The notes under the pieces are model-generated. The model was not told the DNA's origin. It worked only from the letters and a program-made list of their open reading frames with translations, and did not search any database. From the NCBI GenBank assembly GCA_025056215.1, contig JANWWC010000003.1, positions 62,001 to 126,000 of the forward strand: DNA of 64,000 nucleotides, written 5' to 3'. Position numbers and translations under genes: made by a program. This stretch comes from Cytophagales bacterium (GTDB lineage: Bacteria > Bacteroidota > Bacteroidia > Cytophagales > Flammeovirgaceae). Positions 1-64,000 of the stretch are shown here, one piece after another (positions within the stretch are counted from its first letter, which is position 1; each line of letters starts with the position of its first letter).

Positions 1-1510
1 TCTTAAAAGCGACGTACAACATTGGAGACAAAACCTTATTGAGCAAGTCGCTACGTACGATGAGAATCTCATGGAAAAGTTCTTCGATGATCCTGATTCC
101 ATTACTAAAGAAGAAATTATTGCTGCTGTTCGCAAAGCAGTAATTAATATGGATATCTTTCCTGTGTTTTGCGGTTCAGCCTTCAAAAATAAGGGAGTAC
201 AAGCTGTTTTAGACGCAGTTTGCGCTTATTTACCTTCTCCATTAGACATTCCACCCGTCAAGGGCATTAATCCAGAAACAGGACAAGAAGAAATAAGAAA
301 AGCAGATCCTCAAGAACCATTTTCTGGTTTGGCTTTCAAGATTGCTACTGACCCATTTGTAGGGCGCCTTTGTTTTATTCGCTGCTATTCTGGGCGTTTA
401 GACGGCGGCTCTTATGTGATAAATATGCGAACAGGCAAAAAAGAAAGAATTTCCCGCCTTATGCATATGCACGCCAACAAACAAAATCCTATCGATTTTG
501 TAGAGGCAGGAGATATTTGTGCTGCTGTTGGCTTTAAAGATATCAAAACAGGCGATACACTCGTAGAAGAAGGCAAGCCAATCGTGTTAGAATCTATGTC
601 ATTCCCTGAGCCTGTGATTGGATATGCCGTAGAACCTAAAAAGCAAGCAGATTTAGATAAGTTTTCAAATGCTCTTCAAAAACTCCTAGAAGAAGATCCC
701 ACGCTCTCTTTGAAAACAGACCAAGAAACAGGTCAAACCGTGTTGAGAGGTATGGGAGAACTTCACCTTGAAATTATTCTTGACCGCTTAAAGCGAGAAT
801 TTGGAGTAGAAGTAAACCAAGGTGCACCACAAGTTGCTTATAAAGAAGCTCTTACCGCAAAAGTAGAACATCGAGAAGTGTATAAAAAACAAACTGGAGG
901 TAAGGGTAAATTTGCAGATATCCAATTTGAACTCGGACCTGCTGATATCGAGGAAGGAAAAACCGCTCCTGCTCCAGGTCTACAATTTGTAGATGAAATT
1001 AAAGGAGGCGTTATTCCAAAAGAATTTATCCCGTCCGTGAAAAAAGGCTTTGAGGAAGCGATGACCACTGGCGTTCTGGCAGGTTATCCAGTAGAATCGA
1101 TGAAAGTACGCCTTTTCTTTGGTTCTTATCACGAGGTGGATTCCGACTCAATCTCATTTGAAATGGCTGCAAAAATCGGTTTTAGAGAGGCAGCTAAAAA
1201 AGCGAAACCTATTCTCTTAGAGCCTATCATGTCAGTAGAAGTCGCTACGCCAGAAGAATATACTGGAGCAGTCATCGGAGATTTAAACCGCCGCCGTGGT
1301 ATGCCTAAAGGACAAGACATGCGCGGCTCTGCTGTGATTATTAAAGCAGATGTTCCTTTAGCAGAACTCTTCGGATATGTAACTCAGTTGCGCACTATTA
1401 CTTCGGGTCGTGCTTCTGCTACTCTTACTTTCTCGCATTATGCAGAGGTCCCTCGCAATATTGCTGAACAAGTGATTGCAGAAGCAAAAGGTGTAGCAAC
1501 TGCAAAATAA
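1..1510 (+). CDS. fusA: Elongation factor G, C-terminal part (5' end outside window)
   Basis: Translocation GTPase that moves tRNA and mRNA through the ribosome. The open frame enters at base 2 with no stop, so the gene is cut by the window edge. About 502 residues of a usual ~700 are present. What is visible starts in the G' subdomain, passes the G5-like motif CGSAFKNKG, and continues through domains II to V, with the domain IV/V segments [10 protein letters not shown] and [18 protein letters not shown] that are typical of EF-G. The P-loop and switch regions lie upstream, outside the window. The first internal ATG (base 71) is not the start. rpsJ follows on the same strand after 96 bp, the usual Bacteroidota str-to-S10 order. 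The family call is secure. Confidence 0.97.
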
Positions 1511-1528
1511 TTTCTTCTCAAATTTTTA

Positions 1529-1563
1529 GAAAAGCTAAATTGCTTTATGTAATTTAGCTTTTC
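1529..1563 (+). terminator. Perfect 13-bp hairpin between fusA and rpsJ (terminator or attenuator)
   Basis: Arms 1529-1541 and 1551-1563 are exact reverse complements (GAAAAGCTAAATT and AATTTAGCTTTTC) around a 9-base loop. The only T-run is inside the 3' arm and is followed by GTTTCAAAAT, so this would be a weak intrinsic terminator. It may partly end fusA transcripts, or act as a processing or attenuation element for rpsJ. Confidence 0.55.
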
Positions 1564-1606
1564 GTTTCAAAATATTCAATTGGCAGTCGGCTAATTTCTA
1601 ACGATT

Positions 1607-1912
1607 ATGACACAGAAAATCAGAATCAAACTCAAATCGTATGACCACACATTAGTGGACAGTTCATCCGAAAAAATTATTCGCGCTGTAAAAGCGACAG
1701 GTGCAGTAGTAAGTGGACCTATTCCATTGCCTACAGAAAAACAAATTTTTACTGTTTTGCGTTCTCCTCACGTAAATAAGAAATCGAGAGAGCAATTTAA
1801 ACTTTGCACTCATAAGCGACTCATCGACATTCACTCGTCGTCGGCTAAAACAGTAGATGCTCTCATGAAGTTGGAATTGCCTAGTGGGGTAGACGTAGAA
1901 ATTAAAGTTTGA
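1607..1912 (+). CDS. rpsJ: 30S ribosomal protein S10
   Basis: Small-subunit ribosomal protein, also NusE of transcription antitermination. The 101 residues match the usual S10 length, with N-terminal [15 protein letters not shown] and the signature [21 protein letters not shown]. It normally heads the S10 operon and is followed at once by rplC. Here the strand ends after rpsJ: an opposing rhomboid gene overlaps its last 11 bases, and a terminator-like hairpin follows. rplC and its followers lie 20 kb away on the other strand. Expression probably depends on readthrough from fusA or a promoter in the 96-bp gap; I see no clear promoter there. Confidence 0.98.
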
Positions 1913-2594
1913 CGTCAAAAAAATCTTTTTGCCTACAAAAGAAAGTTTTTGTAGGCTCTTTTTCTATAAAGCAGTATTTGTAGGTTTTACTTTTTAAAGG
2001 ATTATAGCCTTCAAGATGGGTAGGGTCGTTCTTTTTGTCAGAGGGGAGTTGTTCCTTCTGATTTCTAAAAAAATAAGCTAAAAACATCCCTACTAAAGCT
2101 CCAAATAAATGAGACTCCCAAGAAATACCCCCTCGCACTGGAAAGATTCCGTACACCATTCCTCCATACAAAAAGTAAACGCTTATAGCAATCATTAAAG
2201 ATCGAATATTTTTGCGAAAAAGACCACTAAAAAACAAAAAACTTGCAAATCCGTAAACAAGTCCACTTGCTCCAATATGGTAAGAAGAACGCGCAAAAAG
2301 CCATACGCTCAGACCTGTAAAAAACCATATGCCCACAATTACCCAAAAAGCAACTCTCCTATAAAAAAATAAAATAAAAGCCATTAAGAGAATAAAGGCG
2401 GGAGTGTTAGAAACTAAGTGAGAAATGCTTCCATGCAAAAAAGGAGCAAATAAAATTCCAAATAAGCCTTTTAACGTTCTCGGATAGATTCCCCATGAAG
2501 TAAAATCGAGTCCCACTGCTTTGAGCAACTCAATGCTCCAAAAAAGCAAAGCTACAGTTACAGGTATTCGAAAACTTTCTCCAATATTTTTCAT
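1902..2594 (-). CDS. Rhomboid family intramembrane serine protease
   Basis: Polytopic membrane protease that cuts substrates within the bilayer. The 230-residue protein shows the full rhomboid signature: H54-x4-H59-x3-N63 in the second helix ([10 protein letters not shown]), the catalytic serine S110 in GASG, and the partner histidine H162 in SHLFGA. About six hydrophobic segments are visible between residues 10 and 175. The polar C-terminal tail (about 175-230) is partly encoded by the rpsJ terminator and runs 11 bases into rpsJ, so the exact end of the conserved protein may be earlier than the stop codon suggests. It follows a START-like protein gene by 3 bp, an apparent two-gene unit. Its substrate cannot be told from sequence. 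Confidence 0.93.
1931..1963 (+). terminator. Intrinsic terminator after rpsJ, inside the opposing rhomboid ORF
   Basis: Arms 1931-1940 (GCCTACAAAA) and 1947-1956 (TTTTGTAGGC) pair perfectly around a 6-base loop and are followed by TCTTTTTC, so the polarity fits rpsJ transcripts. The element lies within the last codons of the convergent rhomboid gene, so this stretch is both terminator and coding DNA. Confidence 0.75.
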
Positions 2595-2597
2595 TTT

Positions 2598-3002
2598 TTA
2601 ATGAATGTGGCTTCCGATTGCATCGAGCAAATATCCTACAAGTTTATTCCATAAATCATCTAAATCACTTTTTTCTGTCATCTCTGAATAATCAGTAATA
2701 TGAAGAAAAGACGTTTGAGTAATTTCACTATAATCGATTCTAAACTCAATATAATTCAAATCTTCCTCTGAACCACTAGGATCTAAAAACTGGAATTTAA
2801 TATGGCTATTCTGTCTTTTAGAAACAATGCGCGCCGGATGGCTTTGCTTATCCCAAATCATATCATACATTTTATCATTAATCGGGATAACGCGATCAGC
2901 AAACCAAGATTGCAAACCACTTGGAGTAGAAATGTACTGATAGAGCCTTTTGGGATCGCAATGAATCTCAAACTCTGCTTGATATTTATATTTTTTTGCC
3001 AT
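2598..3002 (-). CDS. START-like / AHSA1-type ligand-binding domain protein
   Basis: A 134-residue, single-domain, soluble protein resembling the Bacteroidota START-like (SRPBCC) family. The N-terminus YKYQAEFEIHCDPKRLYQYI, then STPSGLQSWFAD, then a C-terminal amphipathic helix (DDLWNKLVGYLLDAIGSHIH) follow the usual helix-grip order. Members bind hydrophobic ligands or act in stress and cell-envelope processes; the ligand here is unknown. It has no signal peptide, so it is probably cytoplasmic. The rhomboid protease follows after 3 bp and is probably co-transcribed. The 180 bp upstream are shared divergently with lptC. Confidence 0.8.
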   Translation of the reverse strand: MAKKYKYQAEFEIHCDPKRLYQYISTPSGLQSWFADRVIPINDKMYDMIWDKQSHPARIVSKRQNSHIKFQFLDPSGSEEDLNYIEFRIDYSEITQTSFLHITDYSEMTEKSDLDDLWNKLVGYLLDAIGSHIH

Positions 3003-3069
3003 ATTGGTTAGTTATTAGTCTTCAGTAGCTCTTATAAAAGTACGAAATAGATTTTATTATGATGTACTC

Positions 3070-3099
3070 AAACGATTGTTTTTTTAAAAAAAATCGTTT
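3070..3099. repeat. Imperfect palindrome in the START/lptC divergent region
   Basis: Outer arms AAACGATT (3070-3077) and AATCGTTT (3092-3099) pair perfectly. The inside is a T7/A-run pair with one G-A mismatch, giving an almost continuous dyad of 30 bp. It lies 68 bp from the START start and 83 bp from the lptC start. It could be an operator or simply an AT-rich cruciform. No matching copy was noticed elsewhere in the window. Confidence 0.4.
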
Positions 3100-3182
3100 A
3101 ATTTGATTTGTTCAAATATTATCGTAAATAAAAAACAGAACAACGATATCCTTATAAAAAAATCCACTGCGATTCTTTCTCT

Positions 3183-3770
3183 ATGAGTTTTTATACTTTT
3201 CTTCTTGCTGTTCTTGCTACAACTACACTATCAAGTTGTAAAAAAACTAAAATTAAAATGCGCGATGAAGTTGATACTACTCGTTATGCTGGTCCTATAC
3301 TCGAATTTTATAACAACAAAATGTATTATAGTATCGATGCTGTAGTACGCGTTGAAATGAATGCACCTTTAAGGTGGCTATACGAAAACAGAAATCAGGA
3401 GTTTCCAAAAGGCATCCGTCTCGATGCTTTCGATGAATTCGGACACAAAAAAGTGAACATGGTAGCTGATTATTCGTATTGGGATGAAACCAATCAACTC
3501 GTGCGTATGGAAGGACATGTGATAGTTACGAACTATCAAGAAAAACAAACCTTAGAAACTCCTCGCTTATTTTGGGATAGAAAATCTAAAGAAATCTATT
3601 CAGACACTATTGTAAGAGTAACCTCTGAAGCTGCCAAACTGTACGGGATTGGGATGCGCGCTAAAGAAGATTTCAGCCGATATAAAATTTTAGAGCCTAC
3701 CGGACCTATTCGATTAGCAGAAGATGATAGCATAGGAATTGCTGATACAAAAAATTATCATGGCTTATAA
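3183..3770 (+). CDS. lptC: LPS export periplasmic protein LptC (lipoprotein type)
   Basis: LptC hands lipopolysaccharide from the inner-membrane LptBFG transporter to the periplasmic LptA bridge. The 195-residue product begins with a hydrophobic segment ending in the lipobox LSSC (C19), suggesting lipidation, unlike the transmembrane anchor of E. coli LptC. The body has the beta-jellyroll pattern expected of LptC/OstA folds, with repeated strands such as KVNMVADYSYWDETNQLVRMEGHVIVTN and LETPRLFWDRKSKEIYSD. A polytopic membrane protein gene follows within 12 bp. The ATPase LptB is 38 kb away and an OstA-like protein 54 kb away, so the LPS-transport genes are dispersed. Confidence 0.85.
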   Translation: MSFYTFLLAVLATTTLSSCKKTKIKMRDEVDTTRYAGPILEFYNNKMYYSIDAVVRVEMNAPLRWLYENRNQEFPKGIRLDAFDEFGHKKVNMVADYSYWDETNQLVRMEGHVIVTNYQEKQTLETPRLFWDRKSKEIYSDTIVRVTSEAAKLYGIGMRAKEDFSRYKILEPTGPIRLAEDDSIGIADTKNYHGL

Positions 3771-3782
3771 ATTTTGTTCAAT

Positions 3783-5492
3783 ATGAATCTCAAAACTTTT
3801 TGGATAGTTTTCTTTGTTCTACTCATTATTGCTGCAACAACAAGACTTTTGCATCTAACGGAATTCTTTCCCAATCTCGATGATACTCATGTGCTTTATG
3901 CTATTTTCTTCAAATATGATGAGCTGAAACAAAAAATATATGCACCTGAAAATGAGACCAAACCTCTTTTTCAAATTCTAAGAACTTTAGATTCTTACGG
4001 CATAGTGGAGCTAATCTATCGACCTTTGTCCGTATCCTTTTTAACAACTTTTGCCCCCATGCAGTTTTTTATCACTCACCTTCTAACATCTTTAGAAGAT
4101 AGCTATCAATCTTTGCTTTGGTGGGGGCGAATTCCTTCTGTCTTCTTCGCAATTGTCGCTATTGCAAACATAGGATTATATTTTCTTTTATCTCCTCATC
4201 AAGAGAAAAAAATTCTGTTTATTCCTGCTATGACTCTCATGGCTTTTTCGTGGGAGAGCATTATTGCATCGCAACAAATGCACAACTATTGTGCTGGATT
4301 AGCAGCAATTTCTTTTCTCATCTTAGCAACTCGCAAAAATTTTCAACTAACATCATGGAAACAAGCTATCTTCTTAGGATCGATAGTAGGTTTTTTCAGT
4401 TGGTGGCAATACAGCATGATGTATTATGGAGCTTCTTTGCTTCTCTATTTCTTTCTAAACGATGCAAAAAAGAAAAGTTCTCTTCAAAAAGTACTTCGAT
4501 ACTGGTTTATTACAGGAATCTGCTTTGTAGGAGTAATTTCTCCTTTATTATTAATTTTAAAATACACAGGTGTGCTTCACATGAGCACAAATTATTGGAA
4601 TATCGGAGATAATGAAGAGTACTTATTCAAATTTCCCGATAACTTTTTAGAATTTCCTATTTATGCTCTCAAATTCTTTACTCTGAATTTTTTTGAAACG
4701 TTTTCAGCTATTACAGCTTTTACTGCATATCAATCTACCTCTTATTATTTGTTTTCAATTGTACTATTTTTATTGTTCGTGATAGGATGCGCAGCTTGTT
4801 TGTTTTCTTATAAAGAAAAAACGATTGCTTTCATCGAATTTACGAGCATAACAGCGTCTGTGCTTATTGCACTCATTTTGATGCAAAAGCTCACGCTAAG
4901 CCCTACTCGCCATCAACTCACATTACTTCCTTTTTTGGTCATTTTGATAAGTTATGGATTAAAGTTTTTGTTAGACATTTCAAAAATCACCCAAAAAGTT
5001 CAATTGTTTGCAGTTCTATCTTTTTCATTCTTGGTCGCAATTTGGTTTATGATGCATTATCCTGAGGAGCAATCCAAACGGAAAGCATTATACACCGAAA
5101 AAGATTTTAAAGAGTTTTTACAAAATGCTCCTCAAAAACCGGTGTTAATAGAGTACGCTTGGACTACGGTAGCTCAACTTATGACCGACGTTAAAAAAGA
5201 ATATTTCGTTTTTACAGCTAAAAACTTAGAAAATTTGCCTATTTCTTACCCTGAAAACACCCAAAGCGTAATCGCGTTTAACTTTTTAGGAAATTCACCC
5301 TCTTCAGATTCAGTTTGGTTCGTAAAAATGATGCAGCCTATTTGTCCTTCTATCAAGTTTGATGAAATCCAAATAGATACACTAAGAGCGATTCAAACTG
5401 CACATTCCTTTGGATATATTAGCATGCAAAAAATGCTTAAAAACAATATGTACGTATACAAATTATCTTTAAAAGAAAACTGCAGAGATTAG
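3783..5492 (+). CDS. Polytopic membrane protein, glycosyltransferase-39-like
   Basis: About 569 residues with roughly 10-12 hydrophobic helices up to residue ~425, then a soluble C-terminal domain of ~140 residues. An early loop carries acidic residues (FPNLDDTHVLYA) after the first helix, the place where GT-C enzymes such as ArnT/PMT keep a catalytic aspartate. Together with the topology this suggests a lipid-linked-sugar glycosyltransferase acting at the periplasmic face. I started it at the ATG at 3783 and not at the in-frame TTG at 3774. It follows lptC closely, so a role in envelope glycan or LPS modification is plausible but not shown. Its stop overlaps the convergent ilvN stop by 4 bases. 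Confidence 0.55.
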   Translation: MNLKTFWIVFFVLLIIAATTRLLHLTEFFPNLDDTHVLYAIFFKYDELKQKIYAPENETKPLFQILRTLDSYGIVELIYRPLSVSFLTTFAPMQFFITHLLTSLEDSYQSLLWWGRIPSVFFAIVAIANIGLYFLLSPHQEKKILFIPAMTLMAFSWESIIASQQMHNYCAGLAAISFLILATRKNFQLTSWKQAIFLGSIVGFFSWWQYSMMYYGASLLLYFFLNDAKKKSSLQKVLRYWFITGICFVGVISPLLLILKYTGVLHMSTNYWNIGDNEEYLFKFPDNFLEFPIYALKFFTLNFFETFSAITAFTAYQSTSYYLFSIVLFLLFVIGCAACLFSYKEKTIAFIEFTSITASVLIALILMQKLTLSPTRHQLTLLPFLVILISYGLKFLLDISKITQKVQLFAVLSFSFLVAIWFMMHYPEEQSKRKALYTEKDFKEFLQNAPQKPVLIEYAWTTVAQLMTDVKKEYFVFTAKNLENLPISYPENTQSVIAFNFLGNSPSSDSVWFVKMMQPICPSIKFDEIQIDTLRAIQTAHSFGYISMQKMLKNNMYVYKLSLKENCRD

Positions 5493-6040
5493 TTTAAGAG
5501 GCTCACTTCTTCAAAAGAGTCGAGATGAAGTTGATCAAGATAGTTCCTTAATTGCGGAAGAGAACGCGCTAACGCTACTCTACCTGAACGAACAAAGCCC
5601 ATAATGTGAAAAGGCTTCAATAAATCAAACAGCACCTGAGTATCTCGCTCCGTTCCTGTTTTTTCTATGATAATAAATTCTGGCTCCTGATCAATAACGC
5701 GAGCTCCATAAGCATGAACATACTTTTCAATATTTTCAGGAGTAGCGAACTCTATTGGAAGTTTATAAAGTGCAATTTCACGAAAAATACCGTTATCTTC
5801 TTCATAATAAAATGCCTTTAAAACGCCTACTTGTTTCTCAATTACTTTAGTTACTTTGATAACTTCCGATAAAGGCTGTTTAATGGTAATGGTAAAACGA
5901 TACACATCTTTAATTTCAGATTCAGAGGTAGTAAGGCTTAAAATGTTCATTTTCCGGCGCGTAAAAATTCCAGAAATTCGATTTAACAACCCGACCTTGT
6001 TTTCTGTAAACACACAAATAGTAAATAATTTCTCGTTCAT
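5489..6040 (-). CDS. ilvN: Acetolactate synthase small (regulatory) subunit
   Basis: Regulatory subunit of acetohydroxyacid synthase, the first common step of valine, leucine and isoleucine synthesis; it confers valine feedback inhibition on the catalytic subunit. The 183 residues open with an ACT domain (about 1-75: FTICVFTENKVGLLNRISGIFTRR written in part, then MNILSLTTSES), followed by the typical C-terminal domain with REIALYKL and GFVRSGRVALAR. No catalytic subunit (ilvB), ilvC or ilvD gene lies beside it, although they are commonly clustered. A TATATTTG box sits 67-74 bases upstream of the start codon and may be its promoter. Confidence 0.93.
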   Translation of the reverse strand: MNEKLFTICVFTENKVGLLNRISGIFTRRKMNILSLTTSESEIKDVYRFTITIKQPLSEVIKVTKVIEKQVGVLKAFYYEEDNGIFREIALYKLPIEFATPENIEKYVHAYGARVIDQEPEFIIIEKTGTERDTQVLFDLLKPFHIMGFVRSGRVALARSLPQLRNYLDQLHLDSFEEVSLLN

Positions 6041-6106
6041 TTTGAAAGAATGTTTTGCTTTGATTCAATTATGACTCTTAATTCAAAATAAAAATTTGAT
6101 TTTTTG

Positions 6107-6114
6107 CAAATATA
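6107..6114 (-). promoter_or_regulatory. Possible -7 box upstream of ilvN
   Basis: Read on the minus strand the bases are TATATTTG, matching the Bacteroidota -7 consensus TAnnTTTG. I find no good TTTG at the usual 19-20 bp upstream, so only half of the promoter is supported. Confidence 0.35.
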
Positions 6115-6162
6115 CAAAAAAATCAACTAAAACATTTAATTTATTCAAAATATTTTTATTAT

Positions 6163-8379
6163 TCACAACCAATAAGAAAGTTTACATACTACTCCTCTAT
6201 TTTTGATTACAAAATTATCGGTATAGTTATCCGTATAAACTATAAATAAATCAGAAAGTGGCTTGAAACGCCATTGAAGTCGGATATTTGTGTTGATATT
6301 TTGAATCTGGTTATTATACTGAAAAACAACACTCATAAAAAAAGATTTTGTAAAAGCCCAGTAAATAGTGGGAGTAATCAAAAATAGATTTGCATCATAA
6401 AAGGGCTCAGGAAGTCTAATTCTATTAGAACTACATTCCAAACCGACATTTCCATAAGGTTGAATTCTTTTTGAAAGATAAAAAGAGAAAGTTTGAATAG
6501 TTCCTATGTAATATCCTCCTTGCTGATAACTTGCTCCATAAGAAAATTTAAGTCTAGGATTAGAATTAAATCGAAATATCCATGTCCAATTATGATAAAA
6601 TGTATTTTTAGGAAAAGTTTTACCGCCCCTCCCAGAAGGGTCGAAATCCCTAAACAAATAATAACGGTCGAAGCGCACTTGCAAAGTAATATCGCCTGCG
6701 TTCTGAAGATAAGTATAAATTCCTAATTCAGCATTAGAATCATACCATTTTGTAAAATCTTGGTTATGATGACTATCCCACCCCCAAGTAGGTCCGATAC
6801 GATTAATAAACTTGCTTTTAGGATAAAAATACCACCTTCCTAACGGTTGAATTCTCCAAAAGGTACCTCTTACCACATTTCCAGGCACAAACCCTACCTC
6901 TGCTCTGTAATCGCGGTGAACATATTCATGGTTCCATTGTAATGTTTTTTGATTATCTGTAAAGTCTAAATAAGTAGCATGTGCCCAAGCATGCGGAGAG
7001 CGAAAAGGGACAAAAGAACGATGCACAAATATTTTACCTGTCCAACGGTTGTCCTTCGATTGAAGATTGTAATCAACACCGACCACTCGATTGTAATATT
7101 GTTGAAAAGGCTTCCAATCAAAAGCAGAATCTTGCATATTATCTTTGCTTACTACAATGCACGCAATGTTAGACCGTTTAAATATTTGCCGTTGTACTGC
7201 TGCTACTGTATAACTTGTAGCAGGAATTTTAAGAGCTATTTCAGGAGCAGTTACCATATTCATTAGCCCGATGCGCCATTGAGCATCTATTCTGCCAGAA
7301 AGCCGAGCGCCGTATAAAATAGTATTTTGTTGAAATTGCCCAGTGTTAGGATCTCTACCTACGCCAATTCTTCGAGAAAAAAAAGGACGAATACGACTAA
7401 ATCCAAAGCGAGCAAACAAATCAGAGTTTTCTAAGAAAAAAAGACGTCTTTCAGGAAAATAAATCTCAAACTGCGTAAGATTGATTACTTGTCTATCGAC
7501 TTCTACTTGCGAGAAGTCAGGATTTATAGTGAAATCTAAGTTTAGTGATGAACTCACAGCCATTTTAGCATCCAAACCCGTTCCTTTTGAAAAATTCTTT
7601 GTTTCTGATGGTAAATAATTCTTTGCATAACCTCCTGTTAAATAAGGAATAAAAGAAATATTAGTGCCTTTTTTGTAAAGAGGTTTTTCGAATGACATTT
7701 TTCCCATAAAAGCACAATTCGACATAACATAAATTCTAGGAATAGGCACCCAAGTAGATTTTTCATTTCTCTTAAAATCAAACCTAACGAAGTTAATATG
7801 AAAAAATGTAGCCCCTTCAGGAAATCGAATTGTTTTTAGAGGAATTGCCATTTCAACTGACCAGCCATAAGGTTGAGGCTGTGTAAAAGAATACCATTTT
7901 CCGTCCCAATCCCAATTAACGCGCGAGCCATCGAATATTTGTCCTTCTCGCTGAACGCCCAAAGGCGATACTCCGAAAGCAAACCCATTAGTTCCATCTG
8001 CAAAAGCATCGATGTATACTTCAAACAAATCAGAGCCCGAAAAATCGCGTCTCAAAGAGGTAATGACGTAATCTTTTTCTGGCTGATTATCTAAGCACTC
8101 TGCTCCAACAAAAAGAAACTCCTGGTTGTACAAAACGCGAACCCTTGTTTGGGAAATAGCTTTAAGAGTATCGTAGGGAAAATTTTGTTGGAAATCTGTA
8201 AGCACAGGCGCATACCTCCATGAAGAATCTGTCAAATGACCATCAACCAAGATATTTTCATTTGTAAACCAGGCCGTAAAGTCATATTGAGCGATTGTAA
8301 CGCAAGCATTCGTCGCCAAAGCTATTGTGCCTACAAACTTATAAAAGAATAGCTTTGAAAAACACACAGAAGAAAACAA
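6163..8379 (-). CDS. DUF5916 outer-membrane protein with carbohydrate-binding-like N-domain
   Basis: A 738-residue secreted protein. A hydrophobic leader (about 10-32, ending near TIAQ) is followed by a family-9 carbohydrate-binding-like domain (about 40-220: LVDGHLTDSSWRYAPVLTDF, then VRVLYNQEFLFVGAECLD) and the DUF5916 barrel region with NPDFSQVEVDRQVINLTQFE and FPERRLFFLEN. The rest is alternating aromatic beta-strands, consistent with an outer-membrane beta-barrel. The biochemical role of this common Bacteroidota family is not established. The start is odd: no ATG is available. The frame opens with TTG at 8379 immediately after an in-frame TGA, or GTG at 8367, only 10-22 bases after the 3' end of tRNA-Leu. 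It may be transcribed with the tRNAs. Confidence 0.88.
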   Translation of the reverse strand: MFSSVCFSKLFFYKFVGTIALATNACVTIAQYDFTAWFTNENILVDGHLTDSSWRYAPVLTDFQQNFPYDTLKAISQTRVRVLYNQEFLFVGAECLDNQPEKDYVITSLRRDFSGSDLFEVYIDAFADGTNGFAFGVSPLGVQREGQIFDGSRVNWDWDGKWYSFTQPQPYGWSVEMAIPLKTIRFPEGATFFHINFVRFDFKRNEKSTWVPIPRIYVMSNCAFMGKMSFEKPLYKKGTNISFIPYLTGGYAKNYLPSETKNFSKGTGLDAKMAVSSSLNLDFTINPDFSQVEVDRQVINLTQFEIYFPERRLFFLENSDLFARFGFSRIRPFFSRRIGVGRDPNTGQFQQNTILYGARLSGRIDAQWRIGLMNMVTAPEIALKIPATSYTVAAVQRQIFKRSNIACIVVSKDNMQDSAFDWKPFQQYYNRVVGVDYNLQSKDNRWTGKIFVHRSFVPFRSPHAWAHATYLDFTDNQKTLQWNHEYVHRDYRAEVGFVPGNVVRGTFWRIQPLGRWYFYPKSKFINRIGPTWGWDSHHNQDFTKWYDSNAELGIYTYLQNAGDITLQVRFDRYYLFRDFDPSGRGGKTFPKNTFYHNWTWIFRFNSNPRLKFSYGASYQQGGYYIGTIQTFSFYLSKRIQPYGNVGLECSSNRIRLPEPFYDANLFLITPTIYWAFTKSFFMSVVFQYNNQIQNINTNIRLQWRFKPLSDLFIVYTDNYTDNFVIKNRGVVCKLSYWL

Positions 8380-8389
8380 TCAGAAAAAG

Positions 8390-8473
8390 TGCGCACAGTA
8401 AGACTCGAACTTACACGGGATTGCTCCCACTACCACCTCAAAGTAGCTTGTCTACCAATTCCAACATGTGCGC
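8390..8473 (-). tRNA. tRNA-Leu (anticodon GAG)
   Basis: Folds by eye into an 84-nt leucine tRNA. The acceptor stem is GCGCACA/TGTGCGC with discriminator A. There is a D-arm GGAATTGGTAGAC, an anticodon stem CTACT/GGTAG with loop TTGAGGT, a long class II variable arm, and a T-arm GTAAG-TTCGAGT-CTTAC. The CCA end is not encoded. It would read CUC and CUU codons. The DUF5916 frame begins 10 bases after its 3' end. Confidence 0.95.
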
Positions 8474-8511
8474 AATGTGGACGAAAAAGCTCTTTCTTAT
8501 AAACCTTTCCG

Positions 8512-8584
8512 TGATCCCGCTGGGATTCGAACCCAGGACCCTTACATTAAAAGTGTAATGCTCTACCTGCTGAGCTACGGAATC
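8512..8584 (-). tRNA. tRNA-Lys (anticodon TTT)
   Basis: A 73-nt cloverleaf. The acceptor is GATTCCG/CGGGATC with one T-G wobble and discriminator A, the D-stem is GCTC/GAGC, the anticodon stem TTACA/TGTAA has loop CTTTTAA, and the T-arm is CTGGG-TTCGAAT-CCCAG. CCA is not encoded. It lies 38 bases upstream of tRNA-Leu on the same strand and behind a consensus promoter, so the two are probably one transcript. Confidence 0.96.
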
Positions 8585-8625
8585 TTTTGTTTTTTTTTGC
8601 TTATTTTTTTTCTTTTTTTGCCCTG

Positions 8626-8657
8626 CAAAAGTAAAACCGAATTTTGATAATCCCAAA
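8626..8657 (-). promoter_or_regulatory. Bacteroidota-type promoter for the tRNA-Lys/tRNA-Leu unit
   Basis: Minus strand: TTTG (8657-8654), 20-bp spacer, TACTTTTG (8633-8626), which fits TTTG-N19/20-TAnnTTTG. Transcription would begin about 35 bases before tRNA-Lys. The upstream edge is 3 bases from the start codon of the divergent BatE-like gene. Confidence 0.7.
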
Positions 8658-8660
8658 GAT

Positions 8661-9377
8661 ATGTTTAAAAAAAAACAAGTTTTGCTTATTTTACTTTTAT
8701 TCTCTCACCCTGTGATATGCAATCATATTAAACTCCATCAAGCCGATTCGCTTTTTGAAGCGGGGAAATTTACACAAGCTGTCACTCTTTATGACAGCCT
8801 CTTTCAGCAAAATTTCTACTCCCCTCAAATGTTATGGCGAATGGCCTATGTAAAAGAATCTTTAGGACAATTTACTGAAGCGCTTATCTACCTCAATTTG
8901 TGCTATCACTATCAACCTAATTCCTTTATTTTACAGAAAATGTCAGAAATTGCCCAAAACAAAAATCTTAAAGGTTATGTAGTTTCAGATATAGAGTACC
9001 TTTACGCTTTATATAAAGAGCATTTTAATGGGATTTTGTTGGTTATATTTTTGATTTTCAGCAGTTGGCTCTATGTAATTTACAGAGCAAAACAAAAAAA
9101 AGAACCTATCACACTCCGACTTGCTATTTTTTTTATCACACTTTTAAGCACGACATTTGTTCTTAACTATGGCTTAGAACTAAAATACGGAATTATAACT
9201 GCCGATGAAGCATATCTCATGGAAGCACCTTCAGCAGGAAGTAGATTGATAAAAACGCTCTCGAAAGGACATCGCTTTAATGTCATAGGAAAACAAGATA
9301 TCTGGTTAAAAGTAAAAAGCATTGAAACTGATTCAGTATATTATGTCAAAAAGCACCAGATTTATCTTATAGAATAA
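8661..9377 (+). CDS. TPR and SH3-like membrane protein, BatE-like
   Basis: The 238-residue product has a signal-like N-terminus (residues 4-20), two or three TPR units (about 22-108: ADSLFEAGKFTQAVTLYDSL, then LGQFTEALIYLNLCYHYQPN), two transmembrane helices (about 125-145 and 155-172) and a C-terminal SH3-like segment (about 180-238: AYLMEAPSAGSRLIKTLSKGHRF in part). This order (TPR, membrane, SH3) is that of BatE proteins of the Bacteroidota Bat aerotolerance cluster, but no batA/B/C/D genes are adjacent, so it may be a stand-alone relative. It starts 4 bp from the -33 box of the divergent tRNA promoter and ends 4 bp from the convergent gene. Confidence 0.65.
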   Translation: MFKKKQVLLILLLFSHPVICNHIKLHQADSLFEAGKFTQAVTLYDSLFQQNFYSPQMLWRMAYVKESLGQFTEALIYLNLCYHYQPNSFILQKMSEIAQNKNLKGYVVSDIEYLYALYKEHFNGILLVIFLIFSSWLYVIYRAKQKKEPITLRLAIFFITLLSTTFVLNYGLELKYGIITADEAYLMEAPSAGSRLIKTLSKGHRFNVIGKQDIWLKVKSIETDSVYYVKKHQIYLIE

Positions 9378-9381
9378 AAAA

Positions 9382-9855
9382 TCATTCCCACTTTCTATCA
9401 AAAATTTCTTTCAAAATAAACACGTCCTGAAGAGTTTTTTTATCCTGAATCATCTTGAGGAGGCGATTCATTCTTTCAGAAGAAGCCATTTTCATGTACG
9501 GTCGGGTATCGAGAAGATCGCTCTTTGAGATAAAAGAAACAGGTGCCCGATTTTGTTCATCGAATAATGTCTCGTAAGACGAAGCTTGTACTGGAAGTTC
9601 CTGTTCTAAAGGAGGAGAAGGCTTCGCTTTATACTTTTGAAGTATCTCTTCAATTTCTTCTTGCTCTCTCGGATTTTCAGGATTGACATATTTGCGCTTG
9701 TTTGTCGCCTTTGATTTATTCTTAGTTTTTCGTTCGGAAGTAGGTTGAGGAACAGGTTCTTCTGTCGGAGAAGGAACGTCAAGGGGCTTACGACTGTTAA
9801 GCCATAAATAAAAAATCAGTCCTAAAACTGTAGCAATAATTTCAAATATATCCAT
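9382..9855 (-). CDS. Conserved Bacteroidota protein with one N-terminal membrane helix
   Basis: I cannot name this 157-residue protein. Residues 3-20 (IFEIIATVLGLIFYLWLN) form a single membrane anchor. Residues 25-95 are rich in P, K, E and T and probably disordered. The C-terminal ~30 residues (MNRLLKMIQDKKTLQDVFILKEIFDRK in part) look like a conserved amphipathic helix; similar 'xxLKEIFdrk' endings occur in small Bacteroidota membrane proteins. It sits 1 bp downstream of the PorE-like gene in the same direction and is probably co-transcribed, so a role linked to that envelope protein is a reasonable guess. Confidence 0.6.
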   Translation of the reverse strand: MDIFEIIATVLGLIFYLWLNSRKPLDVPSPTEEPVPQPTSERKTKNKSKATNKRKYVNPENPREQEEIEEILQKYKAKPSPPLEQELPVQASSYETLFDEQNRAPVSFISKSDLLDTRPYMKMASSERMNRLLKMIQDKKTLQDVFILKEIFDRKWE

Positions 9856-9856
9856 A

Positions 9857-12382
9857 TCATTCTTGATTATCTAGGCCCCAACTAATAGCAGTGAATTCTG
9901 TTCTTCTATTTTTTTCACGTCCTTCTGGAGTAGAGTTATCTGCAATAGGTTTCTCTTCTCCGTATCCGACGATTTTAAGTCTGTCCTTAGAAATTCCGCG
10001 ATAAACTAATACCTGTGCAACAGCAGCAGCACGCTTTTCAGAAAGTTTTTGATTATATGAAGCTTCTCCTATGTTGTCTGTATGGCCTGCTACTTCCAAT
10101 ACTAAACGCGGATATTTACGCAAATAAGCTAAAATTTCTTCAATTGCCTTATTGGCTGATGGCTCTAAACGGGAAGTACCTGTTTGGAATCGGATAGTAT
10201 ACTTCAAATCAAGCTTGTAGCCTGGCTTAGCTTCTTCTCTTTTGATTTCTTTGATTTCAATTTCTGGTTTTTCTATTTTAAGCTCGGTCTCTTTGGAACC
10301 AAGTTTTAACTCAGGACGCACTGCAAAGTAGTCAACAAAAGGAGTAGTTTTAGTCACGTAATGATGGTGGTGGTCATCCTCGTGATGATCTTTAGATACT
10401 TCTTCTTTGCGCTTAACAGTGATATATTCGACGCGATTGTTCGCTTTTCTTCCTTCTTCTGTTTCATTACTAGCGATTGGAAAGCGAGAGCCATATCCGA
10501 TACCCACAATTCTTTTTTCGTCTGCTCCAAGAGATTTTAAAGTGTTCACAATAGCATCTGCGCGCGCCTGGGAAATAAACAGGCTCACTAAGCTATCTTG
10601 AGAATTATCAGTATGCACTGCAATTTCCAACTCTAATGATTCATCAGCATCTAACAACATTTTCAAACGATTTAATTCACTTTCAGACTCTACTTTTACT
10701 TCATTTTCAGGAGAAAAGAACATGTTGTTCAGCGTTTCGTATTGTACAGTAACTGCCTCTTGCGAATTATCTTTTAAAAGTTTTTTCAAACCAATATTTT
10801 CGATAATCTCTAAATACTCAAATTGGTCGGGGATGTTGATATTGAAGGATTTAAAAAGATAACCATTCTTTCCTACGCGAATTCCATAATTTCGATAAGG
10901 AGGAAGCACAATGGCATAACGCCCATTAAATTCATTGGAGTTAGAAACTAAAACTGTTTTTTGTTTCTCATTGTCAATTACTTCTATAGTAGCTCCTAAA
11001 GGCTTTCCTGATTCTTCATCATACACTTTTCCCTTCATGACGATGAGATTGAGTTCTTTTTCTGGAATGCTTACTACATAAATATCGGTCTCTCCGTAGC
11101 TATCTTCACGCTCTGACGAAAAATAGCCTCTTACTCCATCAGCAGACCACACGAAGTAAATATCATCCTCAGCAGTGTTGATAGGATAACCTAAATTCTG
11201 AGGTTCTGACCACGTATCCTTCTCGGGATTATAGTGACTAATGAAAATGTCAAATCCTCCCATGCTATTCTTTCCGTTGGAACTGAAATATAAAGTTCTT
11301 CCATTTGAATGAATGAAAGGCCCATCCTCATCATAGGGAGTATTAATAGGGGGACCTAGGTTTTTAGGCTCTGCCCACTCACCATTAGGAAGTTTTCTTA
11401 CCATGTATATATCCCTGCCGCCTTGCGCATTGGGATCTGGTCGATCACTTGTAAAGAAAAAAGTCATTTCATTTTCTGTAATGCTAGCACTTGGCTCCCA
11501 ATATCTGGAGTTGATACCTTTAGGCATGGGTTTGGGTTCGCTCCAAGTAGAATCTTGCCACACGCTGTAATAAATATCACCTGCTAATCGATTGTCTGAC
11601 ATGTTTTGTCCACGATACAAATAAAGATATTGTCCATCGGGAGAAAGAGCGATAGAAGCATCATGTCCTGTCGAATTGATAGGAGCGTCCATCCGCTTAG
11701 CAGGTTTCCACTCTCCATCGGGTCCTTTTTCACTCATATAAATATCTTCTGAATATTCGTTATAGATATCATGCGTTTTATCGTGAGGGTGTCTGGGGCG
11801 TCTTGTCGTAAAAATAAGCCGTGTCTCATCAGCAGATACTAAAGGAGCAAATTCATGGTATTTAGTGTTAATAGCTGGTCCGATATTAGTAACTTTTACA
11901 TCAATAGGACGCTGAATAAGTTTTTTACCTGTATTACATTGCATAATATACAAATCTAACATATCTGGTTTAATGTCATCATGCACTTTTCCACCTATCA
12001 AATTAGCCTTATACATATTATAGTACATAATCGCACTATCAAACTTATTGTTGATATGATAAGCACGTGCCATGTAGAAATATATTTTTTCATATTGCTT
12101 TCCACTTCTGAGAACTTGTTGAAAATACGAGAGAGCTTCTTTTTCTTTGTTTTTCATTTTGATACATAAAACGCCTAATTCATACAGATTATCTATAGAA
12201 GGCACAAGTTTGTGATATTCTTTATATAATTCATATGCATGATGCCACTCTTGCACACGAATGTACTCTTTGGCTTCCGCAAGTATTTTTTTAGGATTAG
12301 TTTTTTTTTGGGAAAAATTCTTTGTAAGTCCTACAAATGATAAAAATACAATAATCAACAGATAGTTATACAAGGTTTTCAT
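9857..12382 (-). CDS. PorE-like envelope protein: TPR, PD40 propeller, regulatory-like domain, two OmpA domains
   Basis: An 841-residue exported protein. Signal peptide ~1-24 without lipobox; TPR region ~30-140; WD40/PD40 beta-propeller ~165-440 (repeats such as LVSADETRLIFTTRRP, ALSPDGQYLYLYRG, GRTLYFSSNGKNSMGGFDIF); carboxypeptidase-regulatory-like domain ~450-535; first OmpA-C-like domain ~552-655 with ARADAIVNTLKSLGA; a His-rich linker ~665-676; second OmpA-C domain ~729-835 with EVAGHTDNIGEASYNQKLSEKRA in part and GREKNRRTEF. TPR-propeller-CRD-OmpA is the layout known for PorE of the type IX secretion system, which binds peptidoglycan. The second OmpA domain is the unusual part. It is a likely peptidoglycan anchor. 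A consensus promoter lies upstream and the 157-residue gene follows. Confidence 0.85.
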   Translation of the reverse strand: MKTLYNYLLIIVFLSFVGLTKNFSQKKTNPKKILAEAKEYIRVQEWHHAYELYKEYHKLVPSIDNLYELGVLCIKMKNKEKEALSYFQQVLRSGKQYEKIYFYMARAYHINNKFDSAIMYYNMYKANLIGGKVHDDIKPDMLDLYIMQCNTGKKLIQRPIDVKVTNIGPAINTKYHEFAPLVSADETRLIFTTRRPRHPHDKTHDIYNEYSEDIYMSEKGPDGEWKPAKRMDAPINSTGHDASIALSPDGQYLYLYRGQNMSDNRLAGDIYYSVWQDSTWSEPKPMPKGINSRYWEPSASITENEMTFFFTSDRPDPNAQGGRDIYMVRKLPNGEWAEPKNLGPPINTPYDEDGPFIHSNGRTLYFSSNGKNSMGGFDIFISHYNPEKDTWSEPQNLGYPINTAEDDIYFVWSADGVRGYFSSEREDSYGETDIYVVSIPEKELNLIVMKGKVYDEESGKPLGATIEVIDNEKQKTVLVSNSNEFNGRYAIVLPPYRNYGIRVGKNGYLFKSFNINIPDQFEYLEIIENIGLKKLLKDNSQEAVTVQYETLNNMFFSPENEVKVESESELNRLKMLLDADESLELEIAVHTDNSQDSLVSLFISQARADAIVNTLKSLGADEKRIVGIGYGSRFPIASNETEEGRKANNRVEYITVKRKEEVSKDHHEDDHHHHYVTKTTPFVDYFAVRPELKLGSKETELKIEKPEIEIKEIKREEAKPGYKLDLKYTIRFQTGTSRLEPSANKAIEEILAYLRKYPRLVLEVAGHTDNIGEASYNQKLSEKRAAAVAQVLVYRGISKDRLKIVGYGEEKPIADNSTPEGREKNRRTEFTAISWGLDNQE

Positions 12383-12448
12383 ATCAATCCAATCTGTATC
12401 GGTTAAATATATCTAAAAATTACATTTCTACACAAAAAGAATCATTCT

Positions 12449-12479
12449 CAAATCTAATAACCTTTATCTGAACAACAAA
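12449..12479 (-). promoter_or_regulatory. Bacteroidota-type promoter for the PorE-like gene
   Basis: Minus strand: TTTG (12479-12476), exactly 19 bp, TAGATTTG (12456-12449). The predicted leader to the ATG at 12382 is about 60 bases. Confidence 0.7.
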
Positions 12480-12500
12480 TACAAAATTATCTTTTGTTGA

Positions 12501-15302
12501 TTAAGAAAATTTACGAAAGTTATACGTAAAAGTAAGCAAAAAGTAACGTCTCAGAACAGTTATTCTCGTATCTTCTACATAAGTGTCTGTAACATTTCGG
12601 GACACACTATTATTTTGATTGAGTACATCAAATACGGTAATCTTAAGCTCGCCATTTTGATGGGCAAATATTTTTTTACCTATCGCAAGGTTCCATAAAG
12701 TAAAATTTTGGTTAAAAGAATGGGTAAGTCCTGCAAATTCTGTAAAAGAGGCTTGTGTTTGTAATAAAATACTTTTCCAAGTAACCCAATTTGCTGTAAT
12801 AGTAGCGTTGTGATATAAGAAATTGTTGTTCATAGAAGCCTGCAAAGAGTTGCGAATCCAATTATATTGAGCGGAATATCCTATTGTAAAATCTACTTTT
12901 TCGCTAATATTGCTCGCCAATGTAACTCCTTGCGTAAAATTAGTAGAGTAAGTAAAACCTATAATATTATTCACACTACTAGGTGTTTGAGCATATGAAA
13001 TTGACGAATTAGTATTAATTGTAAATTTGCCTTTAAAGAGAGGTACTCCATAAGAAAAATACCCCCTTAAGCTTGTTTGCGCGCCGATATTTTGAAAGGT
13101 AGTAATTTGCGCCCCTTTTCTTAGCAAAATACCATTTACTAGAGAATCTTCTAACGCTATCCAAGTAGCAGATCCAATGTAATTTTGAGTATGAGTGAAT
13201 GCTAAAAACGAAAACAAAGAAGAAGCTTTTTCAATGTTGTTTACAGAATAACGAATAAGTCCAAAATGGACATATTCTTGCTTGAGAAATGGGTTTCCAG
13301 CGCGCAACAAAATTGGATTGGTATTATCTACTACACTTTGAAGTTGCTGAATGGTCGGAGCATTGATTGAAGTCCGATAAATAATGCGAGCACTTTTTCC
13401 TTCTTCCCAGTCTAGCCGCACAAATAAAGATGGCAAAAAGTTATGAAAGGTTCTTGTAGCATGTTCTGTCGAAGGAAAAATCTGATTGCCTAAAAGTTGG
13501 GTCTGTTGATATGCTGTGCTTACATTGATATTTTTTTGATTATTTCCATATCGATAGCTTCCTGAGAATCTACTTATTTTCAAGATATTTTCAAAAGTAT
13601 TTGAAAGAGTGCTATCCAAACGAATCGTTTCAAGCGAAAGACGATTTAGTCTTCTTACTCGGCGATCAGCGTTTGAGAAACTATAACTATGTTGGTACTC
13701 TAGCATAACTTGACTTTTGTCAGAAAATAAAGGCTCTGTATAAGCTACAGTCGCACCGAGCAATTGACCTGCATTTCTATTTGGTTGTGTAAGTTGAAGA
13801 ATTGTATCATGGTTCCATTGATAAAACCTCCAAAAATCATTTTGAGAATTTAAGTGCGATTCTCCTTGACGAGAATTAACTTGTGTATTCAAATTGAAAG
13901 AACAAGTTCTTCCTTTCTTAGGAAAGGCATATCTATAGAGAAATTCATTCTGAAGATAAAAAGCAAAAGCGTCTGACAGTAAGCGATTGTTTTGTTGTTG
14001 TTGTAAAGAATCGTTCAGCAACATCTGAGAGCTAACTTGCTCACGAAAGCCCGTAGTCTGAAAATTTAATCGAGGCACAAGAAGTATCGAGTGTGATGAG
14101 TCGAATTTATGCTCTATTCTTCCTGAAATGCGGTGGATTTGATGAACAGTATTCCCTATGCTTTCTTGTTTATACGACTGAGCATTTCCCGACGACAAAA
14201 AAAAAGCTCTTGTAAGTTGTTGCTTATTAGTGTTCTGGGCATAATTAAAAAAATAGCTCAATGAAACTTGTGTTTTAGCATTCCATTTATCAATATAATT
14301 AACACCCACAGATTGTGTAGAAGTAATACCTCCTAAGGGAGATGTCAAAAAGTTTTGTGCAGAAGACTGTCCCATATTTCGAGTGCTGTTTACCCCTTGC
14401 ATACCGCTTAGCAAACCCATCGTCCTGGCACGAGCTGCATTTGTACCACGGCTATCAGCAATAGCTGTCAAATCTTGAGAAGAAAAATTTTGTTGATTTA
14501 TGTTATTGCTTAATAACAAAAATGTGATTTTGCGTTGTTCTCTAAAAGAATTATAAGTAGCTCCTGCATGATAACGCTCATTAGAACCATGCCCCCCATA
14601 TATTTTTCCAAACTGCCCTGACTGTAAGCTTCTTCTCGTAACGATATTAAGTGCTTTTGTAGTATTACCATCGTAAAACCCTGTAAAACGAGATTGGTCA
14701 GACGATTGGTCAAAAATTTGTACTTTATCCACAATTTCAGCAGGCAAATTACGAAGAGCCATCAAAGCATCATCGCCAAAAAATTCTTTTCCATCAATAA
14801 AAACTCTTTGGACAGTTTCACCTTGCGCTTTGATACTACCATTTTCAACTGTAATACCAGGCATCTTTCGCACTAAATCTTCTAGCGTACCATCTCGATT
14901 TACTTTAAAAGCATTCGCATTTAATTCGACTGTATCCCCTTTTTGTTCACCTATAGGGAGTTTAGCTTCTACTTTTACTTCTTTCAGTAAACGATTATCA
15001 GAGGAGAGTTTTAAAAATCCTAAATTTATGTCAGGCCTGTTAATGAGCAATTTTTGTACCAGTTCTTGATAACCTACAAAACTCACCTTAAAAAAATATT
15101 CTCCGTAGAGCACATTTTCTAATGCAAAGCTACCATCGTTGTTGCTCACAGCAAAGTACAATTTTGAAGAATCTTTTGAAGATAAGAGCACAATATTTGC
15201 ACCTACAAGTGGTTGATTATCAATACTATCAACTAATACACCTTGCAAATGAGCTTGAGAGAAAACTACCACTGGCAGTAGTAATAAAAAAAGATATTTC
15301 AT
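12501..15302 (-). CDS. TonB-dependent-receptor-like outer-membrane beta-barrel protein
   Basis: A 933-residue outer-membrane protein. Signal peptide ~1-16 (LLLLPVVVFSQA); carboxypeptidase-regulatory-like domain ~18-105 (LVDSIDNQPLVGANIVLLSS); plug-like domain ~120-225 with TLEDLVRKMPGITVENGSIK and VQRVFIDGKEFFGDDALMAL; then a long barrel of alternating strands ending in RYFLLTFTYNFRKFS with an aromatic near the C-terminus. This matches the outer-membrane beta-barrel family with a regulatory-like N-domain found widely in Bacteroidota. No SusD-like partner or clear TonB box is seen, and the substrate is unknown. The start lies 39 bp downstream of the cox terminator; no good promoter box was seen between them. 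Confidence 0.88.
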   Translation of the reverse strand: MKYLFLLLLPVVVFSQAHLQGVLVDSIDNQPLVGANIVLLSSKDSSKLYFAVSNNDGSFALENVLYGEYFFKVSFVGYQELVQKLLINRPDINLGFLKLSSDNRLLKEVKVEAKLPIGEQKGDTVELNANAFKVNRDGTLEDLVRKMPGITVENGSIKAQGETVQRVFIDGKEFFGDDALMALRNLPAEIVDKVQIFDQSSDQSRFTGFYDGNTTKALNIVTRRSLQSGQFGKIYGGHGSNERYHAGATYNSFREQRKITFLLLSNNINQQNFSSQDLTAIADSRGTNAARARTMGLLSGMQGVNSTRNMGQSSAQNFLTSPLGGITSTQSVGVNYIDKWNAKTQVSLSYFFNYAQNTNKQQLTRAFFLSSGNAQSYKQESIGNTVHQIHRISGRIEHKFDSSHSILLVPRLNFQTTGFREQVSSQMLLNDSLQQQQNNRLLSDAFAFYLQNEFLYRYAFPKKGRTCSFNLNTQVNSRQGESHLNSQNDFWRFYQWNHDTILQLTQPNRNAGQLLGATVAYTEPLFSDKSQVMLEYQHSYSFSNADRRVRRLNRLSLETIRLDSTLSNTFENILKISRFSGSYRYGNNQKNINVSTAYQQTQLLGNQIFPSTEHATRTFHNFLPSLFVRLDWEEGKSARIIYRTSINAPTIQQLQSVVDNTNPILLRAGNPFLKQEYVHFGLIRYSVNNIEKASSLFSFLAFTHTQNYIGSATWIALEDSLVNGILLRKGAQITTFQNIGAQTSLRGYFSYGVPLFKGKFTINTNSSISYAQTPSSVNNIIGFTYSTNFTQGVTLASNISEKVDFTIGYSAQYNWIRNSLQASMNNNFLYHNATITANWVTWKSILLQTQASFTEFAGLTHSFNQNFTLWNLAIGKKIFAHQNGELKITVFDVLNQNNSVSRNVTDTYVEDTRITVLRRYFLLTFTYNFRKFS

Positions 15303-15340
15303 TCAAATAAGATAAAAATTAATAGAAGAAAAATAAAAAC

Positions 15341-15367
15341 GAAAACTCCGAGCTATTCGGAGTTTTC
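15341..15367 (-). terminator. Intrinsic terminator of the coxB-coxA unit
   Basis: Arms 15341-15351 (GAAAACTCCGA) and 15357-15367 (TCGGAGTTTTC) pair perfectly over 11 bp with a 5-base loop. On the minus strand the hairpin is followed by GTTTTTATTTTTC. It starts 24 bases past the coxA stop. Confidence 0.85.
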
Positions 15368-15390
15368 TATTTTGATTGAGATGCGCAAAA

Positions 15391-17259
15391 TTAATGTGCT
15401 TGCTCATCCTTAACCACCTCAAAATCGATTTCTTCAAGGTTGATATCTTGTTCACCAGGTAAATTAGATTCAGGTGTAGCAGAATAAGGAACATTCTGCG
15501 GAATGAAGTCCTCTTTAGCACCTGGTTTGCTGTAATCGTAAGGCCAACGATAAACGGTAGGAAGAGGACCTTCCCAATTACCATGTTTAGGGAAGCGAGG
15601 AGTTGTCCACTCTAGTGTATTAGAGCGCCATGGATTCGCAGGAGCTAATTTCCCATAAAACATACTGTAGAAGAAATTGAATGCAAAGATAAGTTGCGCA
15701 GCAACAGTAATGATTGCAGCAACAGAAATAAAAGCATTTAAATCATGGAAAGTATTAAAAGCATCAAAGTTCGTCCATGAATAATAGCGACGTGGGAATC
15801 CTGCTATTCCTATATAATGCATTGGGAAAAATACTAAGTATGCCCCTACAAAAGTAAGCCAAAAATGTAGGTAGCCCAGTTTGTCATTCATCATACGTCC
15901 GAACATTTTGGGGAACCAGTGGTAAATTCCAGCAATCATTCCAAAGAAAGATGCTGCGCCCATTACTAAGTGGAAGTGAGCTACTACAAAATAGGTATCG
16001 TGTAACTGAATATCGAGAGCAGCATTCCCAAGAATGATACCTGTTAATCCACCCGAGATAAACAACGATACTAATCCAATAGAAAACAACATCGCAGGTG
16101 TGAATATGATGTTTCCTTTCCACAAAGTTGTAATATAGTTGAACGCCTTGACAGCTGAAGGAACCGCGATGATAAGTGTCAAAAACATGAATATAGAGCC
16201 TAAGAAAGGATTCATTCCTGTAACAAACATATGGTGAGCCCATACAATAAAAGAGAGAAATGCAATTCCGAGAATAGAACCAATCATTGCACGGTAGCCA
16301 AAAATAGGCTTGCGAGAGTTAGTAGCAATGATTTCAGATGTGATTCCAAGGGCAGGCAATAGCACTATGTACACTTCTGGATGTCCTAAAAACCAAAAAA
16401 GATGCTGGAACAGAATAGGACTACCTCCTACATTCGGAAGAGCTTCTCCTCCGATGTAGATTTCAGAAAGATAGAAAGAAGTTCCAAAACTGCGGTCAAA
16501 AATTAACAATAAAGCAGCCGACAACAGCACTGGGAAAGAAAGTACGCCAATGATTGCAGTAATGAAAAACGCCCAAATAGTAAGGGGAAGCTTTGTAAAT
16601 GACATTCCTTCTGTTCTTAGATTAATTACAGTGGTGATATAATTGATACCTCCTAAAAGAGAGGAAACAATAAATAATGCCATTGAAACTAACCAGAGTG
16701 TCATTCCCAGTCCAGAACCTGATATTGCCTGAGGAAGCGCACTTAATGGAGGATAAATTACCCAACCTCCTGCAGCAGGTCCTGTTTCAAGAAATAGAGA
16801 AATCAACATAACTACGCTTGACAAGAAGAAAAACCAATAAGAAAGCATATTCAAAAACCCGCTTGCCATGTCGCGAGCGCCAATTTGTAGCGGAATCAAG
16901 AAATTAGAAAACGTTCCACTCAATCCAGCAGTAAGCACAAAAAACACCATGATGGTTCCGTGCATCGTCACTGCAGCCAGATAAAATTCTTGATGAAGCT
17001 TGCCTGACTCAGTAATCCAATGACCTAAAAAAGGTTTTAGGAAAGACAAATCTGCTCCTGGAAAACCTAATTGCAAACGAAACACTAATGAAAGTAATCC
17101 ACCAATCAACGCCCAAATAAGACCAGTAATAAGAAATTGCTTTGCAATTATCTTATGGTCAGTTGAAAAGATGTACTTCTGAATGAAGTTCAATTCGCGA
17201 TGCTCATGATGCTCATGTGAATGAGTATCTGTATGAGCGTGTAATTCAACTGCTGACAT
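15391..17259 (-). CDS. ctaD: Cytochrome c oxidase subunit I (heme-copper oxidase, type A)
   Basis: Catalytic subunit of the terminal oxidase; reduces O2 to water and pumps protons. 622 residues and about 12 membrane helices. Metal ligands are visible: a histidine in VTMHGTIMVF, the cross-linked His-Tyr motif with the type A1 glutamate in WFLGHPEVYIVLLP (~290), the CuB pair in WAHHMF (~341) and the heme a/a3 histidines in HDTYFVVAHFHLVMG (~425). The N-terminus is unusually rich in His (HAHTDTHSHEHHEH). It follows coxB by 39 bp and ends at a strong terminator. In many relatives these genes follow actABCDEF; here they stand apart. Confidence 0.97.
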   Translation of the reverse strand: MSAVELHAHTDTHSHEHHEHRELNFIQKYIFSTDHKIIAKQFLITGLIWALIGGLLSLVFRLQLGFPGADLSFLKPFLGHWITESGKLHQEFYLAAVTMHGTIMVFFVLTAGLSGTFSNFLIPLQIGARDMASGFLNMLSYWFFFLSSVVMLISLFLETGPAAGGWVIYPPLSALPQAISGSGLGMTLWLVSMALFIVSSLLGGINYITTVINLRTEGMSFTKLPLTIWAFFITAIIGVLSFPVLLSAALLLIFDRSFGTSFYLSEIYIGGEALPNVGGSPILFQHLFWFLGHPEVYIVLLPALGITSEIIATNSRKPIFGYRAMIGSILGIAFLSFIVWAHHMFVTGMNPFLGSIFMFLTLIIAVPSAVKAFNYITTLWKGNIIFTPAMLFSIGLVSLFISGGLTGIILGNAALDIQLHDTYFVVAHFHLVMGAASFFGMIAGIYHWFPKMFGRMMNDKLGYLHFWLTFVGAYLVFFPMHYIGIAGFPRRYYSWTNFDAFNTFHDLNAFISVAAIITVAAQLIFAFNFFYSMFYGKLAPANPWRSNTLEWTTPRFPKHGNWEGPLPTVYRWPYDYSKPGAKEDFIPQNVPYSATPESNLPGEQDINLEEIDFEVVKDEQAH

Positions 17260-17298
17260 AATTATCTAAATTTAAAGGTAAAACTATTTCGAAAATTT

Positions 17299-18321
17299 TC
17301 ATTTTTTTGAAGCTACAAGTTTGTCATAATTAATACCCAGGGAGGCTAAATATTCTTTATTTTGTTTTGCCCAAGGCTCTTGCTCTTTTACCCAGGTCTC
17401 AAATTTTTCAGGCTCTTCAACGATAATAAGCATGCGCATAGCAAAGTGCCCTCCGCCGCAAACTTCTGTACAAGCCAATTCGTAATTGAAATTAGGGTTA
17501 TTAAGTTCCTTTCTCATTTCCTCTGTAGTTTTAGTAGGAATAAACCAAAAAGTAGTTTGCATACCGGGAACTGCATCCATTTTTACTCGGAAGTGGGGCA
17601 TAAATACGCTATGAATAACATCGCGCGCTCTAATCTGCAAACGAACAGGCTTCCCTTTTGGAAGGTGTATTTCGCGCGGCATAAAATCATCAAGCGACTT
17701 AGGATCTTTGAAATCCACTCCCATCGAATTAGTAGCATCAATCTTTTTATAATTGTAAGCACCTAATTGTCCATCTAAACCTGGATAACGCACATGCCAA
17801 TTAAACTGCTTTCCTAAGATTTCAATCACTGTCGCATCTTTGGGTGATTCTGCTGTAATGTCAGACCACACTACGTAGCCAGAAAACACTAAAATAGCCA
17901 TTACAACGGCAGGAATAGTTGTCCACACTACTTCCAATTTGTCGTTATGAGGATAATAGTAGGCCTTTCTATTTTCTCTATACTGATATAAGTAAGGGAA
18001 AAAGAACAACAAAACATGAGTTATCAAGAAAGCAGTGCATATAATCGCCATTGTTACCCAAAATAGAAAATCTGTTCGAACACCGTGCTCTGAAGCTGCC
18101 TCTGGAAGAAAATACTGTTTAGCAACTCCCGAATACCAAATAATGAGTCCAAATCCGACAACAAAAAACAAAGGGAAAAGAGCAGCGTGCACTTTATTGC
18201 TGAATCCTACGCGCTCGTTAGAAGTCTTGTTAGCAATCTTTACTAACGACAAGACTCTATAAATAAGCGACATCACTACAATGAAAAGAAGTATGCTTGC
18301 TAAAAGAACTAGGTAAGCCAT
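17299..18321 (-). CDS. ctaC: Cytochrome c oxidase subunit II with CuA site
   Basis: Electron-entry subunit. The 340-residue protein has an N-terminal helix, two further membrane helices (about 45-65 and 85-110, plus a segment near 135-155) and a periplasmic cupredoxin domain. CuA ligands are seen in IHSVFMPHFRVKMDAVPG and in ELACTEVCGGGHFAMRM (Cys, Glu, Cys, His, Met). There is no fused cytochrome c domain. The start ATG is preceded by a consensus promoter about 77 bases upstream, so coxB-coxA forms its own transcription unit, separate from the actDEF genes 19 kb away. Confidence 0.96.
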   Translation of the reverse strand: MAYLVLLASILLFIVVMSLIYRVLSLVKIANKTSNERVGFSNKVHAALFPLFFVVGFGLIIWYSGVAKQYFLPEAASEHGVRTDFLFWVTMAIICTAFLITHVLLFFFPYLYQYRENRKAYYYPHNDKLEVVWTTIPAVVMAILVFSGYVVWSDITAESPKDATVIEILGKQFNWHVRYPGLDGQLGAYNYKKIDATNSMGVDFKDPKSLDDFMPREIHLPKGKPVRLQIRARDVIHSVFMPHFRVKMDAVPGMQTTFWFIPTKTTEEMRKELNNPNFNYELACTEVCGGGHFAMRMLIIVEEPEKFETWVKEQEPWAKQNKEYLASLGINYDKLVASKK

Positions 18322-18397
18322 AAAATTAAATATTTGATTGACACTAATCAGACGACTTGTTTAAAAGTTATGTTTGAAGATTTCATATTAATCTTTA

Positions 18398-18428
18398 CAA
18401 AAATATATCACAAAACAAGTAAAACAAA
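18398..18428 (-). promoter_or_regulatory. Bacteroidota-type promoter for coxB-coxA
   Basis: Minus strand: TTTG (18428-18425), 19 bp, TATTTTTG (18405-18398). It lies in the 162-bp gap between the kinase stop and the coxB start and points at coxB. Confidence 0.7.
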
Positions 18429-18483
18429 GCATATGAATTTGAAAAAAATAGCCCAATTTTTTATTTAGAATTATTACAAATAA

Positions 18484-19560
18484 TTAGTCGTTATCTTTAG
18501 ATTTTTCAGCATCTTCTTTTCGTTTTTTTAGCTTGAAACTGAATGAAGTTCCACTTCCTACTACACTTGTAACTTTAATTTTGGAATTGTGATTTTCCAA
18601 AATATGCTTCACGATAGAGAGCCCTAAACCGGTTCCGCCTTGTTTTTTAGAGCGGCTTTTATCTACCCTATAAAATCTTTCAAAAATGCGGTCAATATGT
18701 TCTGCAGGAATTCCAATACCCGTATCAGTTACAGTTACACGAACAGATTTCTCTAAGTTTTCTAATTCGATAGTGATTTTCCCTTTCTCTTTGTTATACT
18801 TGATTGCATTGCTAATTAGATTTAACATCACCTGCATAATCCGAACGTAATCCGCATATACTATTAGGTCTTTATCAGGTGCTACAATTTCTGTTTGGAT
18901 TTGTTTTTTTTGAGCCTTATCTTCGAGTTGGTCGACAGCTTCTAAAACAAGGTGGTATAAATTAAAATAATCCTTTTTCATAGTAATACCACCTGATTCT
19001 AGTTGAGATAGAGTTAGAAGGTCCTGCACTAATACATCAAGATTATTTAGGCTTTTAGCAGCCTTGCGTAAAAATTTGTATTTTACCTTATCGTCATCTA
19101 CTGCGCCATCTAAAAGCGTAAGTATGTAGCCTTGCGCTGCAAAGATGGGAGTTTTGAGTTCATGTGAAACATCAGCAATAAATTCTCGCCGATAGGCTTC
19201 AAGTTTCTTAAGTTTATCAATTTCTAATTCTTTTCTTGAAACATATCGCACAATTTCTTGCTTAATAGTGCGCAAAGGATTATCCGAGTTTTTGACTTCT
19301 GTAACACTTGTGTCAAAATCGCGCAAGTGTTTCTTTTTTATTTTTCCTATAACTTCATAAATTTTATTAATTTCCCTAAAAATAAGAAATTCAAGTGTAT
19401 AATAAATTAAAATAAAGCCCGATGCAAAAGAAATACCTCCTGCTACGAGCAAAATGGTGACATCGGCAGATTTTATCAAAGAAAGAAACGCTACTGTAAT
19501 AAGGGAAATCGTAATAGCAATAAAAAAAGAAACAAGTTTTGCGCTAATCACTTTGAACAA
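18484..19560 (-). CDS. PhoR-like sensor histidine kinase
   Basis: Membrane sensor kinase of 358 residues with two N-terminal membrane helices (~8-28 and 34-56) and almost no periplasmic loop between them, so it probably senses the membrane, a partner protein or a cytoplasmic signal. The H-box FIADVSHELKTPIFAAQGY has the phosphorylated H133. The catalytic domain has the N-box NLISNAIKYN, G1 DTGIGIPAEH and G2 GGTGLGLSIVKHI. No ATG is available: the frame opens with TTG (19560) or GTG (19551), 5 bp after the transglutaminase-like gene, so the two are probably translationally coupled. A matching OmpR/PhoB-type regulator is encoded 16 kb away. Confidence 0.93.
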   Translation of the reverse strand: MFKVISAKLVSFFIAITISLITVAFLSLIKSADVTILLVAGGISFASGFILIYYTLEFLIFREINKIYEVIGKIKKKHLRDFDTSVTEVKNSDNPLRTIKQEIVRYVSRKELEIDKLKKLEAYRREFIADVSHELKTPIFAAQGYILTLLDGAVDDDKVKYKFLRKAAKSLNNLDVLVQDLLTLSQLESGGITMKKDYFNLYHLVLEAVDQLEDKAQKKQIQTEIVAPDKDLIVYADYVRIMQVMLNLISNAIKYNKEKGKITIELENLEKSVRVTVTDTGIGIPAEHIDRIFERFYRVDKSRSKKQGGTGLGLSIVKHILENHNSKIKVTSVVGSGTSFSFKLKKRKEDAEKSKDND

Positions 19561-19565
19561 GAAAA

Positions 19566-21107
19566 TTAAAGTTTTTTAGTCTTAATAAGCTTCACTTCAA
19601 CCCCCTGAAATTGAGGCATCTGCATACCAATGGGAGCCCCAATATAAGTGGGGTCCGTTACAACATATTTTTTTCCGTCAAGTATAAAATAATCTCCTGA
19701 AACATCGAAATTAAAAGCAGTCGCACATGCCAAATGCCCTGGATAATGTACTGCTACCACATCAAGCCCTACTAATTTTCTCACTAAAAAAGCATATAAA
19801 ATTGAACGGTCTTCACAATCTGAAAAAGGATAGCGAATCGTTTCTTCCACAAATAACGGTTTTTCTCTTTTGAACTGTTCGTCGTCTGTCGCATAGTCAA
19901 AAGCAAACTGCACGAAAGCTAAAATAAAACTAACAGCATCGTATTCATTTTTTCCAACTATATGGGGGCGAATTGCGTTTAGCAAGTCTGTCTCTGTATT
20001 TGCGTCTACAGGAGCATCTAAGTAAATGGAGAATTCCCCTTGCGGATATTCATAAAAATACTTGATAGTAGAATTCTCATAGCGAACATTAAATTGGTAT
20101 TCTTTATCTTGGTATGTAAATTTAAGAGTTCGAACAGCATAATTATCGTTAAATCTCATGGTTTGAGGAATTTGTAACGTAAGATGCTGCGTAGCACCAG
20201 GATAATCGCCGCTATAAATATAGAGCCTACTGTTTTCTTTTAGTTGTGGAGACATGCAATAAAAGGTAGCGTTATCCAACTTGAAATAGTTAATAGCATA
20301 TACTGTTCCGTCAAAAGGAAGTAACAAATATACTGTATTTTCGTTGAATCCGATTTTACACCGATATCCCGATTTTATCATCATAAACCAACAAAACATA
20401 TTAATGTCGTTTATATTTCTATGAATTTTTTCAGCCGTTGTACGAACCAAACGATAATATCCATAATCGCCTAAGCGCATTTTCTGACGATGCTCCTGAA
20501 ACTTTTGTAACAAAGGTTGAAAATCTGTATTGCTTATGGTCTCCCAGTAAGCTGCTATGTTCGACTCATTAACGGGCAATTTTAGTGAAATTGGATAGCG
20601 CTTATCGTACGTAATTGGGATATTTATATCAAAAAAAGTTGTAGAGGCTTGCATAAGATTAGTAGGGGCTTCAGTTATCTCTTGAGGTGCTGTAGGTTTA
20701 GAGAAAGGCTCCGTACTTTTTGTGCGCCGATAAGGTTCTTTAAATTCAGGAAGTTCTGGCTGGGGCTCTGACGGCTCTCCAATGGGCTTAGGAGGATGTG
20801 GCACTGGAGGAAGTGGTTTTGTAATGTCTTTTACAGGAAGCTGCTGAGGAGTTGATTTTTTAGTTTTTTCGTCGTATTTAGGCATACGGTTAGGCTTAGG
20901 ATTAGAAAAAGGCTCTTCTCCTCTAAAGGTGTGAAAGTCTTCCCATCGTTTTCTTAAAAATTCGGCAAATTGCCGGTCTCGCTCGTCTTTAAACTTTTTA
21001 AATTCAGCATCACGCTGTTTTTTCCACTCATCAAAATCCATGTTTTGTGCGAATATTCCGCCCCCGACACTTCCTATCACGAGAAGAGTTCCTAAAAATC
21101 TTTTCAT
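19566..21107 (-). CDS. Secreted transglutaminase-like (papain-fold) protein
   Basis: A 513-residue exported protein. Signal peptide ~1-20; a charged coiled-coil-like stretch ~22-65 (many K, R, E, D with FDEWKKQRDAEFKKFKDER in part); a proline-rich linker ~70-155; then a globular part. Near the C-terminus is an apparent Cys-His-Asp triad: FSDCEDRS (~427), PGHLACA (~457) and VTDPTYIGAP (~485), as in transglutaminase-like or bacterial cysteine-protease folds. I cannot name substrates. It is followed after 5 bp by the PhoR-like kinase gene, which suggests a shared envelope-related signal. No consensus promoter was seen in the 70 bp before it. Confidence 0.7.
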   Translation of the reverse strand: MKRFLGTLLVIGSVGGGIFAQNMDFDEWKKQRDAEFKKFKDERDRQFAEFLRKRWEDFHTFRGEEPFSNPKPNRMPKYDEKTKKSTPQQLPVKDITKPLPPVPHPPKPIGEPSEPQPELPEFKEPYRRTKSTEPFSKPTAPQEITEAPTNLMQASTTFFDINIPITYDKRYPISLKLPVNESNIAAYWETISNTDFQPLLQKFQEHRQKMRLGDYGYYRLVRTTAEKIHRNINDINMFCWFMMIKSGYRCKIGFNENTVYLLLPFDGTVYAINYFKLDNATFYCMSPQLKENSRLYIYSGDYPGATQHLTLQIPQTMRFNDNYAVRTLKFTYQDKEYQFNVRYENSTIKYFYEYPQGEFSIYLDAPVDANTETDLLNAIRPHIVGKNEYDAVSFILAFVQFAFDYATDDEQFKREKPLFVEETIRYPFSDCEDRSILYAFLVRKLVGLDVVAVHYPGHLACATAFNFDVSGDYFILDGKKYVVTDPTYIGAPIGMQMPQFQGVEVKLIKTKKL

Positions 21108-21177
21108 TAGAATACATCAGTTTTTTATATATAGATGCTTCATTATTACAAATTTCACAAAAAGCATATACATTTTT

Positions 21178-22323
21178 TCACATTTCTTGTGCTTTCATTT
21201 TTTCTTTTTGTAAGCGCGGTACTTTTTCTACTAAATAATCAAACATTTTATCGAGCAAAAGCCGAACTTTTTGCTTAGTGATGAGCTTTTCTCTTCCAAA
21301 TTTATCTTTTGATTCACCCTGATTTTGAGATATAGGCAGTTCTAATTCATCAATATTCAAATCGTTAATAATGCCTAGTACAATAGTTAGATCTTCATAA
21401 AAAGTTCTTATGTATCGGTAATCTGTCCATTTTCGATTCTTTCGAATGCTAAAAAATTCTTTATTAGTATGAAGAGCGACCCATATAGTTTGGCCACGCA
21501 TAACCAAGCTGATGGGAGCACGATATCGATTTCTAATTAGAAGCAACCTTTCTTGAATCTGTTTTGTAAGCAGTTTTTCTCCACTCAGCTTATCAGATGT
21601 GTAGGCAGAAAAATAGCGAGAAAAATCCGTTTCTTTGGAATACAAGTAACTTCCGTAAATAGTATTATTTTCTTGCACTAATCTGCCGATATATCCTAAA
21701 TGATGTTGTAACTCATCTGTTTTAATCAAAAGTTCTCCTTCAAACGGAACAGGATATTCGGCAATAAGCAAGATTCCCCAAAAGATATCCTGAAAACAAG
21801 GATTGCAATAATCTTTGGGTTTATGAAATATGCGATAGGAGGCGCGTATTTCAGAAAAACGAATAGGAATTCCATCAATAGTACCGCTAATTAAATCATC
21901 TCCTGTATATTTGTCGGGTCTGAAAGTTAAAAGCCCGCTATCAAAAAAATCCTCATAAGGTATATACTCTCGAGGAGCATAGTGAAGAGAACTGTCAAAA
22001 AAAGCTAAAATAGGAGAAAGCACTTGAAATTTAAAATCTAAATCGAGAGTTGTATCTTGAAGAAAGCGAATATTGAGATAATGACAAACAATAGGCACTA
22101 AAAATAATGATATAAAGAAGCTAAATTTTGGCAAAGTATCAGATTGTACTAATAAAAAATTTACTGTTAAAAACATAATGCCGCCTCCTACAACTTTAAG
22201 GCGCTTGTTCAAAAGTCCATACCTACGTTTTTCCAAAACTTCTACGTTAGGCAAAAGTTCATGTTGAAAAAATTCCATGAACTCAGCTTCCGTTTTCATA
22301 AGCTTTAGAGGTTGGCACAACAT
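21178..22323 (-). CDS. DUF3137 family membrane protein
   Basis: A 381-residue protein with a hydrophobic hairpin (~48-66 and 70-88) after a cytoplasmic N-terminus and a large soluble domain typical of DUF3137, with the marker SGTIDGIPIRFSEIRA near residue 150. Function unknown. The start is uncertain. The ATG at 22323 directly abuts the T-run of the rpsC terminator, while an in-frame ATG at 22299 (MKTEAEFMEFF) starts nearer the conserved part. There is no room for a separate promoter unless it overlaps rpsC, so expression may come from readthrough. Confidence 0.75.
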   Translation of the reverse strand: MLCQPLKLMKTEAEFMEFFQHELLPNVEVLEKRRYGLLNKRLKVVGGGIMFLTVNFLLVQSDTLPKFSFFISLFLVPIVCHYLNIRFLQDTTLDLDFKFQVLSPILAFFDSSLHYAPREYIPYEDFFDSGLLTFRPDKYTGDDLISGTIDGIPIRFSEIRASYRIFHKPKDYCNPCFQDIFWGILLIAEYPVPFEGELLIKTDELQHHLGYIGRLVQENNTIYGSYLYSKETDFSRYFSAYTSDKLSGEKLLTKQIQERLLLIRNRYRAPISLVMRGQTIWVALHTNKEFFSIRKNRKWTDYRYIRTFYEDLTIVLGIINDLNIDELELPISQNQGESKDKFGREKLITKQKVRLLLDKMFDYLVEKVPRLQKEKMKAQEM

Positions 22324-22324
22324 T

Positions 22325-22358
22325 AAAAAACAAAAATCTCCGAGTAAATTCGGAGATT
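22325..22358 (-). terminator. Intrinsic terminator after rpsC
   Basis: Arms 22335-22343 (AATCTCCGA) and 22350-22358 (TCGGAGATT) pair perfectly with a 6-base loop. On the minus strand they are followed by TTTGTTTTTTA, which runs straight into the ATG of the DUF3137 gene. It marks the end of the rplC-rpsC unit 5 bases after the rpsC stop. Confidence 0.85.
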
Positions 22359-22362
22359 CATT

Positions 22363-23133
22363 TTATTTTTTCTTCTTTTTTGCGGACTTTTTAGTGTCTT
22401 TTTGATCCCTGCTTTTCTCATTTTTAAGAACATCGACTCCAGATTCGCGTTGTTTAGCACCAACTGCTTCTCCAGCATTAGGAGTAAGGTCTCTTCTACC
22501 GTACACTTCTCCCTTGAAAATCCAAACTTTAATACCGATTTTCCCGTAAACAGTTTGTGCTTCTGATACAGCATAATCAATATCAGCGCGAAGAGTGTGC
22601 AGTGGTATGCGTCCTTCTTTGTACATTTCAACTCGCGCCATATCAGCGCCTCCTAAGCGACCAGAAATTCTTACTTTAATTCCTACCCCCTGATGTCCTA
22701 CTCTTATTGTATTTGCAATAGCTTGTTTCATAGCGCGGCGATAGGATGCGCGATTTTCAATTTGTTGCGCAATCGATTCCCCTACTAATTTAGCATCTAA
22801 TTCTGGGCGCTTAATCTCGAAAATGTTAATCTGTACATCTTTGTTGGTAAGCTTTTTTAATTCTTCTTTTATTTTATCTACTTCTTGCCCAGATTTTCCG
22901 ATTACTACTCCAGGACGAGCTGTATTAATAGTAAGCGTAATTCTTTTGAGCGTACGCTCAATAATCACTTTAGAAATACCTGCACGCGGATTAGGAAGAC
23001 GCTTGGCGATATATTTGCGAATAGCATCGTCTTCTACGAGTTTTTCAGCAAAATTTTTGCCTCCGTACCAATTTGATTCCCAGCCTTTGATATACCCTAA
23101 ACGAAGACCAATTGGATTTACTTTCTGACCCAT
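22363..23133 (-). CDS. rpsC: 30S ribosomal protein S3
   Basis: mRNA-entry-site protein of the small subunit. 256 residues. N-terminal [15 protein letters not shown] domain with [18 protein letters not shown], and the S3 C-terminal domain with [30 protein letters not shown] (seen in part) and [20 protein letters not shown] lysine-rich tail of ~25 residues extends the usual length. It is the last gene of this ribosomal unit: a terminator follows in place of rplP, rpmC and rpsQ. Confidence 0.98.
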
Positions 23134-23152
23134 TTTTGAATTAATTTATATT

Positions 23153-23545
23153 TTATGCTTTTGGTTCTTCTTTTACAACTTCCTGCGAAGGATTTGAAAC
23201 GCTTTCGAGGCGAGAAGCTACTACTAACGTAACATGGTTAGAACGCTTGCGAATACGATACGCCCGACCTTGTGGTGCAGGACGGAAACGCTTCAATGTA
23301 CGTCCAGGAGTAGCATACACCTCTTTTACAAACAAATTCGCTTCATCCAAATCTATATTGTATTTATTCGACCAATTTGAAATAGCAGAACGAAGAAGTT
23401 TTTCTAAAGCCAAAGAGCCTGCCTTGCGTTGAAAACGAAGAATATTTAAGGCGCTATATACATCTTTTCCTCGAATCAAGGAGCATAACAAGCCCATTTT
23501 CCGAGGTGCTATTTCGTGATTTCTCAATTTGGCAACTGCTTCCAT
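23153..23545 (-). CDS. rplV: 50S ribosomal protein L22
   Basis: Lines the peptide exit tunnel and binds 23S rRNA. 130 residues. N-terminal NHEIAPRKMGLLCSLIRGKD and the hairpin signature FVKEVYATPGRTLKRFRPAPQGRAYRIRKR (read in part) ending in THVTLVVA-like NHVTLVVASR are standard L22 features. A ~20-residue acidic tail (SVSNPSQEVVKEEPKA) is present. It is between rpsS and rpsC with short gaps (8 and 19 bp), in normal S10-operon order. Confidence 0.98.
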   Translation of the reverse strand: MEAVAKLRNHEIAPRKMGLLCSLIRGKDVYSALNILRFQRKAGSLALEKLLRSAISNWSNKYNIDLDEANLFVKEVYATPGRTLKRFRPAPQGRAYRIRKRSNHVTLVVASRLESVSNPSQEVVKEEPKA

Positions 23546-23553
23546 ATTAAAAA

Positions 23554-23835
23554 TTATTTTTTACCAGCCTTATCTTTCTTACCTGCATGTCCTCTAAAAG
23601 TCCGAGTTGGTGCGAATTCTCCTAACTTGTGCCCTACCATGTTTTCTGTTACATAGACAGGAATAAATTTATTTCCATTATGCACCGCAAAAGTATGACC
23701 AATAAATTCAGGAGAGATGGTTGAACGACGTGACCAAGTTTTGATCACTGATTTTTTACCGCTTTCGTTCATTTTGTTGATTTTATTCATCAAGCGGAAA
23801 TCAATATATGGACCTTTTTTAAGAGATCTTCCCAT
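23554..23835 (-). CDS. rpsS: 30S ribosomal protein S19
   Basis: Small-subunit head protein that contacts S13 and tRNA. 93 residues, with [35 protein letters not shown] (in part), [26 protein letters not shown], the whole S19 signature. In normal order between rplB and rplV. Confidence 0.98.
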
Positions 23836-23846
23836 ATCACATCTTG

Positions 23847-24671
23847 TTATTTAGTTCTCCTGCTAATAATAAACCTGTTAGAGTACTTCTTACGCGAGCG
23901 AGTTTTTAAACCTTTAGCATACAAACCCTTACGAGAACGCGGATGACCTCCCGACGCTTTCCCTTCTCCTCCTCCCATAGGATGGTCAACAGGGTTCATT
24001 GCTACGCCTCTCGTACGAGGACGAACTCCTAACCAACGCTTACGTCCCGCCTTTCCGTAAGTTACATTCATATGATCGCCGTTAGAAACAGTTCCAATTG
24101 ATGCATAGCAAGAAAGGAGTACCATGCGCGTTTCTCCTGAAGGAAGTTTAATAGTAGCATATTTACCTGTTCTTCCAAGCAGCTGCGCATATGTACCTGC
24201 ACTTCGTGCCAATTGCCCTCCTTTTCCAGGTTTGAGCTCGATGTTATGAATAATTGTTCCGATCGGAATAGCAGAAAGAGGAAGCGCATTTCCCAAGTCA
24301 GGTGGAACATCAGGTCCCGAAATCACAGTATCGCCTACTTTAAGCCCCTCAGGAGCAAGAATGTAAGACTTTACGCCATCTGCATAATAGATAAGCGCGA
24401 TACGAGCGGAGCGATTAGGGTCGTACTCTATGCTCTTGACTTTTGCGGGAATACCATGGCGATTTCGCTTAAAATCGACTAAGCGATAGCGCTTTTTGTG
24501 TCCTCCTCCCCTGTAGCGCACCGTCATTTTTCCTTGATTATTGCGCCCTCCGGTGCTTATTTTTTTCACCAATAAAGATTTTTCAGGAGTGGTTTTGGTG
24601 ATTTCTGAAAAATCTGGTGCTATTCTATGGCGCGTGCCCGGCGTAACGGGTTTTAATTTTACTAAAGCCAT
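23847..24671 (-). CDS. rplB: 50S ribosomal protein L2
   Basis: Core large-subunit protein near the peptidyl transferase centre. 274 residues, the usual length, with [20 protein letters not shown], the [11 protein letters not shown] segment, and the C-terminal signature [25 protein letters not shown] (seen in part) that contains the conserved histidine near the catalytic centre. 11 bp upstream of rpsS. Confidence 0.98.
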
Positions 24672-24739
24672 TTGTTGAACATTTTAATTACAACAGCAAA
24701 AAAACTTAAACTTGCCTTCCCCCTATATGTTGCAGAATG

Positions 24740-25036
24740 TTAAGAAACATTTCCTCCGTAAATATCGATAAACTGCCCTTCTGCTACTCGCACGTAAGCT
24801 TTTTTATAAGACGGTTTGCGACCAATCATTACGTTTCGTTTCGTATAGCGCGTTTTCTTTTTCCCAAGTACACGAAGCGTATTTACTGACACTACTTTCA
24901 CGTTAAATTTTTCTTCTATTGCCTTCTTGATCGTGGGCTTATCAGCATCAATAGCAACTTGGAAAGCATAAATGCCTTGAGCTTGCTTTTTAGTATTTTT
25001 TTCAGTAGTTATAGGCTTTATAATAATTTCCTTCAT
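24740..25036 (-). CDS. rplW: 50S ribosomal protein L23
   Basis: Exit-site protein that docks trigger factor and SRP. 98 residues with [17 protein letters not shown], the central [24 protein letters not shown] (in part) and the typical basic loop. It overlaps the rplD stop by 4 bases, showing tight coupling, and is separated from rplB by 68 bp. Confidence 0.97.
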
Positions 25037-25668
25037 GATAGTTCTTGATTTTGAGATGAAAACTTAGCAACAGCACTTTCACTCAGTACTAATACATCGG
25101 CGTTCAAAATATCGTAAGTATTCAGAGCAGAAAACATTGTAACATGCGATTTCGGCAAGTTGCGCGCAGAAAGATATAAGTTTTTATTGAGCTCAGCAGA
25201 AACAAACAATGTTTTAACGTTGTCCAAAGAAAGATTTTTTAAAATATTCAGATAAGATTTTGTTTTAGGAACCTCCAAATGAATATCTTCTACCACTACG
25301 ATTTTAGACTCACGCGCCTTATAAGTAAGGGCTGATTTGCGAGCTAATAACTTTAATTTTTTATTGAGTTTAAATCTATAATCGCGCGGACGAGGTCCGA
25401 AAACTGTACCTCCTTTTCTGAAATTGGGTGCTTTGATAGAGCCTGCTCTAGCTCCTCCCGTTCCTTTCTGTTTTTTAATTTTACGCGTAGAAAAAGCTAC
25501 TTCTCCTCTTTCTTTCGTCTTGTGGGTTCCCTGACGCTGATTTGCTAAATATTGCTTTACATCTAAATAAATAGCGTGGTCGTTAGGAGTAATCTCAAAA
25601 AAATCGGCAGGAAGCTGTACTGTCCTTCCAGTTTCTCCGCCTTGAATATTTTTAACAGCTAATTCCAT
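25033..25668 (-). CDS. rplD: 50S ribosomal protein L4
   Basis: Tunnel-wall protein; in E. coli it also represses its own S10 operon through the leader RNA. 211 residues, with the tunnel loop region [22 protein letters not shown] (in part) and [20 protein letters not shown]. Whether leader control exists here is unknown, but a stem-loop does occur upstream of rplC. Confidence 0.97.
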
Positions 25669-25679
25669 TTTTCTACACT

Positions 25680-26300
25680 TTATTTTTCTATCACCACAAA
25701 GGAATTTTTAGCTCCTGGCACGGCTCCACTCACTACGATAATATCATGCTCGGGCATAATCTTAAGAACTTTTAGGTTTTTAATTTTTACGCGGTCACCA
25801 CCCATTCTTCCTGCCATCCTTAATCCAGGAAATACGCGCGAAGGAAACGAACAAGCACCCACTGAGCCAGGAGCGCGCAGACGGTTGTGCTGTCCGTGTG
25901 TCTGACCACCCACTCCTCTAAATCCATGACGTTTTACTACGCCCTGAAAACCTTTTCCTTTAGAAGTCCCAATCACATTTACAATGTCTCCCTCTGAAAA
26001 TACATCCGCAATTCTGAACTCTTTACCAAGCGTTACTTCCATCGGGAGAGAGTCTATTTCTACAAGTTTTGCTTTGGGAGTGGTGCCAGCCTTTTTAAAA
26101 TGACCTAAGAGTGGCTTCGTTGTATTTTTCTCTTTTTTCTCGCCATAGCCAATTTGTATGGCGTCATAACCATCAGTAGCCACTGTTTTTATTTGCGTTA
26201 CAACATTCGGACCAGCTAAAATTACAGTGCATGCAATGCTTTTCCCTTCTGCATCATACACACTGGTCATACCGATTTTTTTTCCAATAATTCCCGGCAT
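25680..26300 (-). CDS. rplC: 50S ribosomal protein L3
   Basis: Early-assembly large-subunit protein. 206 residues, with [16 protein letters not shown], and the loop near the peptidyl transferase centre [33 protein letters not shown] (read in part). The conserved Gln of GGQTHG, a known methylation site in E. coli L3, is present. It is the first gene of this unit because rpsJ, normally upstream, lies elsewhere. A promoter and a leader stem-loop precede it. Confidence 0.98.
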
Positions 26301-26318
26301 ACACTTACATTTTAAGAG

Positions 26319-26368
26319 GTCAATTAAGATTTTCTTTGCAACATCTTTGCTTGATTCTCTTAATTGAC
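26319..26368 (-). promoter_or_regulatory. Leader stem-loop upstream of rplC
   Basis: Arms 26319-26329 (GTCAATTAAGA) and 26358-26368 (TCTTAATTGAC) are perfect 11-bp complements around a 28-base loop. They lie in the ~100-base leader between the predicted promoter and the rplC start codon. A regulatory RNA role (autogenous ribosomal protein control) is inferred only. Confidence 0.5.
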
Positions 26369-26406
26369 TTTAACTAACCATACTTTCTTTATACTGAAAC
26401 GGAGCG

Positions 26407-26438
26407 CAAACTTATTCAAAATAGATTTATCATCAAAA
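26407..26438 (-). promoter_or_regulatory. Bacteroidota-type promoter for rplC-rpsC
   Basis: Minus strand: TTTTG (26438-26434), 19 bp, TAAGTTTG (26414-26407). It is the best promoter match near the detached half of the S10 operon and gives a leader of about 100 bases. Confidence 0.72.
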
Positions 26439-26528
26439 AAAACACCAAAAATTTTTGATATCAGAATATTCTTGTGCAGATAAAGCTGGGGGCGATATTT
26501 TACTTCGATAAGCACTTAATCGATATCT

Positions 26529-27185
26529 TTACCTAATCTTAAGAGGAACATAGAAAAAGAATTTCCATGCGTAAATGTTATCATTTCCTTTTTCTCCACC
26601 TAGTTTATTGATATTGTCCAAATACGGCGTGAGAGTATTATACCAACCTACTTGAGTTCCAATTCCGAAACCATTAGAAAAATAATAAACAGCGCCTACC
26701 ACAGTTGGAAAAATGAGCGCAATTGTATTATAAGATTCGTCCTGAGCTCGCGTGTTGGGCAAATCTGCCAACTTTCTTCCTTGTTCATCTTTAGGTTCAA
26801 AGCGTAATAATCCTATTTCTTGTGCTATAAAAAGATTGTAGCGAGATGTTTTGAAAATATTTGCATAAAGCCCTGCTTGAAGCGCCGCAAGAGTTGTTCT
26901 TACATAGCTGGCCGGAGTTTTTGTCAAATCTTTGGATTGAAAAGTAGTACTTTGAGCTGTAAGATGCCCATAAGTAATGCGCGCATGAAAATTAATTCTT
27001 TTATATTTGTTCATTCGCAGGCCTGCATGTATTGACATATCGTATTTGCTGTAAGGTTTCCCTAAATCGCCTCGATAGGCATTTGCACTTATACCTATTT
27101 CAAAAAGAGCCAGAGGAGTTTTCTGAGCAAATGAAGCAAAAGAAGACCCTATCACTATCACGGCGATGGATATGAGCAAATTCAT
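26529..27185 (-). CDS. Outer-membrane beta-barrel protein, DUF6089-like
   Basis: About 218 residues with a signal peptide (MNLLISIAVIVIGSSFASFA), then FEIGISANAYRGDLGKPYSKYD, which resembles the start of DUF6089-type proteins, and alternating beta-strands to the end (WKFFFYVPLKIR). I chose the ATG at 27185 since it gives a clean signal peptide; an upstream in-frame ATG at 27233 would add 16 residues. The function is unknown; a small outer-membrane barrel is likely. It follows the phosphohexomutase gene by 10-60 bp, probably in one transcript. Confidence 0.65.
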   Translation of the reverse strand: MNLLISIAVIVIGSSFASFAQKTPLALFEIGISANAYRGDLGKPYSKYDMSIHAGLRMNKYKRINFHARITYGHLTAQSTTFQSKDLTKTPASYVRTTLAALQAGLYANIFKTSRYNLFIAQEIGLLRFEPKDEQGRKLADLPNTRAQDESYNTIALIFPTVVGAVYYFSNGFGIGTQVGWYNTLTPYLDNINKLGGEKGNDNIYAWKFFFYVPLKIR

Positions 27186-27243
27186 TGCAATTGGAATTTT
27201 AAATGAACCATCTCCCCAAGCAAGATAGTTCATTTTTGCGTCT

Positions 27244-28971
27244 TTAAGAGAGTTTCATATCAGAAATAATGGCTTCAATTTTTTTATCTAATAACGCTGA
27301 AACTTTTTCATACTCTTCTTTGGAGGAAAGCGGTTCCACGACACTAAAATAAAACTTAATTTTAGGCTCAGTACCAGAGGGACGCGCTGAGATTTTACTT
27401 CCATCTGCTGTAAAAAACTGCAACACGTCGGATTTTGGCAAATGAATGGCTTCCTCTTTTCCTGTAACCAAATCTTTAGAGATTTGAGTTTGATAATCCA
27501 TTATTTTAATCACTTGTGAGCCATTGATTATTTTAGGAGGATTTTTTCTCAAATCAATCATCATTTGTTTGATTTCTTCAGCTCCAGACTTTCCTTTTTT
27601 AGTAAGTGAAATCAAGCCTTCCTTGTAAAATCCATATTCGATGTACAAATCGAGCAAATAATCAAACAGAGATTTACCTTGGTTTTTCGCATAGGCTGCC
27701 ATTTCGCAAATCATAGCAAGAGCTCCGATAGCATCCTTATCGCGCACGGCATCTCCAATCAAATAACCATAGCTTTCTTCTCCTCCACAAACAAAATTGA
27801 GCTTTCCTTCATTTTCGCGAATCATTTCGGCAATATACTTAAAGCCAGTAAGAACGTTAAAACATCGTATACCATGTTTAGCCGCAAATTTGTCAATCAA
27901 ATCCGTAGTAACGATTGTTTTGCAAATAAAGTCTTGCGGAGTAGCTCGCCCTTTGGCTTTGCGAACAGAAATCACGTAGTTAAACAACAGAGCAGCCGTT
28001 TGATTTCCATTAAGCAATTGCCATTCTCCTTTATGATTTTTAACAGCAATACCCACGCGATCGGCATCAGGGTCAGTACCTAATAAAATATCAGCATCAA
28101 TGCTTTTAGCTTTCTGCAAAGCCATAGTGAGCGCTTCCGATTCCTCTGGATTAGGATATATTACGGTAGGAAAATTTCCGTCTACTTTCATTTGCTCCTC
28201 TACTACATTGATGTTTTTGAATCCATACGCTTGAAGCACCCTAACTCCTAATGAAACTGCTGTTCCGTGAATAGGAGTAAAAACAATCTTAAGGTTTTCT
28301 TGAGCTTTAATTGCTTCAGGCGATAAAGAAAGACTCTTAAGCATCTCGATGTACTGGACGTCGAGTTCTTCGCCAATCAGTTCGATGAGATGTTCTCCTC
28401 CCGAAAATTTAACTTCATCAATCGATTGGATCGCATATACCTCCTGAATCACTCCTTTATCATGGGGAGGCACCAATTGTCCACCATCAGACCAATATGC
28501 TTTGAATCCGTTGTATTCTTTGGGGTTATGAGAAGCCGTAATGACCACTCCTGTATGTGCTTTAAGTTGTCGAATTGAAAAGGAAAGCTCTGGAGTGGGG
28601 CGTAAGTCTTCGAACAAAAATACTTTGATGCCATTAGCAGCTAAAACATTAGCCGTAGTTTCAGCAAAAAAACGACTATTGTTGCGGCAATCATGTGCAA
28701 CTACAGCTTTGATAAGTTCATTAGGAAATTGTTTTTTGAGATAGTTGGCTAATCCTTGGGCTGCAGTGCCAACAGTATATTTGTTCATTTTGTTTGTACC
28801 TACTCCCATGATTCCCCTCATTCCGCCAGTTCCGAACTCTAGATCTTTGTAAAAAGCATTTTCGAGTTCTAATAGGTTGTTTTGCATCATTGCGCGTATT
28901 TCGGCTTTGGTAGCCTCATCGTAGTTGCCATTAAGCCACTTTTCGGCTTTTTGCTTTGCGGTTAAGTCCAT
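27244..28971 (-). CDS. Phosphoglucomutase/phosphomannomutase family protein
   Basis: Moves phosphate between C1 and C6 of hexoses, feeding glycogen, cell-wall or LPS sugar nucleotide synthesis. 575 residues, the long PgcA-like form. Active-site serine S147 in TASHNPKEYNG; metal loop DPDADRVG; sugar-binding loop GGEESYGYLIGD; phosphate-binding loop RPSGTEPKIKFY. All four catalytic loops are intact. Sequence alone does not separate glucose from mannose specificity. DUF6089-like gene follows. Confidence 0.92.
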   Translation of the reverse strand: MDLTAKQKAEKWLNGNYDEATKAEIRAMMQNNLLELENAFYKDLEFGTGGMRGIMGVGTNKMNKYTVGTAAQGLANYLKKQFPNELIKAVVAHDCRNNSRFFAETTANVLAANGIKVFLFEDLRPTPELSFSIRQLKAHTGVVITASHNPKEYNGFKAYWSDGGQLVPPHDKGVIQEVYAIQSIDEVKFSGGEHLIELIGEELDVQYIEMLKSLSLSPEAIKAQENLKIVFTPIHGTAVSLGVRVLQAYGFKNINVVEEQMKVDGNFPTVIYPNPEESEALTMALQKAKSIDADILLGTDPDADRVGIAVKNHKGEWQLLNGNQTAALLFNYVISVRKAKGRATPQDFICKTIVTTDLIDKFAAKHGIRCFNVLTGFKYIAEMIRENEGKLNFVCGGEESYGYLIGDAVRDKDAIGALAMICEMAAYAKNQGKSLFDYLLDLYIEYGFYKEGLISLTKKGKSGAEEIKQMMIDLRKNPPKIINGSQVIKIMDYQTQISKDLVTGKEEAIHLPKSDVLQFFTADGSKISARPSGTEPKIKFYFSVVEPLSSKEEYEKVSALLDKKIEAIISDMKLS

Positions 28972-29006
28972 GCTTCTTTGATTTTAGGGTTGTATTTTTT
29001 TATGAA

Positions 29007-29639
29007 TTAAAAAATATTTTTGGAATCTTTCACTAAATCGTAAAGAAGTTCTCTAGCGCGATGTAATTGTGCTTTTACTGTTCCTAAAGGCGCTTTGATT
29101 TCTTCTGCTATCTCTTCATAGCTCATTTCTTCGAAATAGCGAAGACGCACCAACTTTTGGTATTTAGGAGGAAGACTTTTGACAAATTCTCGAATAAGTT
29201 CGGCTTTTTGTTGTTTAATAGCTTCTTCTTGCGGGTTAGGATTGATATCTCGAATATCTATTTTCATATTATCTCCTTCTTCGGAACTAATTTCAGTGTC
29301 AATACTGAAAGTATCTATTCTTTTTTTGCGTATAAAGTCAATAGCGTTGTTAGTAGCAATTCGAAATAACCAAGTAGAAAATGTATAGTCTTTTTTAAAT
29401 TTAGGTAAATTGCGGAATGCCTTTGCAAAAGCTTCAATGGTAAGGTCTTCAGCATCGTCCACATTGCGCACCATTTTAAGAATAGTATGGTAAACAGATT
29501 TACGATAACGATTCATCAAAATAGCATAAGCTTTTTCATCTCCACTTACTGCTCGGTCGATGAGACGAAAATCTTTTAGTGCTTTTTCTGAAAATTCTTG
29601 TGAAAAAGAATTTTCTTCATTCATATCGTTTATTTCCAT
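29007..29639 (-). CDS. ECF-type RNA polymerase sigma factor
   Basis: A 210-residue sigma-70 family protein. Region 2 spans ~30-110 (NVDDAEDLTIEAFAKAFRNLP, then FSTWLFRIATNNAIDFIRKKR) and region 4 ~150-205 (MSYEEIAEEIKAPLGTVKAQLHRARELL in part) with a linker rich in D and N. No anti-sigma gene is adjacent, so its control is unclear. The start overlaps the end of the glycosyltransferase gene by 10 bases (ATG at 29639; a second ATG at 29624 is possible), which implies coupled expression. Confidence 0.9.
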   Translation of the reverse strand: MEINDMNEENSFSQEFSEKALKDFRLIDRAVSGDEKAYAILMNRYRKSVYHTILKMVRNVDDAEDLTIEAFAKAFRNLPKFKKDYTFSTWLFRIATNNAIDFIRKKRIDTFSIDTEISSEEGDNMKIDIRDINPNPQEEAIKQQKAELIREFVKSLPPKYQKLVRLRYFEEMSYEEIAEEIKAPLGTVKAQLHRARELLYDLVKDSKNIF

Positions 29640-30748
29640 TGGATATTTTTGGTTGTGAGCGTAGCAATTCCTAAAACGAAATAATAAACTAAAAATACAA
29701 AATCTAGTAATGGAAATAAATAAAGCGGTTGTTTTTCTTTGATTTTCTTAGCAAAGAAAGCAAAAATTATCAACCAAACAACCATTCTGAGTACGAATAA
29801 AATGAGCGCATATTTCCAAAATATATTAAAATATATCAAAATACCCATTAGTATCCAAACCAAAAAATGAGAAAGATGCAAAAGCCCTATAACAATTTTC
29901 GACGCCAAGCTATAGTGTTTTCCTACAGATAAATGTCTTTTTTTTTGTTGATACCATTCTGCCCACGTGCGCTTAGGTTCTGTAATGGTTTGTCCATCTG
30001 CTATCCACACAATTTGTGTATTTCTTCCTTTGGCAAGCCGATTTACTAATAAATCGTCGTCACCTCCCACTACTTCCTGGTGTTTATGAAAACCTTTATT
30101 GTTTAAAAAAATTGACTTTGTATAAGAAAGGTTTCTGCCTACTCCCATAAAAGGAAATCCAATATTAGCAAACCCTAAGTATTGAAGTGCTGTGTAAATT
30201 GTTTCATAACGAATAAAAACATTTAAAAATGTAAAATATCGATTATATCCACTGTAACCTAAAACAAACTGAGTGTCTGGCTTTAAAACATAAGGTGCTG
30301 TCATAGAAACGATCCATCGGTCAGAACGTGGAATACAATCAGCATCTGTCAAAAGAATATGCTCATATTTAGCAGCTTTAATACCCAACGTAATAGCATA
30401 TTTTTTAGAATGAATATATTCAGGAGTATAATCTACTCTTAAAATGCGTAAATTAGGATACTTGTCTTTAATGCTTAATAGGTAATCGTAAGTTTCATCA
30501 TCAGAACGATCGTCTACAATAATAATCTCATATTTTGGATGCTTCTGAGCTAACAACGCTGGAATAAGCGATGGTAAGCTTTGATATTCATTGCGCGCCA
30601 CTACTATCACAGAAACAGGAACAAATTGCCCGTTCTCCGCCAACAGAGGTTTGCGAGATAACAAAGAAATAAATAAAATCTGGTAACACAACTGTATTAC
30701 TATAGCTGCTATAAAACCAATAAAAAGTATTGTCTCCCAATTCTCCAT
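29630..30748 (-). CDS. Family 2 glycosyltransferase, membrane bound
   Basis: 372 residues: an N-terminal helix (~6-30), a cytoplasmic GT-A domain (~42-280) and three or four C-terminal helices (~285-365). Motifs: VSVIVVARNE at the nucleotide-binding strand, the DAD metal motif at 135-137 (LLTDADC), GGDDDLLVNRL as the acceptor-site acid, and QQKKRHLS, a variant of the Q/RxxRW motif of processive enzymes. It probably transfers a sugar to a lipid or polysaccharide; the product is unknown. The sigma factor gene overlaps its end. It is divergent from the sugar transporter gene. Confidence 0.88.
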   Translation of the reverse strand: MENWETILFIGFIAAIVIQLCYQILFISLLSRKPLLAENGQFVPVSVIVVARNEYQSLPSLIPALLAQKHPKYEIIIVDDRSDDETYDYLLSIKDKYPNLRILRVDYTPEYIHSKKYAITLGIKAAKYEHILLTDADCIPRSDRWIVSMTAPYVLKPDTQFVLGYSGYNRYFTFLNVFIRYETIYTALQYLGFANIGFPFMGVGRNLSYTKSIFLNNKGFHKHQEVVGGDDDLLVNRLAKGRNTQIVWIADGQTITEPKRTWAEWYQQKKRHLSVGKHYSLASKIVIGLLHLSHFLVWILMGILIYFNIFWKYALILFVLRMVVWLIIFAFFAKKIKEKQPLYLFPLLDFVFLVYYFVLGIATLTTKNIQWK

Positions 30749-30890
30749 TAATCTATTTGATTTGAGGCGAAAATTATAAAAACTTATTTTTTTATTTCTT
30801 TGTTGAGCACTTCAAAAATTACTTTTTTGCAAAAAATTGAAAAATTACAAAAAATACTTTGTCTGTATTTTCCTTAAGTTTTAAGTTTTT

Positions 30891-32321
30891 ATGGCAGGAG
30901 CACCGATTTCTTCTTCTTTGTCTTCTTCAGAAGTACAACCTCAGAAGTACACTGTCCAGTTAATTGTCTTGACGGGATTGTTTTTTATGTGGGGTTTTAT
31001 TACATGTCTTAATGATATTTTGATTCCTGACCTAAAAAGCACTTTTACTCTTACCCATTTTCAAGCCATGCTCGTTCAGTTCGCATTCTTTATGGCTTAT
31101 TTTATTGGAGCTCTTCTGTATTTTATAATTTCTGTCAACTTTGGAGACCCTATTAGCAAAATTGGCTATAAAAATGGTTTGATGATAGGGTTAGTAGTAT
31201 CAGCAATCGGTTGTAGTTTATTCTATCCAGCAGCCCAATTTCATGCTTACAGTTTTTTCTTAGGAGCATTGTTTGTTTTGGGGCTGGGTTTTACCGTTCT
31301 TCAAATCGCGGCAAATCCTTATGTAGCTATCTTAGGACCTGCCCAAACAGCGACCAGCCGCTTAAATCTTTCGCAGGGGTTTAATTCGTTTGGAACCACG
31401 ATTGCACCTCTCATCGGTGGTTTTTTTATTTTTACGTACTTTCCTAAAACTCTTGGTATTGAAGGAGTAGAAAAGCTCAAAATTTTCTACGTCATGCTAG
31501 CTTTTTTATTTATTATATTAGCATTTATAATTAAGCTCACTCACTTACCCGATTTTAAGCATCAAGAAAAAATTGAAAAAGGAGCGGGAGCTTTACAATA
31601 TCGCCATTTAGTTTTAGGAATGGTAGCAATTTTTATGTACGTAGGAGGGGAAGTTACTATCGGTAGTATCCTGATTAGCTTTTTAGAACAGCCTACCATT
31701 GCAGGATTAACTAAAGAGAAAGCCGATATTTTTTTAGCATTCTATTGGGGAGGAGCCATGATTGGACGATTTTTAGGCTCAATCTCTTTAAGCGATATTC
31801 CGACTATAAAGAAAATGATATCGATGTTAATAGTATCTACCAGTGTTTTCATATTGATTTTTCTTTTAGCAAATCTTAAAAGTGGCGGCGAACTAAAATT
31901 CCAAGAAGTCGCTCCATATATTATCATTCTTGTTTTAAATTTCATAGCATTTTTGTTGGGCAAATACACTCCTGCTCGCACTTTAGGAATTTTTGCAGTC
32001 GTAGTGATTGGATTACTCTTGATCACTATCTTAGGAACCGGCAAATGGGCTATGTGGTCTGTTATTGGAATAGGACTTTTTAATTCCGTGATGTGGTCGA
32101 ATATTTTTACACTCGCCATTAGTGATTTAGGAAAATACACAAGTCAAGGCTCTTCTTTGCTCATCATGATGATTTTAGGGGGCGCCCTTATTCCTCCTCT
32201 ACAAGGGTTAGTTGCTGAAATAAATATTCAGAGTTCTTTTTGGATACCAGTGATTTGCTACACTTACATCGCATTTTACGGCATAGAAGGATACAAAGTA
32301 AAAATAATTCGAAAAAAATAA
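30891..32321 (+). CDS. MFS sugar transporter, FucP/GluP-like
   Basis: A 476-residue, 12-helix major facilitator protein of the fucose/glucose/galactose:H+ symporter group. The marker MWGFITCLNDILIPDLK at the first helix, FTLTHFQAMLVQFAFFMAYFIGA (in part), and AANPYVAILGP with SRLNLSQGFNSFGTTIAP in helix 4-5 are typical. It probably imports a hexose or 6-deoxyhexose. The first ~20 residues are Ser-rich and variable. It stands alone; the phosphohexomutase and glycosyltransferase lie on the opposite strand. Confidence 0.9.
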   Translation: MAGAPISSSLSSSEVQPQKYTVQLIVLTGLFFMWGFITCLNDILIPDLKSTFTLTHFQAMLVQFAFFMAYFIGALLYFIISVNFGDPISKIGYKNGLMIGLVVSAIGCSLFYPAAQFHAYSFFLGALFVLGLGFTVLQIAANPYVAILGPAQTATSRLNLSQGFNSFGTTIAPLIGGFFIFTYFPKTLGIEGVEKLKIFYVMLAFLFIILAFIIKLTHLPDFKHQEKIEKGAGALQYRHLVLGMVAIFMYVGGEVTIGSILISFLEQPTIAGLTKEKADIFLAFYWGGAMIGRFLGSISLSDIPTIKKMISMLIVSTSVFILIFLLANLKSGGELKFQEVAPYIIILVLNFIAFLLGKYTPARTLGIFAVVVIGLLLITILGTGKWAMWSVIGIGLFNSVMWSNIFTLAISDLGKYTSQGSSLLIMMILGGALIPPLQGLVAEINIQSSFWIPVICYTYIAFYGIEGYKVKIIRKK

Positions 32322-32387
32322 TCCTTCACTTTTTCTGAAAGGAACAAAACTTAGAGTATCTCTGTTTTTATTAGAAAGAAGCGAAAG

Positions 32388-33560
32388 GTGTTAAACTATT
32401 ACGAAATTCTAGGAGTTCCTCCAAATGCCAGCCAAGCGGAAATCAAGGCAGCCTACAAAAAATTGGCAGTTCGCTATCATCCTGATAAAAACCAAGGCTG
32501 CGCGCTTTCAGAAGAAATTTTTAAACAGATTAATGCAGCTTATCAGACTCTTTCTGATACAACGCGGCGCGCACATTACGATGCTATATTAACATATCAA
32601 GCTTTTTATCAGTCTTATACATCAAATGGCAGTTATACTTATACCTATCAAGAAAAACCTTCTCATCAATCTGGTGTTGAAACAGCCACCACTATCAACG
32701 ATACACAGTACGCACTACAATGGATCTTAGGATTTATTTTTTTAGTAACCATTTTAGTAATAGGTTATTATCTTATTCGCGGGTGGATCATACATCAACG
32801 GCAAGAATTTGCTTATTATGCAAAAGAAGAAATCCTTCGACAAGTAAAGTTTTATGAAGCAGAAAAAGAATTTCAAAAAGCTATTCTTTATTTAGATTCT
32901 TTATTAAAAATTACAGCAGGATACGAAGAAGTATTTACCTATCGAAGGCAAATTCTGGAAAAAGCTCTTTTAGAAGCAGAAAGACTTTTTCAAGAAGGAA
33001 ATTACCAACAAGCAGTAATCTTATTAGAAAGCATTAACACCTCAGAGCAAGGAAAATACGATTTGTACTTGCAAATTGCTCTCTGTTATGAAAAATTAGA
33101 AGAGTATGAATTAGCTTTAAAAACTTATCAAACTACTATCCTTCGGTATGGACAATTATTAGAGCCCTACTACCGCAAAGCGCTTTTGCTCTCTGAACTT
33201 TCTCGCGACCAAGAGGCACTTCTCGTATGTGATAGTGCTGTAAAAATCTTAGTAGAAGAATACAAAAGTCGCTACGGAGAAGCATATCCTGTACTCATAG
33301 AACCTAACATGTTCTCTGAAATTCATCTAAAAATTTTTTGTGTGAGAGCAAGAGTCTTTCATCGGTTGAATAATTTACGAAGAGCTCTTAATGACTGCGA
33401 CTGGGCCGCTCAACTATTTCCGAACCGATACGAACCTTACTTGTTAAAAGGAAAAATACTATATGAAAATCAACAATCAGGGTTTTGCCTATATTGGCAA
33501 AAAGCAGAGCGCCTTGGAAGTTCTCAGGCTTCTAAACTCAAAAAAGAGTTCTGTAAGTAA
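32388..33560 (+). CDS. Membrane-anchored J-domain protein with TPR repeats
   Basis: 390 residues. J domain 1-68 with the Hsp70-activating HPD at 31-33 (RYHPDKN) and the family start [21 protein letters not shown] (in part). A short linker rich in S, T, Y and Q is followed by one membrane helix (109-131) and several TPR units (~145-385: [52 protein letters not shown]). The J domain should face the cytoplasm and the TPR part the periplasm. The start is GTG. It converges on dnaJ with a 4-bp gap. It is a specialised J-protein of unknown client, not a general DnaJ: zinc-finger and client-binding domains are missing. Confidence 0.85.
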
Positions 33561-33564
33561 TCTT

Positions 33565-34731
33565 CTATGCAAAGAAATCTTTTACACGCTCAAAAAACCC
33601 CTTTTCAGATTTAGACGGATTAGGTTTAAAATTAGGAGAGTTGCGCAATTTTTCTAATAGAGCGCGTTCTTCAAGAGAAAGTTGCTTAGGAGTCCATACA
33701 TTTACATGAACGAGTTGGTCGCCCACGTTGTTGCTATTAATATCTTTAATGCCCTTACCGCGTAACCTCAAAATTTTACCACTTTGAGTACCCGGTTCAA
33801 TCGTGATTTTTACTTTGCCTTGAATGGTAGGCACCTCTACAATAGTACCTAATGCCGCATCAATAAAACTAATGTACAAATCATAATGTACATTGTTGCC
33901 CTCTCTTTTCAAAAATGTATCTTCTTCTTCTTCGATAATCACAAGCAAGTCACCTGCCAATCCTCCTCTAGGAGGCACATTTCCTTTTCCACTAATCGAA
34001 ATTTGTATTCCTTCTGCTACACCTGCTGGAATTTTAATAGGAATAACCTCCTCTTTCAAGATGCGCCCTTCTCCTTGGCATACGTTGCACTTTTGCACAA
34101 TTACTCTTCCTTCGCCTTCACAAGTAGGACAAGTAGAAGTAGTAATCATTTGTCCTAACATTGTATTGACTACTTTTCTAATCTGTCCTTCACCATTGCA
34201 AGTAGGGCAAGTTTTAAAAGAGTTACCATTATAAGAACCGTTTCCGCCACAAGCTTCGCAGGTTACGTATCGCTTTACTTTAATTTTCTTTTCAGTGCCG
34301 TTAGCAATTTCATCGAGTGTTAATTTGAGTTTGATGCGCAAATTAGAGCCCCGCTTCATAGGGCGACGGGTTCCCCCTGCATTGCGCGATGAAAAAGCTC
34401 CTCCAAAAAAGTCTCCGAACGGACTCTCTCCAAAAATATCATGAAATCTACTAAAAATATCTTCCATTGAAGGACCAGTTCCACCGCTTCCTCCTCCCAT
34501 GCCATTCAGACCTGCATGTCCATATCGGTCGTAAATTTTACGTTTCTCAGGGTCAGATAACACTTCATACGCTTCTGCTGCTTCTTTAAAGCGCTCTTCT
34601 GCCTGTTTATCTCCCGGATTTTTATCAGGGTGATATTTGAGCGCCATTTTTCGATAAGCTTTTTTGATATCTTCTGCCGAAGCGTCTCTACTTACTTCTA
34701 ATATTTCATAATAATCTCTTTTGGTTGCCAT
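33565..34731 (-). CDS. dnaJ: Chaperone DnaJ (Hsp40)
   Basis: Cochaperone that delivers unfolded clients to DnaK and stimulates its ATPase. 388 residues: J domain 1-70 with HPD 34-36, G/F-rich region ~75-125, four zinc-finger repeats ([32 protein letters not shown]) at ~160-235, and the two C-terminal beta domains. All zinc cysteines are present. It lies 13 bp after grpE on the same strand; dnaK is not in the window. Confidence 0.97.
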
Positions 34732-34744
34732 AATTCACATAGTT

Positions 34745-35311
34745 TTAAATTCCTACTACCACTTTGGCAAATCTCAATACTTTTTCTCCTAACAAATACC
34801 CTTTTTCTGCTACTTCTATCACTTTCCCTTTCATTTCCTCATTGGGTGCAGCAAATTGAGTAATGGCTTCATGCTTTTCTGTATCAAACACGTCACCTTG
34901 TTTCACCTCTAAGGTTTTCAATCCTTTAGACTCTAAAGTTCTTTTCAATTTATGATAAATGAGCTCGTATCCTTCTTTAATAGGTTGTAACGATGATTCT
35001 TCTGGAAAGTTTTTGAAAGCACGTTCAAAATCGTCTAAAACGACAAGCAAATCTTTGATAACACTCTCAGAAGCAGTATGAATCATGTCGATTTTTTCTT
35101 TTGCTGTTCTTCTGCGAAAGTTCTCAAAGTCGGCGTATAGTCTTAAATATTTATCTTTTGCTTCTGCTAAATCTGCTTGCAATTTGGTTAGTACTTCTTC
35201 AAAAGATGCTTTACTTTCTTGCTCATCTATATTTGAAGATTCTTCTCCTTTGTTTTCTTCTGCCACAATCTCAGTATGTTCTTTTAAGTTTTCTTTCATT
35301 TCTTGCTCCAT
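34745..35311 (-). CDS. grpE: GrpE nucleotide exchange factor
   Basis: Releases ADP from DnaK. About 188 residues from the ATG at 35311; an in-frame TTG at 35332 would add 7. An acidic N-terminus (~1-40) leads into a long coiled coil (LTKLQADLAEAKDKYLRLYADFENFRRRTAKEK in part) and a C-terminal beta domain with HEAITQFAAPNEEMKGKV and LGEKVLRFAKVVVG. Followed by dnaJ, forming grpE-dnaJ. The upstream 208 bp are shared with the divergent PhoB-like regulator and contain a 7-bp dyad. Confidence 0.95.
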   Translation of the reverse strand: MEQEMKENLKEHTEIVAEENKGEESSNIDEQESKASFEEVLTKLQADLAEAKDKYLRLYADFENFRRRTAKEKIDMIHTASESVIKDLLVVLDDFERAFKNFPEESSLQPIKEGYELIYHKLKRTLESKGLKTLEVKQGDVFDTEKHEAITQFAAPNEEMKGKVIEVAEKGYLLGEKVLRFAKVVVGI

Positions 35312-35377
35312 AGCTCTTCTAGTTTGATTCAATTAGAAGGACGCAAGAATATTGCCAAAAACATACAACACTGCCAT

Positions 35378-35402
35378 TTTGACATAATTTTTCTTTGTCA
35401 AA
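35378..35402. promoter_or_regulatory. Dyad TTTGACA-N11-TGTCAAA between grpE and the PhoB-like regulator
   Basis: Perfect 7-bp inverted repeat (35378-35384 and 35396-35402) with an 11-base spacer in the divergent intergenic region, 67 bp upstream of grpE and 118 bp upstream of the regulator. The shape suits a dimeric repressor or activator. It is not the CIRCE element. Identity of the binding protein is unknown. Confidence 0.4.
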
Positions 35403-35519
35403 CATCAATTACATGTTACTTTTACATCAAAATAATATGAATTTTCGGCAAAACTTTTCATCAAAATTGCACAACGTCCAGCTCTTTATGTAATTTTATC
35501 CTGAAATTTAAGTAAATCT

Positions 35520-36209
35520 ATGAAAGATTATAAAATTCTCGTCGTAGATGATGCTTCTGATATTGTAGAAATGCTTAAATATAATCTTGAAAAAGAGGGT
35601 TATAAAGTAAAAACAGCATCCGACGGAAAAACAGCAATCGAAATGGCTAAGAGGTTTTTGCCAGACCTTATTTTGATGGATATTATGATGCCTCAAATGG
35701 ATGGGGTAGAAGCATGCAGGCTCATTCGAGAGCAACCAGAGCTACAAAATACCCATATCATTTTTCTCACTGCCAGAGCAGAAGAATACTCAGAGATAGC
35801 TGCATTTGAAGTCGGAGCAGACGATTATATTGTAAAACCTATAAAGCCTCGCGCGTTAGCCAGCCGTATTTCGGCGCTATTTCGAAAAGAAGCTAAAAAA
35901 GCTGATGAGGCTGCTGACGTTATCAAAATCGGAAAATTTACCATTGATAAAACAAGCTATACTCTCTATATAGGAGAAGAACCCGTCTCCTTGCCTAAAA
36001 AAGAATTCGAACTCCTTTATTTTTTAGCGAAAACTCCCAAAAAAGTATTCAGCAGAGAGGAACTTCTCCAGAACATATGGGGAACAGATGTATACGTATT
36101 AGCTCGGACAGTAGATGTTCACATCCGTAGGGTGCGTGAAAAAATCGGAAATGACTACATCAAAACTATCAAAGGAGTAGGTTATAAATTTGAATACAAA
36201 GAGGAATGA
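35520..36209 (+). CDS. OmpR/PhoB-type response regulator
   Basis: 229 residues. Receiver domain 1-120 with phospho-acceptor D54 (LILMDIMMP), switch T84 and K106 (DDYIVKPIKP), and a winged-helix DNA-binding domain ~130-229 (LLQNIWGTDVYVLARTVDVHIRRVREKIG in part, ending IKGVGYKFEYK). No kinase gene is adjacent. The PhoR-like kinase 16 kb away is the only candidate partner in the window, by family only. The stop codon is immediately next to the stop of the convergent HEAT-repeat gene. Confidence 0.93.
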   Translation: MKDYKILVVDDASDIVEMLKYNLEKEGYKVKTASDGKTAIEMAKRFLPDLILMDIMMPQMDGVEACRLIREQPELQNTHIIFLTARAEEYSEIAAFEVGADDYIVKPIKPRALASRISALFRKEAKKADEAADVIKIGKFTIDKTSYTLYIGEEPVSLPKKEFELLYFLAKTPKKVFSREELLQNIWGTDVYVLARTVDVHIRRVREKIGNDYIKTIKGVGYKFEYKEE

Positions 36210-37229
36210 TTACCAAATTTTCCCTATTATAATAGCTCTTATTTCCAACTCGGGCAAAGAAGTTTTTGCGATTGCTAACCAAATTTTCTGATGTTCCCTC
36301 ATGACAAAGCATGTTCCTTCTAAAACAGAACCTCTTACAAAACGATGAGGCAATTCATAACAATCATTCGGAAGTTCCCACAAGTAAGCTTCAGGAGTTT
36401 CACGAAAAAGTGCCTTATGGAAAAATTGTTGTCTGTCTAATTCTTCTAAACGAATTACCCAAGCAGGATTTTTATCTAAAAAAAGCTGAACTACAAAGTT
36501 TCTTTGTTGAGTAGGCAGTGAAAGATAATAGTATTTTTGTCTTTGCTGTACGCTTTTCCAGTCAATTTTTTTTGTAGAGAAAGTAGGCTTTAAGGGAGTT
36601 TCTAAATTCAAAACTCGGAAAGTGGATGTATCAAAAATTGGGGTTAGTTGCATAATTCTTTTGGCTAAAGTTGTATCTGGGTAATTTTGAAGAAAGTTCA
36701 TGGCTTTAGTCGTAAAAATTCCTCTTTGTTTAGCGGAAGCAACGGCTACAAGTTGAGCGTACAAATAGTCAGAATTGGTCGTATGATAGCTCAATAACCA
36801 ATTGAGTTCTGCAGAATCTGCTAATTTCCCGATAGATTTAACAAGTTCAACTTTTACAGGAAAAGTTTCCGATTCTTCTTGTAAAAAAACAATAAGTTCT
36901 TTTGCTAATGTAGAATCAGCAAAATATCCTAATGTAAAAGCTGCTTGTAAACGTACTTCTTCCGATGTATCGTTGAGAAGCATTAACACAGAATCTACAA
37001 TTGTATTTGAAGAAATAGAAGTTAACTCAAGCAAAGCCTCCTGCCTGTAAAGCGAATTGGGATGCTTCAAATAAGAAACTAAAGCGGAATAGTCTTTTTG
37101 CCTTCCTAAATCGTAAATATTGCACAAGACACTGTCGCAAAAAGACGTAGGCTCATTGGGCGTCTCTTTTGAGCGATAACAACTTGCTAAAACCAAAAAA
37201 ACTAAAAAATAAAAAGCGCTTTTAACCAT
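36210..37229 (-). CDS. HEAT-repeat lipoprotein
   Basis: 339 residues with signal peptide and lipobox LASC (C17), so probably attached to the envelope. Residues ~45-190 form helical HEAT-like repeats (SLYRQEALLELTSISSNTIVDSVLMLL in part, SEEVRLQAAFTLGYFADSTLAKELI in part). The C-terminal ~140 residues are non-repetitive (FFHKALFRETPEAYLWELPNDCYE in part) and I do not recognise them. HEAT repeats usually mediate protein contacts. It begins just after the actF terminator and ends flush with the response regulator stop. Confidence 0.75.
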   Translation of the reverse strand: MVKSAFYFLVFLVLASCYRSKETPNEPTSFCDSVLCNIYDLGRQKDYSALVSYLKHPNSLYRQEALLELTSISSNTIVDSVLMLLNDTSEEVRLQAAFTLGYFADSTLAKELIVFLQEESETFPVKVELVKSIGKLADSAELNWLLSYHTTNSDYLYAQLVAVASAKQRGIFTTKAMNFLQNYPDTTLAKRIMQLTPIFDTSTFRVLNLETPLKPTFSTKKIDWKSVQQRQKYYYLSLPTQQRNFVVQLFLDKNPAWVIRLEELDRQQFFHKALFRETPEAYLWELPNDCYELPHRFVRGSVLEGTCFVMREHQKIWLAIAKTSLPELEIRAIIIGKIW

Positions 37230-37234
37230 GGTAA

Positions 37235-37267
37235 AAGATAAAAAGCCCTTGCGTTTTCCGCAAGGAC
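37235..37267 (-). terminator. Intrinsic terminator of the actDEF unit
   Basis: Arms 37245-37253 and 37259-37267 (core CCTTGCG/CGCAAGG, one mismatch further out) with a 5-base loop. On the minus strand TTTTATCTTTT follows. It lies 18 bases past the actF stop and just before the HEAT gene start. Confidence 0.8.
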
Positions 37268-37284
37268 TTCTTGATTAAGAAACA

Positions 37285-38691
37285 TCAGTGATGGTGTAAA
37301 GATTCTTCGAGCATAGGATGGTTCTTAGGAATAAGAGGCAGCTTTTGCAGTCCTTGAAATACGACGTATAAGAAAGCGCCTAAATATATCATTGCTAAAC
37401 CAATTTCTAATAAACCTAAATTTCCTGCATCTTTTAATGTACCAGGCGTAATCATCAGATAAAAATCCAACCAATGTCCGATGATGACTATCGTACAAAC
37501 AATTTTTAAAATACGCATTTTCCGTTTAGAGTCTCTTGTCATCAATCCTAAGAAAGGAAAAACAAAATTGAGAAAGATATTTAAGAAAAAGAGAGGTGCA
37601 TATTGGTCTCTGGATAACCTTTCAAAGAAATAAACAGTTTCTTCAGGAATATTAGCATAGTAAATAAGTAGAAACTGTGAGAACCAGATGTAAGTCCAAA
37701 AGATACTAAAACCAAATACGAATTTTCCTAGATCGTGAAGATGGGCTTCATTAACAAATTGCAAGTAGCCCCATTCTTTTAGATGAATAATTAACATTGT
37801 AATAAGAGCAACCCCTGTAACAAACCAACTTGCGAACACATACCAACCAAACATGGTAGAATACCAATGTGTATCGATGGACATGACCCAGTCCCACGCA
37901 GAAATAGCTGATGATATAGCAAAGAAGACAATAAAGAAAGCAGAAAAACGAACCAATCTCCGATAACGAACAGTACTTCCATTTTCTAAGTCTTCCTTTG
38001 CTGATTCACTTCTAAACACATAAGCGAAAAACAGCCATATACCAAAAAAAACTATCATTCTAAACAAGAAAAAAGGTATGTTTAAAAATCCTTTTTTTCC
38101 ATTAATGATAGGGTCATATTCAGGATTAGGGGTTACTCCATCGGCCAAGAATTTTTCATAAAGGTAATGATGTGTCCAGTGAAACAAATCGTGATGCGCT
38201 AAAAGAAAAACCCCTAGCATCATTACTGCCATGTAGGGAAGGAATCGACTCAAACTAATGATTACTCGAATAATCCCTGCAGACCAGCCAGCTGAAGCAA
38301 CATATTGTATTGCAAAGAAAAATATGCCTATCAATGAAATGCCTGTAAAAAATACATTGTTGAGCCACAAATTAGCATACAACCTCTGAAGCCAACCGAT
38401 AGCACCATGATGAGAACCATGTCCAGCGCCCTGCTCATTTTGAACAGGGTTTACTTCATGTCCGCCATTAATAGAAACTACTAAATTATCGGCATTTTCT
38501 ATTGAAGCATGATGATGCCCGCCACCTATCATACTCAAAATAAGTCCGATAACAAAAAGTACAATTCCAATTCCTAAAATGGTAAACACATCTTTCTTGA
38601 TTTTAGATGAGAATTCGAAGCGCTCATCCAAATTATAATGCACGTCGTGAGTGTCGTGCAAGTCGTGATGTTCATGTTGTGTAGATGCCAT
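37285..38691 (-). CDS. actF: Alternative complex III subunit ActF (NrfD-like membrane subunit)
   Basis: Integral membrane subunit of the quinol:cytochrome c / oxidase oxidoreductase ACIII, which replaces the bc1 complex in many Bacteroidota. 468 residues with about ten helices and an N-terminal and loop region rich in His (HEHHDLHDTHDVHYN at the start, GGGHHHASIEN and GHGSHHGAIG later). The sequence fits the ActF family seen after ActE. It follows actE by 35 bp and ends at a strong terminator. The usual downstream cox genes are absent here. Confidence 0.88.
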   Translation of the reverse strand: MASTQHEHHDLHDTHDVHYNLDERFEFSSKIKKDVFTILGIGIVLFVIGLILSMIGGGHHHASIENADNLVVSINGGHEVNPVQNEQGAGHGSHHGAIGWLQRLYANLWLNNVFFTGISLIGIFFFAIQYVASAGWSAGIIRVIISLSRFLPYMAVMMLGVFLLAHHDLFHWTHHYLYEKFLADGVTPNPEYDPIINGKKGFLNIPFFLFRMIVFFGIWLFFAYVFRSESAKEDLENGSTVRYRRLVRFSAFFIVFFAISSAISAWDWVMSIDTHWYSTMFGWYVFASWFVTGVALITMLIIHLKEWGYLQFVNEAHLHDLGKFVFGFSIFWTYIWFSQFLLIYYANIPEETVYFFERLSRDQYAPLFFLNIFLNFVFPFLGLMTRDSKRKMRILKIVCTIVIIGHWLDFYLMITPGTLKDAGNLGLLEIGLAMIYLGAFLYVVFQGLQKLPLIPKNHPMLEESLHHH

Positions 38692-38726
38692 ATAAGATAT
38701 TTTTTAGTATACTTAAAACAAAAATT

Positions 38727-39386
38727 TCAAGCTCCGCCCTTTTGCAGTTTTTGTACGTAACGAACAATCTTCCAACGATCTTCAGGACTAATTTGCCCTT
38801 TGTGCGGCCACATCCTACCTTTTCCGTGTGTGATTACATGGAAAATATGTCCTTCTGTCATGGTAGCATAGCGCCCTGTAGCATAATTAGGAACTCCTTT
38901 ATACACTTTTCCTACTTTTCCATTGCCATCTCCTTTTTCACCATGACAAGGATAGCAAAACTGCGTGTAAAGATGCTTTCCTTCTTCTAATACTGCATCT
39001 GTTTCTGGCAGCGGATTTTTTAGAATGCGAGAAGCTAGTTCTAAACTATCTGGGTGAAGATTGTAAAAAAGAAGCTTATCTCCAGGGGTATATTGGACCT
39101 TGCCAGGGTTCAAAGTAGGATTGTATTGCCTTTTAACAGTTCCCTGCACGGGGGTTCTCATATTGATATGAGCTTTGCCATTATAATCGTTATAGGGCAA
39201 AGAGTTGGTGACATAATAATTTCTTTCTAAAAAACCAGAAGGAATACCATCAGGGGTAATTTGGCTAAGAGGCTCATATCCAACTGAATGATACATATTA
39301 GGTGCATATTCTACGCCTGGATAGTTACCATCGGCTTTACAACCTAATAATCCGACTGTCAAAGATGCATAAAGAATATACTTCAT
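38727..39386 (-). CDS. actE: Alternative complex III subunit ActE (monoheme cytochrome c lipoprotein)
   Basis: 219 residues. Lipobox with C16 (VGLLGCKADG) suggests anchoring on the periplasmic side. One heme c site CYPCH (C144, C147, H148), then GEKGDGNGKVGKVYKGVPNY (in part) and a likely distal Met in GKGRMWPHKG. It passes electrons within ACIII. The region ~20-135 before the heme domain is the ActE-type N-terminal portion. It lies 18 bp after actD. Confidence 0.9.
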   Translation of the reverse strand: MKYILYASLTVGLLGCKADGNYPGVEYAPNMYHSVGYEPLSQITPDGIPSGFLERNYYVTNSLPYNDYNGKAHINMRTPVQGTVKRQYNPTLNPGKVQYTPGDKLLFYNLHPDSLELASRILKNPLPETDAVLEEGKHLYTQFCYPCHGEKGDGNGKVGKVYKGVPNYATGRYATMTEGHIFHVITHGKGRMWPHKGQISPEDRWKIVRYVQKLQKGGA

Positions 39387-39404
39387 ATTAATACAAGTTT
39401 TCTT

Positions 39405-40016
39405 TTAATTGAGTTTTCGGCTAGAACTTGTCACTCCATTGGTAAATAAATCAACCAAATAAGTAATAAAATTGCCTTTGAGTTCTTCTTCTGTAAGGTC
39501 TTTTCTGTAGATTTCTTCTGCTTGCACTTCTTGGAGAACCTTTCTAATTTCGGATTCAGAGAAAGAATTGGCAGCTAAGTCAATCGCCATGACATGTTTA
39601 TCATCAGAAGCACGGCGATCAAAAATGATAGGAACTCTATGAGGTAAAAGATTTCTGACAAAAAAGAAAGTAAAAGCCATTCCAAAGGAAGCAAAAAGAA
39701 CAGTCATTTCAAATGAAACAGGCACAAAATCCGGAATAGCAATATAAGACTTTCCTCCGATAATCATGGGCCAATCTATGCCAAGCATGTACGTTTGCAT
39801 TACAATAGCGCAGATAGTTCCTGTAAGCCCAAACATGAAGGCAGCTTTTGGCATCCAAGAGCGCTTATAGCCCAAGTGATCTTCTAAATGATGAACAGGA
39901 TAAGGAGTATAAACTTCATGAATAGTGATACCTTTTGCACGTATTTTTTTGACTGCATCTATTAAAATATCTTCGTCATTAAAAATTCCTACAAGGAAAT
40001 GCCTGTTTTTTTCCAT
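39405..40016 (-). CDS. actD: Alternative complex III subunit ActD (DUF3341)
   Basis: 203 residues with two membrane helices (~65-85 and ~100-125) and cytoplasmic ends. N-terminal FLVGIFNDEDILIDAVKKIRAKG with VYTPYPVHHLEDHLGYKRSWMP is the DUF3341/ActD signature. First gene of actD-actE-actF, with a consensus promoter about 30 bases upstream of the ATG. In most genomes actA, actB and actC stand before it; here pfkA does, so those subunits must be encoded elsewhere if the complex is functional. Confidence 0.93.
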   Translation of the reverse strand: MEKNRHFLVGIFNDEDILIDAVKKIRAKGITIHEVYTPYPVHHLEDHLGYKRSWMPKAAFMFGLTGTICAIVMQTYMLGIDWPMIIGGKSYIAIPDFVPVSFEMTVLFASFGMAFTFFFVRNLLPHRVPIIFDRRASDDKHVMAIDLAANSFSESEIRKVLQEVQAEEIYRKDLTEEELKGNFITYLVDLFTNGVTSSSRKLN

Positions 40017-40045
40017 GATTTTGCCAATTATCCTATAATTTTTTG

Positions 40046-40076
40046 CAAATCTAATATCGGAAAGATTGCAAACAAA
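40046..40076 (-). promoter_or_regulatory. Bacteroidota-type promoter for actDEF
   Basis: Minus strand: TTTG (40076-40073), 19 bp, TAGATTTG (40053-40046), in the 95-bp gap between pfkA and actD. It shows that actDEF can be transcribed without upstream act genes. Confidence 0.72.
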
Positions 40077-40111
40077 AAAAGTTTAAGTTCTTGCTGTTAT
40101 TTTTAAAGATT

Positions 40112-41086
40112 CTAAATACTCAAAATATTCACAAGCTTAATCAGATCTGTATTTAAAGGTTTCTTTTTGCGAATAGCATCGCCGAAAGGAGTATAAACTA
40201 CTTTATCATTCACGATACCTGCCATTACACAAGCTCGCCCTTCGATGAGTCCTTCAACGGCTGCAAGTCCTAATCGGCTTCCTAGTAAGCGATCAATAGC
40301 AGTAGGTTTACCGCCTCGCTGGATATGTCCTAAATTGGTTACGCGAATGTCTAAGTAAGGCAACTTGGATTTTACATGCTCTGCAATAGTATGCGCGTTA
40401 CCGAGTTCTTCGCCTTCTGCAACAATCACAATAGAAGAAGAGCGTCTGGTGCTGCGTGTAGCTTGGGCAAGAGTTTCTACTACTCCCTCAAAAGTATCAG
40501 GGTTTTCTGGCACCATTACGATTTCAGCTCCTCCTCCAATTCCTGATTGAATTGCTATATACCCCGAATCTCTGCCCATAACTTCAATAAAAAATACTCG
40601 GTCATGCGAATCGGCAGTGTCGCGAATTTTATCGATGGCATCAAGAGCCGTGTTCACGGCTGTATCATAACCAAGTGTGTAATCCGTTCCGTAAAGGTCA
40701 TTATCAATTGTACCAGCTACTCCAACAGTAGGCACGCCGTATTCCTGATAAAAAATTTCTGCTCCCGTAAAAGAACCATTTCCTCCGATGCATACCAACC
40801 CGTCGATATGATGCGCTTTGATTTGTTGATAAGCCTTTTCGCGACCTACTTTCGTTCTGAATTCTTCCGAACGAGCAGACTTTAAAATAGTACCTCCTCT
40901 TTGAATGATGTTGCTTACCATCTTGGAGTCCATTTTGATAAAGTCGCCCTCTATCATGCCTTTATATCCTCGAATAATCCCGTACACTTCCAAACCATAA
41001 TAAATTCCTCCTCTCACAACTGCTCTGATACAGGCATTCATTCCTGGCGCATCTCCTCCTGATGTAAACACAGCGATTCGTTTCAT
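40112..41086 (-). CDS. pfkA: 6-phosphofructokinase (ATP-type by Gly104)
   Basis: Commits fructose-6-phosphate to glycolysis. 324 residues, standard bacterial length. TSGGDAPGMN at 8-17, the phosphoryl-transfer motif GTIDNDL with DTAVNTALDAIDKIRDTA (in part), MGRDSGYIA, and the sugar-site GHIQRGGKP are intact. Gly104 points to ATP and not pyrophosphate as donor. The residue before it is Asn103 (IGGNGSFTG) where E. coli PfkA has Asp103, a ligand region of Mg-ATP. Upstream is lptB; downstream actD. Confidence 0.93.
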   Translation of the reverse strand: MKRIAVFTSGGDAPGMNACIRAVVRGGIYYGLEVYGIIRGYKGMIEGDFIKMDSKMVSNIIQRGGTILKSARSEEFRTKVGREKAYQQIKAHHIDGLVCIGGNGSFTGAEIFYQEYGVPTVGVAGTIDNDLYGTDYTLGYDTAVNTALDAIDKIRDTADSHDRVFFIEVMGRDSGYIAIQSGIGGGAEIVMVPENPDTFEGVVETLAQATRSTRRSSSIVIVAEGEELGNAHTIAEHVKSKLPYLDIRVTNLGHIQRGGKPTAIDRLLGSRLGLAAVEGLIEGRACVMAGIVNDKVVYTPFGDAIRKKKPLNTDLIKLVNILSI

Positions 41087-41212
41087 AACTTTTGAGTTGT
41101 GGTTTGGCTGAATTTAACTTTTTTTTGATTTGTAAAAAAGAATTCTCAAAAACTTTCAGCAAAGAACAAAGAATACAGTTAAAAACACAAGAATTAAAGA
41201 TAAGTCTCTCGT

Positions 41213-41956
41213 TTAAACATTAAAAACTTTTCTTCTGAATTCGTACTGTCTGCCAAAATAACGAGCTTTCACTTCTTCGTCAGCTACCAATTCTTCAGGT
41301 ACTCCTTGCGCAAAAATTTGACCTTGAAATAAGATATACACTCTGTCCGTAATGGTGAGAGTTTCCGTTACGTTATGGTCGGTAATTAGTACACCGATAT
41401 TCTTTTTTTTAAGCTTAGCTACAATATGTTGGATTTCTTCTACAGCAATAGGGTCTACTCCTGCAAAAGGTTCATCTAACAACACAAATTGAGGATCGAT
41501 TGCTAGAGCGCGAGCTATTTCGGTTCTCCTTCGCTCCCCTCCAGAAAGAACCATTCCTAAATTTTTACGTACATGCGTAAGGCTGAATTCTTCCAAAAGC
41601 ATTTCTACGCGCTCCTTTTGTTGCTTTTTAGAGAGAGAAGTAAGCTCTAAGGGTGCTAAAATATTTTCTTCTACTGTTAGCTTGCGAAAAACAGAAGCTT
41701 CTTGAGCTAAATAACCGATTCCTTTTTGCGCTCTTTTAAACATAGGCAAATCGGTGATATCTTCCTCGTTTAAATAAATCCTCCCTGCATTCGGCTTAAT
41801 AAGGCCTACTATCATGTAAAAACAAGTAGTCTTGCCAGCGCCATTAGGACCTAGAAGTCCTACGATTTCACCTTGGCGAACCTCTACAGATACATCTTTG
41901 TTTACAAACCGATTTTTATATTTCTTGACTAACTTATCAGCGCGTAAAACTTTCAT
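41213..41956 (-). CDS. lptB: LPS export ABC transporter ATP-binding protein
   Basis: ATPase that powers LPS extraction by LptFG. 247 residues. Walker A GPNGAGKT (36-43), Q-loop near YLAQEASVF (82-90), signature LSGGE (137-141), Walker B FVLLDEP (157-163), H-loop H194 (ITDHNV). The text [18 protein letters not shown] is a good LptB marker. lptF/G are not in the window; lptC is 38 kb away. Confidence 0.95.
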
Positions 41957-42475
41957 TGAATTAGAAATCTATACAAAACTATATAGCTCCCCAAAAATCT
42001 CGCTACTTTTCATATAGAAAGTTTCCAAAAATCAAAAAAAATCTTAGAAACTGTTTAATACTCTTATGTCATTTTCAGCAACACAACCAGCACAATGTAC
42101 AAACGCCGTAGAGTTTGTTATTCTCTGTTTTATGCGATAAAAGCCCAGCGCAAACGTCCCTTTTAAATTAAAAACAGAAGGTTCTCTACGCTAACGCCGC
42201 TAAGGGTATTAAACACCCAACGCAAACATTAAATTCTTAAAGATGCTTGTTGAAAACGAGAATGGATGAGCTATCCCCCTGAGAACCAGATGACACTGTT
42301 AAATATTTTAGGGTTGAGATGGTAAAAATACGCTTAAAACTTTTTCAAATGATCGAAAATTTTTATATCACTATTATGAAAGAAATAAAAAGTCGAATAA
42401 ATTGACACTCAAAGCAAGAAATTGGAATGCGCTTACCTTAAAAACATAGAATTTAACTTTTGCTAAACTCAAAAT
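41957..42475. other. 519-bp gene-free gap between divergent lptB and the caspase-fold gene
   Basis: The longest non-coding stretch in the window. It contains a candidate structured RNA (42107-42190), a 14-bp near-direct repeat (42144-42157 CCCAGCGCAAACGT and 42216-42229 CCCAACGCAAACAT, 12 of 14 identical) and a TAGTTTTG box ~25 bp before lptB without a good partner box. TAACTTTTG near 42463 is a near-match to a -7 box for the caspase-fold gene. The part from 42300 to 42470 is AT-rich and I see nothing else there. Confidence 0.6.
42107..42190 (+). ncRNA. Candidate structured RNA (three nested stems)
   Basis: Stems read by eye: CGTAGAG (42107-42113) with CTCTACG (42184-42190); TCTGTTTT (42124-42131) with AAAACAGA (42171-42178); TAAAAG (42138-42143) with CTTTTA (42160-42165); and a small GCG-CAAA-CGT tip (42148-42157). 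They nest in order. It overlaps one copy of the near-direct repeat. The strand is arbitrary since the stems read both ways. No known RNA family was recognised, and chance pairing in AT-rich DNA is possible. Confidence 0.3.
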
Positions 42476-45400
42476 ATGATACTTAGATTTTTTTTTAGAT
42501 ACGCATGTATTAGTGCTCTGAGCATTTTTACGAGTATTTTGCGAGCTCAAACCGTCCGTATGTCTGAGCCTATCGTAGGTGATGGTTATTTTTCGCCTGA
42601 TGGAAGACATCTCATCAGCACTTCAGGGCAGATTTTTGACCTAAAAACAGGGAGAAACGCCGCCGACCTTAATTATTGTGGCACTGACCTAAACGGCTAT
42701 CCTACGATTTTCGATGCGGCGTGGTCTTCTTCAGGTAAATACGTTCTGTTCAACCGCCGCATTTTTGATGGAGAAACCTTAGAACAACGCTTCATTCTAC
42801 CTGAAAAGAAAAACCCTAAACGGCATTTCGCTCAGCATGAAAAGCATTTTTCTACCCTTAAACCCATGAATGCAGCGGCATTTTCGCCAGACGAAAAACA
42901 ACTTCTTGCAGGCGATGAAATCTTTGAGGTAGCTACTCAAAAACCCATCGCAACACTAAAGCCTCATCCGTACAAATCAGGTATGGCGTACCTACACTTT
43001 ATAAGTGATTTTTCCTACAACGTAAGATTTATCGACGTCAGTATAAAAGGGGATTTTCAACCTAATAATACGCATGTTCTCTCGCCTGACTTAAAATATT
43101 GTATTTCAGGGGAATCTCTCAAAAGTTCAAATTTTGCTTTTTTTACTCTTTCATTAGCCCGCGTACATGAGAGTTACGCTACTAACGAAAACAGAGCAGA
43201 GCACACTTACTATTTTACTGCGCAAACCAAACTTGCAGAAGACAAAATGGCATCTGGAAATTCTTTTTCTGATGACGATGTTGATTTTGCTGAAAACAAT
43301 CCTTTTGTCGCTATCCGAGATGAAAACACTGTGAAAGTATATGATCTTTCAAATAGCAAAATCATTTTTACAATAGAAGACTCTAAAAATAAAGAACTTA
43401 TCAAATTTAAACTTTCTCCATCTGGCAAATTATTATTATTATGTTATTTTAAAGAAGCCTTTGTATACGATGTGCAGAAGAAAAAGAAAATCTACGTACT
43501 TTTTGATGAAAAAAATAACCCTCAATACCAACGCCTCAACAATCCTTTTATTTCTCCTAATGAAAAATACGTCATCAATGGCGAAAATGGTAATATACTC
43601 GATATCAAAACGGGCAACCTTCTTGGAGTCATGATGTCTGTTGGTAAGGTATACAACGAATCGGCAACTCTCAATTCTGAGAACAAAACGGCTGTATTGC
43701 AGTATTCTGATGGCTCCTCGCGCATTTTTGATACAAACAGCGGCGACGAATTATTTGTTAATATTGTACAAAACCTCAATACGTTACTTTTTACAGCATC
43801 TTCTAACGGTAAATGGGTTGCTTCGTCGGATTGGGAAGGAAAACTCTCAGTTTGGGCCACCAATAACCCAAATACGCCGCTGAAAAGTTTCGCCCCGTAC
43901 GAAGGAAAACTCGTGACACAAATTCTTTTCGATACACTTCAAAACAGACTGATTATCAATGGAATGGACGGAACTATCAAAATATTTTCCTTACAAGATT
44001 TTACTCTCATTCATACTTTTACGACAAAAGAAAAAAACAACCGCTTGTTATTAGCAGGTACAGATATTCTGGCAATAAAACACGATGAAGTAAAAGTATA
44101 CAAACAAGATGGCACGCTTATCAATACACTGATTCTCAACATAAAACCTAACAACATAGCTATTTATCCACCTGCTCAACTGCTCTATTCCGACAAATCA
44201 CTCCGCAACTACTATAATGGCGCAAGAGTTCATAATTTTGTAGTGAATCGAAAAAAAGCAGAACTCTCCGATAAGAATAAATTTGTCAGCGGCGGGCAAT
44301 TTTACCCAGAGAAGTTATATACAATTACTACTAATCAAAAAATTTCTTTGTGGAATTTTGAAAACGGAAAAGTAGAAACGCTAAAGTTTCAGAACGAAAA
44401 TCCTGCTGTTACGAAAACGCATTTCGATTACGCGCTTCGGATCCCTACCTATGGAAAAGTATTAGGATATGGCGGTGCATATATCGATTTAAGTCGAAAT
44501 TCATACTGTTTCCCTTTTGCAGGAATTAACCAAGCTCTTTATAACGAATCTCCTACGAATATCGGGAATGATTATTTTGTGAGCAACGACGGTAAAAAAG
44601 TAGCTGTCTTAAACAATAAAAACAAAGCTAATATTTGGAATGCTTCGCTCTACGACAACACTCAAAATAAACTAATTGAAGAACTCAAACTTCCTAAAGG
44701 ATATAGCATGGATTTTACAGTCGTTTTTAGCTACACAGGCGATAGTCTTTTTGCACTCTTGCGCGGAAACTCTTATTCATTAGGAATTTTTGACACCCAA
44801 AAAGGCAATTTTTTAAAACTAGTAGACTTGCCCTTTGAGGGAAAAAATTTACTTATCTCTCCACTTGGCGACTGGATTTTAGCTTGCAAGGAAAAAAATT
44901 TTATTTTCTTTAATGTAAAATCAAACAGCAAAATTTGGGAAGGTGATCTTCCACTATCCAGTTATAAATATCAACTGTTAGCTTCAGCGAATGGCAGGTA
45001 TGTGGTTCTGCGCAATTTTAGTAACTACAAAGGTTCATCTGCTTGTATTTTAGATTTGCAAAGTAGAACTGTCAAATTAGTAGAAGACTTAGCCTTTTTT
45101 ACTTCTTTTACTGCAGATAGTAGGTATTTGGTCAGTGCTATGAAAGATACCAAAGCCGATTTAGACTATCTTATTTTCTATACGCTCCCAGATTTACAAG
45201 AAAAGAAACTCACAGCTCTGCAAATAGGAATCGATAATAGAGCCGTTTTCCTTACTCCCGAAAAATACTACATGGCTTCTAAGGCTTCTATACAAGATAT
45301 CCATTTTTCCATAGGAAAAAATACATATCTATTCGATCAATTTGATTTGCGTTTTAATCGCCCTGATATTGTGCTAGGGCAATTAGGATATGCCAGTCCT

Positions 45401-46657
45401 GAAATGATAGCTGTTTACAAAAAAGCGTGGGAAAAGCGTGTACGCAAAGCAGGCTTTGATCCTAAAGTGTTTGATGGACAAGCACTTACTATCAATACTC
45501 CTGAAGTAAAAATAGAAAAACCACTGCCGCTGACCACCTCAGAACCAACCGTGACAGTCAATTTTTCGGCGTTTGACAGCCAACAACCAATTAGTAAAGC
45601 ACAAATTTATATCAATGGAGTGCCCGTATTAGGGCGAGCAGGAATAGAGGTAAGCAACTCTAATCAAAAAACTAACAACCGCTATCAGGTCTCAATAAGT
45701 CAAAAAGTTGTTTTAACAAATGGAAAAAATGTTATAGAACTTTCTGCTATCAACCAGCAAGGGATTGAATCAGTGCGAGAGCGTCAAGAAATTACCTACA
45801 CACCTACCTCTACTACCAAACCTAACTTGTACGTAGTAGCAATTGGCGTTTCTGAGTTTTCGGACAATATCATGAATTTAACCTATGCTGCCAAAGATGC
45901 CGAAGACTTGGTAAACATCTTGAAAAGTAGAACAGACTTATACGAAAATATTTATGTTCAGTCCTTCATCAATTCCAAAGCCACTAAAGCGAATATTCTG
46001 AAGGCAAAAGCAGATTTATTGAACTCTAAGCCTGACGACAAAGTAATTGTTTTCGTAGCTTCACACGGGCTTTTAGATAAAAACTTAGACTATTTCATTG
46101 CTACTACCGACGTAGATTTCAATAATCCAAGCTTGAAAGGATTACCATATGAAGAATTAGAAAACTTGTTGGATGGCATTCCAGCGCGCCATAAACTGAT
46201 GCTTATAGACGCTTGCCACAGCGGAGAAGTAGATAAAGACGAGGAAAATGTGCCAAGATTTCAAAATCTGGCGAATGTGGCAGCAACAAGCGGCGGTGTA
46301 AAATCGCGCGGGTTTAAACCTACTGCATCAACCAGCAATGATTTGGCTTTAGATAATTTGTTTGAGCTAATGAAAGAACTTTTTGCAGACTTGCGCAAAG
46401 GTACAGGTGCGATAGTGATTTCTTCAGCTTCTGGCAAAGAATTTGCTTTCGAGAGCGAAGCCTGGAAAAATGGCGTATTTACGTATTCAGTATTAGAGGG
46501 CTTAAAATCGATGAAGGCAGACGCGAACCAAGATCAAAAAATCACGGTCTCTGAACTCCGCAGCTATGTAATCAAGCGAGTAACTGAACTCAGTGAGGGG
46601 AAACAACACCCAACAAGCCGCACAGAAAACTTGGAAAATGATTTTAAAATATGGTAG
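42476..46657 (+). CDS. Secreted beta-propeller protein with C-terminal caspase-fold (C14) peptidase domain
   Basis: 1393 residues. Signal peptide ~1-24 (FFFRYACISALSIFTSILRA). Residues ~30-1000 are WD40-type propeller repeats (FSPDGRHLISTSG, FSPDEKQLLAGDE, LSPSGKLLLLCYF, FISPNEKYVINGENG), probably two or more propellers. Residues ~1015-1105 form an Ig-like strand-rich linker (TVTVNFSAFDSQQPISKAQIYI in part). The caspase domain ~1113-1393 starts YVVAIGVSEF and has catalytic H1197 (VASHGLLD) and C1247 (LIDACHSGE), and a p10-like end with GAIVISSASGKEFAFES. Caspase-fold enzymes cut after Arg/Lys or Asp; specificity here is unknown. It stands alone, after the 519-bp gap. Confidence 0.9.
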   Translation: MILRFFFRYACISALSIFTSILRAQTVRMSEPIVGDGYFSPDGRHLISTSGQIFDLKTGRNAADLNYCGTDLNGYPTIFDAAWSSSGKYVLFNRRIFDGETLEQRFILPEKKNPKRHFAQHEKHFSTLKPMNAAAFSPDEKQLLAGDEIFEVATQKPIATLKPHPYKSGMAYLHFISDFSYNVRFIDVSIKGDFQPNNTHVLSPDLKYCISGESLKSSNFAFFTLSLARVHESYATNENRAEHTYYFTAQTKLAEDKMASGNSFSDDDVDFAENNPFVAIRDENTVKVYDLSNSKIIFTIEDSKNKELIKFKLSPSGKLLLLCYFKEAFVYDVQKKKKIYVLFDEKNNPQYQRLNNPFISPNEKYVINGENGNILDIKTGNLLGVMMSVGKVYNESATLNSENKTAVLQYSDGSSRIFDTNSGDELFVNIVQNLNTLLFTASSNGKWVASSDWEGKLSVWATNNPNTPLKSFAPYEGKLVTQILFDTLQNRLIINGMDGTIKIFSLQDFTLIHTFTTKEKNNRLLLAGTDILAIKHDEVKVYKQDGTLINTLILNIKPNNIAIYPPAQLLYSDKSLRNYYNGARVHNFVVNRKKAELSDKNKFVSGGQFYPEKLYTITTNQKISLWNFENGKVETLKFQNENPAVTKTHFDYALRIPTYGKVLGYGGAYIDLSRNSYCFPFAGINQALYNESPTNIGNDYFVSNDGKKVAVLNNKNKANIWNASLYDNTQNKLIEELKLPKGYSMDFTVVFSYTGDSLFALLRGNSYSLGIFDTQKGNFLKLVDLPFEGKNLLISPLGDWILACKEKNFIFFNVKSNSKIWEGDLPLSSYKYQLLASANGRYVVLRNFSNYKGSSACILDLQSRTVKLVEDLAFFTSFTADSRYLVSAMKDTKADLDYLIFYTLPDLQEKKLTALQIGIDNRAVFLTPEKYYMASKASIQDIHFSIGKNTYLFDQFDLRFNRPDIVLGQLGYASPEMIAVYKKAWEKRVRKAGFDPKVFDGQALTINTPEVKIEKPLPLTTSEPTVTVNFSAFDSQQPISKAQIYINGVPVLGRAGIEVSNSNQKTNNRYQVSISQKVVLTNGKNVIELSAINQQGIESVRERQEITYTPTSTTKPNLYVVAIGVSEFSDNIMNLTYAAKDAEDLVNILKSRTDLYENIYVQSFINSKATKANILKAKADLLNSKPDDKVIVFVASHGLLDKNLDYFIATTDVDFNNPSLKGLPYEELENLLDGIPARHKLMLIDACHSGEVDKDEENVPRFQNLANVAATSGGVKSRGFKPTASTSNDLALDNLFELMKELFADLRKGTGAIVISSASGKEFAFESEAWKNGVFTYSVLEGLKSMKADANQDQKITVSELRSYVIKRVTELSEGKQHPTSRTENLENDFKIW

Positions 46658-46686
46658 AAAGCACATTTTTTTCGCAGATTCTTTCC

Positions 46687-48870
46687 TTATTTTGGATTAA
46701 TAATTTCTAAATCGATTGTCCGCTTGTTAAGGTCTGTACCTTTGACACGCACCCAAACACGGTCTCCAATAGAAAACGTATTTTTATATTTTTGTCCTAT
46801 AACTTGCCTACTATCGCTATCGTAGTAATAGAAATCGTCTTTGAGACTATTGAGGCGCGCCATTCCCTCACACTTTGTTTCTATAATTTCTACATAAATT
46901 CCCCACTCAGTAGTGCCAGAAATGATGCCCTCAAACTCTCTTCCTATAAATTGTTGCATAAACTCGCACTGTTTGTACTTGATAGAGGCGCGTTCTGCTT
47001 CTGCAGCTCGCCTTTCCATATCAGAAGCATGCTTGCATTTAGGTTCGTAATCAGCTTTACTAACAGGTGCTCCTCCTTCTAGATAGTGTTGCAAAAGGCG
47101 ATGCGCCATTATATCTGGATAGCGCCTAATAGGTGATGTAAAGTGGGTATAATGCTTAAATCCTAACCCATAGTGTTTTAATGGTTCGGTAGTGTATTTG
47201 GCTTTTGCCATTGCTCGAATGGCTTGCGCTTCTATACTAGCCTGACAAGGATGTCCTTCAATTTGAGCGCTCAACATATTCAAAGCGCGAGCAATTTTTT
47301 CAGGATTTTCTGGATTGAATTCAAATCCGAATCTTTTTACAAACATAGAAAATTGCTGCACTTTCTCGGGATCAGGATCGTCGTGTGTTCGATACACAAA
47401 AGTAGCCAATTGTTTGCCTTTCTTTTTTTTATATACAAACTCAGCCACGTGTCGATTGGCTAACAACATAAATTCTTCGATCAGTTTGTGAGCATCTTTG
47501 CGCACCTTAGGAATAATACGCAAAGGTTTTCCGTGCTCATCGAGTTCAAAATAAAACTCTGGTGACTCAAAACCAATGGAACCCGCTTTGAAGCGTTTTT
47601 CTCGCAGTTTTCGAGCAAGTTGGTTGAGCGTTATTAGCTCTTCTGCCCATTCTCCTTGTTGGGTTTCTAGAACAGTTTGCGCCTCTTCGTAGGTAAATCT
47701 TTTTCGAGAACGAATAATCGTCCTACCGAACCATTCTGAAAGAACTTTCGCGTTTACATCAAGCTCAAAAACTGCTGAAAAAGTTAGCTTATCCTCCTCA
47801 GGACGCAAAGAGCAAAGCTCATTTGAGAGCTTTTCAGGTAGCATTGGAATTACTCTATCTACTAAATAAACTGATGTAGCACGTTGCTGAGCTTCTTTTT
47901 CTAAAAGAGAATCTGGTTTCACATAATAAGTAACATCTGCAATATGTATTCCTACTTCCCAATTCCCATTTTCTAAACGTCGAATTGATAAAGCATCATC
48001 AAAATCTTTAGCGTTGATAGGGTCGATAGTAAAAGTAGGAACGTTTCGAAAATCGCGCCTACGATTAATTTCTGCTTTGGGAATTTTAGAAGGAATTTTT
48101 TCAGCTGCTTTCTTTACTTCTTCAGGAAATTCCCATGGCAAGTTGTACTCTGCCATAATTGCGTGAATTTCTGCATCGTTATCGCCTACTTTTCCTAATA
48201 CTTTCACTACTTTTCCAATAGGATTTTTGTCTGTTTCTTGCCATCGAATCAGCTTTACAATCACTTTATCTCCATTCTGAGCTCCTTTGATGTGTTCTTT
48301 TGGGATATAAATATCGAAGTGCATCTTTTTAAGATCGGAAATTAGAAAAGCATATTGTCCTACAATTTGAAGCTCTCCTACAAAATCGGTACGCTTGCGT
48401 TCAATAATTTTTCTGACACTACCTTCTATTCTTTTAGGGGAAGAAGACGGAAGAATTTCTACTAATACGCGATCGCCATCTAAAGCGTGCTTCAGCCGAG
48501 AAGTAGGCACAAATATATCTGTTTCTTGTCCTTCCACTATTATGTAAGCATATTGAGGACTTACGTAATCTACTATACCTTCTACCAATTGTGGTTCAAG
48601 AAAATGACCGTACCGCCCTTGATATTGCGCAATTTGCTGGTGATTCACTAACTTTTTAAGACATGCTTTGAACTCTGATTTTTCTTTTCGGCTGCGCAAA
48701 TCGAAAGCCTTTATTAACTGCTGCAAACTGAAGATAGTTCCTTTTCGCTCTTGAAAGAAGTCAATAATAGATTGCTCTGAAAAACCAAGCGTGGGGGAAG
48801 CTTTCTGTTTTTTAGCAGACTTTGTTTTTTTTTCTTTTTGTTTTAGCGAACTCTTTAACTCGCGACCCAT
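46687..48870 (-). CDS. rnr: Ribonuclease R (3'-5' exoribonuclease)
   Basis: Processive RNase II/RNR family enzyme that degrades structured RNA. 727 residues: a basic N-terminus with helix-turn-helix-like region (~1-80), cold-shock domains (~85-235), RNB catalytic domain (~260-600) with the metal-binding TIDPINAKDFDDALSI and YLVDRVIPMLPEKLSNELCSL (in part), and C-terminal S1 domain (~640-727) with FEGIISGTTEWGIYVEI. Aspartates of the catalytic motif are present. Ends 29 bp from the convergent caspase-fold gene. Confidence 0.96.
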   Translation of the reverse strand: MGRELKSSLKQKEKKTKSAKKQKASPTLGFSEQSIIDFFQERKGTIFSLQQLIKAFDLRSRKEKSEFKACLKKLVNHQQIAQYQGRYGHFLEPQLVEGIVDYVSPQYAYIIVEGQETDIFVPTSRLKHALDGDRVLVEILPSSSPKRIEGSVRKIIERKRTDFVGELQIVGQYAFLISDLKKMHFDIYIPKEHIKGAQNGDKVIVKLIRWQETDKNPIGKVVKVLGKVGDNDAEIHAIMAEYNLPWEFPEEVKKAAEKIPSKIPKAEINRRRDFRNVPTFTIDPINAKDFDDALSIRRLENGNWEVGIHIADVTYYVKPDSLLEKEAQQRATSVYLVDRVIPMLPEKLSNELCSLRPEEDKLTFSAVFELDVNAKVLSEWFGRTIIRSRKRFTYEEAQTVLETQQGEWAEELITLNQLARKLREKRFKAGSIGFESPEFYFELDEHGKPLRIIPKVRKDAHKLIEEFMLLANRHVAEFVYKKKKGKQLATFVYRTHDDPDPEKVQQFSMFVKRFGFEFNPENPEKIARALNMLSAQIEGHPCQASIEAQAIRAMAKAKYTTEPLKHYGLGFKHYTHFTSPIRRYPDIMAHRLLQHYLEGGAPVSKADYEPKCKHASDMERRAAEAERASIKYKQCEFMQQFIGREFEGIISGTTEWGIYVEIIETKCEGMARLNSLKDDFYYYDSDSRQVIGQKYKNTFSIGDRVWVRVKGTDLNKRTIDLEIINPK

Positions 48871-48942
48871 TCATTTTTGTATTTCAATCCTAAAAAACAG
48901 TTTTTTTCTCAATAAATCAAACATTCTCAAAAAGATAGAACA

Positions 48943-50415
48943 CTAAGAAACAAGAATTTGCATTTCATGAGCTACTGCATTCACAAAGCCAGGCAAAGAA
49001 GCTAAATTTTGTCCCCATAGAGTAGTATCAGATACTACTTGGTGAACATATGTTTCCAGCGGCTGAGATGGAAAAACTGCATTTTTTTTTATCCAAACAG
49101 GAGCATGAGTATCTTGAATAGAGTAAGTTTTTCCTTTCCACTCTCCTACGAATTTTCCGTTTTCTTCTTTTACAGAAAGCATAAACACCAAAAAAGCGGC
49201 AAATCCTTTGCACATAAGCACGGGCAATTTGTTAAATTTTTCGTAGTACCGAAAAAAAGTAGGTACGTTTCGCATGCGCATTTTAGTAGTGTATTCTAAA
49301 CAAATAGATAGTAGCTGATGATGCAAAAACGGATTGCTAAAACGCGTAAGTACTTCTTGAGCAAAAAAAGTAGTTTCCTGCTCGTCGTAGGGAAGAGTTT
49401 TAGCAATCTCATCAAGAATCACGCACCGAAAAAAATTTTTCATTTCAGAGTCTTGCAAGCACTCATCTACAGTGGTGAAGCCTTTTAAGAATCCTAAGGC
49501 TGCTGCAATGGTATGTCCTCCATTCAAAATGCGCAATTTTCTTTCTCGGTAAGGGGTAATATCGGGAGCGATTACAATTCCTTCATCAGCACTTAAAAAC
49601 GGTACTTTGGCTATTAGCTCGTCTTGGTTTCCTTCAATAGCCCAAAGGCGATAAAATTCACACGCTGTTAGCATGTGGTCTACGTAACCAAGAGTTTGAA
49701 AAATTTCTTGCAAATCAGATGGTTTCCCAGGCACAATCCTATCGACTAATGTATTGCAAAACAAATTTTGAGTTTGTAGCCATTCTACAAAAGCATTTGG
49801 AAGTTGATGTAATTCAGCAAGTTTTTCTACAATACTTTTAAGTTGAGTTCCATTTTCTACCAAAAGTTCACAAGGCAAAATGACAAATCCTTTCGCTTGG
49901 CTGCCGTAGGTCTGCCAACGCCTGTAGAGCACAGCAAGTAATTTTGCAGGAAAACTCGAAGGAGGAGTTTGAAAAATCGAATCTTGAGCATCCAAAACAA
50001 TACCTGCTTCAGTAGTGTTAGAAACAATAATGTGAATACGAGAATTCTCAGCATATTTTAATACTTTTTCCCACTCCTGTTGAGCAGAAATACAAGATTG
50101 AATAGCGCTAACAATCGTAAATTGACGGGTAGGAACTCCTCTCAAAATACCTTGCTCTAAGAGAGTATAAAGGCAATCTTGCTTTGAGAAGGTATCTGTT
50201 GCTCTTTGATTGGTAGACTGAACTACTATGATCCTTCCTCGAAAAATGCCTTTTCTGTTAGCCTTTTCGACAAAAAAACCTACAAACCCTCTCAGAAAAT
50301 TGCCTGAGCCGAATTGAAGAATTTTTGCAGGAAAATTTTCGTACCCTTTTTGAGGATTATCTACGGCACTATGATGATAAGAATCTAACAAACTCGATGA
50401 CAAATATGAAAGCAT
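48943..50415 (-). CDS. uxaB: Tagaturonate reductase (altronate oxidoreductase) family
   Basis: NAD-dependent enzyme of galacturonate catabolism that interconverts D-tagaturonate and D-altronate. 490 residues of the polyol-specific long-chain dehydrogenase family: Rossmann start LQFGSGNFLRGFVGFFVEKAN, the catalytic signature KLRILNGGHTIAAALG (Lys, Asn, His), and VDRIVPGKPS. UxaA, UxaC and kduI-type genes are not nearby, so pathway membership is inferred from family only; mannitol-type substrates cannot be excluded. Confidence 0.8.
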   Translation of the reverse strand: MLSYLSSSLLDSYHHSAVDNPQKGYENFPAKILQFGSGNFLRGFVGFFVEKANRKGIFRGRIIVVQSTNQRATDTFSKQDCLYTLLEQGILRGVPTRQFTIVSAIQSCISAQQEWEKVLKYAENSRIHIIVSNTTEAGIVLDAQDSIFQTPPSSFPAKLLAVLYRRWQTYGSQAKGFVILPCELLVENGTQLKSIVEKLAELHQLPNAFVEWLQTQNLFCNTLVDRIVPGKPSDLQEIFQTLGYVDHMLTACEFYRLWAIEGNQDELIAKVPFLSADEGIVIAPDITPYRERKLRILNGGHTIAAALGFLKGFTTVDECLQDSEMKNFFRCVILDEIAKTLPYDEQETTFFAQEVLTRFSNPFLHHQLLSICLEYTTKMRMRNVPTFFRYYEKFNKLPVLMCKGFAAFLVFMLSVKEENGKFVGEWKGKTYSIQDTHAPVWIKKNAVFPSQPLETYVHQVVSDTTLWGQNLASLPGFVNAVAHEMQILVS

Positions 50416-50472
50416 AATACTCTTTTAGTGGCTTTTAAGATGATTAATACTCTTTTAAACTAATCCCACTAA

Positions 50473-51267
50473 CTACATCGTAGATTGCATTTGACATTGC
50501 TTAACATACCATTCTATAGCTCCTGCCATAGATTGTACATTGGGCATAGGCGCTTCTACATCTACTCGCAAGTTGTGATCGCGGATGGCTTGAGCAGTCG
50601 TAGCACCAAAAGCGACAAATAACTGGTCCCCTTGTTGGTAATCAGGAAAGTTTTTAAGTAAAGCATTCACACCCGAAGGACTGAAAAATGCTAACATGTC
50701 ATATCGCTTGTAATCGAGATTAGAGAGGTCGCTTGCTACAGTATCGTAAATTACTGCTTCTGTATATTGATAGTTATTTTTTTCTAAAAATTCTGGAATA
50801 TCTCCTCTACGAATAGAAGAACACGGATACAAAAATTTTTCGTCTTTGTGTTTTTTCATGATTTCTATAAGATCCTGGGCTGTTTTTTTGCCTGTAAAAA
50901 TTTTTCGTTTTCGAATAGCAATGTATTTTTGAAGATAGTTTGAAGTTTGCTCAGAAATGCAAAAATACTTCATATCGGTGGGAATTTCGACGCGCAACTC
51001 TTTAGCAATAGTAAAAAAATGATCAATTGCATTTCGACTTGTAAAAATAATGGCCGTATGCTCCAGGATGTTCACTTTTTGTTTGCGGAATTCTTTGGCA
51101 GATAAAGGTTGGATTTCGATGAAGGGACGAAAGTCAATTTGAAGCTGATATTTTTTTGCTAACTCTTGGTAAGGATTATTAGGTGTGCCTGGGTCCGCTT
51201 GCGTAATGAGAATGGTTTTGACTGGTCTCGATAATTTAGGCATAGTAACAAGTTCTTTGCTTTCCAT
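50473..51267 (-). CDS. hemD: Uroporphyrinogen-III synthase
   Basis: Cyclises hydroxymethylbilane to uroporphyrinogen III in heme synthesis. 264 residues with the two-domain HemD layout: ILITQADPGTPNNPYQELAKK start, IIFTSRNAIDHFF, YFCISEQTSNYLQKY, FLYPCSSIRRGDIPEFL and a C-terminal domain with LAFFSPSGVNALL and VAFGATTAQAI. It lies 7 bp downstream of the DUF4271 gene, a pairing seen in Bacteroidota. Confidence 0.88.
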   Translation of the reverse strand: MESKELVTMPKLSRPVKTILITQADPGTPNNPYQELAKKYQLQIDFRPFIEIQPLSAKEFRKQKVNILEHTAIIFTSRNAIDHFFTIAKELRVEIPTDMKYFCISEQTSNYLQKYIAIRKRKIFTGKKTAQDLIEIMKKHKDEKFLYPCSSIRRGDIPEFLEKNNYQYTEAVIYDTVASDLSNLDYKRYDMLAFFSPSGVNALLKNFPDYQQGDQLFVAFGATTAQAIRDHNLRVDVEAPMPNVQSMAGAIEWYVKQCQMQSTM

Positions 51268-51274
51268 ATACTAT

Positions 51275-52390
51275 TTATTTTATGAATAACTTAACAAATA
51301 TTATCGTAGGAATCACTTCTGTGCCACAAAAATACGAAATCAAATACAACTTTTTTATATCCAGAAGCCTATTTGCTTTGAATACAACCAAAATGATTTG
51401 TAAAAATATCAAAAATATGATACTATAACGTAAAAATGGATAACCCAAAAAATGTGAGTAAGAGTAAGCTAAAAGTCCTAATATTAAAAAACAGCTTCCA
51501 AACAACACAGAAAGAAAGATTGTCTCTTGAAGATGTACCTGTGAAATCAAAATACTGGTGTGCAAATATCCTAAAGAATACATTAAAACAATCTTCAGCA
51601 TTAAAAACAAGAACGCAAAAAAGAAATACTCAAGAAAAAATCCCTTATAAGCATTCTCAGTTTCTTTTAACAGAAAAATTGCATATCCCATAGAGGCGCT
51701 ATAAAATAGCAGATACAGTAAAAGGCTGCCTAAGTCTACTTTTCGAATATCTGTTCGATAGCGCATAAAACTTCTTAAATACTGCGCTACTGACTGCGTA
51801 TTTAAAAAGTAATTTTTTACGGCATTTCCTAACGACAAAAAAGAAAAAATGCCAAAAGGAAGCATAAAAAGCAGCATATTAGGTTTTTTCTTTGGTTTTT
51901 TGATTTGATATTCGTTAATAGGTTGCAACATAGTGCGCTCATATCGATGAAATCTGGGAGAGAGTGCAGTATCTTCTACATAGCGAAAAAATGCTTTGGG
52001 TGCAACCTTAGAAGGCACATCTTCTAAGTGAAGCGTAATCAATGTAAGACTATCAGATGGATATAATAATCGAAGTTGATAAGTAGAAAGAAATAAATAT
52101 CCTGAATCAGGAAAGTGAGCGTGTAAATTGTTATTAACGAATAAATAAGCATTTTTAGTAGCATGGATTTCAAGATATGATTGACTATCAGCAGGAAGGC
52201 AAATTAAAAGATGGCGACGATGAAAATAGAGATGTTCTTCTGAAAGAAAAGGCACAAAACTACCTACTTCGCTATCGTACACCAGCCATTCGTGTTCTAA
52301 GGGTTCTAGGATGGAAGCGTTTCCTACCAGGCTCATCAATAGCCCCAAGATTAGCATGACTTCGGCAACCCAATTTTTACGTTTGCTCAC
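51275..52390 (-). CDS. DUF4271 membrane protein
   Basis: 371 residues. N-terminal hydrophobic segment (~8-26), a periplasmic strand-rich domain (~30-150), then six to seven helices (~168-370) of the DUF4271 type (FMRYRTDIRKVDLGSLLLYLLF in part). Function unknown; it is regularly found beside hemD in Bacteroidota. The start is GTG (no upstream ATG in frame). Divergent from the SDR gene. Confidence 0.75.
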   Translation of the reverse strand: MSKRKNWVAEVMLILGLLMSLVGNASILEPLEHEWLVYDSEVGSFVPFLSEEHLYFHRRHLLICLPADSQSYLEIHATKNAYLFVNNNLHAHFPDSGYLFLSTYQLRLLYPSDSLTLITLHLEDVPSKVAPKAFFRYVEDTALSPRFHRYERTMLQPINEYQIKKPKKKPNMLLFMLPFGIFSFLSLGNAVKNYFLNTQSVAQYLRSFMRYRTDIRKVDLGSLLLYLLFYSASMGYAIFLLKETENAYKGFFLEYFFFAFLFLMLKIVLMYSLGYLHTSILISQVHLQETIFLSVLFGSCFLILGLLAYSYSHFLGYPFLRYSIIFLIFLQIILVVFKANRLLDIKKLYLISYFCGTEVIPTIIFVKLFIK

Positions 52391-52471
52391 CGCATCGGTT
52401 TTTGCAAAAATAAAAAAATTTAAACATCTCTCATAATGAAAAAGTTTGTTTAGTGTTAACTCATTAAAAAA

Positions 52472-53182
52472 ATGGCAAATAAATTCGATTCAAAAAAAAT
52501 CTTAGTAGTAGGAACCACCTCTGGTATAGGATACACTGTAACTCAGCAACTTCTTCAACAAGGCTGTCAAGTTGTTTCGATTGCAAGGCGTCCTAGTCCT
52601 TTCAATGTAGAACAACATCTCTTAATGGATGTGTTACAAATGAAGGGAGATGAGCTATCGCATCTCGAAAAGTTAGATGGACTTGTATACTGCCCAGGAA
52701 GCATTCAATTAAAACCTATTAATCGCTTGTCAATAGATGATTTTCTGTCAGATTGGCGAATTAATGTTGGAGGTGCAATACAAATTATCCAAGCAAGTTT
52801 AAAAGCACTTCGGAATGCTTCTCAGGCATCTATTGTATTATATAGCACTGTTGCTGTACAAACAGGCTTGCCGTTTCATGCAAGTGTAGCTGCAGCTAAA
52901 GGTGCCATCGAGGGACTAACCCGAACTTTAGCAGCAGAATTAGCTCCTAAAATTCGGGTAAATGCTATTGCGCCTTCTTTGACCGATACTCCCTTAGCCA
53001 AAAATTTGCTCTCTTCAGACGAAAAAAGAGAAAACTCTGCTAAAAGACATCCTTTAGGGCGTATCGGATTGCCCCAAGATATCGCACAAGCCACTTTATT
53101 TTTACTCTCTGAAGAATCTTCCTGGATAACAGGACAAATTTTAGCAGTAGATGGAGGTATATCCTCTATTCGCCTGCTATAA
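52472..53182 (+). CDS. SDR-family oxidoreductase lacking the catalytic tyrosine
   Basis: 236 residues, Rossmann fold. Nucleotide motif GTTSGIG (14-20), CPG in place of the usual NAG (74-76), and the YxxxK site reads V139-AAA-K143 (HASVAAAKGAIEG): the lysine is present, but the tyrosine is replaced by valine. The C-terminal part (DIAQATLFLLSEESSWITGQILAVDGG, in part) is classical SDR. It is therefore either an altered enzyme or a nucleotide-binding protein without dehydrogenase activity. A single gene between DUF4271 and sucD. Confidence 0.85.
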   Translation: MANKFDSKKILVVGTTSGIGYTVTQQLLQQGCQVVSIARRPSPFNVEQHLLMDVLQMKGDELSHLEKLDGLVYCPGSIQLKPINRLSIDDFLSDWRINVGGAIQIIQASLKALRNASQASIVLYSTVAVQTGLPFHASVAAAKGAIEGLTRTLAAELAPKIRVNAIAPSLTDTPLAKNLLSSDEKRENSAKRHPLGRIGLPQDIAQATLFLLSEESSWITGQILAVDGGISSIRLL

Positions 53183-53274
53183 AAAATGGAAGCAAATTCT
53201 AAATAGATTTTTTTATTTTTTGTTTATGTGTATCTTGTCGCCATATAATTGGATTACAACAATTTTATTTTACG

Positions 53275-54168
53275 ATGGGTGTATTAGTCAATAAAAATTC
53301 GAGAGTGATTGTTCAAGGATTCACTGGCAGTGAAGGAACATTCCATGCTACACAAATGATTGAATACGGAACAAATGTAGTAGGAGGTGTTACGCCTGGC
53401 AAAGGAGGACAAACTCACTTAGATCGTCCAGTTTTTAATACAGTAGCAGAAGCCGTAGCAAAAGTAAAAGCGAATGTATCTATTATCTTTGTCCCCCCCG
53501 CTTTTGCTGCCGACGCCATCATGGAAGCAGGTGATGCAGGCATAGAAGTGATTATTGCAATTACTGAAGGAATCCCTGTAAAGGATATGGTAATAGCAAA
53601 AGAGTATATCAAGGGCAAAAATGTTCGCTTGATTGGTCCTAACTGTCCAGGTGTAATCACTCCAGGAGAAGCTAAAGTAGGAATTATGCCAGGCTTTGTA
53701 TTTCAAAAAGGAAGTATCGGAATCGTTTCAAAATCTGGAACGCTTACCTATGAAGCTGCTGACCAAATCGTAAAAGCAGGATTAGGCATTTCTACTGCTA
53801 TCGGTATTGGAGGAGATCCTATTATCGGAACCACTATCAAAGAAGCTATCGAACTTCTTATGCAAGACCCTGAAACCGAAGGAATCGTCATGATTGGAGA
53901 AATTGGAGGAAACATGGAAGCAGAAGCAGCGCGTTGGATTAAAGAATATGGAACCAAACCTGTTGTGGGCTTTATTGCAGGGCAAACAGCTCCTCCCGGC
54001 AGACGAATGGGACACGCAGGTGCCATTATTGGAGGAACTGAAGATACTGCTGCTGCCAAAATGAGAATTATGAAAGAATGTGGTATTACAGTAGTAGAAT
54101 CTCCCGCTTTTATTGGCGAAACCATGGCACAAACACTTCGACAAACCAATAAAATCAAATATTTTTAA
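53275..54168 (+). CDS. sucD: Succinate-CoA ligase, alpha subunit
   Basis: TCA-cycle enzyme that makes ATP or GTP from succinyl-CoA. 297 residues: CoA-binding Rossmann domain with [20 protein letters not shown] (in part), GPNCPGVI, and the phospho-histidine loop [12 protein letters not shown]. The beta subunit (sucC) is not adjacent, as in many Bacteroidota. Followed by a hairpin terminator. Confidence 0.97.
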
Positions 54169-54180
54169 CTTAATATACTT

Positions 54181-54210
54181 AGAGCATCTGTTAAGATGAG
54201 CAGATGCTCT
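54181..54210 (+). terminator. Hairpin terminator after sucD
   Basis: Perfect 10-bp stem AGAGCATCTG (54181-54190) with CAGATGCTCT (54201-54210), 10-base loop, followed by TCCTC; the U-tract is poor. It lies 12 bases after the sucD stop. Confidence 0.6.
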
Positions 54211-54253
54211 TCCTCAATCATAGACCTTTTTCCTGCACAACGAAAATGAAAAA

Positions 54254-55954
54254 ATGAGCTTATGTGCTATTCTGTGGATTAACATTGCGATAGCCGCTCT
54301 CTTGTTTAGCAAGCCTACGTATGCCCAACACCATTCTTGGATGGAAGATTCTTCTTTTGCTTTCATAGGAAAATTTAATTCTAAAGGTCTACCTACTCAA
54401 CAAGCACAATATATCGATAAAAACAACACTGTAAGAATTGTTGCGCACTACCGAGACGGAGTGTTGCACGGCAAATTTTTAGAATATGATCGAAAAGGAA
54501 CAAAACGAAAAGAAATGTTTTATTTAGCAGGTGAACTCGAAGGAAATGCTTTTATATATTCTTCCCGAGGAACGCTCTTAGAACATCGATATTACGAAGA
54601 TGGAGAACTGCATGCTACTCAGAAAGAATACTATGAGAACGGCAACCTGCGTTCCGAAAAGTATTTTTTTAAAGGAGTTCCACAAGGAACATGGAAATAT
54701 TTTTACGAAAATGGTATCGTCAAGCAAACAGAAATTTGGAAGAACGGAAGAATTTATGAAGTAAGCACTGTTCAAACCAAAGACGGAAAAAAGCTCAACC
54801 CTGGCAACTTTTCTAAAGGGAATGGAGTGAGACTCACTTATGACGACGAAGGCAATCTTAAGTCTAAAGTAAGCTACTTAAACAGTCGTTTATTCGGAGA
54901 ATACCTTGAATACGAACCTGGCACCCAACAAATCAAAGTAAAAAGAACTTTTAAAAATGATACACTCAACGGAGAATTTGCCGAATACAAAAATGGAAAA
55001 ATTTTCTGTAAAGGGTTTCATAAAAACAATTTCTTAGATAGCATCTACATCGAATTCTATGCCGATTCTACTGTAGCAATAAAAGGTTGGTATACAGCAG
55101 GATTACGTTATAAAACTTGGACTTTCTATTATCCAAACGGTAAAATTCGAGAACAAGGGCAATACGTAGCCAACAAAAAAACAGGCACATGGGAAGAATT
55201 CTATTCCAACGGAAAAATTAAATCCAAAGAAAATTGGCTTGATGGCAAAAAGCACGGAATCGCTACTTATTATTCCATGGAAGGAAAGATGAGAAAAACA
55301 CTTCAATATGAAAGAGATTCCTTATACGGGAGTTACGCTGAATTCTTTGAAAATGGCAACCTTTCAGTAACAGGAAATTACATTGCAAACATACCGCAAG
55401 GACACTGGAAATATTTCCAATATGAAAAAAGAAAACATTATTTATCCGAAGAGGGAGATTATGAAAAAGGATACCGAAATGGCGAATGGAAAGAGTACAG
55501 TTCTAAGCGGAGTATAATTGCAATAGGTAATTATCAAAAAGGAAAAAAAGACGGAACTTGGAGGTACTTTTATCCGAATGGGAAGTTGCGTATGATTGAG
55601 ATTTGGGAAAATGGAAAAATTTTAGCTATCCCAGAATATTATGATAAAAAAGGAAGAAAACTCGACGCAGGAACTGTAGTAGAAGGAGAAGGTACCCGAT
55701 TTTTATACTATGACGACGGTACTTTGTATGCTTGTGGAAAAATAGAAAATGGTCTTCCTCACGGAGATTGGAAATATTTTTACAAAAACGGAAGAATCTT
55801 TAACATTACCACCTTTGTAGAAGGTAAAAAACAAGGTTTAAGCAGAAGCTATTACCCCAACGGAAAACCCAAAACAGACCTCTACTATGAAGACGACATC
55901 CACACAGGTGAATTTCGCCATTACACCAGAAAAGGTAAACTCAAACTAAAATAA
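54254..55954 (+). CDS. Secreted MORN-type (YwqK-like) repeat protein with internal duplication
   Basis: 566 residues. Signal peptide ~1-24 (ILWINIAIAALLFSKPTYA). The rest is about 20 imperfect units of ~23 residues with cores such as GTWKYFYENG, GEFAEYKNGK, GTWEEFYSNGKIKSKENW and GTWRYFYPNGKLR, the MORN_2/YwqK type. A larger module recurs: EIWKNGRIYEVSTVQTKDG (about residue 160) matches EIWENGKILAIPEYYDKKG (about 450) with the flanking GxGxRxxYxDxGxL sequence, offset ~288 residues. These repeats form extended beta-sheets; their function in exported form is unknown. No toxin gene is adjacent. Ends 2 bp from the cysD stop. Confidence 0.82.
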   Translation: MSLCAILWINIAIAALLFSKPTYAQHHSWMEDSSFAFIGKFNSKGLPTQQAQYIDKNNTVRIVAHYRDGVLHGKFLEYDRKGTKRKEMFYLAGELEGNAFIYSSRGTLLEHRYYEDGELHATQKEYYENGNLRSEKYFFKGVPQGTWKYFYENGIVKQTEIWKNGRIYEVSTVQTKDGKKLNPGNFSKGNGVRLTYDDEGNLKSKVSYLNSRLFGEYLEYEPGTQQIKVKRTFKNDTLNGEFAEYKNGKIFCKGFHKNNFLDSIYIEFYADSTVAIKGWYTAGLRYKTWTFYYPNGKIREQGQYVANKKTGTWEEFYSNGKIKSKENWLDGKKHGIATYYSMEGKMRKTLQYERDSLYGSYAEFFENGNLSVTGNYIANIPQGHWKYFQYEKRKHYLSEEGDYEKGYRNGEWKEYSSKRSIIAIGNYQKGKKDGTWRYFYPNGKLRMIEIWENGKILAIPEYYDKKGRKLDAGTVVEGEGTRFLYYDDGTLYACGKIENGLPHGDWKYFYKNGRIFNITTFVEGKKQGLSRSYYPNGKPKTDLYYEDDIHTGEFRHYTRKGKLKLK

Positions 55955-55956
55955 TT

Positions 55957-56862
55957 TTAGAAATAACCTTGCTTTTTGCGGTCTTCCATAGATGTTTCAG
56001 AACGTCTATCGTCGGCGCGCGTTCCGCGTTCAGTTTGACGCGCTGTCGCTACCTCCGAAATGATTTCGTCGATAGTAGAAGCATGAGAAACTACTGCTCC
56101 TGTGCAAGTCATATCGCCAATGGTGCGAAAGCGAACAGTCATAAGCTCAGGTTTTTCTTCAGGACGCTTGTTTAAATAAGGAGAATCTGCTAAAAGTTGT
56201 CCATTACGATTAATCACATAACGCTGATGAGAAAAATAAAGAGATGGAATCGGAATATTTTCTAATTTTATATACATCCAAACGTCCATTTCAGTCCAAT
56301 TTGAAATAGGAAAAACGCGAAAATGTTCTCCTACATGTTTCTTGCCATTAAATAAGTTCCATAGCTCTGGACGTTGATTTTTAGGGTCCCACTGTCCAAA
56401 TTCATCTCGATGAGAAAAGAAGCGCTCTTTGGCCCGTGCCTTTTCTTCGTCGCGCCGCGCTCCCCCCAAGCAAGCATCAAATTGATATTTTTCGATTGTA
56501 TCGAGCAAGGTAACAGTTTGCAAAGCATTTCGGCTGGCATTATAGCCTTTTTCTTCTTGCACACGCCCTGTATCAATCGATTCTTGTACAGAACCTACAA
56601 TCAGCTGAACGCCGAGTTCTTTCACCCAGTTATCGCGATAGGTCATCGTTTCAGGAAAATTATGACCCGTATCGATATGTACAAGCGGAAAGGGAATTTT
56701 AGCAGGAAAAAAGGCTTTTCGCGCCAAATGAGAAACCACTATCGAATCTTTCCCTCCAGAAAACAACAAAGCAGGCCGTTCGAATTGAGCAGCTACCTCT
56801 CGAATTACGTAAATAGACTCCGACTCAAGCTCTTTTAGATGATTTAAATAATAAGATTTCAT
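55957..56862 (-). CDS. cysD: Sulfate adenylyltransferase subunit 2
   Basis: Forms adenylyl sulfate from ATP and sulfate, with CysN. About 301 residues from the ATG at 56862 (MKSYYLNHLKELESESIYV), where conservation begins; an in-frame ATG at 56901 would add 13. PP-loop LLFSGGKDSIV, then LVHIDTGHNFPET and the C-terminal ARQTERGTRADDR with SMEDRKKQGYF. A TAAGTTTG box lies between the two start candidates, which favours the later one. CysN is not in the window. truB lies upstream. Confidence 0.94.
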   Translation of the reverse strand: MKSYYLNHLKELESESIYVIREVAAQFERPALLFSGGKDSIVVSHLARKAFFPAKIPFPLVHIDTGHNFPETMTYRDNWVKELGVQLIVGSVQESIDTGRVQEEKGYNASRNALQTVTLLDTIEKYQFDACLGGARRDEEKARAKERFFSHRDEFGQWDPKNQRPELWNLFNGKKHVGEHFRVFPISNWTEMDVWMYIKLENIPIPSLYFSHQRYVINRNGQLLADSPYLNKRPEEKPELMTVRFRTIGDMTCTGAVVSHASTIDEIISEVATARQTERGTRADDRRSETSMEDRKKQGYF

Positions 56863-56882
56863 AAAACCAAGCTTTTGAACTG

Positions 56883-56890
56883 CAAACTTA
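56883..56890 (-). promoter_or_regulatory. Possible -7 box upstream of cysD
   Basis: Minus strand TAAGTTTG, matching TAnnTTTG. I see no TTTG at 19-20 bp upstream. If used, transcription would start near 56876 and only the later cysD start (56862) could be translated. Confidence 0.35.
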
Positions 56891-56914
56891 TGGCTTTTCA
56901 AAGGGATTTCTACA

Positions 56915-57610
56915 TTAGTCTACAAAATTAGTAGAAAGAAGAGAAGAAAAATCTTCCACGCGAATTGCTTTATCAATCGTAAAATTGCCGATGCGGGTCC
57001 TTCGCAGCGAGGATAGATAAGCACCTACTCCCAATTTTTGTCCTATATCTCTTGCCAAACTTCTTATATAAGTACCTTTTGAACAAATCACTCTACAACG
57101 AATTTCGGGAAGTTGCATTTCTAGAATATCAAGAGAATAAATAGTTACTCGTTTAGGAGCTAACGAAAGAGTTTCTCCTTTTCGAGCTGCTCGATAAGCC
57201 GGCTTTCCATTCACTTTCACTGCTGAGTATTGAGGCGGAACTTGCCAAATCTCTCCTTGAAATGAAAGAATCACTTGACGAATCTCCGATTCTGTAAGAT
57301 GTGTCCAATCAGTTTGAGTATCAAACGGCGTTTCAAGGTCGAAAGAAGGAGTGGTTTTCCCGATGACAATGGTAGTTTCGTACTCTTTTTCTTGATGCAT
57401 GAAAGTTTCAATCTGTTTAGTCATCTTACCAGTGCACACTAATAAGAGTCCTGTAGCGAGTGGGTCGAGTGTTCCGGCATGCCCTATTTTTTTTATTTTA
57501 AGCACACTGCGCAATTTATTTACTACATCAAAAGAAGTCCAACGGAGTGGCTTATCTACTAAAATCAACTGACCTGCTAAAAATTCTTGGTAGGTAGGCA
57601 TATACCCCAT
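56915..57610 (-). CDS. truB: tRNA pseudouridine synthase B (Psi55)
   Basis: Makes pseudouridine 55 in tRNA T-loops. 231 residues from the ATG at 57610 (another ATG at 57601; a TTG at 57652 would add 14). Catalytic aspartate in KIGHAGTLDPLATGLLLVCTG (in part), VDKPLRWTSFDVVNKLR, the tyrosine motif PPQYSAVKVNGKPAYRAARKG (in part), and SKGTYIRSLARDIGQ. All family motifs are intact. Downstream is cysD. Confidence 0.95.
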   Translation of the reverse strand: MGYMPTYQEFLAGQLILVDKPLRWTSFDVVNKLRSVLKIKKIGHAGTLDPLATGLLLVCTGKMTKQIETFMHQEKEYETTIVIGKTTPSFDLETPFDTQTDWTHLTESEIRQVILSFQGEIWQVPPQYSAVKVNGKPAYRAARKGETLSLAPKRVTIYSLDILEMQLPEIRCRVICSKGTYIRSLARDIGQKLGVGAYLSSLRRTRIGNFTIDKAIRVEDFSSLLSTNFVD

Positions 57611-57742
57611 TTTGATTTTTACAAAAAAAAAGCCTTTCAAGGACAGATTCAATAACCTTCGAAGTAATCTCTAATTTGGTTTAAAAGATGTTGAGCAATC
57701 GCATAAAAGTTACTTGTTTTGTAAAGTAGATTCTCTTAATTC

Positions 57743-59674
57743 ATGCCGACCATTTTCAAAAGATTGCTGCCTATTATAGGGCTCTTCTTTCCTGTTCTGA
57801 TGCAAGCGCAAGAAACGAGTATTTCAGAGGAAAGTAATGTGGTAATGCTTCAGCAAGCGGCAGAACTAGAAGTAGTACGCGAACAAGGAAAAGAATTGCG
57901 CTATGTAAAAAGCGATTCGGCTCGCACCAAACGCGTCATCTTTACGCAAGGTTCTATGACTTTACAATGCTGGGAAGCAATCCAAAATCCGATTGCAAAT
58001 GAGGTGCGTGCCTACGGAGAAGTTGTATTCACGCAAGGCGATAGCGTTACACTCAACGGCGATACAGCCGTATACAATGGATTTACAAAAATTGCAGAAG
58101 TATGGGGGCAAAATGTGGTCTTATTTACAGATTCTTTGAGACTTATCACCGATAGAATTCGGTATAATCGTCTGACGGGAATTGCTTGGTATGAAAATGG
58201 GGGGCGTCTGGAAGACGACTCTACTACTTTGACAAGCCTAAAAGGCTACTACAACACAGCCACCAAACTCATGACTTTTAAAACTAACGTTCAACTTGAA
58301 AATCCTTCTCAACAAAGCAAACTAATTTCTGATACACTAATCTACGATACACAAACCAAAAAAAGCTTTTTTGTTACTAAAACTTATATCTACAATGAAG
58401 ATAGAGTGCTGATAGCCAACAGAGGAACCTACGATAATAATTCAGGACAAGCCGATTTTGAAGAAAACGCAAGCATTGATCATCCTGAATATATTATGTT
58501 TGGTGATTACTTAAATTACAACAAAAACACTCAACAAGGATTCGGGCGTGGAAATATTAGGCTCTATAGCAAAAAAGACACTGTAAGCATTTACGGACAA
58601 AAAGGATTTTTTGACAGAGAAAAAAAATTCGCCAAAGTGTGGGAGAACGCTCTTATGGAAAAACCTTTCGGAAAAGACACACTACTTTTGCAAGCAGATA
58701 CTCTTATTTCAGTGTTCGACACATTATCCGATGAGCGATTTGTAAAAGCTTACTACCACGTGAAAATTTGCTCTCAGGAACTGCAAGCCATTTGCGATTC
58801 TCTTTTTTACAATTATGCCGATTCAACAATTCATTTCTTTAACGAGCCTATCTTATGGAACATCGAAAATCAAATTACAGGAGATACCGTAAAAGTACAA
58901 CTCAAAGGAAAAGAAATTGATACTATTCATATTTGGAATAATGCTTTTGTAGTATCTGTAGATAGCATCGGCAATTTTAACCAAATCAAAGGCAGAGAAA
59001 TGATTTGTCGATTCCAAGAAAACCAAATCAAACGCATTGATGTGAACGGAAACGGTCAGTGTATCTATTTCGCACTCGATAACGATTCCATATTATTAGG
59101 CATGAATTCTATTGTATGCAGCAATATTGTAGTACTTTTTGGAGATTCTAACAAAGTGCAATCTATTACTTTTCTTTATCAGCCTGAGGCAAAGTTCATT
59201 CCTCCTCATGAAATAGAGGAACCCGATAAATACTTAAAAGGATTTGCTTGGCACCACGAAAAACGTCCGCCAAAAGACTCTTTAAGAGCGCTTCTTAACG
59301 AATATCTCTCAAAAATTCCGCCACTTCCCGTGCAAGAGAAGAGACAAGCCAAATTTGTACTCGAACAAAAAGGCAACGAAATTGAACTGCGCAACACACT
59401 TTGTTTTGAAGAAGATTTAAAAGGAACTTTTTATGTAGATTTTGTTCCTAAAGATATAGAAGATTTATCTCCTTCTCATCGTTTAAAGGGATATGAAACT
59501 ATTACCTTTACTATTCCTCCTCAAATGCTAAAAGACAATCGATTATATTACCGAATCAAGTTGCCTAGATACGAGGTAGCTACTGCGCGAGTCGGCCAAT
59601 TCAAAATTGTAATAGGAGAAGACGGAAGACCCGTTCGGCAAGAAGTTTGGGCAGACTTTATTAATTTTTGGTAA
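57743..59674 (+). CDS. OstA-like (LptA/LptD N-domain-type) protein
   Basis: 643-residue exported protein with signal peptide ~1-22 (LLPIIGLFFPVLMQA). Residues ~60-500 are repeated beta-strand units typical of OstA domains: ANEVRAYGEVVFTQGDSVTLNGDTAVYNGFTKIAE (in part), SKLISDTLIYDTQTKKSF, TVSIYGQKGFFDREKKFAKVW. It probably forms an LPS-binding beta-jellyroll scaffold in the periplasm; the C-terminal ~100 residues are an unrecognised domain. It is on its own here, so the link to LPS transport is by family only. Confidence 0.8.
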   Translation: MPTIFKRLLPIIGLFFPVLMQAQETSISEESNVVMLQQAAELEVVREQGKELRYVKSDSARTKRVIFTQGSMTLQCWEAIQNPIANEVRAYGEVVFTQGDSVTLNGDTAVYNGFTKIAEVWGQNVVLFTDSLRLITDRIRYNRLTGIAWYENGGRLEDDSTTLTSLKGYYNTATKLMTFKTNVQLENPSQQSKLISDTLIYDTQTKKSFFVTKTYIYNEDRVLIANRGTYDNNSGQADFEENASIDHPEYIMFGDYLNYNKNTQQGFGRGNIRLYSKKDTVSIYGQKGFFDREKKFAKVWENALMEKPFGKDTLLLQADTLISVFDTLSDERFVKAYYHVKICSQELQAICDSLFYNYADSTIHFFNEPILWNIENQITGDTVKVQLKGKEIDTIHIWNNAFVVSVDSIGNFNQIKGREMICRFQENQIKRIDVNGNGQCIYFALDNDSILLGMNSIVCSNIVVLFGDSNKVQSITFLYQPEAKFIPPHEIEEPDKYLKGFAWHHEKRPPKDSLRALLNEYLSKIPPLPVQEKRQAKFVLEQKGNEIELRNTLCFEEDLKGTFYVDFVPKDIEDLSPSHRLKGYETITFTIPPQMLKDNRLYYRIKLPRYEVATARVGQFKIVIGEDGRPVRQEVWADFINFW

Positions 59675-59676
59675 TA

Positions 59677-59708
59677 CAACCTGCAAAGCTTCAATACTCT
59701 ACAGGTTG
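59677..59708. terminator. Weak hairpin between OstA-like gene and maeB (both strands)
   Basis: Arms CAACCTG (59677-59683) and CAGGTTG (59702-59708), 18-base loop, in the 44-bp gap between convergent stops. No clear U-tract on either side. Confidence 0.35.
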
Positions 59709-59718
59709 CGGCTTATGG

Positions 59719-61998
59719 TCAAGGCTTTCGATTTTGAGCATCTACACACGCAATGACAGCCATGTTTACTACTTCTCGCACAGAACAGCCCATTTGTAAA
59801 ATATGAACAGGTTTCCTCATTCCTAATACGATAGGACCAATTGCTTCAGCTGCATTCATCACCTGCAACAATTTGTACGCAATATTAGCTGATGACAAGT
59901 TTGGAAAAATCAACACATTAGGTTCGTTGTGTACAAGTTCAGAAAATGGATAATTCGACGCTAAAATTTCTCTATTGAATGCTACATTAGCCTGAATTTC
60001 TCCATCCAAAATAAGCTCAGGATGCTCAGCTTTTAATTTTTCAACAGCTTTCCGAACTGTACGTGGCTCTTCATCGTCCGAATTTCCAAAGTTAGAATAA
60101 GATAACAATGCGATTCGAGGCTCTATATTAAATCCCTTTCTGACAGCTTGAGCTGTAAGCAAAGTTATATCCACTAATTCTTCAGAAGTAGGTTTAGGAA
60201 TCATAGTAGTATCAGCAAAGAAAATCGGGCCGCGCTTGGTAAGCATCAAATACATAGTAGCCACTTTTTTACCTTTCTCATAAGGTCCTATAATCTCGAG
60301 AGCCGGTCGAATAGAAGTAGCATACTGACGGCTAATTCCTGTGATGAGCGCATCAGCATCGCCACATTCTACCATCATTGTTCCGTAATAGTTGCGCGTA
60401 TGGATAGCTACTTGCGCTTCATAATAGTTGTATCCTCTCCTACCGCGCTTTGCGAAAAACAAATCTACATATCGGTTTCGTTGGTCGGCGTTTTTGTTAT
60501 CGCGCGGGTCTATGATTTCAACACCTTCAATATCAATTTGATGCTCTTGACAAAGTTCTTTGATTTGTTCTACATTCCCTAGTAAAATAGGAACTGCAAT
60601 GCCTTCATCGATAAGAATTTGAGCGGCTTTCAAAATTCTGATGTCATCTCCTTCTGCAAATACGATGCGTTGCGGATTGAGTTTCGCTTTTTGGGTAAGC
60701 GCTCTCATAATATTGTCGTTGCTTCCCATACGGCGGCGAAGTTCTTCGACATAAGCGTCCCAATCTGTAATGTTTTTGCGCGCAACGCCACTCCGAATTG
60801 CAGCCTGTGCCACAGCAGGAGCTACAGTAGTAAGAAGGCGGGGGTCTAAAGGTTTGGGAATAATGTAATCACGGCCAAATTTTAGATTCTTCTGATTATA
60901 CGCAGTTAAAACGATTTCTGGAACAGGCTCGCGCGTCAGTTGTGCTATGGCGCGCACGGCAGCCATTTTCATTTCTTCGTTGATTTCAGTAGCGCGCACG
61001 TCAAGAGCTCCTCGAAAAATAAAAGGAAAACCTAACACATTATTTACTTGATTTGGATAGTCGGAACGTCCTGTAGCAATAATCACATCTTGACGCGTTG
61101 CTTTAGCGGTTTCATAATCAATTTCAGGATCCGGATTGGCTAATGCAAACACAATTGGATTTTCTGCCATGCTCAAAAGCATTTCAGGCGTCATGATGTT
61201 CGCTTTAGAAAGACCTAAGAAAACGTCAGCACCTCGAAGCGCCTCTTGAAGAGTGCCATTCCAATCAGTTGCAAACTCGGCTTTAATTTCACCTAAATCA
61301 GTTCTATTTCGGTTTAAGATTCCTTTGCTATCGAATACCAAAATATTTTCTTTTTTAACTCCTAAATTGATGAACATTCTAATGCAACTAATTGCTGATG
61401 CACCAGCGCCCGAAACTACTACTTTTAAGGCTTCTAGCTTCTTACCGACGATTTCAACTGCATTTAATAGTCCTGCCGCTGAAATAATGGCTGTTCCGTG
61501 TTGGTCGTCGTGCATGACGGGTATGTTCATTTCTTTTTTTAAGCGCGTTTCTATTTCGAAACACTCAGGCGCTTTAATATCTTCCAAGTTGATTCCCCCG
61601 AATGTGGGTTCAAGCGCTTTGACTACGCGACAAAACTCGTCTACATCTTTGGCATTAACTTCTATATCAAAGCAATCAATTCCTGCAAATATTTTAAATA
61701 GAACGCTTTTTCCTTCCATCACAGGTTTTCCAGCTTCCGGACCTATATCGCCAAGCCCTAACACTGCAGTGCCGTTAGAAATCACTGCTACCAAATTACC
61801 TTTTGAAGTATATTTGTAAACATCATCCTTGTTTTGTGCGATTTCTAAACAAGGATACGCTACGCCTGGCGAATAAGCTAAAGCTAAATCCCTTTGGGTC
61901 TTATACGCTTTTGTAGGGTTTACCTCAATTTTTCCTGTAGGAATCTGACTGTGGTAGTATAGCGCATCTTCTTTTCTCACGATATTTTTTGTGCCCAT
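59719..61998 (-). CDS. maeB: NADP-dependent malic enzyme with C-terminal PTA-like domain
   Basis: Decarboxylates malate to pyruvate, forming NADPH. 759 residues. Malic enzyme domain ~1-420 (GKIEVNPTKAYKTQRDLALAYSPGV in part, GDIGPEAGKPVMEGKSVLFK in part, VVSGAGASAISCIRMF as the dinucleotide site) and phosphotransacetylase-like domain ~430-759 (RIVFAEGDDIRILKAAQIL, then a C-terminal part). This two-domain form is the usual MaeB; the PTA part is generally regulatory. Upstream is the LpoA-like gene on the same strand, 81 bp apart. Confidence 0.95.
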   Translation of the reverse strand: MGTKNIVRKEDALYYHSQIPTGKIEVNPTKAYKTQRDLALAYSPGVAYPCLEIAQNKDDVYKYTSKGNLVAVISNGTAVLGLGDIGPEAGKPVMEGKSVLFKIFAGIDCFDIEVNAKDVDEFCRVVKALEPTFGGINLEDIKAPECFEIETRLKKEMNIPVMHDDQHGTAIISAAGLLNAVEIVGKKLEALKVVVSGAGASAISCIRMFINLGVKKENILVFDSKGILNRNRTDLGEIKAEFATDWNGTLQEALRGADVFLGLSKANIMTPEMLLSMAENPIVFALANPDPEIDYETAKATRQDVIIATGRSDYPNQVNNVLGFPFIFRGALDVRATEINEEMKMAAVRAIAQLTREPVPEIVLTAYNQKNLKFGRDYIIPKPLDPRLLTTVAPAVAQAAIRSGVARKNITDWDAYVEELRRRMGSNDNIMRALTQKAKLNPQRIVFAEGDDIRILKAAQILIDEGIAVPILLGNVEQIKELCQEHQIDIEGVEIIDPRDNKNADQRNRYVDLFFAKRGRRGYNYYEAQVAIHTRNYYGTMMVECGDADALITGISRQYATSIRPALEIIGPYEKGKKVATMYLMLTKRGPIFFADTTMIPKPTSEELVDITLLTAQAVRKGFNIEPRIALLSYSNFGNSDDEEPRTVRKAVEKLKAEHPELILDGEIQANVAFNREILASNYPFSELVHNEPNVLIFPNLSSANIAYKLLQVMNAAEAIGPIVLGMRKPVHILQMGCSVREVVNMAVIACVDAQNRKP

Positions 61999-62079
61999 AA
62001 GTAAATTGGTTGAAAGTTATGATGCGCTAAATTTAGAAAATATTTGAAAACGATTGCAGCCTCAAGAAAGAATATTTGT

Positions 62080-63774
62080 TCACCGCGGATTGAGCAACTC
62101 TAACTTTCCATTCACAAGTTTTACGACGGGAACATATTCATTTTCATTAGAACGAGAATAATCATAGCCTACGCTCATTACCCCTCTGAGAAAAGAAGAT
62201 TGGCGCATGGCTTCAATCAAAGAAGAAGGATTCTTACAAAGATGACTCCCAAACAAATACATTGTCTCGAATCCTAATCGAACAAATTTAGAAGGAAGAA
62301 TTCCCATCTTTTCGATGTACTTGTGAGTAAACCGTTTGACTAAGATAGAATCTTGATTGATTTGAAATTGCGGATAAACAAAGTGAACATTTGCGCGCTC
62401 AATTTGGTGAAATTTTATTTGGTCGAACTCCAACCAACTATAATCAGCCAAAATAGGAATGTTCAAATTTAAAGAAAGAGAAGCAGATAAGATATTAAAT
62501 GCAGTCGTTACATCGTTAGTAGCCGCATAGATGCAACTCTGGCGCAAAACAGAAACTTTTTGTAAAGAATCTGATAAAATTTTATAACCTTGTTTACCAA
62601 CCTCAAAAACATGAAAAAGTTCTACTTTGCCACCTTCTTGTTGAAATACTTTTTTAAAGGTTTCAGCTAATAACTTGCTGGAGGGTTGTTTGTCGTACAC
62701 AATGCAAGCATATTTGACTCGTAAATAGCGAATTGCAAAGAGAGCTGCTTGTTTTGCCTGAGTTTCGGGAGTAGTATGCAATAAAAAAGCAAAAGGATTA
62801 TTTTCAATCACTTGTGGATTAGTAGACAAAGGATTGACCATAGGAATTTGATACTGCTTTGAAAATTCCTTCACCAACGGAACAGTATTAGGGTGAAGAG
62901 GACCAATAATCAAATTTGACTTTTGAAATTCTGGATTTGCAAGAATGCGCCTCACTTTCAAACTATCTTTGTTAGTATCGAATACTAAAAGATTAAACAC
63001 ACAAGAAGGAAATGTTTCCATTAAAATTTCAGTTGCAATCCGAACCCCTTCGTATAAATCGAACACGTACTGGTTTTTAATAGAACGAGCCGAAACAGCA
63101 TTGTCTCCTAATACAAACGGTAATAGTAATGCTACTCTTATGAAAGATTTTAAACCATGATTGCCAGTATTTGGTTTTTCTACCCAAGAAGCCAAAACAG
63201 GAGAGTTTTCTAAGTGCAAAAGCTGTTGAATGACCTGCTCAAACAAAGCGTGGTTTCTCAAAGAGTAAGGCTGCTCTTTAAGTTTGTAGAACAAAATCTC
63301 CAAAAAAGCACGGTCCTGATACGAAGAAGAATAATTAGCTTCTAAATCGTTAATCGACAAGTTATTGTAAATGTTCTTTTTAGCTAAATACACATCTTCT
63401 GCCCAAAAAGGATCCTGAATTTTTTGAAGCATTTGTAGGGCAGAAAAGTATTCTTTTTTTTCCATTAAACACAACGATTCTAAAAAATACGCTTCTTCTT
63501 TTTTCTCCCAAGAAGGTTGAGAGCTTTGCAAAAGTTGCAGCCATCGAACCGCTTCATCGAACTTATTAAGTTGATAAGCACAATAAGCATAAAAGTATAC
63601 TGCGTAAGGAAAGTAAGCTTTTTCAGAAGGATTTTTGGCTACACTTTCAAATATTGTCATAGCAGATTCGTATTTTCCTTCTAGTAGAAGCTTTTTTCCA
63701 TAAAAAAAAGGATTGCTAGATTGGCAAAAGGCAATTTCATAAATCGAGAGCCACAGAATCAAAAACTTTTTCAT
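62080..63774 (-). CDS. TPR plus type I periplasmic-binding protein, LpoA-like architecture
   Basis: 564 residues, signal peptide ~1-18 (FLILWLSIYEIAFCQ). Residues ~25-200 are TPR-type helical repeats (LEGKYESAMTIFESVAKNPSEKAY in part, LNKFDEAVRWLQLLQSS). Residues ~210-555 are a type I periplasmic-binding fold (RVALLLPFVLGDN, NLIIGPLHPNTVPLVKEFSKQYQIPMVNPLST in part, VKYACIVYDKQPSSKLLAETF). No ABC permease or ATPase is nearby, and TPR + PBP-I is the arrangement of LpoA, the PBP1A activator. A role at the cell wall is therefore as likely as transport, but only by architecture. Confidence 0.75.
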   Translation of the reverse strand: MKKFLILWLSIYEIAFCQSSNPFFYGKKLLLEGKYESAMTIFESVAKNPSEKAYFPYAVYFYAYCAYQLNKFDEAVRWLQLLQSSQPSWEKKEEAYFLESLCLMEKKEYFSALQMLQKIQDPFWAEDVYLAKKNIYNNLSINDLEANYSSSYQDRAFLEILFYKLKEQPYSLRNHALFEQVIQQLLHLENSPVLASWVEKPNTGNHGLKSFIRVALLLPFVLGDNAVSARSIKNQYVFDLYEGVRIATEILMETFPSCVFNLLVFDTNKDSLKVRRILANPEFQKSNLIIGPLHPNTVPLVKEFSKQYQIPMVNPLSTNPQVIENNPFAFLLHTTPETQAKQAALFAIRYLRVKYACIVYDKQPSSKLLAETFKKVFQQEGGKVELFHVFEVGKQGYKILSDSLQKVSVLRQSCIYAATNDVTTAFNILSASLSLNLNIPILADYSWLEFDQIKFHQIERANVHFVYPQFQINQDSILVKRFTHKYIEKMGILPSKFVRLGFETMYLFGSHLCKNPSSLIEAMRQSSFLRGVMSVGYDYSRSNENEYVPVVKLVNGKLELLNPR

Positions 63775-63788
63775 GTTTAGTGTTAGAA

Positions 63789-63808
63789 AAATTGAAAATT
63801 TTCAATTT
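63789..63808. repeat. 20-bp perfect palindrome upstream of the LpoA-like gene
   Basis: The sequence AAATTGAAAATTTTCAATTT reads the same on both strands, 14 bp upstream of the ATG at 63774. It could be an operator or an AT-rich hairpin. No promoter boxes were seen around it. Confidence 0.45.
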
Positions 63809-63848
63809 CAAAATGGCAATTTATTGGTGTTTTCTCATGTAAACAAAC

Positions 63849-63867
63849 TCTCAATCCTGGTTTGAGA
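63849..63867 (-). terminator. Possible terminator after the partial barrel gene
   Basis: On the minus strand TCTCAA / TTGAGA (63862-63867 and 63849-63854), 7-base loop, followed by GTTTGTTTAC. A weak stem, 28 bases past the stop of the partial gene. Confidence 0.35.
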
Positions 63868-63895
63868 AGCGCCAGAAAGCCCAGAAGTTTCAGAT

Positions 63896-64000
63896 TTAAT
63901 CATAAAAGTACCAACTTAACCCGAACTCAAACTCTCTTGCCTGACCTGCATAATGAGGAGTAACGTAATAGCCCGGCGTATTAAAGCCTATTTTTTGGAG
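63896..64000 (-). CDS. C-terminal end of an outer-membrane barrel-like protein (5' end outside window)
   Basis: A frame open to the window edge encodes 34 residues ending in a stop at 63896-63898. The text has NTPGYYVTPHYAGQ followed by EFEFGLSWYFYD. Alternating hydrophobic/polar residues and a terminal aromatic strand are typical of the last strand of Bacteroidota outer-membrane beta-barrels. Too little is present to name the family. Confidence 0.55.
   Translation of the reverse strand, partial: LQKIGFNTPGYYVTPHYAGQAREFEFGLSWYFYD

Follow-up and report, generated by a model that had tools for sequence, protein, structure and literature searches.

An exported bacterial protein that unites WD40 propellers with a complete caspase-like protease

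Results and discussion

The gene, its relatives and the export signal

The window analyzed here, a 64,000-nucleotide stretch from a Cytophagales bacterium, contains at positions 42476-46657 of the forward (+) strand a gene that codes for an exported protein of 1393 residues, which unites WD40 propellers with a complete caspase-like protease (open reading frame, translation and Pfam). The ORF map and translation bear out the original prediction in its reading frame, length, strand and coordinates. The export signal, domain order, fold, catalytic dyad, acidic pocket residues, basic loop residue and EF-hand-type loop were all computed directly. We excluded a chance open reading frame on the basis of the Pfam matches and 340 related stretches, which were confirmed as coding relatives in a scan of 84,980 genomes (one genome per species). 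The best 79 of these 340 loci, mostly from Bacteroidota, were taken further, and residue counts refer to an alignment of 93 rows; many rows of the alignment and the tree come from metagenome bins and may be mislabelled. Judged by sequence similarity, the protein belongs to a widespread bacterial family. The distribution is patchy: of 395 genomes in the phylum, 3 gave hits at E 1e-60, one being the window's own. With so strict a threshold, this count is a minimum for relatives in a wider sense. A contig search with the single WD40-caspase protein as query found no relative, and the position of the window protein in a tree of 77 rows, made by a quick method, lacks starred support.

The N-terminus (residues 1-24; 42476..42547, +) reads as a Sec signal peptide, MILRFFFRYACISALSIFTSILRA, with signal peptidase I cleavage between A24 and Q25 and a mature chain that begins QTV. 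This assignment relies on the sequence, on a hydrophobicity rule rather than SignalP, and on the Q-rule, described as a Gln following signal peptide cleavage in Bacteroidota (PMC5837995). By the same hydrophobicity rule, a signal-peptide-like start is found in 58 of the 66 relatives with a complete 5' end in one set and in 20/20 of a second, and a Q-rule signal peptide in 51 of 66 and 19 of 20, respectively. Export had been proposed from the sequence at the outset, with a failing signal peptide prediction named beforehand as its refutation; by this rule the prediction holds, for the protein and for most of its relatives. The chain ends with the caspase fold and lacks a T9SS C-terminal sorting domain: TIGR04183 did not match the protein at E 0.001, at which only NF047832 matched, and none of the 36 T9SS-tail matches in its own genome falls at this locus. 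T9SS export was rejected. As the genome encodes many proteins with a type IX domain and this one has none, the protein probably stays in the periplasm, its most likely location.

WD40 propellers and linker

Repeats extend from residue 25 to about 925, over some 900 residues; their presence had been recognized correctly, and their extent is somewhat less than the roughly 1000 residues first suggested. Propeller A (residues 302-630; 43379..44365, +) is seven-bladed in the AlphaFold2 model and aligns with RbBP5 (6w5n_A; VIA-align Z 28.7, rmsd 2.6, 283 residues), and Pfam WD40-type families match around residues 245-646 (PF00400, WD40, 33.8 bits versus a cut-off of 27). Propeller B (residues about 640-925; 44393..45250, +) is predicted from the strand pattern of the model and from its hhalign match to propeller A (99.9%). 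The model thus predicts two propellers, and the WD40-like repeats at residues 25-300 (42548..43375, +) probably form a third, as residues 24-300 align to the later propellers with a best hhalign probability of 97.2%, mainly over residues 34-215. The structure model comprises 1104 residues, leaving out the N-terminal 300, and structure searches with it gave matches dominated by the propellers. Among relatives, the repeat part varies in length and the protease part stays conserved; the alignment of the best-scoring relative begins only at residue 330.

The propellers are followed by a conserved helical linker (residues 926-1003; 45251..45484, +), defined by the alignment and the model helices, with the signature QFDxxxNRPDxVL, in which R962 and P963 are kept in 93/93 rows and N961 and D957 in 91/93. 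Next comes an Ig-like segment (residues about 1009-1110; 45500..45805, +), a run of beta strands modelled with high pLDDT and called Ig-like from the strand pattern only. An 'Ig-like linker' had been foreseen at this place.

A complete caspase-like protease domain

The caspase domain (C14) covers residues 1116-1393 (45821..46654, +), as defined by Pfam and VIA-align. Peptidase_C14 (PF00656) matches residues 1121-1390 (8.2e-15, 55.6 bits versus a cut-off of 21.4), and NCBIfam NF047832 (caspase, EACC1-associated type) scores 76.1 bits, under its curated cut-off of 140. The model (pLDDT 86.6) adopts a caspase fold, with Z values of 18.5 to 21.6 among the 50 matches listed, led by metacaspase-4 (6w8r_A; Z 21.6, 236 residues, rmsd 3.8), GSU0716 (21.1), metacaspase-9 (20.6) and MALT1 (19.7). 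Structural alignments to metacaspases extend to the final residue, so p10-like elements seem to be present, whose absence defines an orthocaspase in the sense of Klemencic and Funk; the fold closes with a tail conserved in the sequence alignment (residues 1375-1393; 46598..46654, +), in which Q1377 and R1382 are kept in 91/93 rows. The His-Cys dyad is intact, with H1197 (46064..46066, +) and C1247 (46214..46216, +) at the positions originally assigned to them. Each is kept in 92/93 rows, the Cys also in 28/29 loci without the Cys search pattern, so relatives do not commonly lack the dyad, the finding that was to count against the original prediction. The idea that the family consists as a rule of inactive caspases was therefore rejected; the lone exception, locus L088, appears to be misread, in a frame that misses the domain.

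Both acidic S1 residues of Arg/Lys-specific metacaspases are present as predicted pocket residues: D1141 (45896..45898, +; 92/93), which aligns with the Asp of the AtMC4 LRGCxND motif, and D1245 (46208..46210, +; 93/93), two positions before the catalytic Cys. They match two Asp of TbMC2 that are described as highly important for basic substrates (PMC6426788), and we counted this match for Arg/Lys specificity. Together with the basic residue of the post-Cys loop and the EF-hand-type loop, they went unnoticed in the original prediction and give a hint of the protein's mode of action. The pocket Cys (Cys92 of TbMC2) is replaced by A1138, with Ala in 77/93 rows; this Cys is not required for C14 membership. 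We counted the replacement against an Arg/Lys metacaspase reading, as mutating the metacaspase pocket Cys is described to lower activity strongly (PMC5756287). Overall, the pocket residues make cleavage with Arg or Lys at P1 the likeliest specificity.

The catalytic Cys is followed by a low-confidence loop (residues 1256-1291; 46241..46348, +; pLDDT <50 over much of it) that contains R1278 (46307..46309, +), the predicted P1 of a self-cleavage site. This column is basic in 79/93 rows (70 Arg and 9 Lys), of which 76 continue with G, A or S; from 1255 to 1295, no other column is basic in more than 45 rows. A loop of ~49 residues will often contain K or R followed by G, A or S by chance alone. 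What carries information is therefore the constancy of the position, to which an aligner's preference for stacking basic residues may contribute. The 14/93 rows without a basic residue here speak against self-cleavage. The K1254 column, at the very start of the loop, is basic in 74/93 rows and, being mostly followed by Asp or Glu, was read as probably structural, yet it is a rival candidate for the cleavage site. The resemblance of R1278 to a self-cleavage site is a hint.

A 12-residue EF-hand-type calcium loop, DANQDQKITVSE, lies at residues 1349-1360 (46520..46555, +), with flanking helices on both sides in the model. The pattern is kept in 85/93 rows; of the 8 rows without it, four belong to one genus and two (L088 and L128) are misread or have a broken frame. 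Pfam matches the EF-hand family weakly, at an E of 0.062 and below the cut-off. Ca2+ dependence is described for plant and algal metacaspases of types I-III, and autoprocessing for an orthocaspase, whereas the same review argues against a need for Ca2+ by proposing calcium-free activation of orthocaspases (PMC5756287). With the predicted loop in place, assistance of the protease by Ca2+ appears likeliest.

Genomic neighbourhood

The gene lies downstream of the largest intergenic gap of the window (41957..42475; 519 bases, the next being 281, in a mechanical ORF map). The size of this gap had been noted and taken to argue for the gene's own regulation. The gap separates divergent genes, lptB (-) and the WD40-caspase gene (+), and must serve both, so it says little about special regulation. 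Inverted repeats in the gap look incidental, and no Rfam family reached the gathering threshold in 41000-47000. Pfam and NCBIfam assign the scanned neighbours (lptB, pfkA, ActD, RNase R and others) to housekeeping and detect no defence genes among them; judged from these neighbours, a defence island is unlikely.

That the gene stands alone, as first remarked, is true of the window but not of all relatives: among the 80 with a readable start, 20 have a same-strand gene ending <=60 bases upstream. At least 14 of these 20 coupled genes look exported (14/20 versus 199/643 other neighbours; Fisher p 0.0009, for loci that are not independent), and in front of a paralogue from the window's own genome (L048), at a distance of 9 bases, lies an exported-looking gene of 500 aa. 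The coupled neighbours fall into several unrelated families. As candidates for a conserved partner gene we rejected the two largest neighbour clusters: WD40/caspase ORFs at 20/93 loci, some of which are fragments of one gene, and a TPR/response-regulator cluster built by chaining (17/93), which includes the window's regulator 6 kb off.

Proposed mechanism and alternatives

We think it somewhat probable that the protein is an exported, most likely periplasmic, C14 protease that acts as an Arg/Lys-specific, Ca2+-assisted, self-cleaving zymogen gated by its propellers. Sec would export the protein, signal peptidase I would cut between A24 and Q25, and the chain would stay in the periplasm and fold as a zymogen. 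Ca2+ bound to the EF-hand-type loop would steady the C-terminal part of the catalytic domain, and a cut after R1278, made by the protein itself or by a neighbouring copy, would free the post-Cys loop and switch on the protease, which would then cleave with Arg or Lys at P1. The propellers, acting through the NRPD linker and the Ig-like segment, would bind a target or trigger and bring it to the protease; as first suggested, they may recognize substrate or cover the active site. The excess of exported-looking genes among the coupled upstream neighbours of relatives also counts for this reading. Its inferred parts are periplasmic residence, the need for Ca2+, self-cleavage, Arg/Lys specificity and propeller gating.

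The coupling to exported-looking genes, also seen in the paralogue, would suit a dedicated protease with a housekeeping role in the maturation or release of other exported proteins, frequently the products of adjacent genes; we hold this to be unlikely, as the coupled genes come from several unrelated families and the gene in the window lacks a partner of this kind. Protease and tandem propellers in one chain also recall a single-chain analogue of the WD40-gated apoptosome, in which the propellers would sense an envelope threat (phage, toxin or damage) and turn the protease against envelope proteins of the cell itself. Apaf-1 (3shf) is indeed among the structural matches to the tandem propellers (Z 26.4), but the rmsd of 15.9 shows that the packing of the two propellers differs from that in Apaf-1. 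PADLOC, run on the WD40-caspase protein alone, matches only its caspase model (residues 1116-1342, 3.7e-9), which is confined to the shared caspase domain; the patchy distribution and the variable repeats beside a conserved protease part also fit a sensor but are not specific to defence, and the scanned neighbours include no defence genes. We therefore regard a sensor or defence effector as distinctly unlikely. A caspase domain that does not cleave and instead binds or scaffolds is highly improbable: pseudo-orthocaspases exist and the usual pocket Cys is Ala here, but the dyad is kept in 92/93 rows together with both pocket Asp, and the pseudo-variants described amount to merely 10 of 1078 Bacteroidetes sequences (PMC6426788).

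A bolder, rather unlikely extension of the propeller-gated zymogen is a family, so far undescribed, of exported metacaspases that are Arg-specific, cleave themselves, are gated by Ca2+ and have a WD40 sensor in the same chain, a periplasmic 'apoptosome' that would guard or remodel the envelope. Prokaryotic caspase homologues are mostly treated in terms of cell death and immunity. A widespread exported branch that has its own linker, together with a calcium-type loop and a site predicted to serve activation, would bring caspase-type switching into the bacterial envelope, a compartment rich in Ca2+ and devoid of ATP. The residues C1247, R1278, D1349/E1360 and D1245 offer precise positions for testing.

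Relation to known systems

In the open-licence literature we found no paper on caspases, metacaspases or orthocaspases described as periplasmic, secreted or extracellular, and among the matches listed no title on the WD40-caspase family. A survey of 2012 had nevertheless already covered fusions of WD40 with caspase domains and noted candidate signal peptides on caspase homologues: it reported WD40 in 73 of 671 prokaryotic metacaspases and assigned 98 sequences to a membrane category, most of them having an N-terminal helix that may be a signal peptide (PMC3501461). The presentation of an exported caspase homologue as an anomaly was thus overstated. Our protein resembles these WD40 metacaspases or orthocaspases in carrying C14 and WD40 in one chain. 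Propellers before the protease, the NRPD linker, Ig-like segment, EF-hand-type loop and basic loop residue set it apart, although single members of the 2012 set may belong to the same branch. The extra domains of orthocaspases are described in a 2017 review as commonly C-terminal (PMC5756287). Among archaeal orthocaspases, an EF-hand motif (7 proteins) and an N-terminal Ig-like Big_7 domain (15 proteins) are described, which recall the predicted loop and the Ig-like segment here; these proteins are archaeal, and their description does not mention propellers (PMC6426788).

The closest structural likeness is to AtMC4, with the highest VIA-align Z (21.6), two acidic pocket residues and a Ca2+ theme, but AtMC4 has the pocket Cys where our protein has Ala, is cytosolic and is not known to have propellers. 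MALT1, the first Foldseek match, shares the caspase fold (VIA-align Z 19.7), is Arg-specific and has a neighbouring Ig domain, which follows the protease, whereas the Ig-like segment precedes it here; MALT1 is not known to carry a propeller or to be exported. The gingipains, which are Arg/Lys-specific, and PorU (C25) are exported caspase-fold proteases of Bacteroidota, but belong to another peptidase family, carry a T9SS C-terminal domain and are not known to have a WD40 propeller. GSU0716 of Geobacter sulfurreducens (3bij) provides a bacterial caspase fold at Z 21.1, in a solved chain of ~265 residues without a propeller.

Domain architecture and predicted structure

The open frame at window 42476-46657 (+) encodes 1393 residues, in which several Pfam WD40 models precede Peptidase_C14 (residues 1121-1390, 8.2e-15), and the catalytic His1197 and Cys1247 named in the original prediction are both found at these positions. 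The 60 matches listed by a whole-chain PDB sequence search are WD40-type proteins, such as WDR5. We modeled residues 290-1393 with 52 relatives in the alignment (pLDDT 76.0, pTM 0.70) and residues 926-1393 with 76 relatives (pLDDT 86.6, pTM 0.88). The longer model, numbered from residue 290 of the protein, shows 54 strands (counted by hand) by model residue 637, a number consistent with two seven-bladed propellers; its residues 13-341 resemble RbBP5-type WD40 propellers with Z 28.7. Residues 24-300 probably hold a third, since this segment can be aligned to the later propellers in several registers, with a probability of up to 97.2%. For the shorter model, the top structural matches were metacaspase-4 (Z 21.6), GSU0716 (21.1), and metacaspase-9 (20.6), in a tie to within about 1, followed by MALT1 (19.7), which was the top Foldseek match (5.1e-10); a profile search by sequence alone returned both metacaspase-4 (E 0.0031) and GSU0716 (E 0.022). 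Structural alignments extend through the last residue, so the C-terminal tail belongs to the caspase fold.

Family distribution and export-like starts

At 1e-5, the protein has matches in 36 of the 58 genomes searched, its own included. Its closest relatives share 34 to 43% identity with it over residues ~921-1393; the repeats have diverged. A profile scan of genome contigs (one genome per species, 84,980 species) gave 398 candidate stretches, 340 of them relatives, and the best 80 (79 loci) were used for detailed comparison. Of 76 of these placed in a tree, 60 carry the label Bacteroidota, six Nitrospirota (one branch), two each Chlorobiota and Myxococcota, and five other phyla are represented by one row each. 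In a phylum-wide draw, the branch of the window protein was present in 3 of 395 genomes at 1e-60 (its own included), which shows that it is patchy across the phylum. Among the 67 relatives whose 5' end is complete, a set that takes in L088 and a few broken frames, stop-to-stop length ranges from the 600s to 1938 and is most commonly 1100 to 1199 (35 of 67); the window protein is ~265 residues longer at the N-terminus than L036, the best-scoring full-length relative. The genome of the window protein encodes two further exported WD40-caspase paralogues, L048 (1100 aa, C9:8729) and L049 (1075 aa, C9:403395), and an export-like 500-aa gene lies 9 bases upstream of L048.

By sequence, residues 1-24 read as a Sec signal peptide ending at A|Q, and in Bacteroidota signal peptidase I is reported to expose a Gln that becomes pyroglutamate, the Q-rule (PMC5837995). 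When a simple rule based on hydrophobicity is applied, an export-like start is seen in 58 of the 66 relatives whose 5' end is complete (L088 excluded), 51 of them with the Q, and in all 20 of a second relative set (Q in 19). Four of the eight failures (L059, L062, L077, and L100) show, by eye, a signal-like sequence 5' of the first Met. For comparison, 11 of the 41 other ORFs of the window satisfy the rule (Q in 5); they were tested at their own start, more strictly than the relatives, for which any Met within 120 residues was accepted. The genome (2.83 Mb) holds 36 T9SS-tail matches over the cut-off and the window protein ends in the caspase fold without such a tail; residence in the periplasm is therefore the better guess.

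Conservation of the catalytic site and loops

We aligned the window protein with 13 close relatives and the 79 loci (93 rows). H1197 and C1247 are each present in 92 rows, the sole exception being L088, a frame that misses the domain. The catalytic Cys was part of one of two search patterns, and we therefore counted loci lacking that pattern separately: 28 of 29 have both dyad residues. The dyad is also present in all 20 BLAST-found relatives, aligned separately. D1245 occurs in 93 rows and D1141 in 92; L050, a BLAST-found relative, has Asn at the D1245 position. By the alignment with AtMC4 and the DxCHSG motif, D1141 and D1245 are equivalent to two Asp that are reported to matter greatly for the basic substrates of TbMC2 (PMC6426788). 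Where metacaspases have a pocket Cys, the window protein has Ala, which counts against a fully standard pocket. In the tail, Q1377 and R1382 are each found in 91 rows.

The loop that leads from the catalytic Cys to the next strand is largely disordered in the models, with a short predicted strand (1275-1277) directly before R1278. A basic residue occupies column 1278 in 79 of 93 rows (R 70, K 9), and in 76 of the 79 the residue after it is Gly, Ala, or Ser; the runner-up basic column within 1255-1295 reaches 45 rows. Among the 14 rows without a basic 1278, several have, by eye, K/R before S/A/G about two residues on. K1254, at the very start of the loop, is basic in 74 rows, mostly followed by Asp or Glu. 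R1278 is a putative self-cleavage site, its surroundings being as one would expect where an Arg/Lys-specific protease cuts itself; in the seven more distant of the BLAST-found relatives the loop is short or missing. An EF-hand-type loop at residues 1349-1360 is conserved in 85 rows. Archaeal orthocaspases are reported with an EF-hand motif (7) or an N-terminal Ig-like domain (15) (PMC6426788), so neither pairing is without precedent. A Ca2+ switch in the window protein would be at odds with a review that proposes calcium-independence for orthocaspases (PMC5756287).

Proposed mechanism and genomic context

The best-supported reading, towards which we lean slightly, is that the protein would be a periplasmic zymogen with specificity for Arg/Lys, which Ca2+ assists and a cut at R1278 activates, its WD40 propellers serving as a targeting or trigger part; export and protease activity are better supported than the calcium and gating steps taken alone. 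A rival reading, an inactive scaffold, has to be set beside both the retained dyad and the altered pocket. A defence or death sensor would be another, to be read beside the patchy distribution and the surroundings of the window gene, which are ordinary: divergent lptB on the left, with pfkA and ActD beyond, and convergent RNase R on the right. As originally predicted, no other gap in the window is as large, by the ORF map, as the 519 bases before the gene, but this region is divergent, between lptB and the window gene, and an Rfam search of it returned no family. Beside ActD and a cytochrome c, a 468-aa protein (window 37285-38691 (-)) matched neither Pfam nor NCBIfam at E 0.001.

Alternatively, the protease might process co-encoded exported proteins. 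Among the 80 loci whose start could be read, 20 have a same-strand gene within 60 bases upstream; 14 of those genes are export-like vs 199 of 643 other neighbor ORFs (Fisher p 0.0009, the loci not being independent). This supports export of the caspase protein and hints at partner substrates. The coupled genes are of several kinds, including a ~350-aa lipoprotein family (VWA-like by eye; a Pfam search with the L064 member gave no match), a PepSY-like lipoprotein (L093), an ankyrin protein (L107), and an LRR protein (L129). We found no conserved single partner among the relatives' neighbors; proteins related to the DUF6770 protein of L089 lie beside the caspase gene at 5 of 93 loci. A 2012 survey reports WD40 as the domain shared by the largest number of metacaspases (73/671) and also notes possible signal peptides (PMC3501461). 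In open-licence literature, no title among the matches listed concerned an exported WD40-caspase branch, and a phrase search for periplasmic, secreted, or extracellular caspases, metacaspases, or orthocaspases found nothing. As far as the matches listed show, the definition of this exported branch, with its linker, its EF-hand-type loop, and its conserved basic loop residue, is new.

The ~350-aa lipoprotein gene is upstream of the caspase gene in L059, L063, L064, L068, L076, and L087, with a spacing of 4 to 12 bases in L063, L064, L068, and L076. At up to 20 of 93 loci (including L073, L082, L110, L114, L123, and L134), the first WD40 or caspase ORF has another such ORF nearby, in some cases a piece of the same gene. 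At L082, a 1158-aa protein (L082:9396-12872 (-)), encoded 16 bases downstream and convergent to the caspase gene, has a STAND NTPase-like start by eye.
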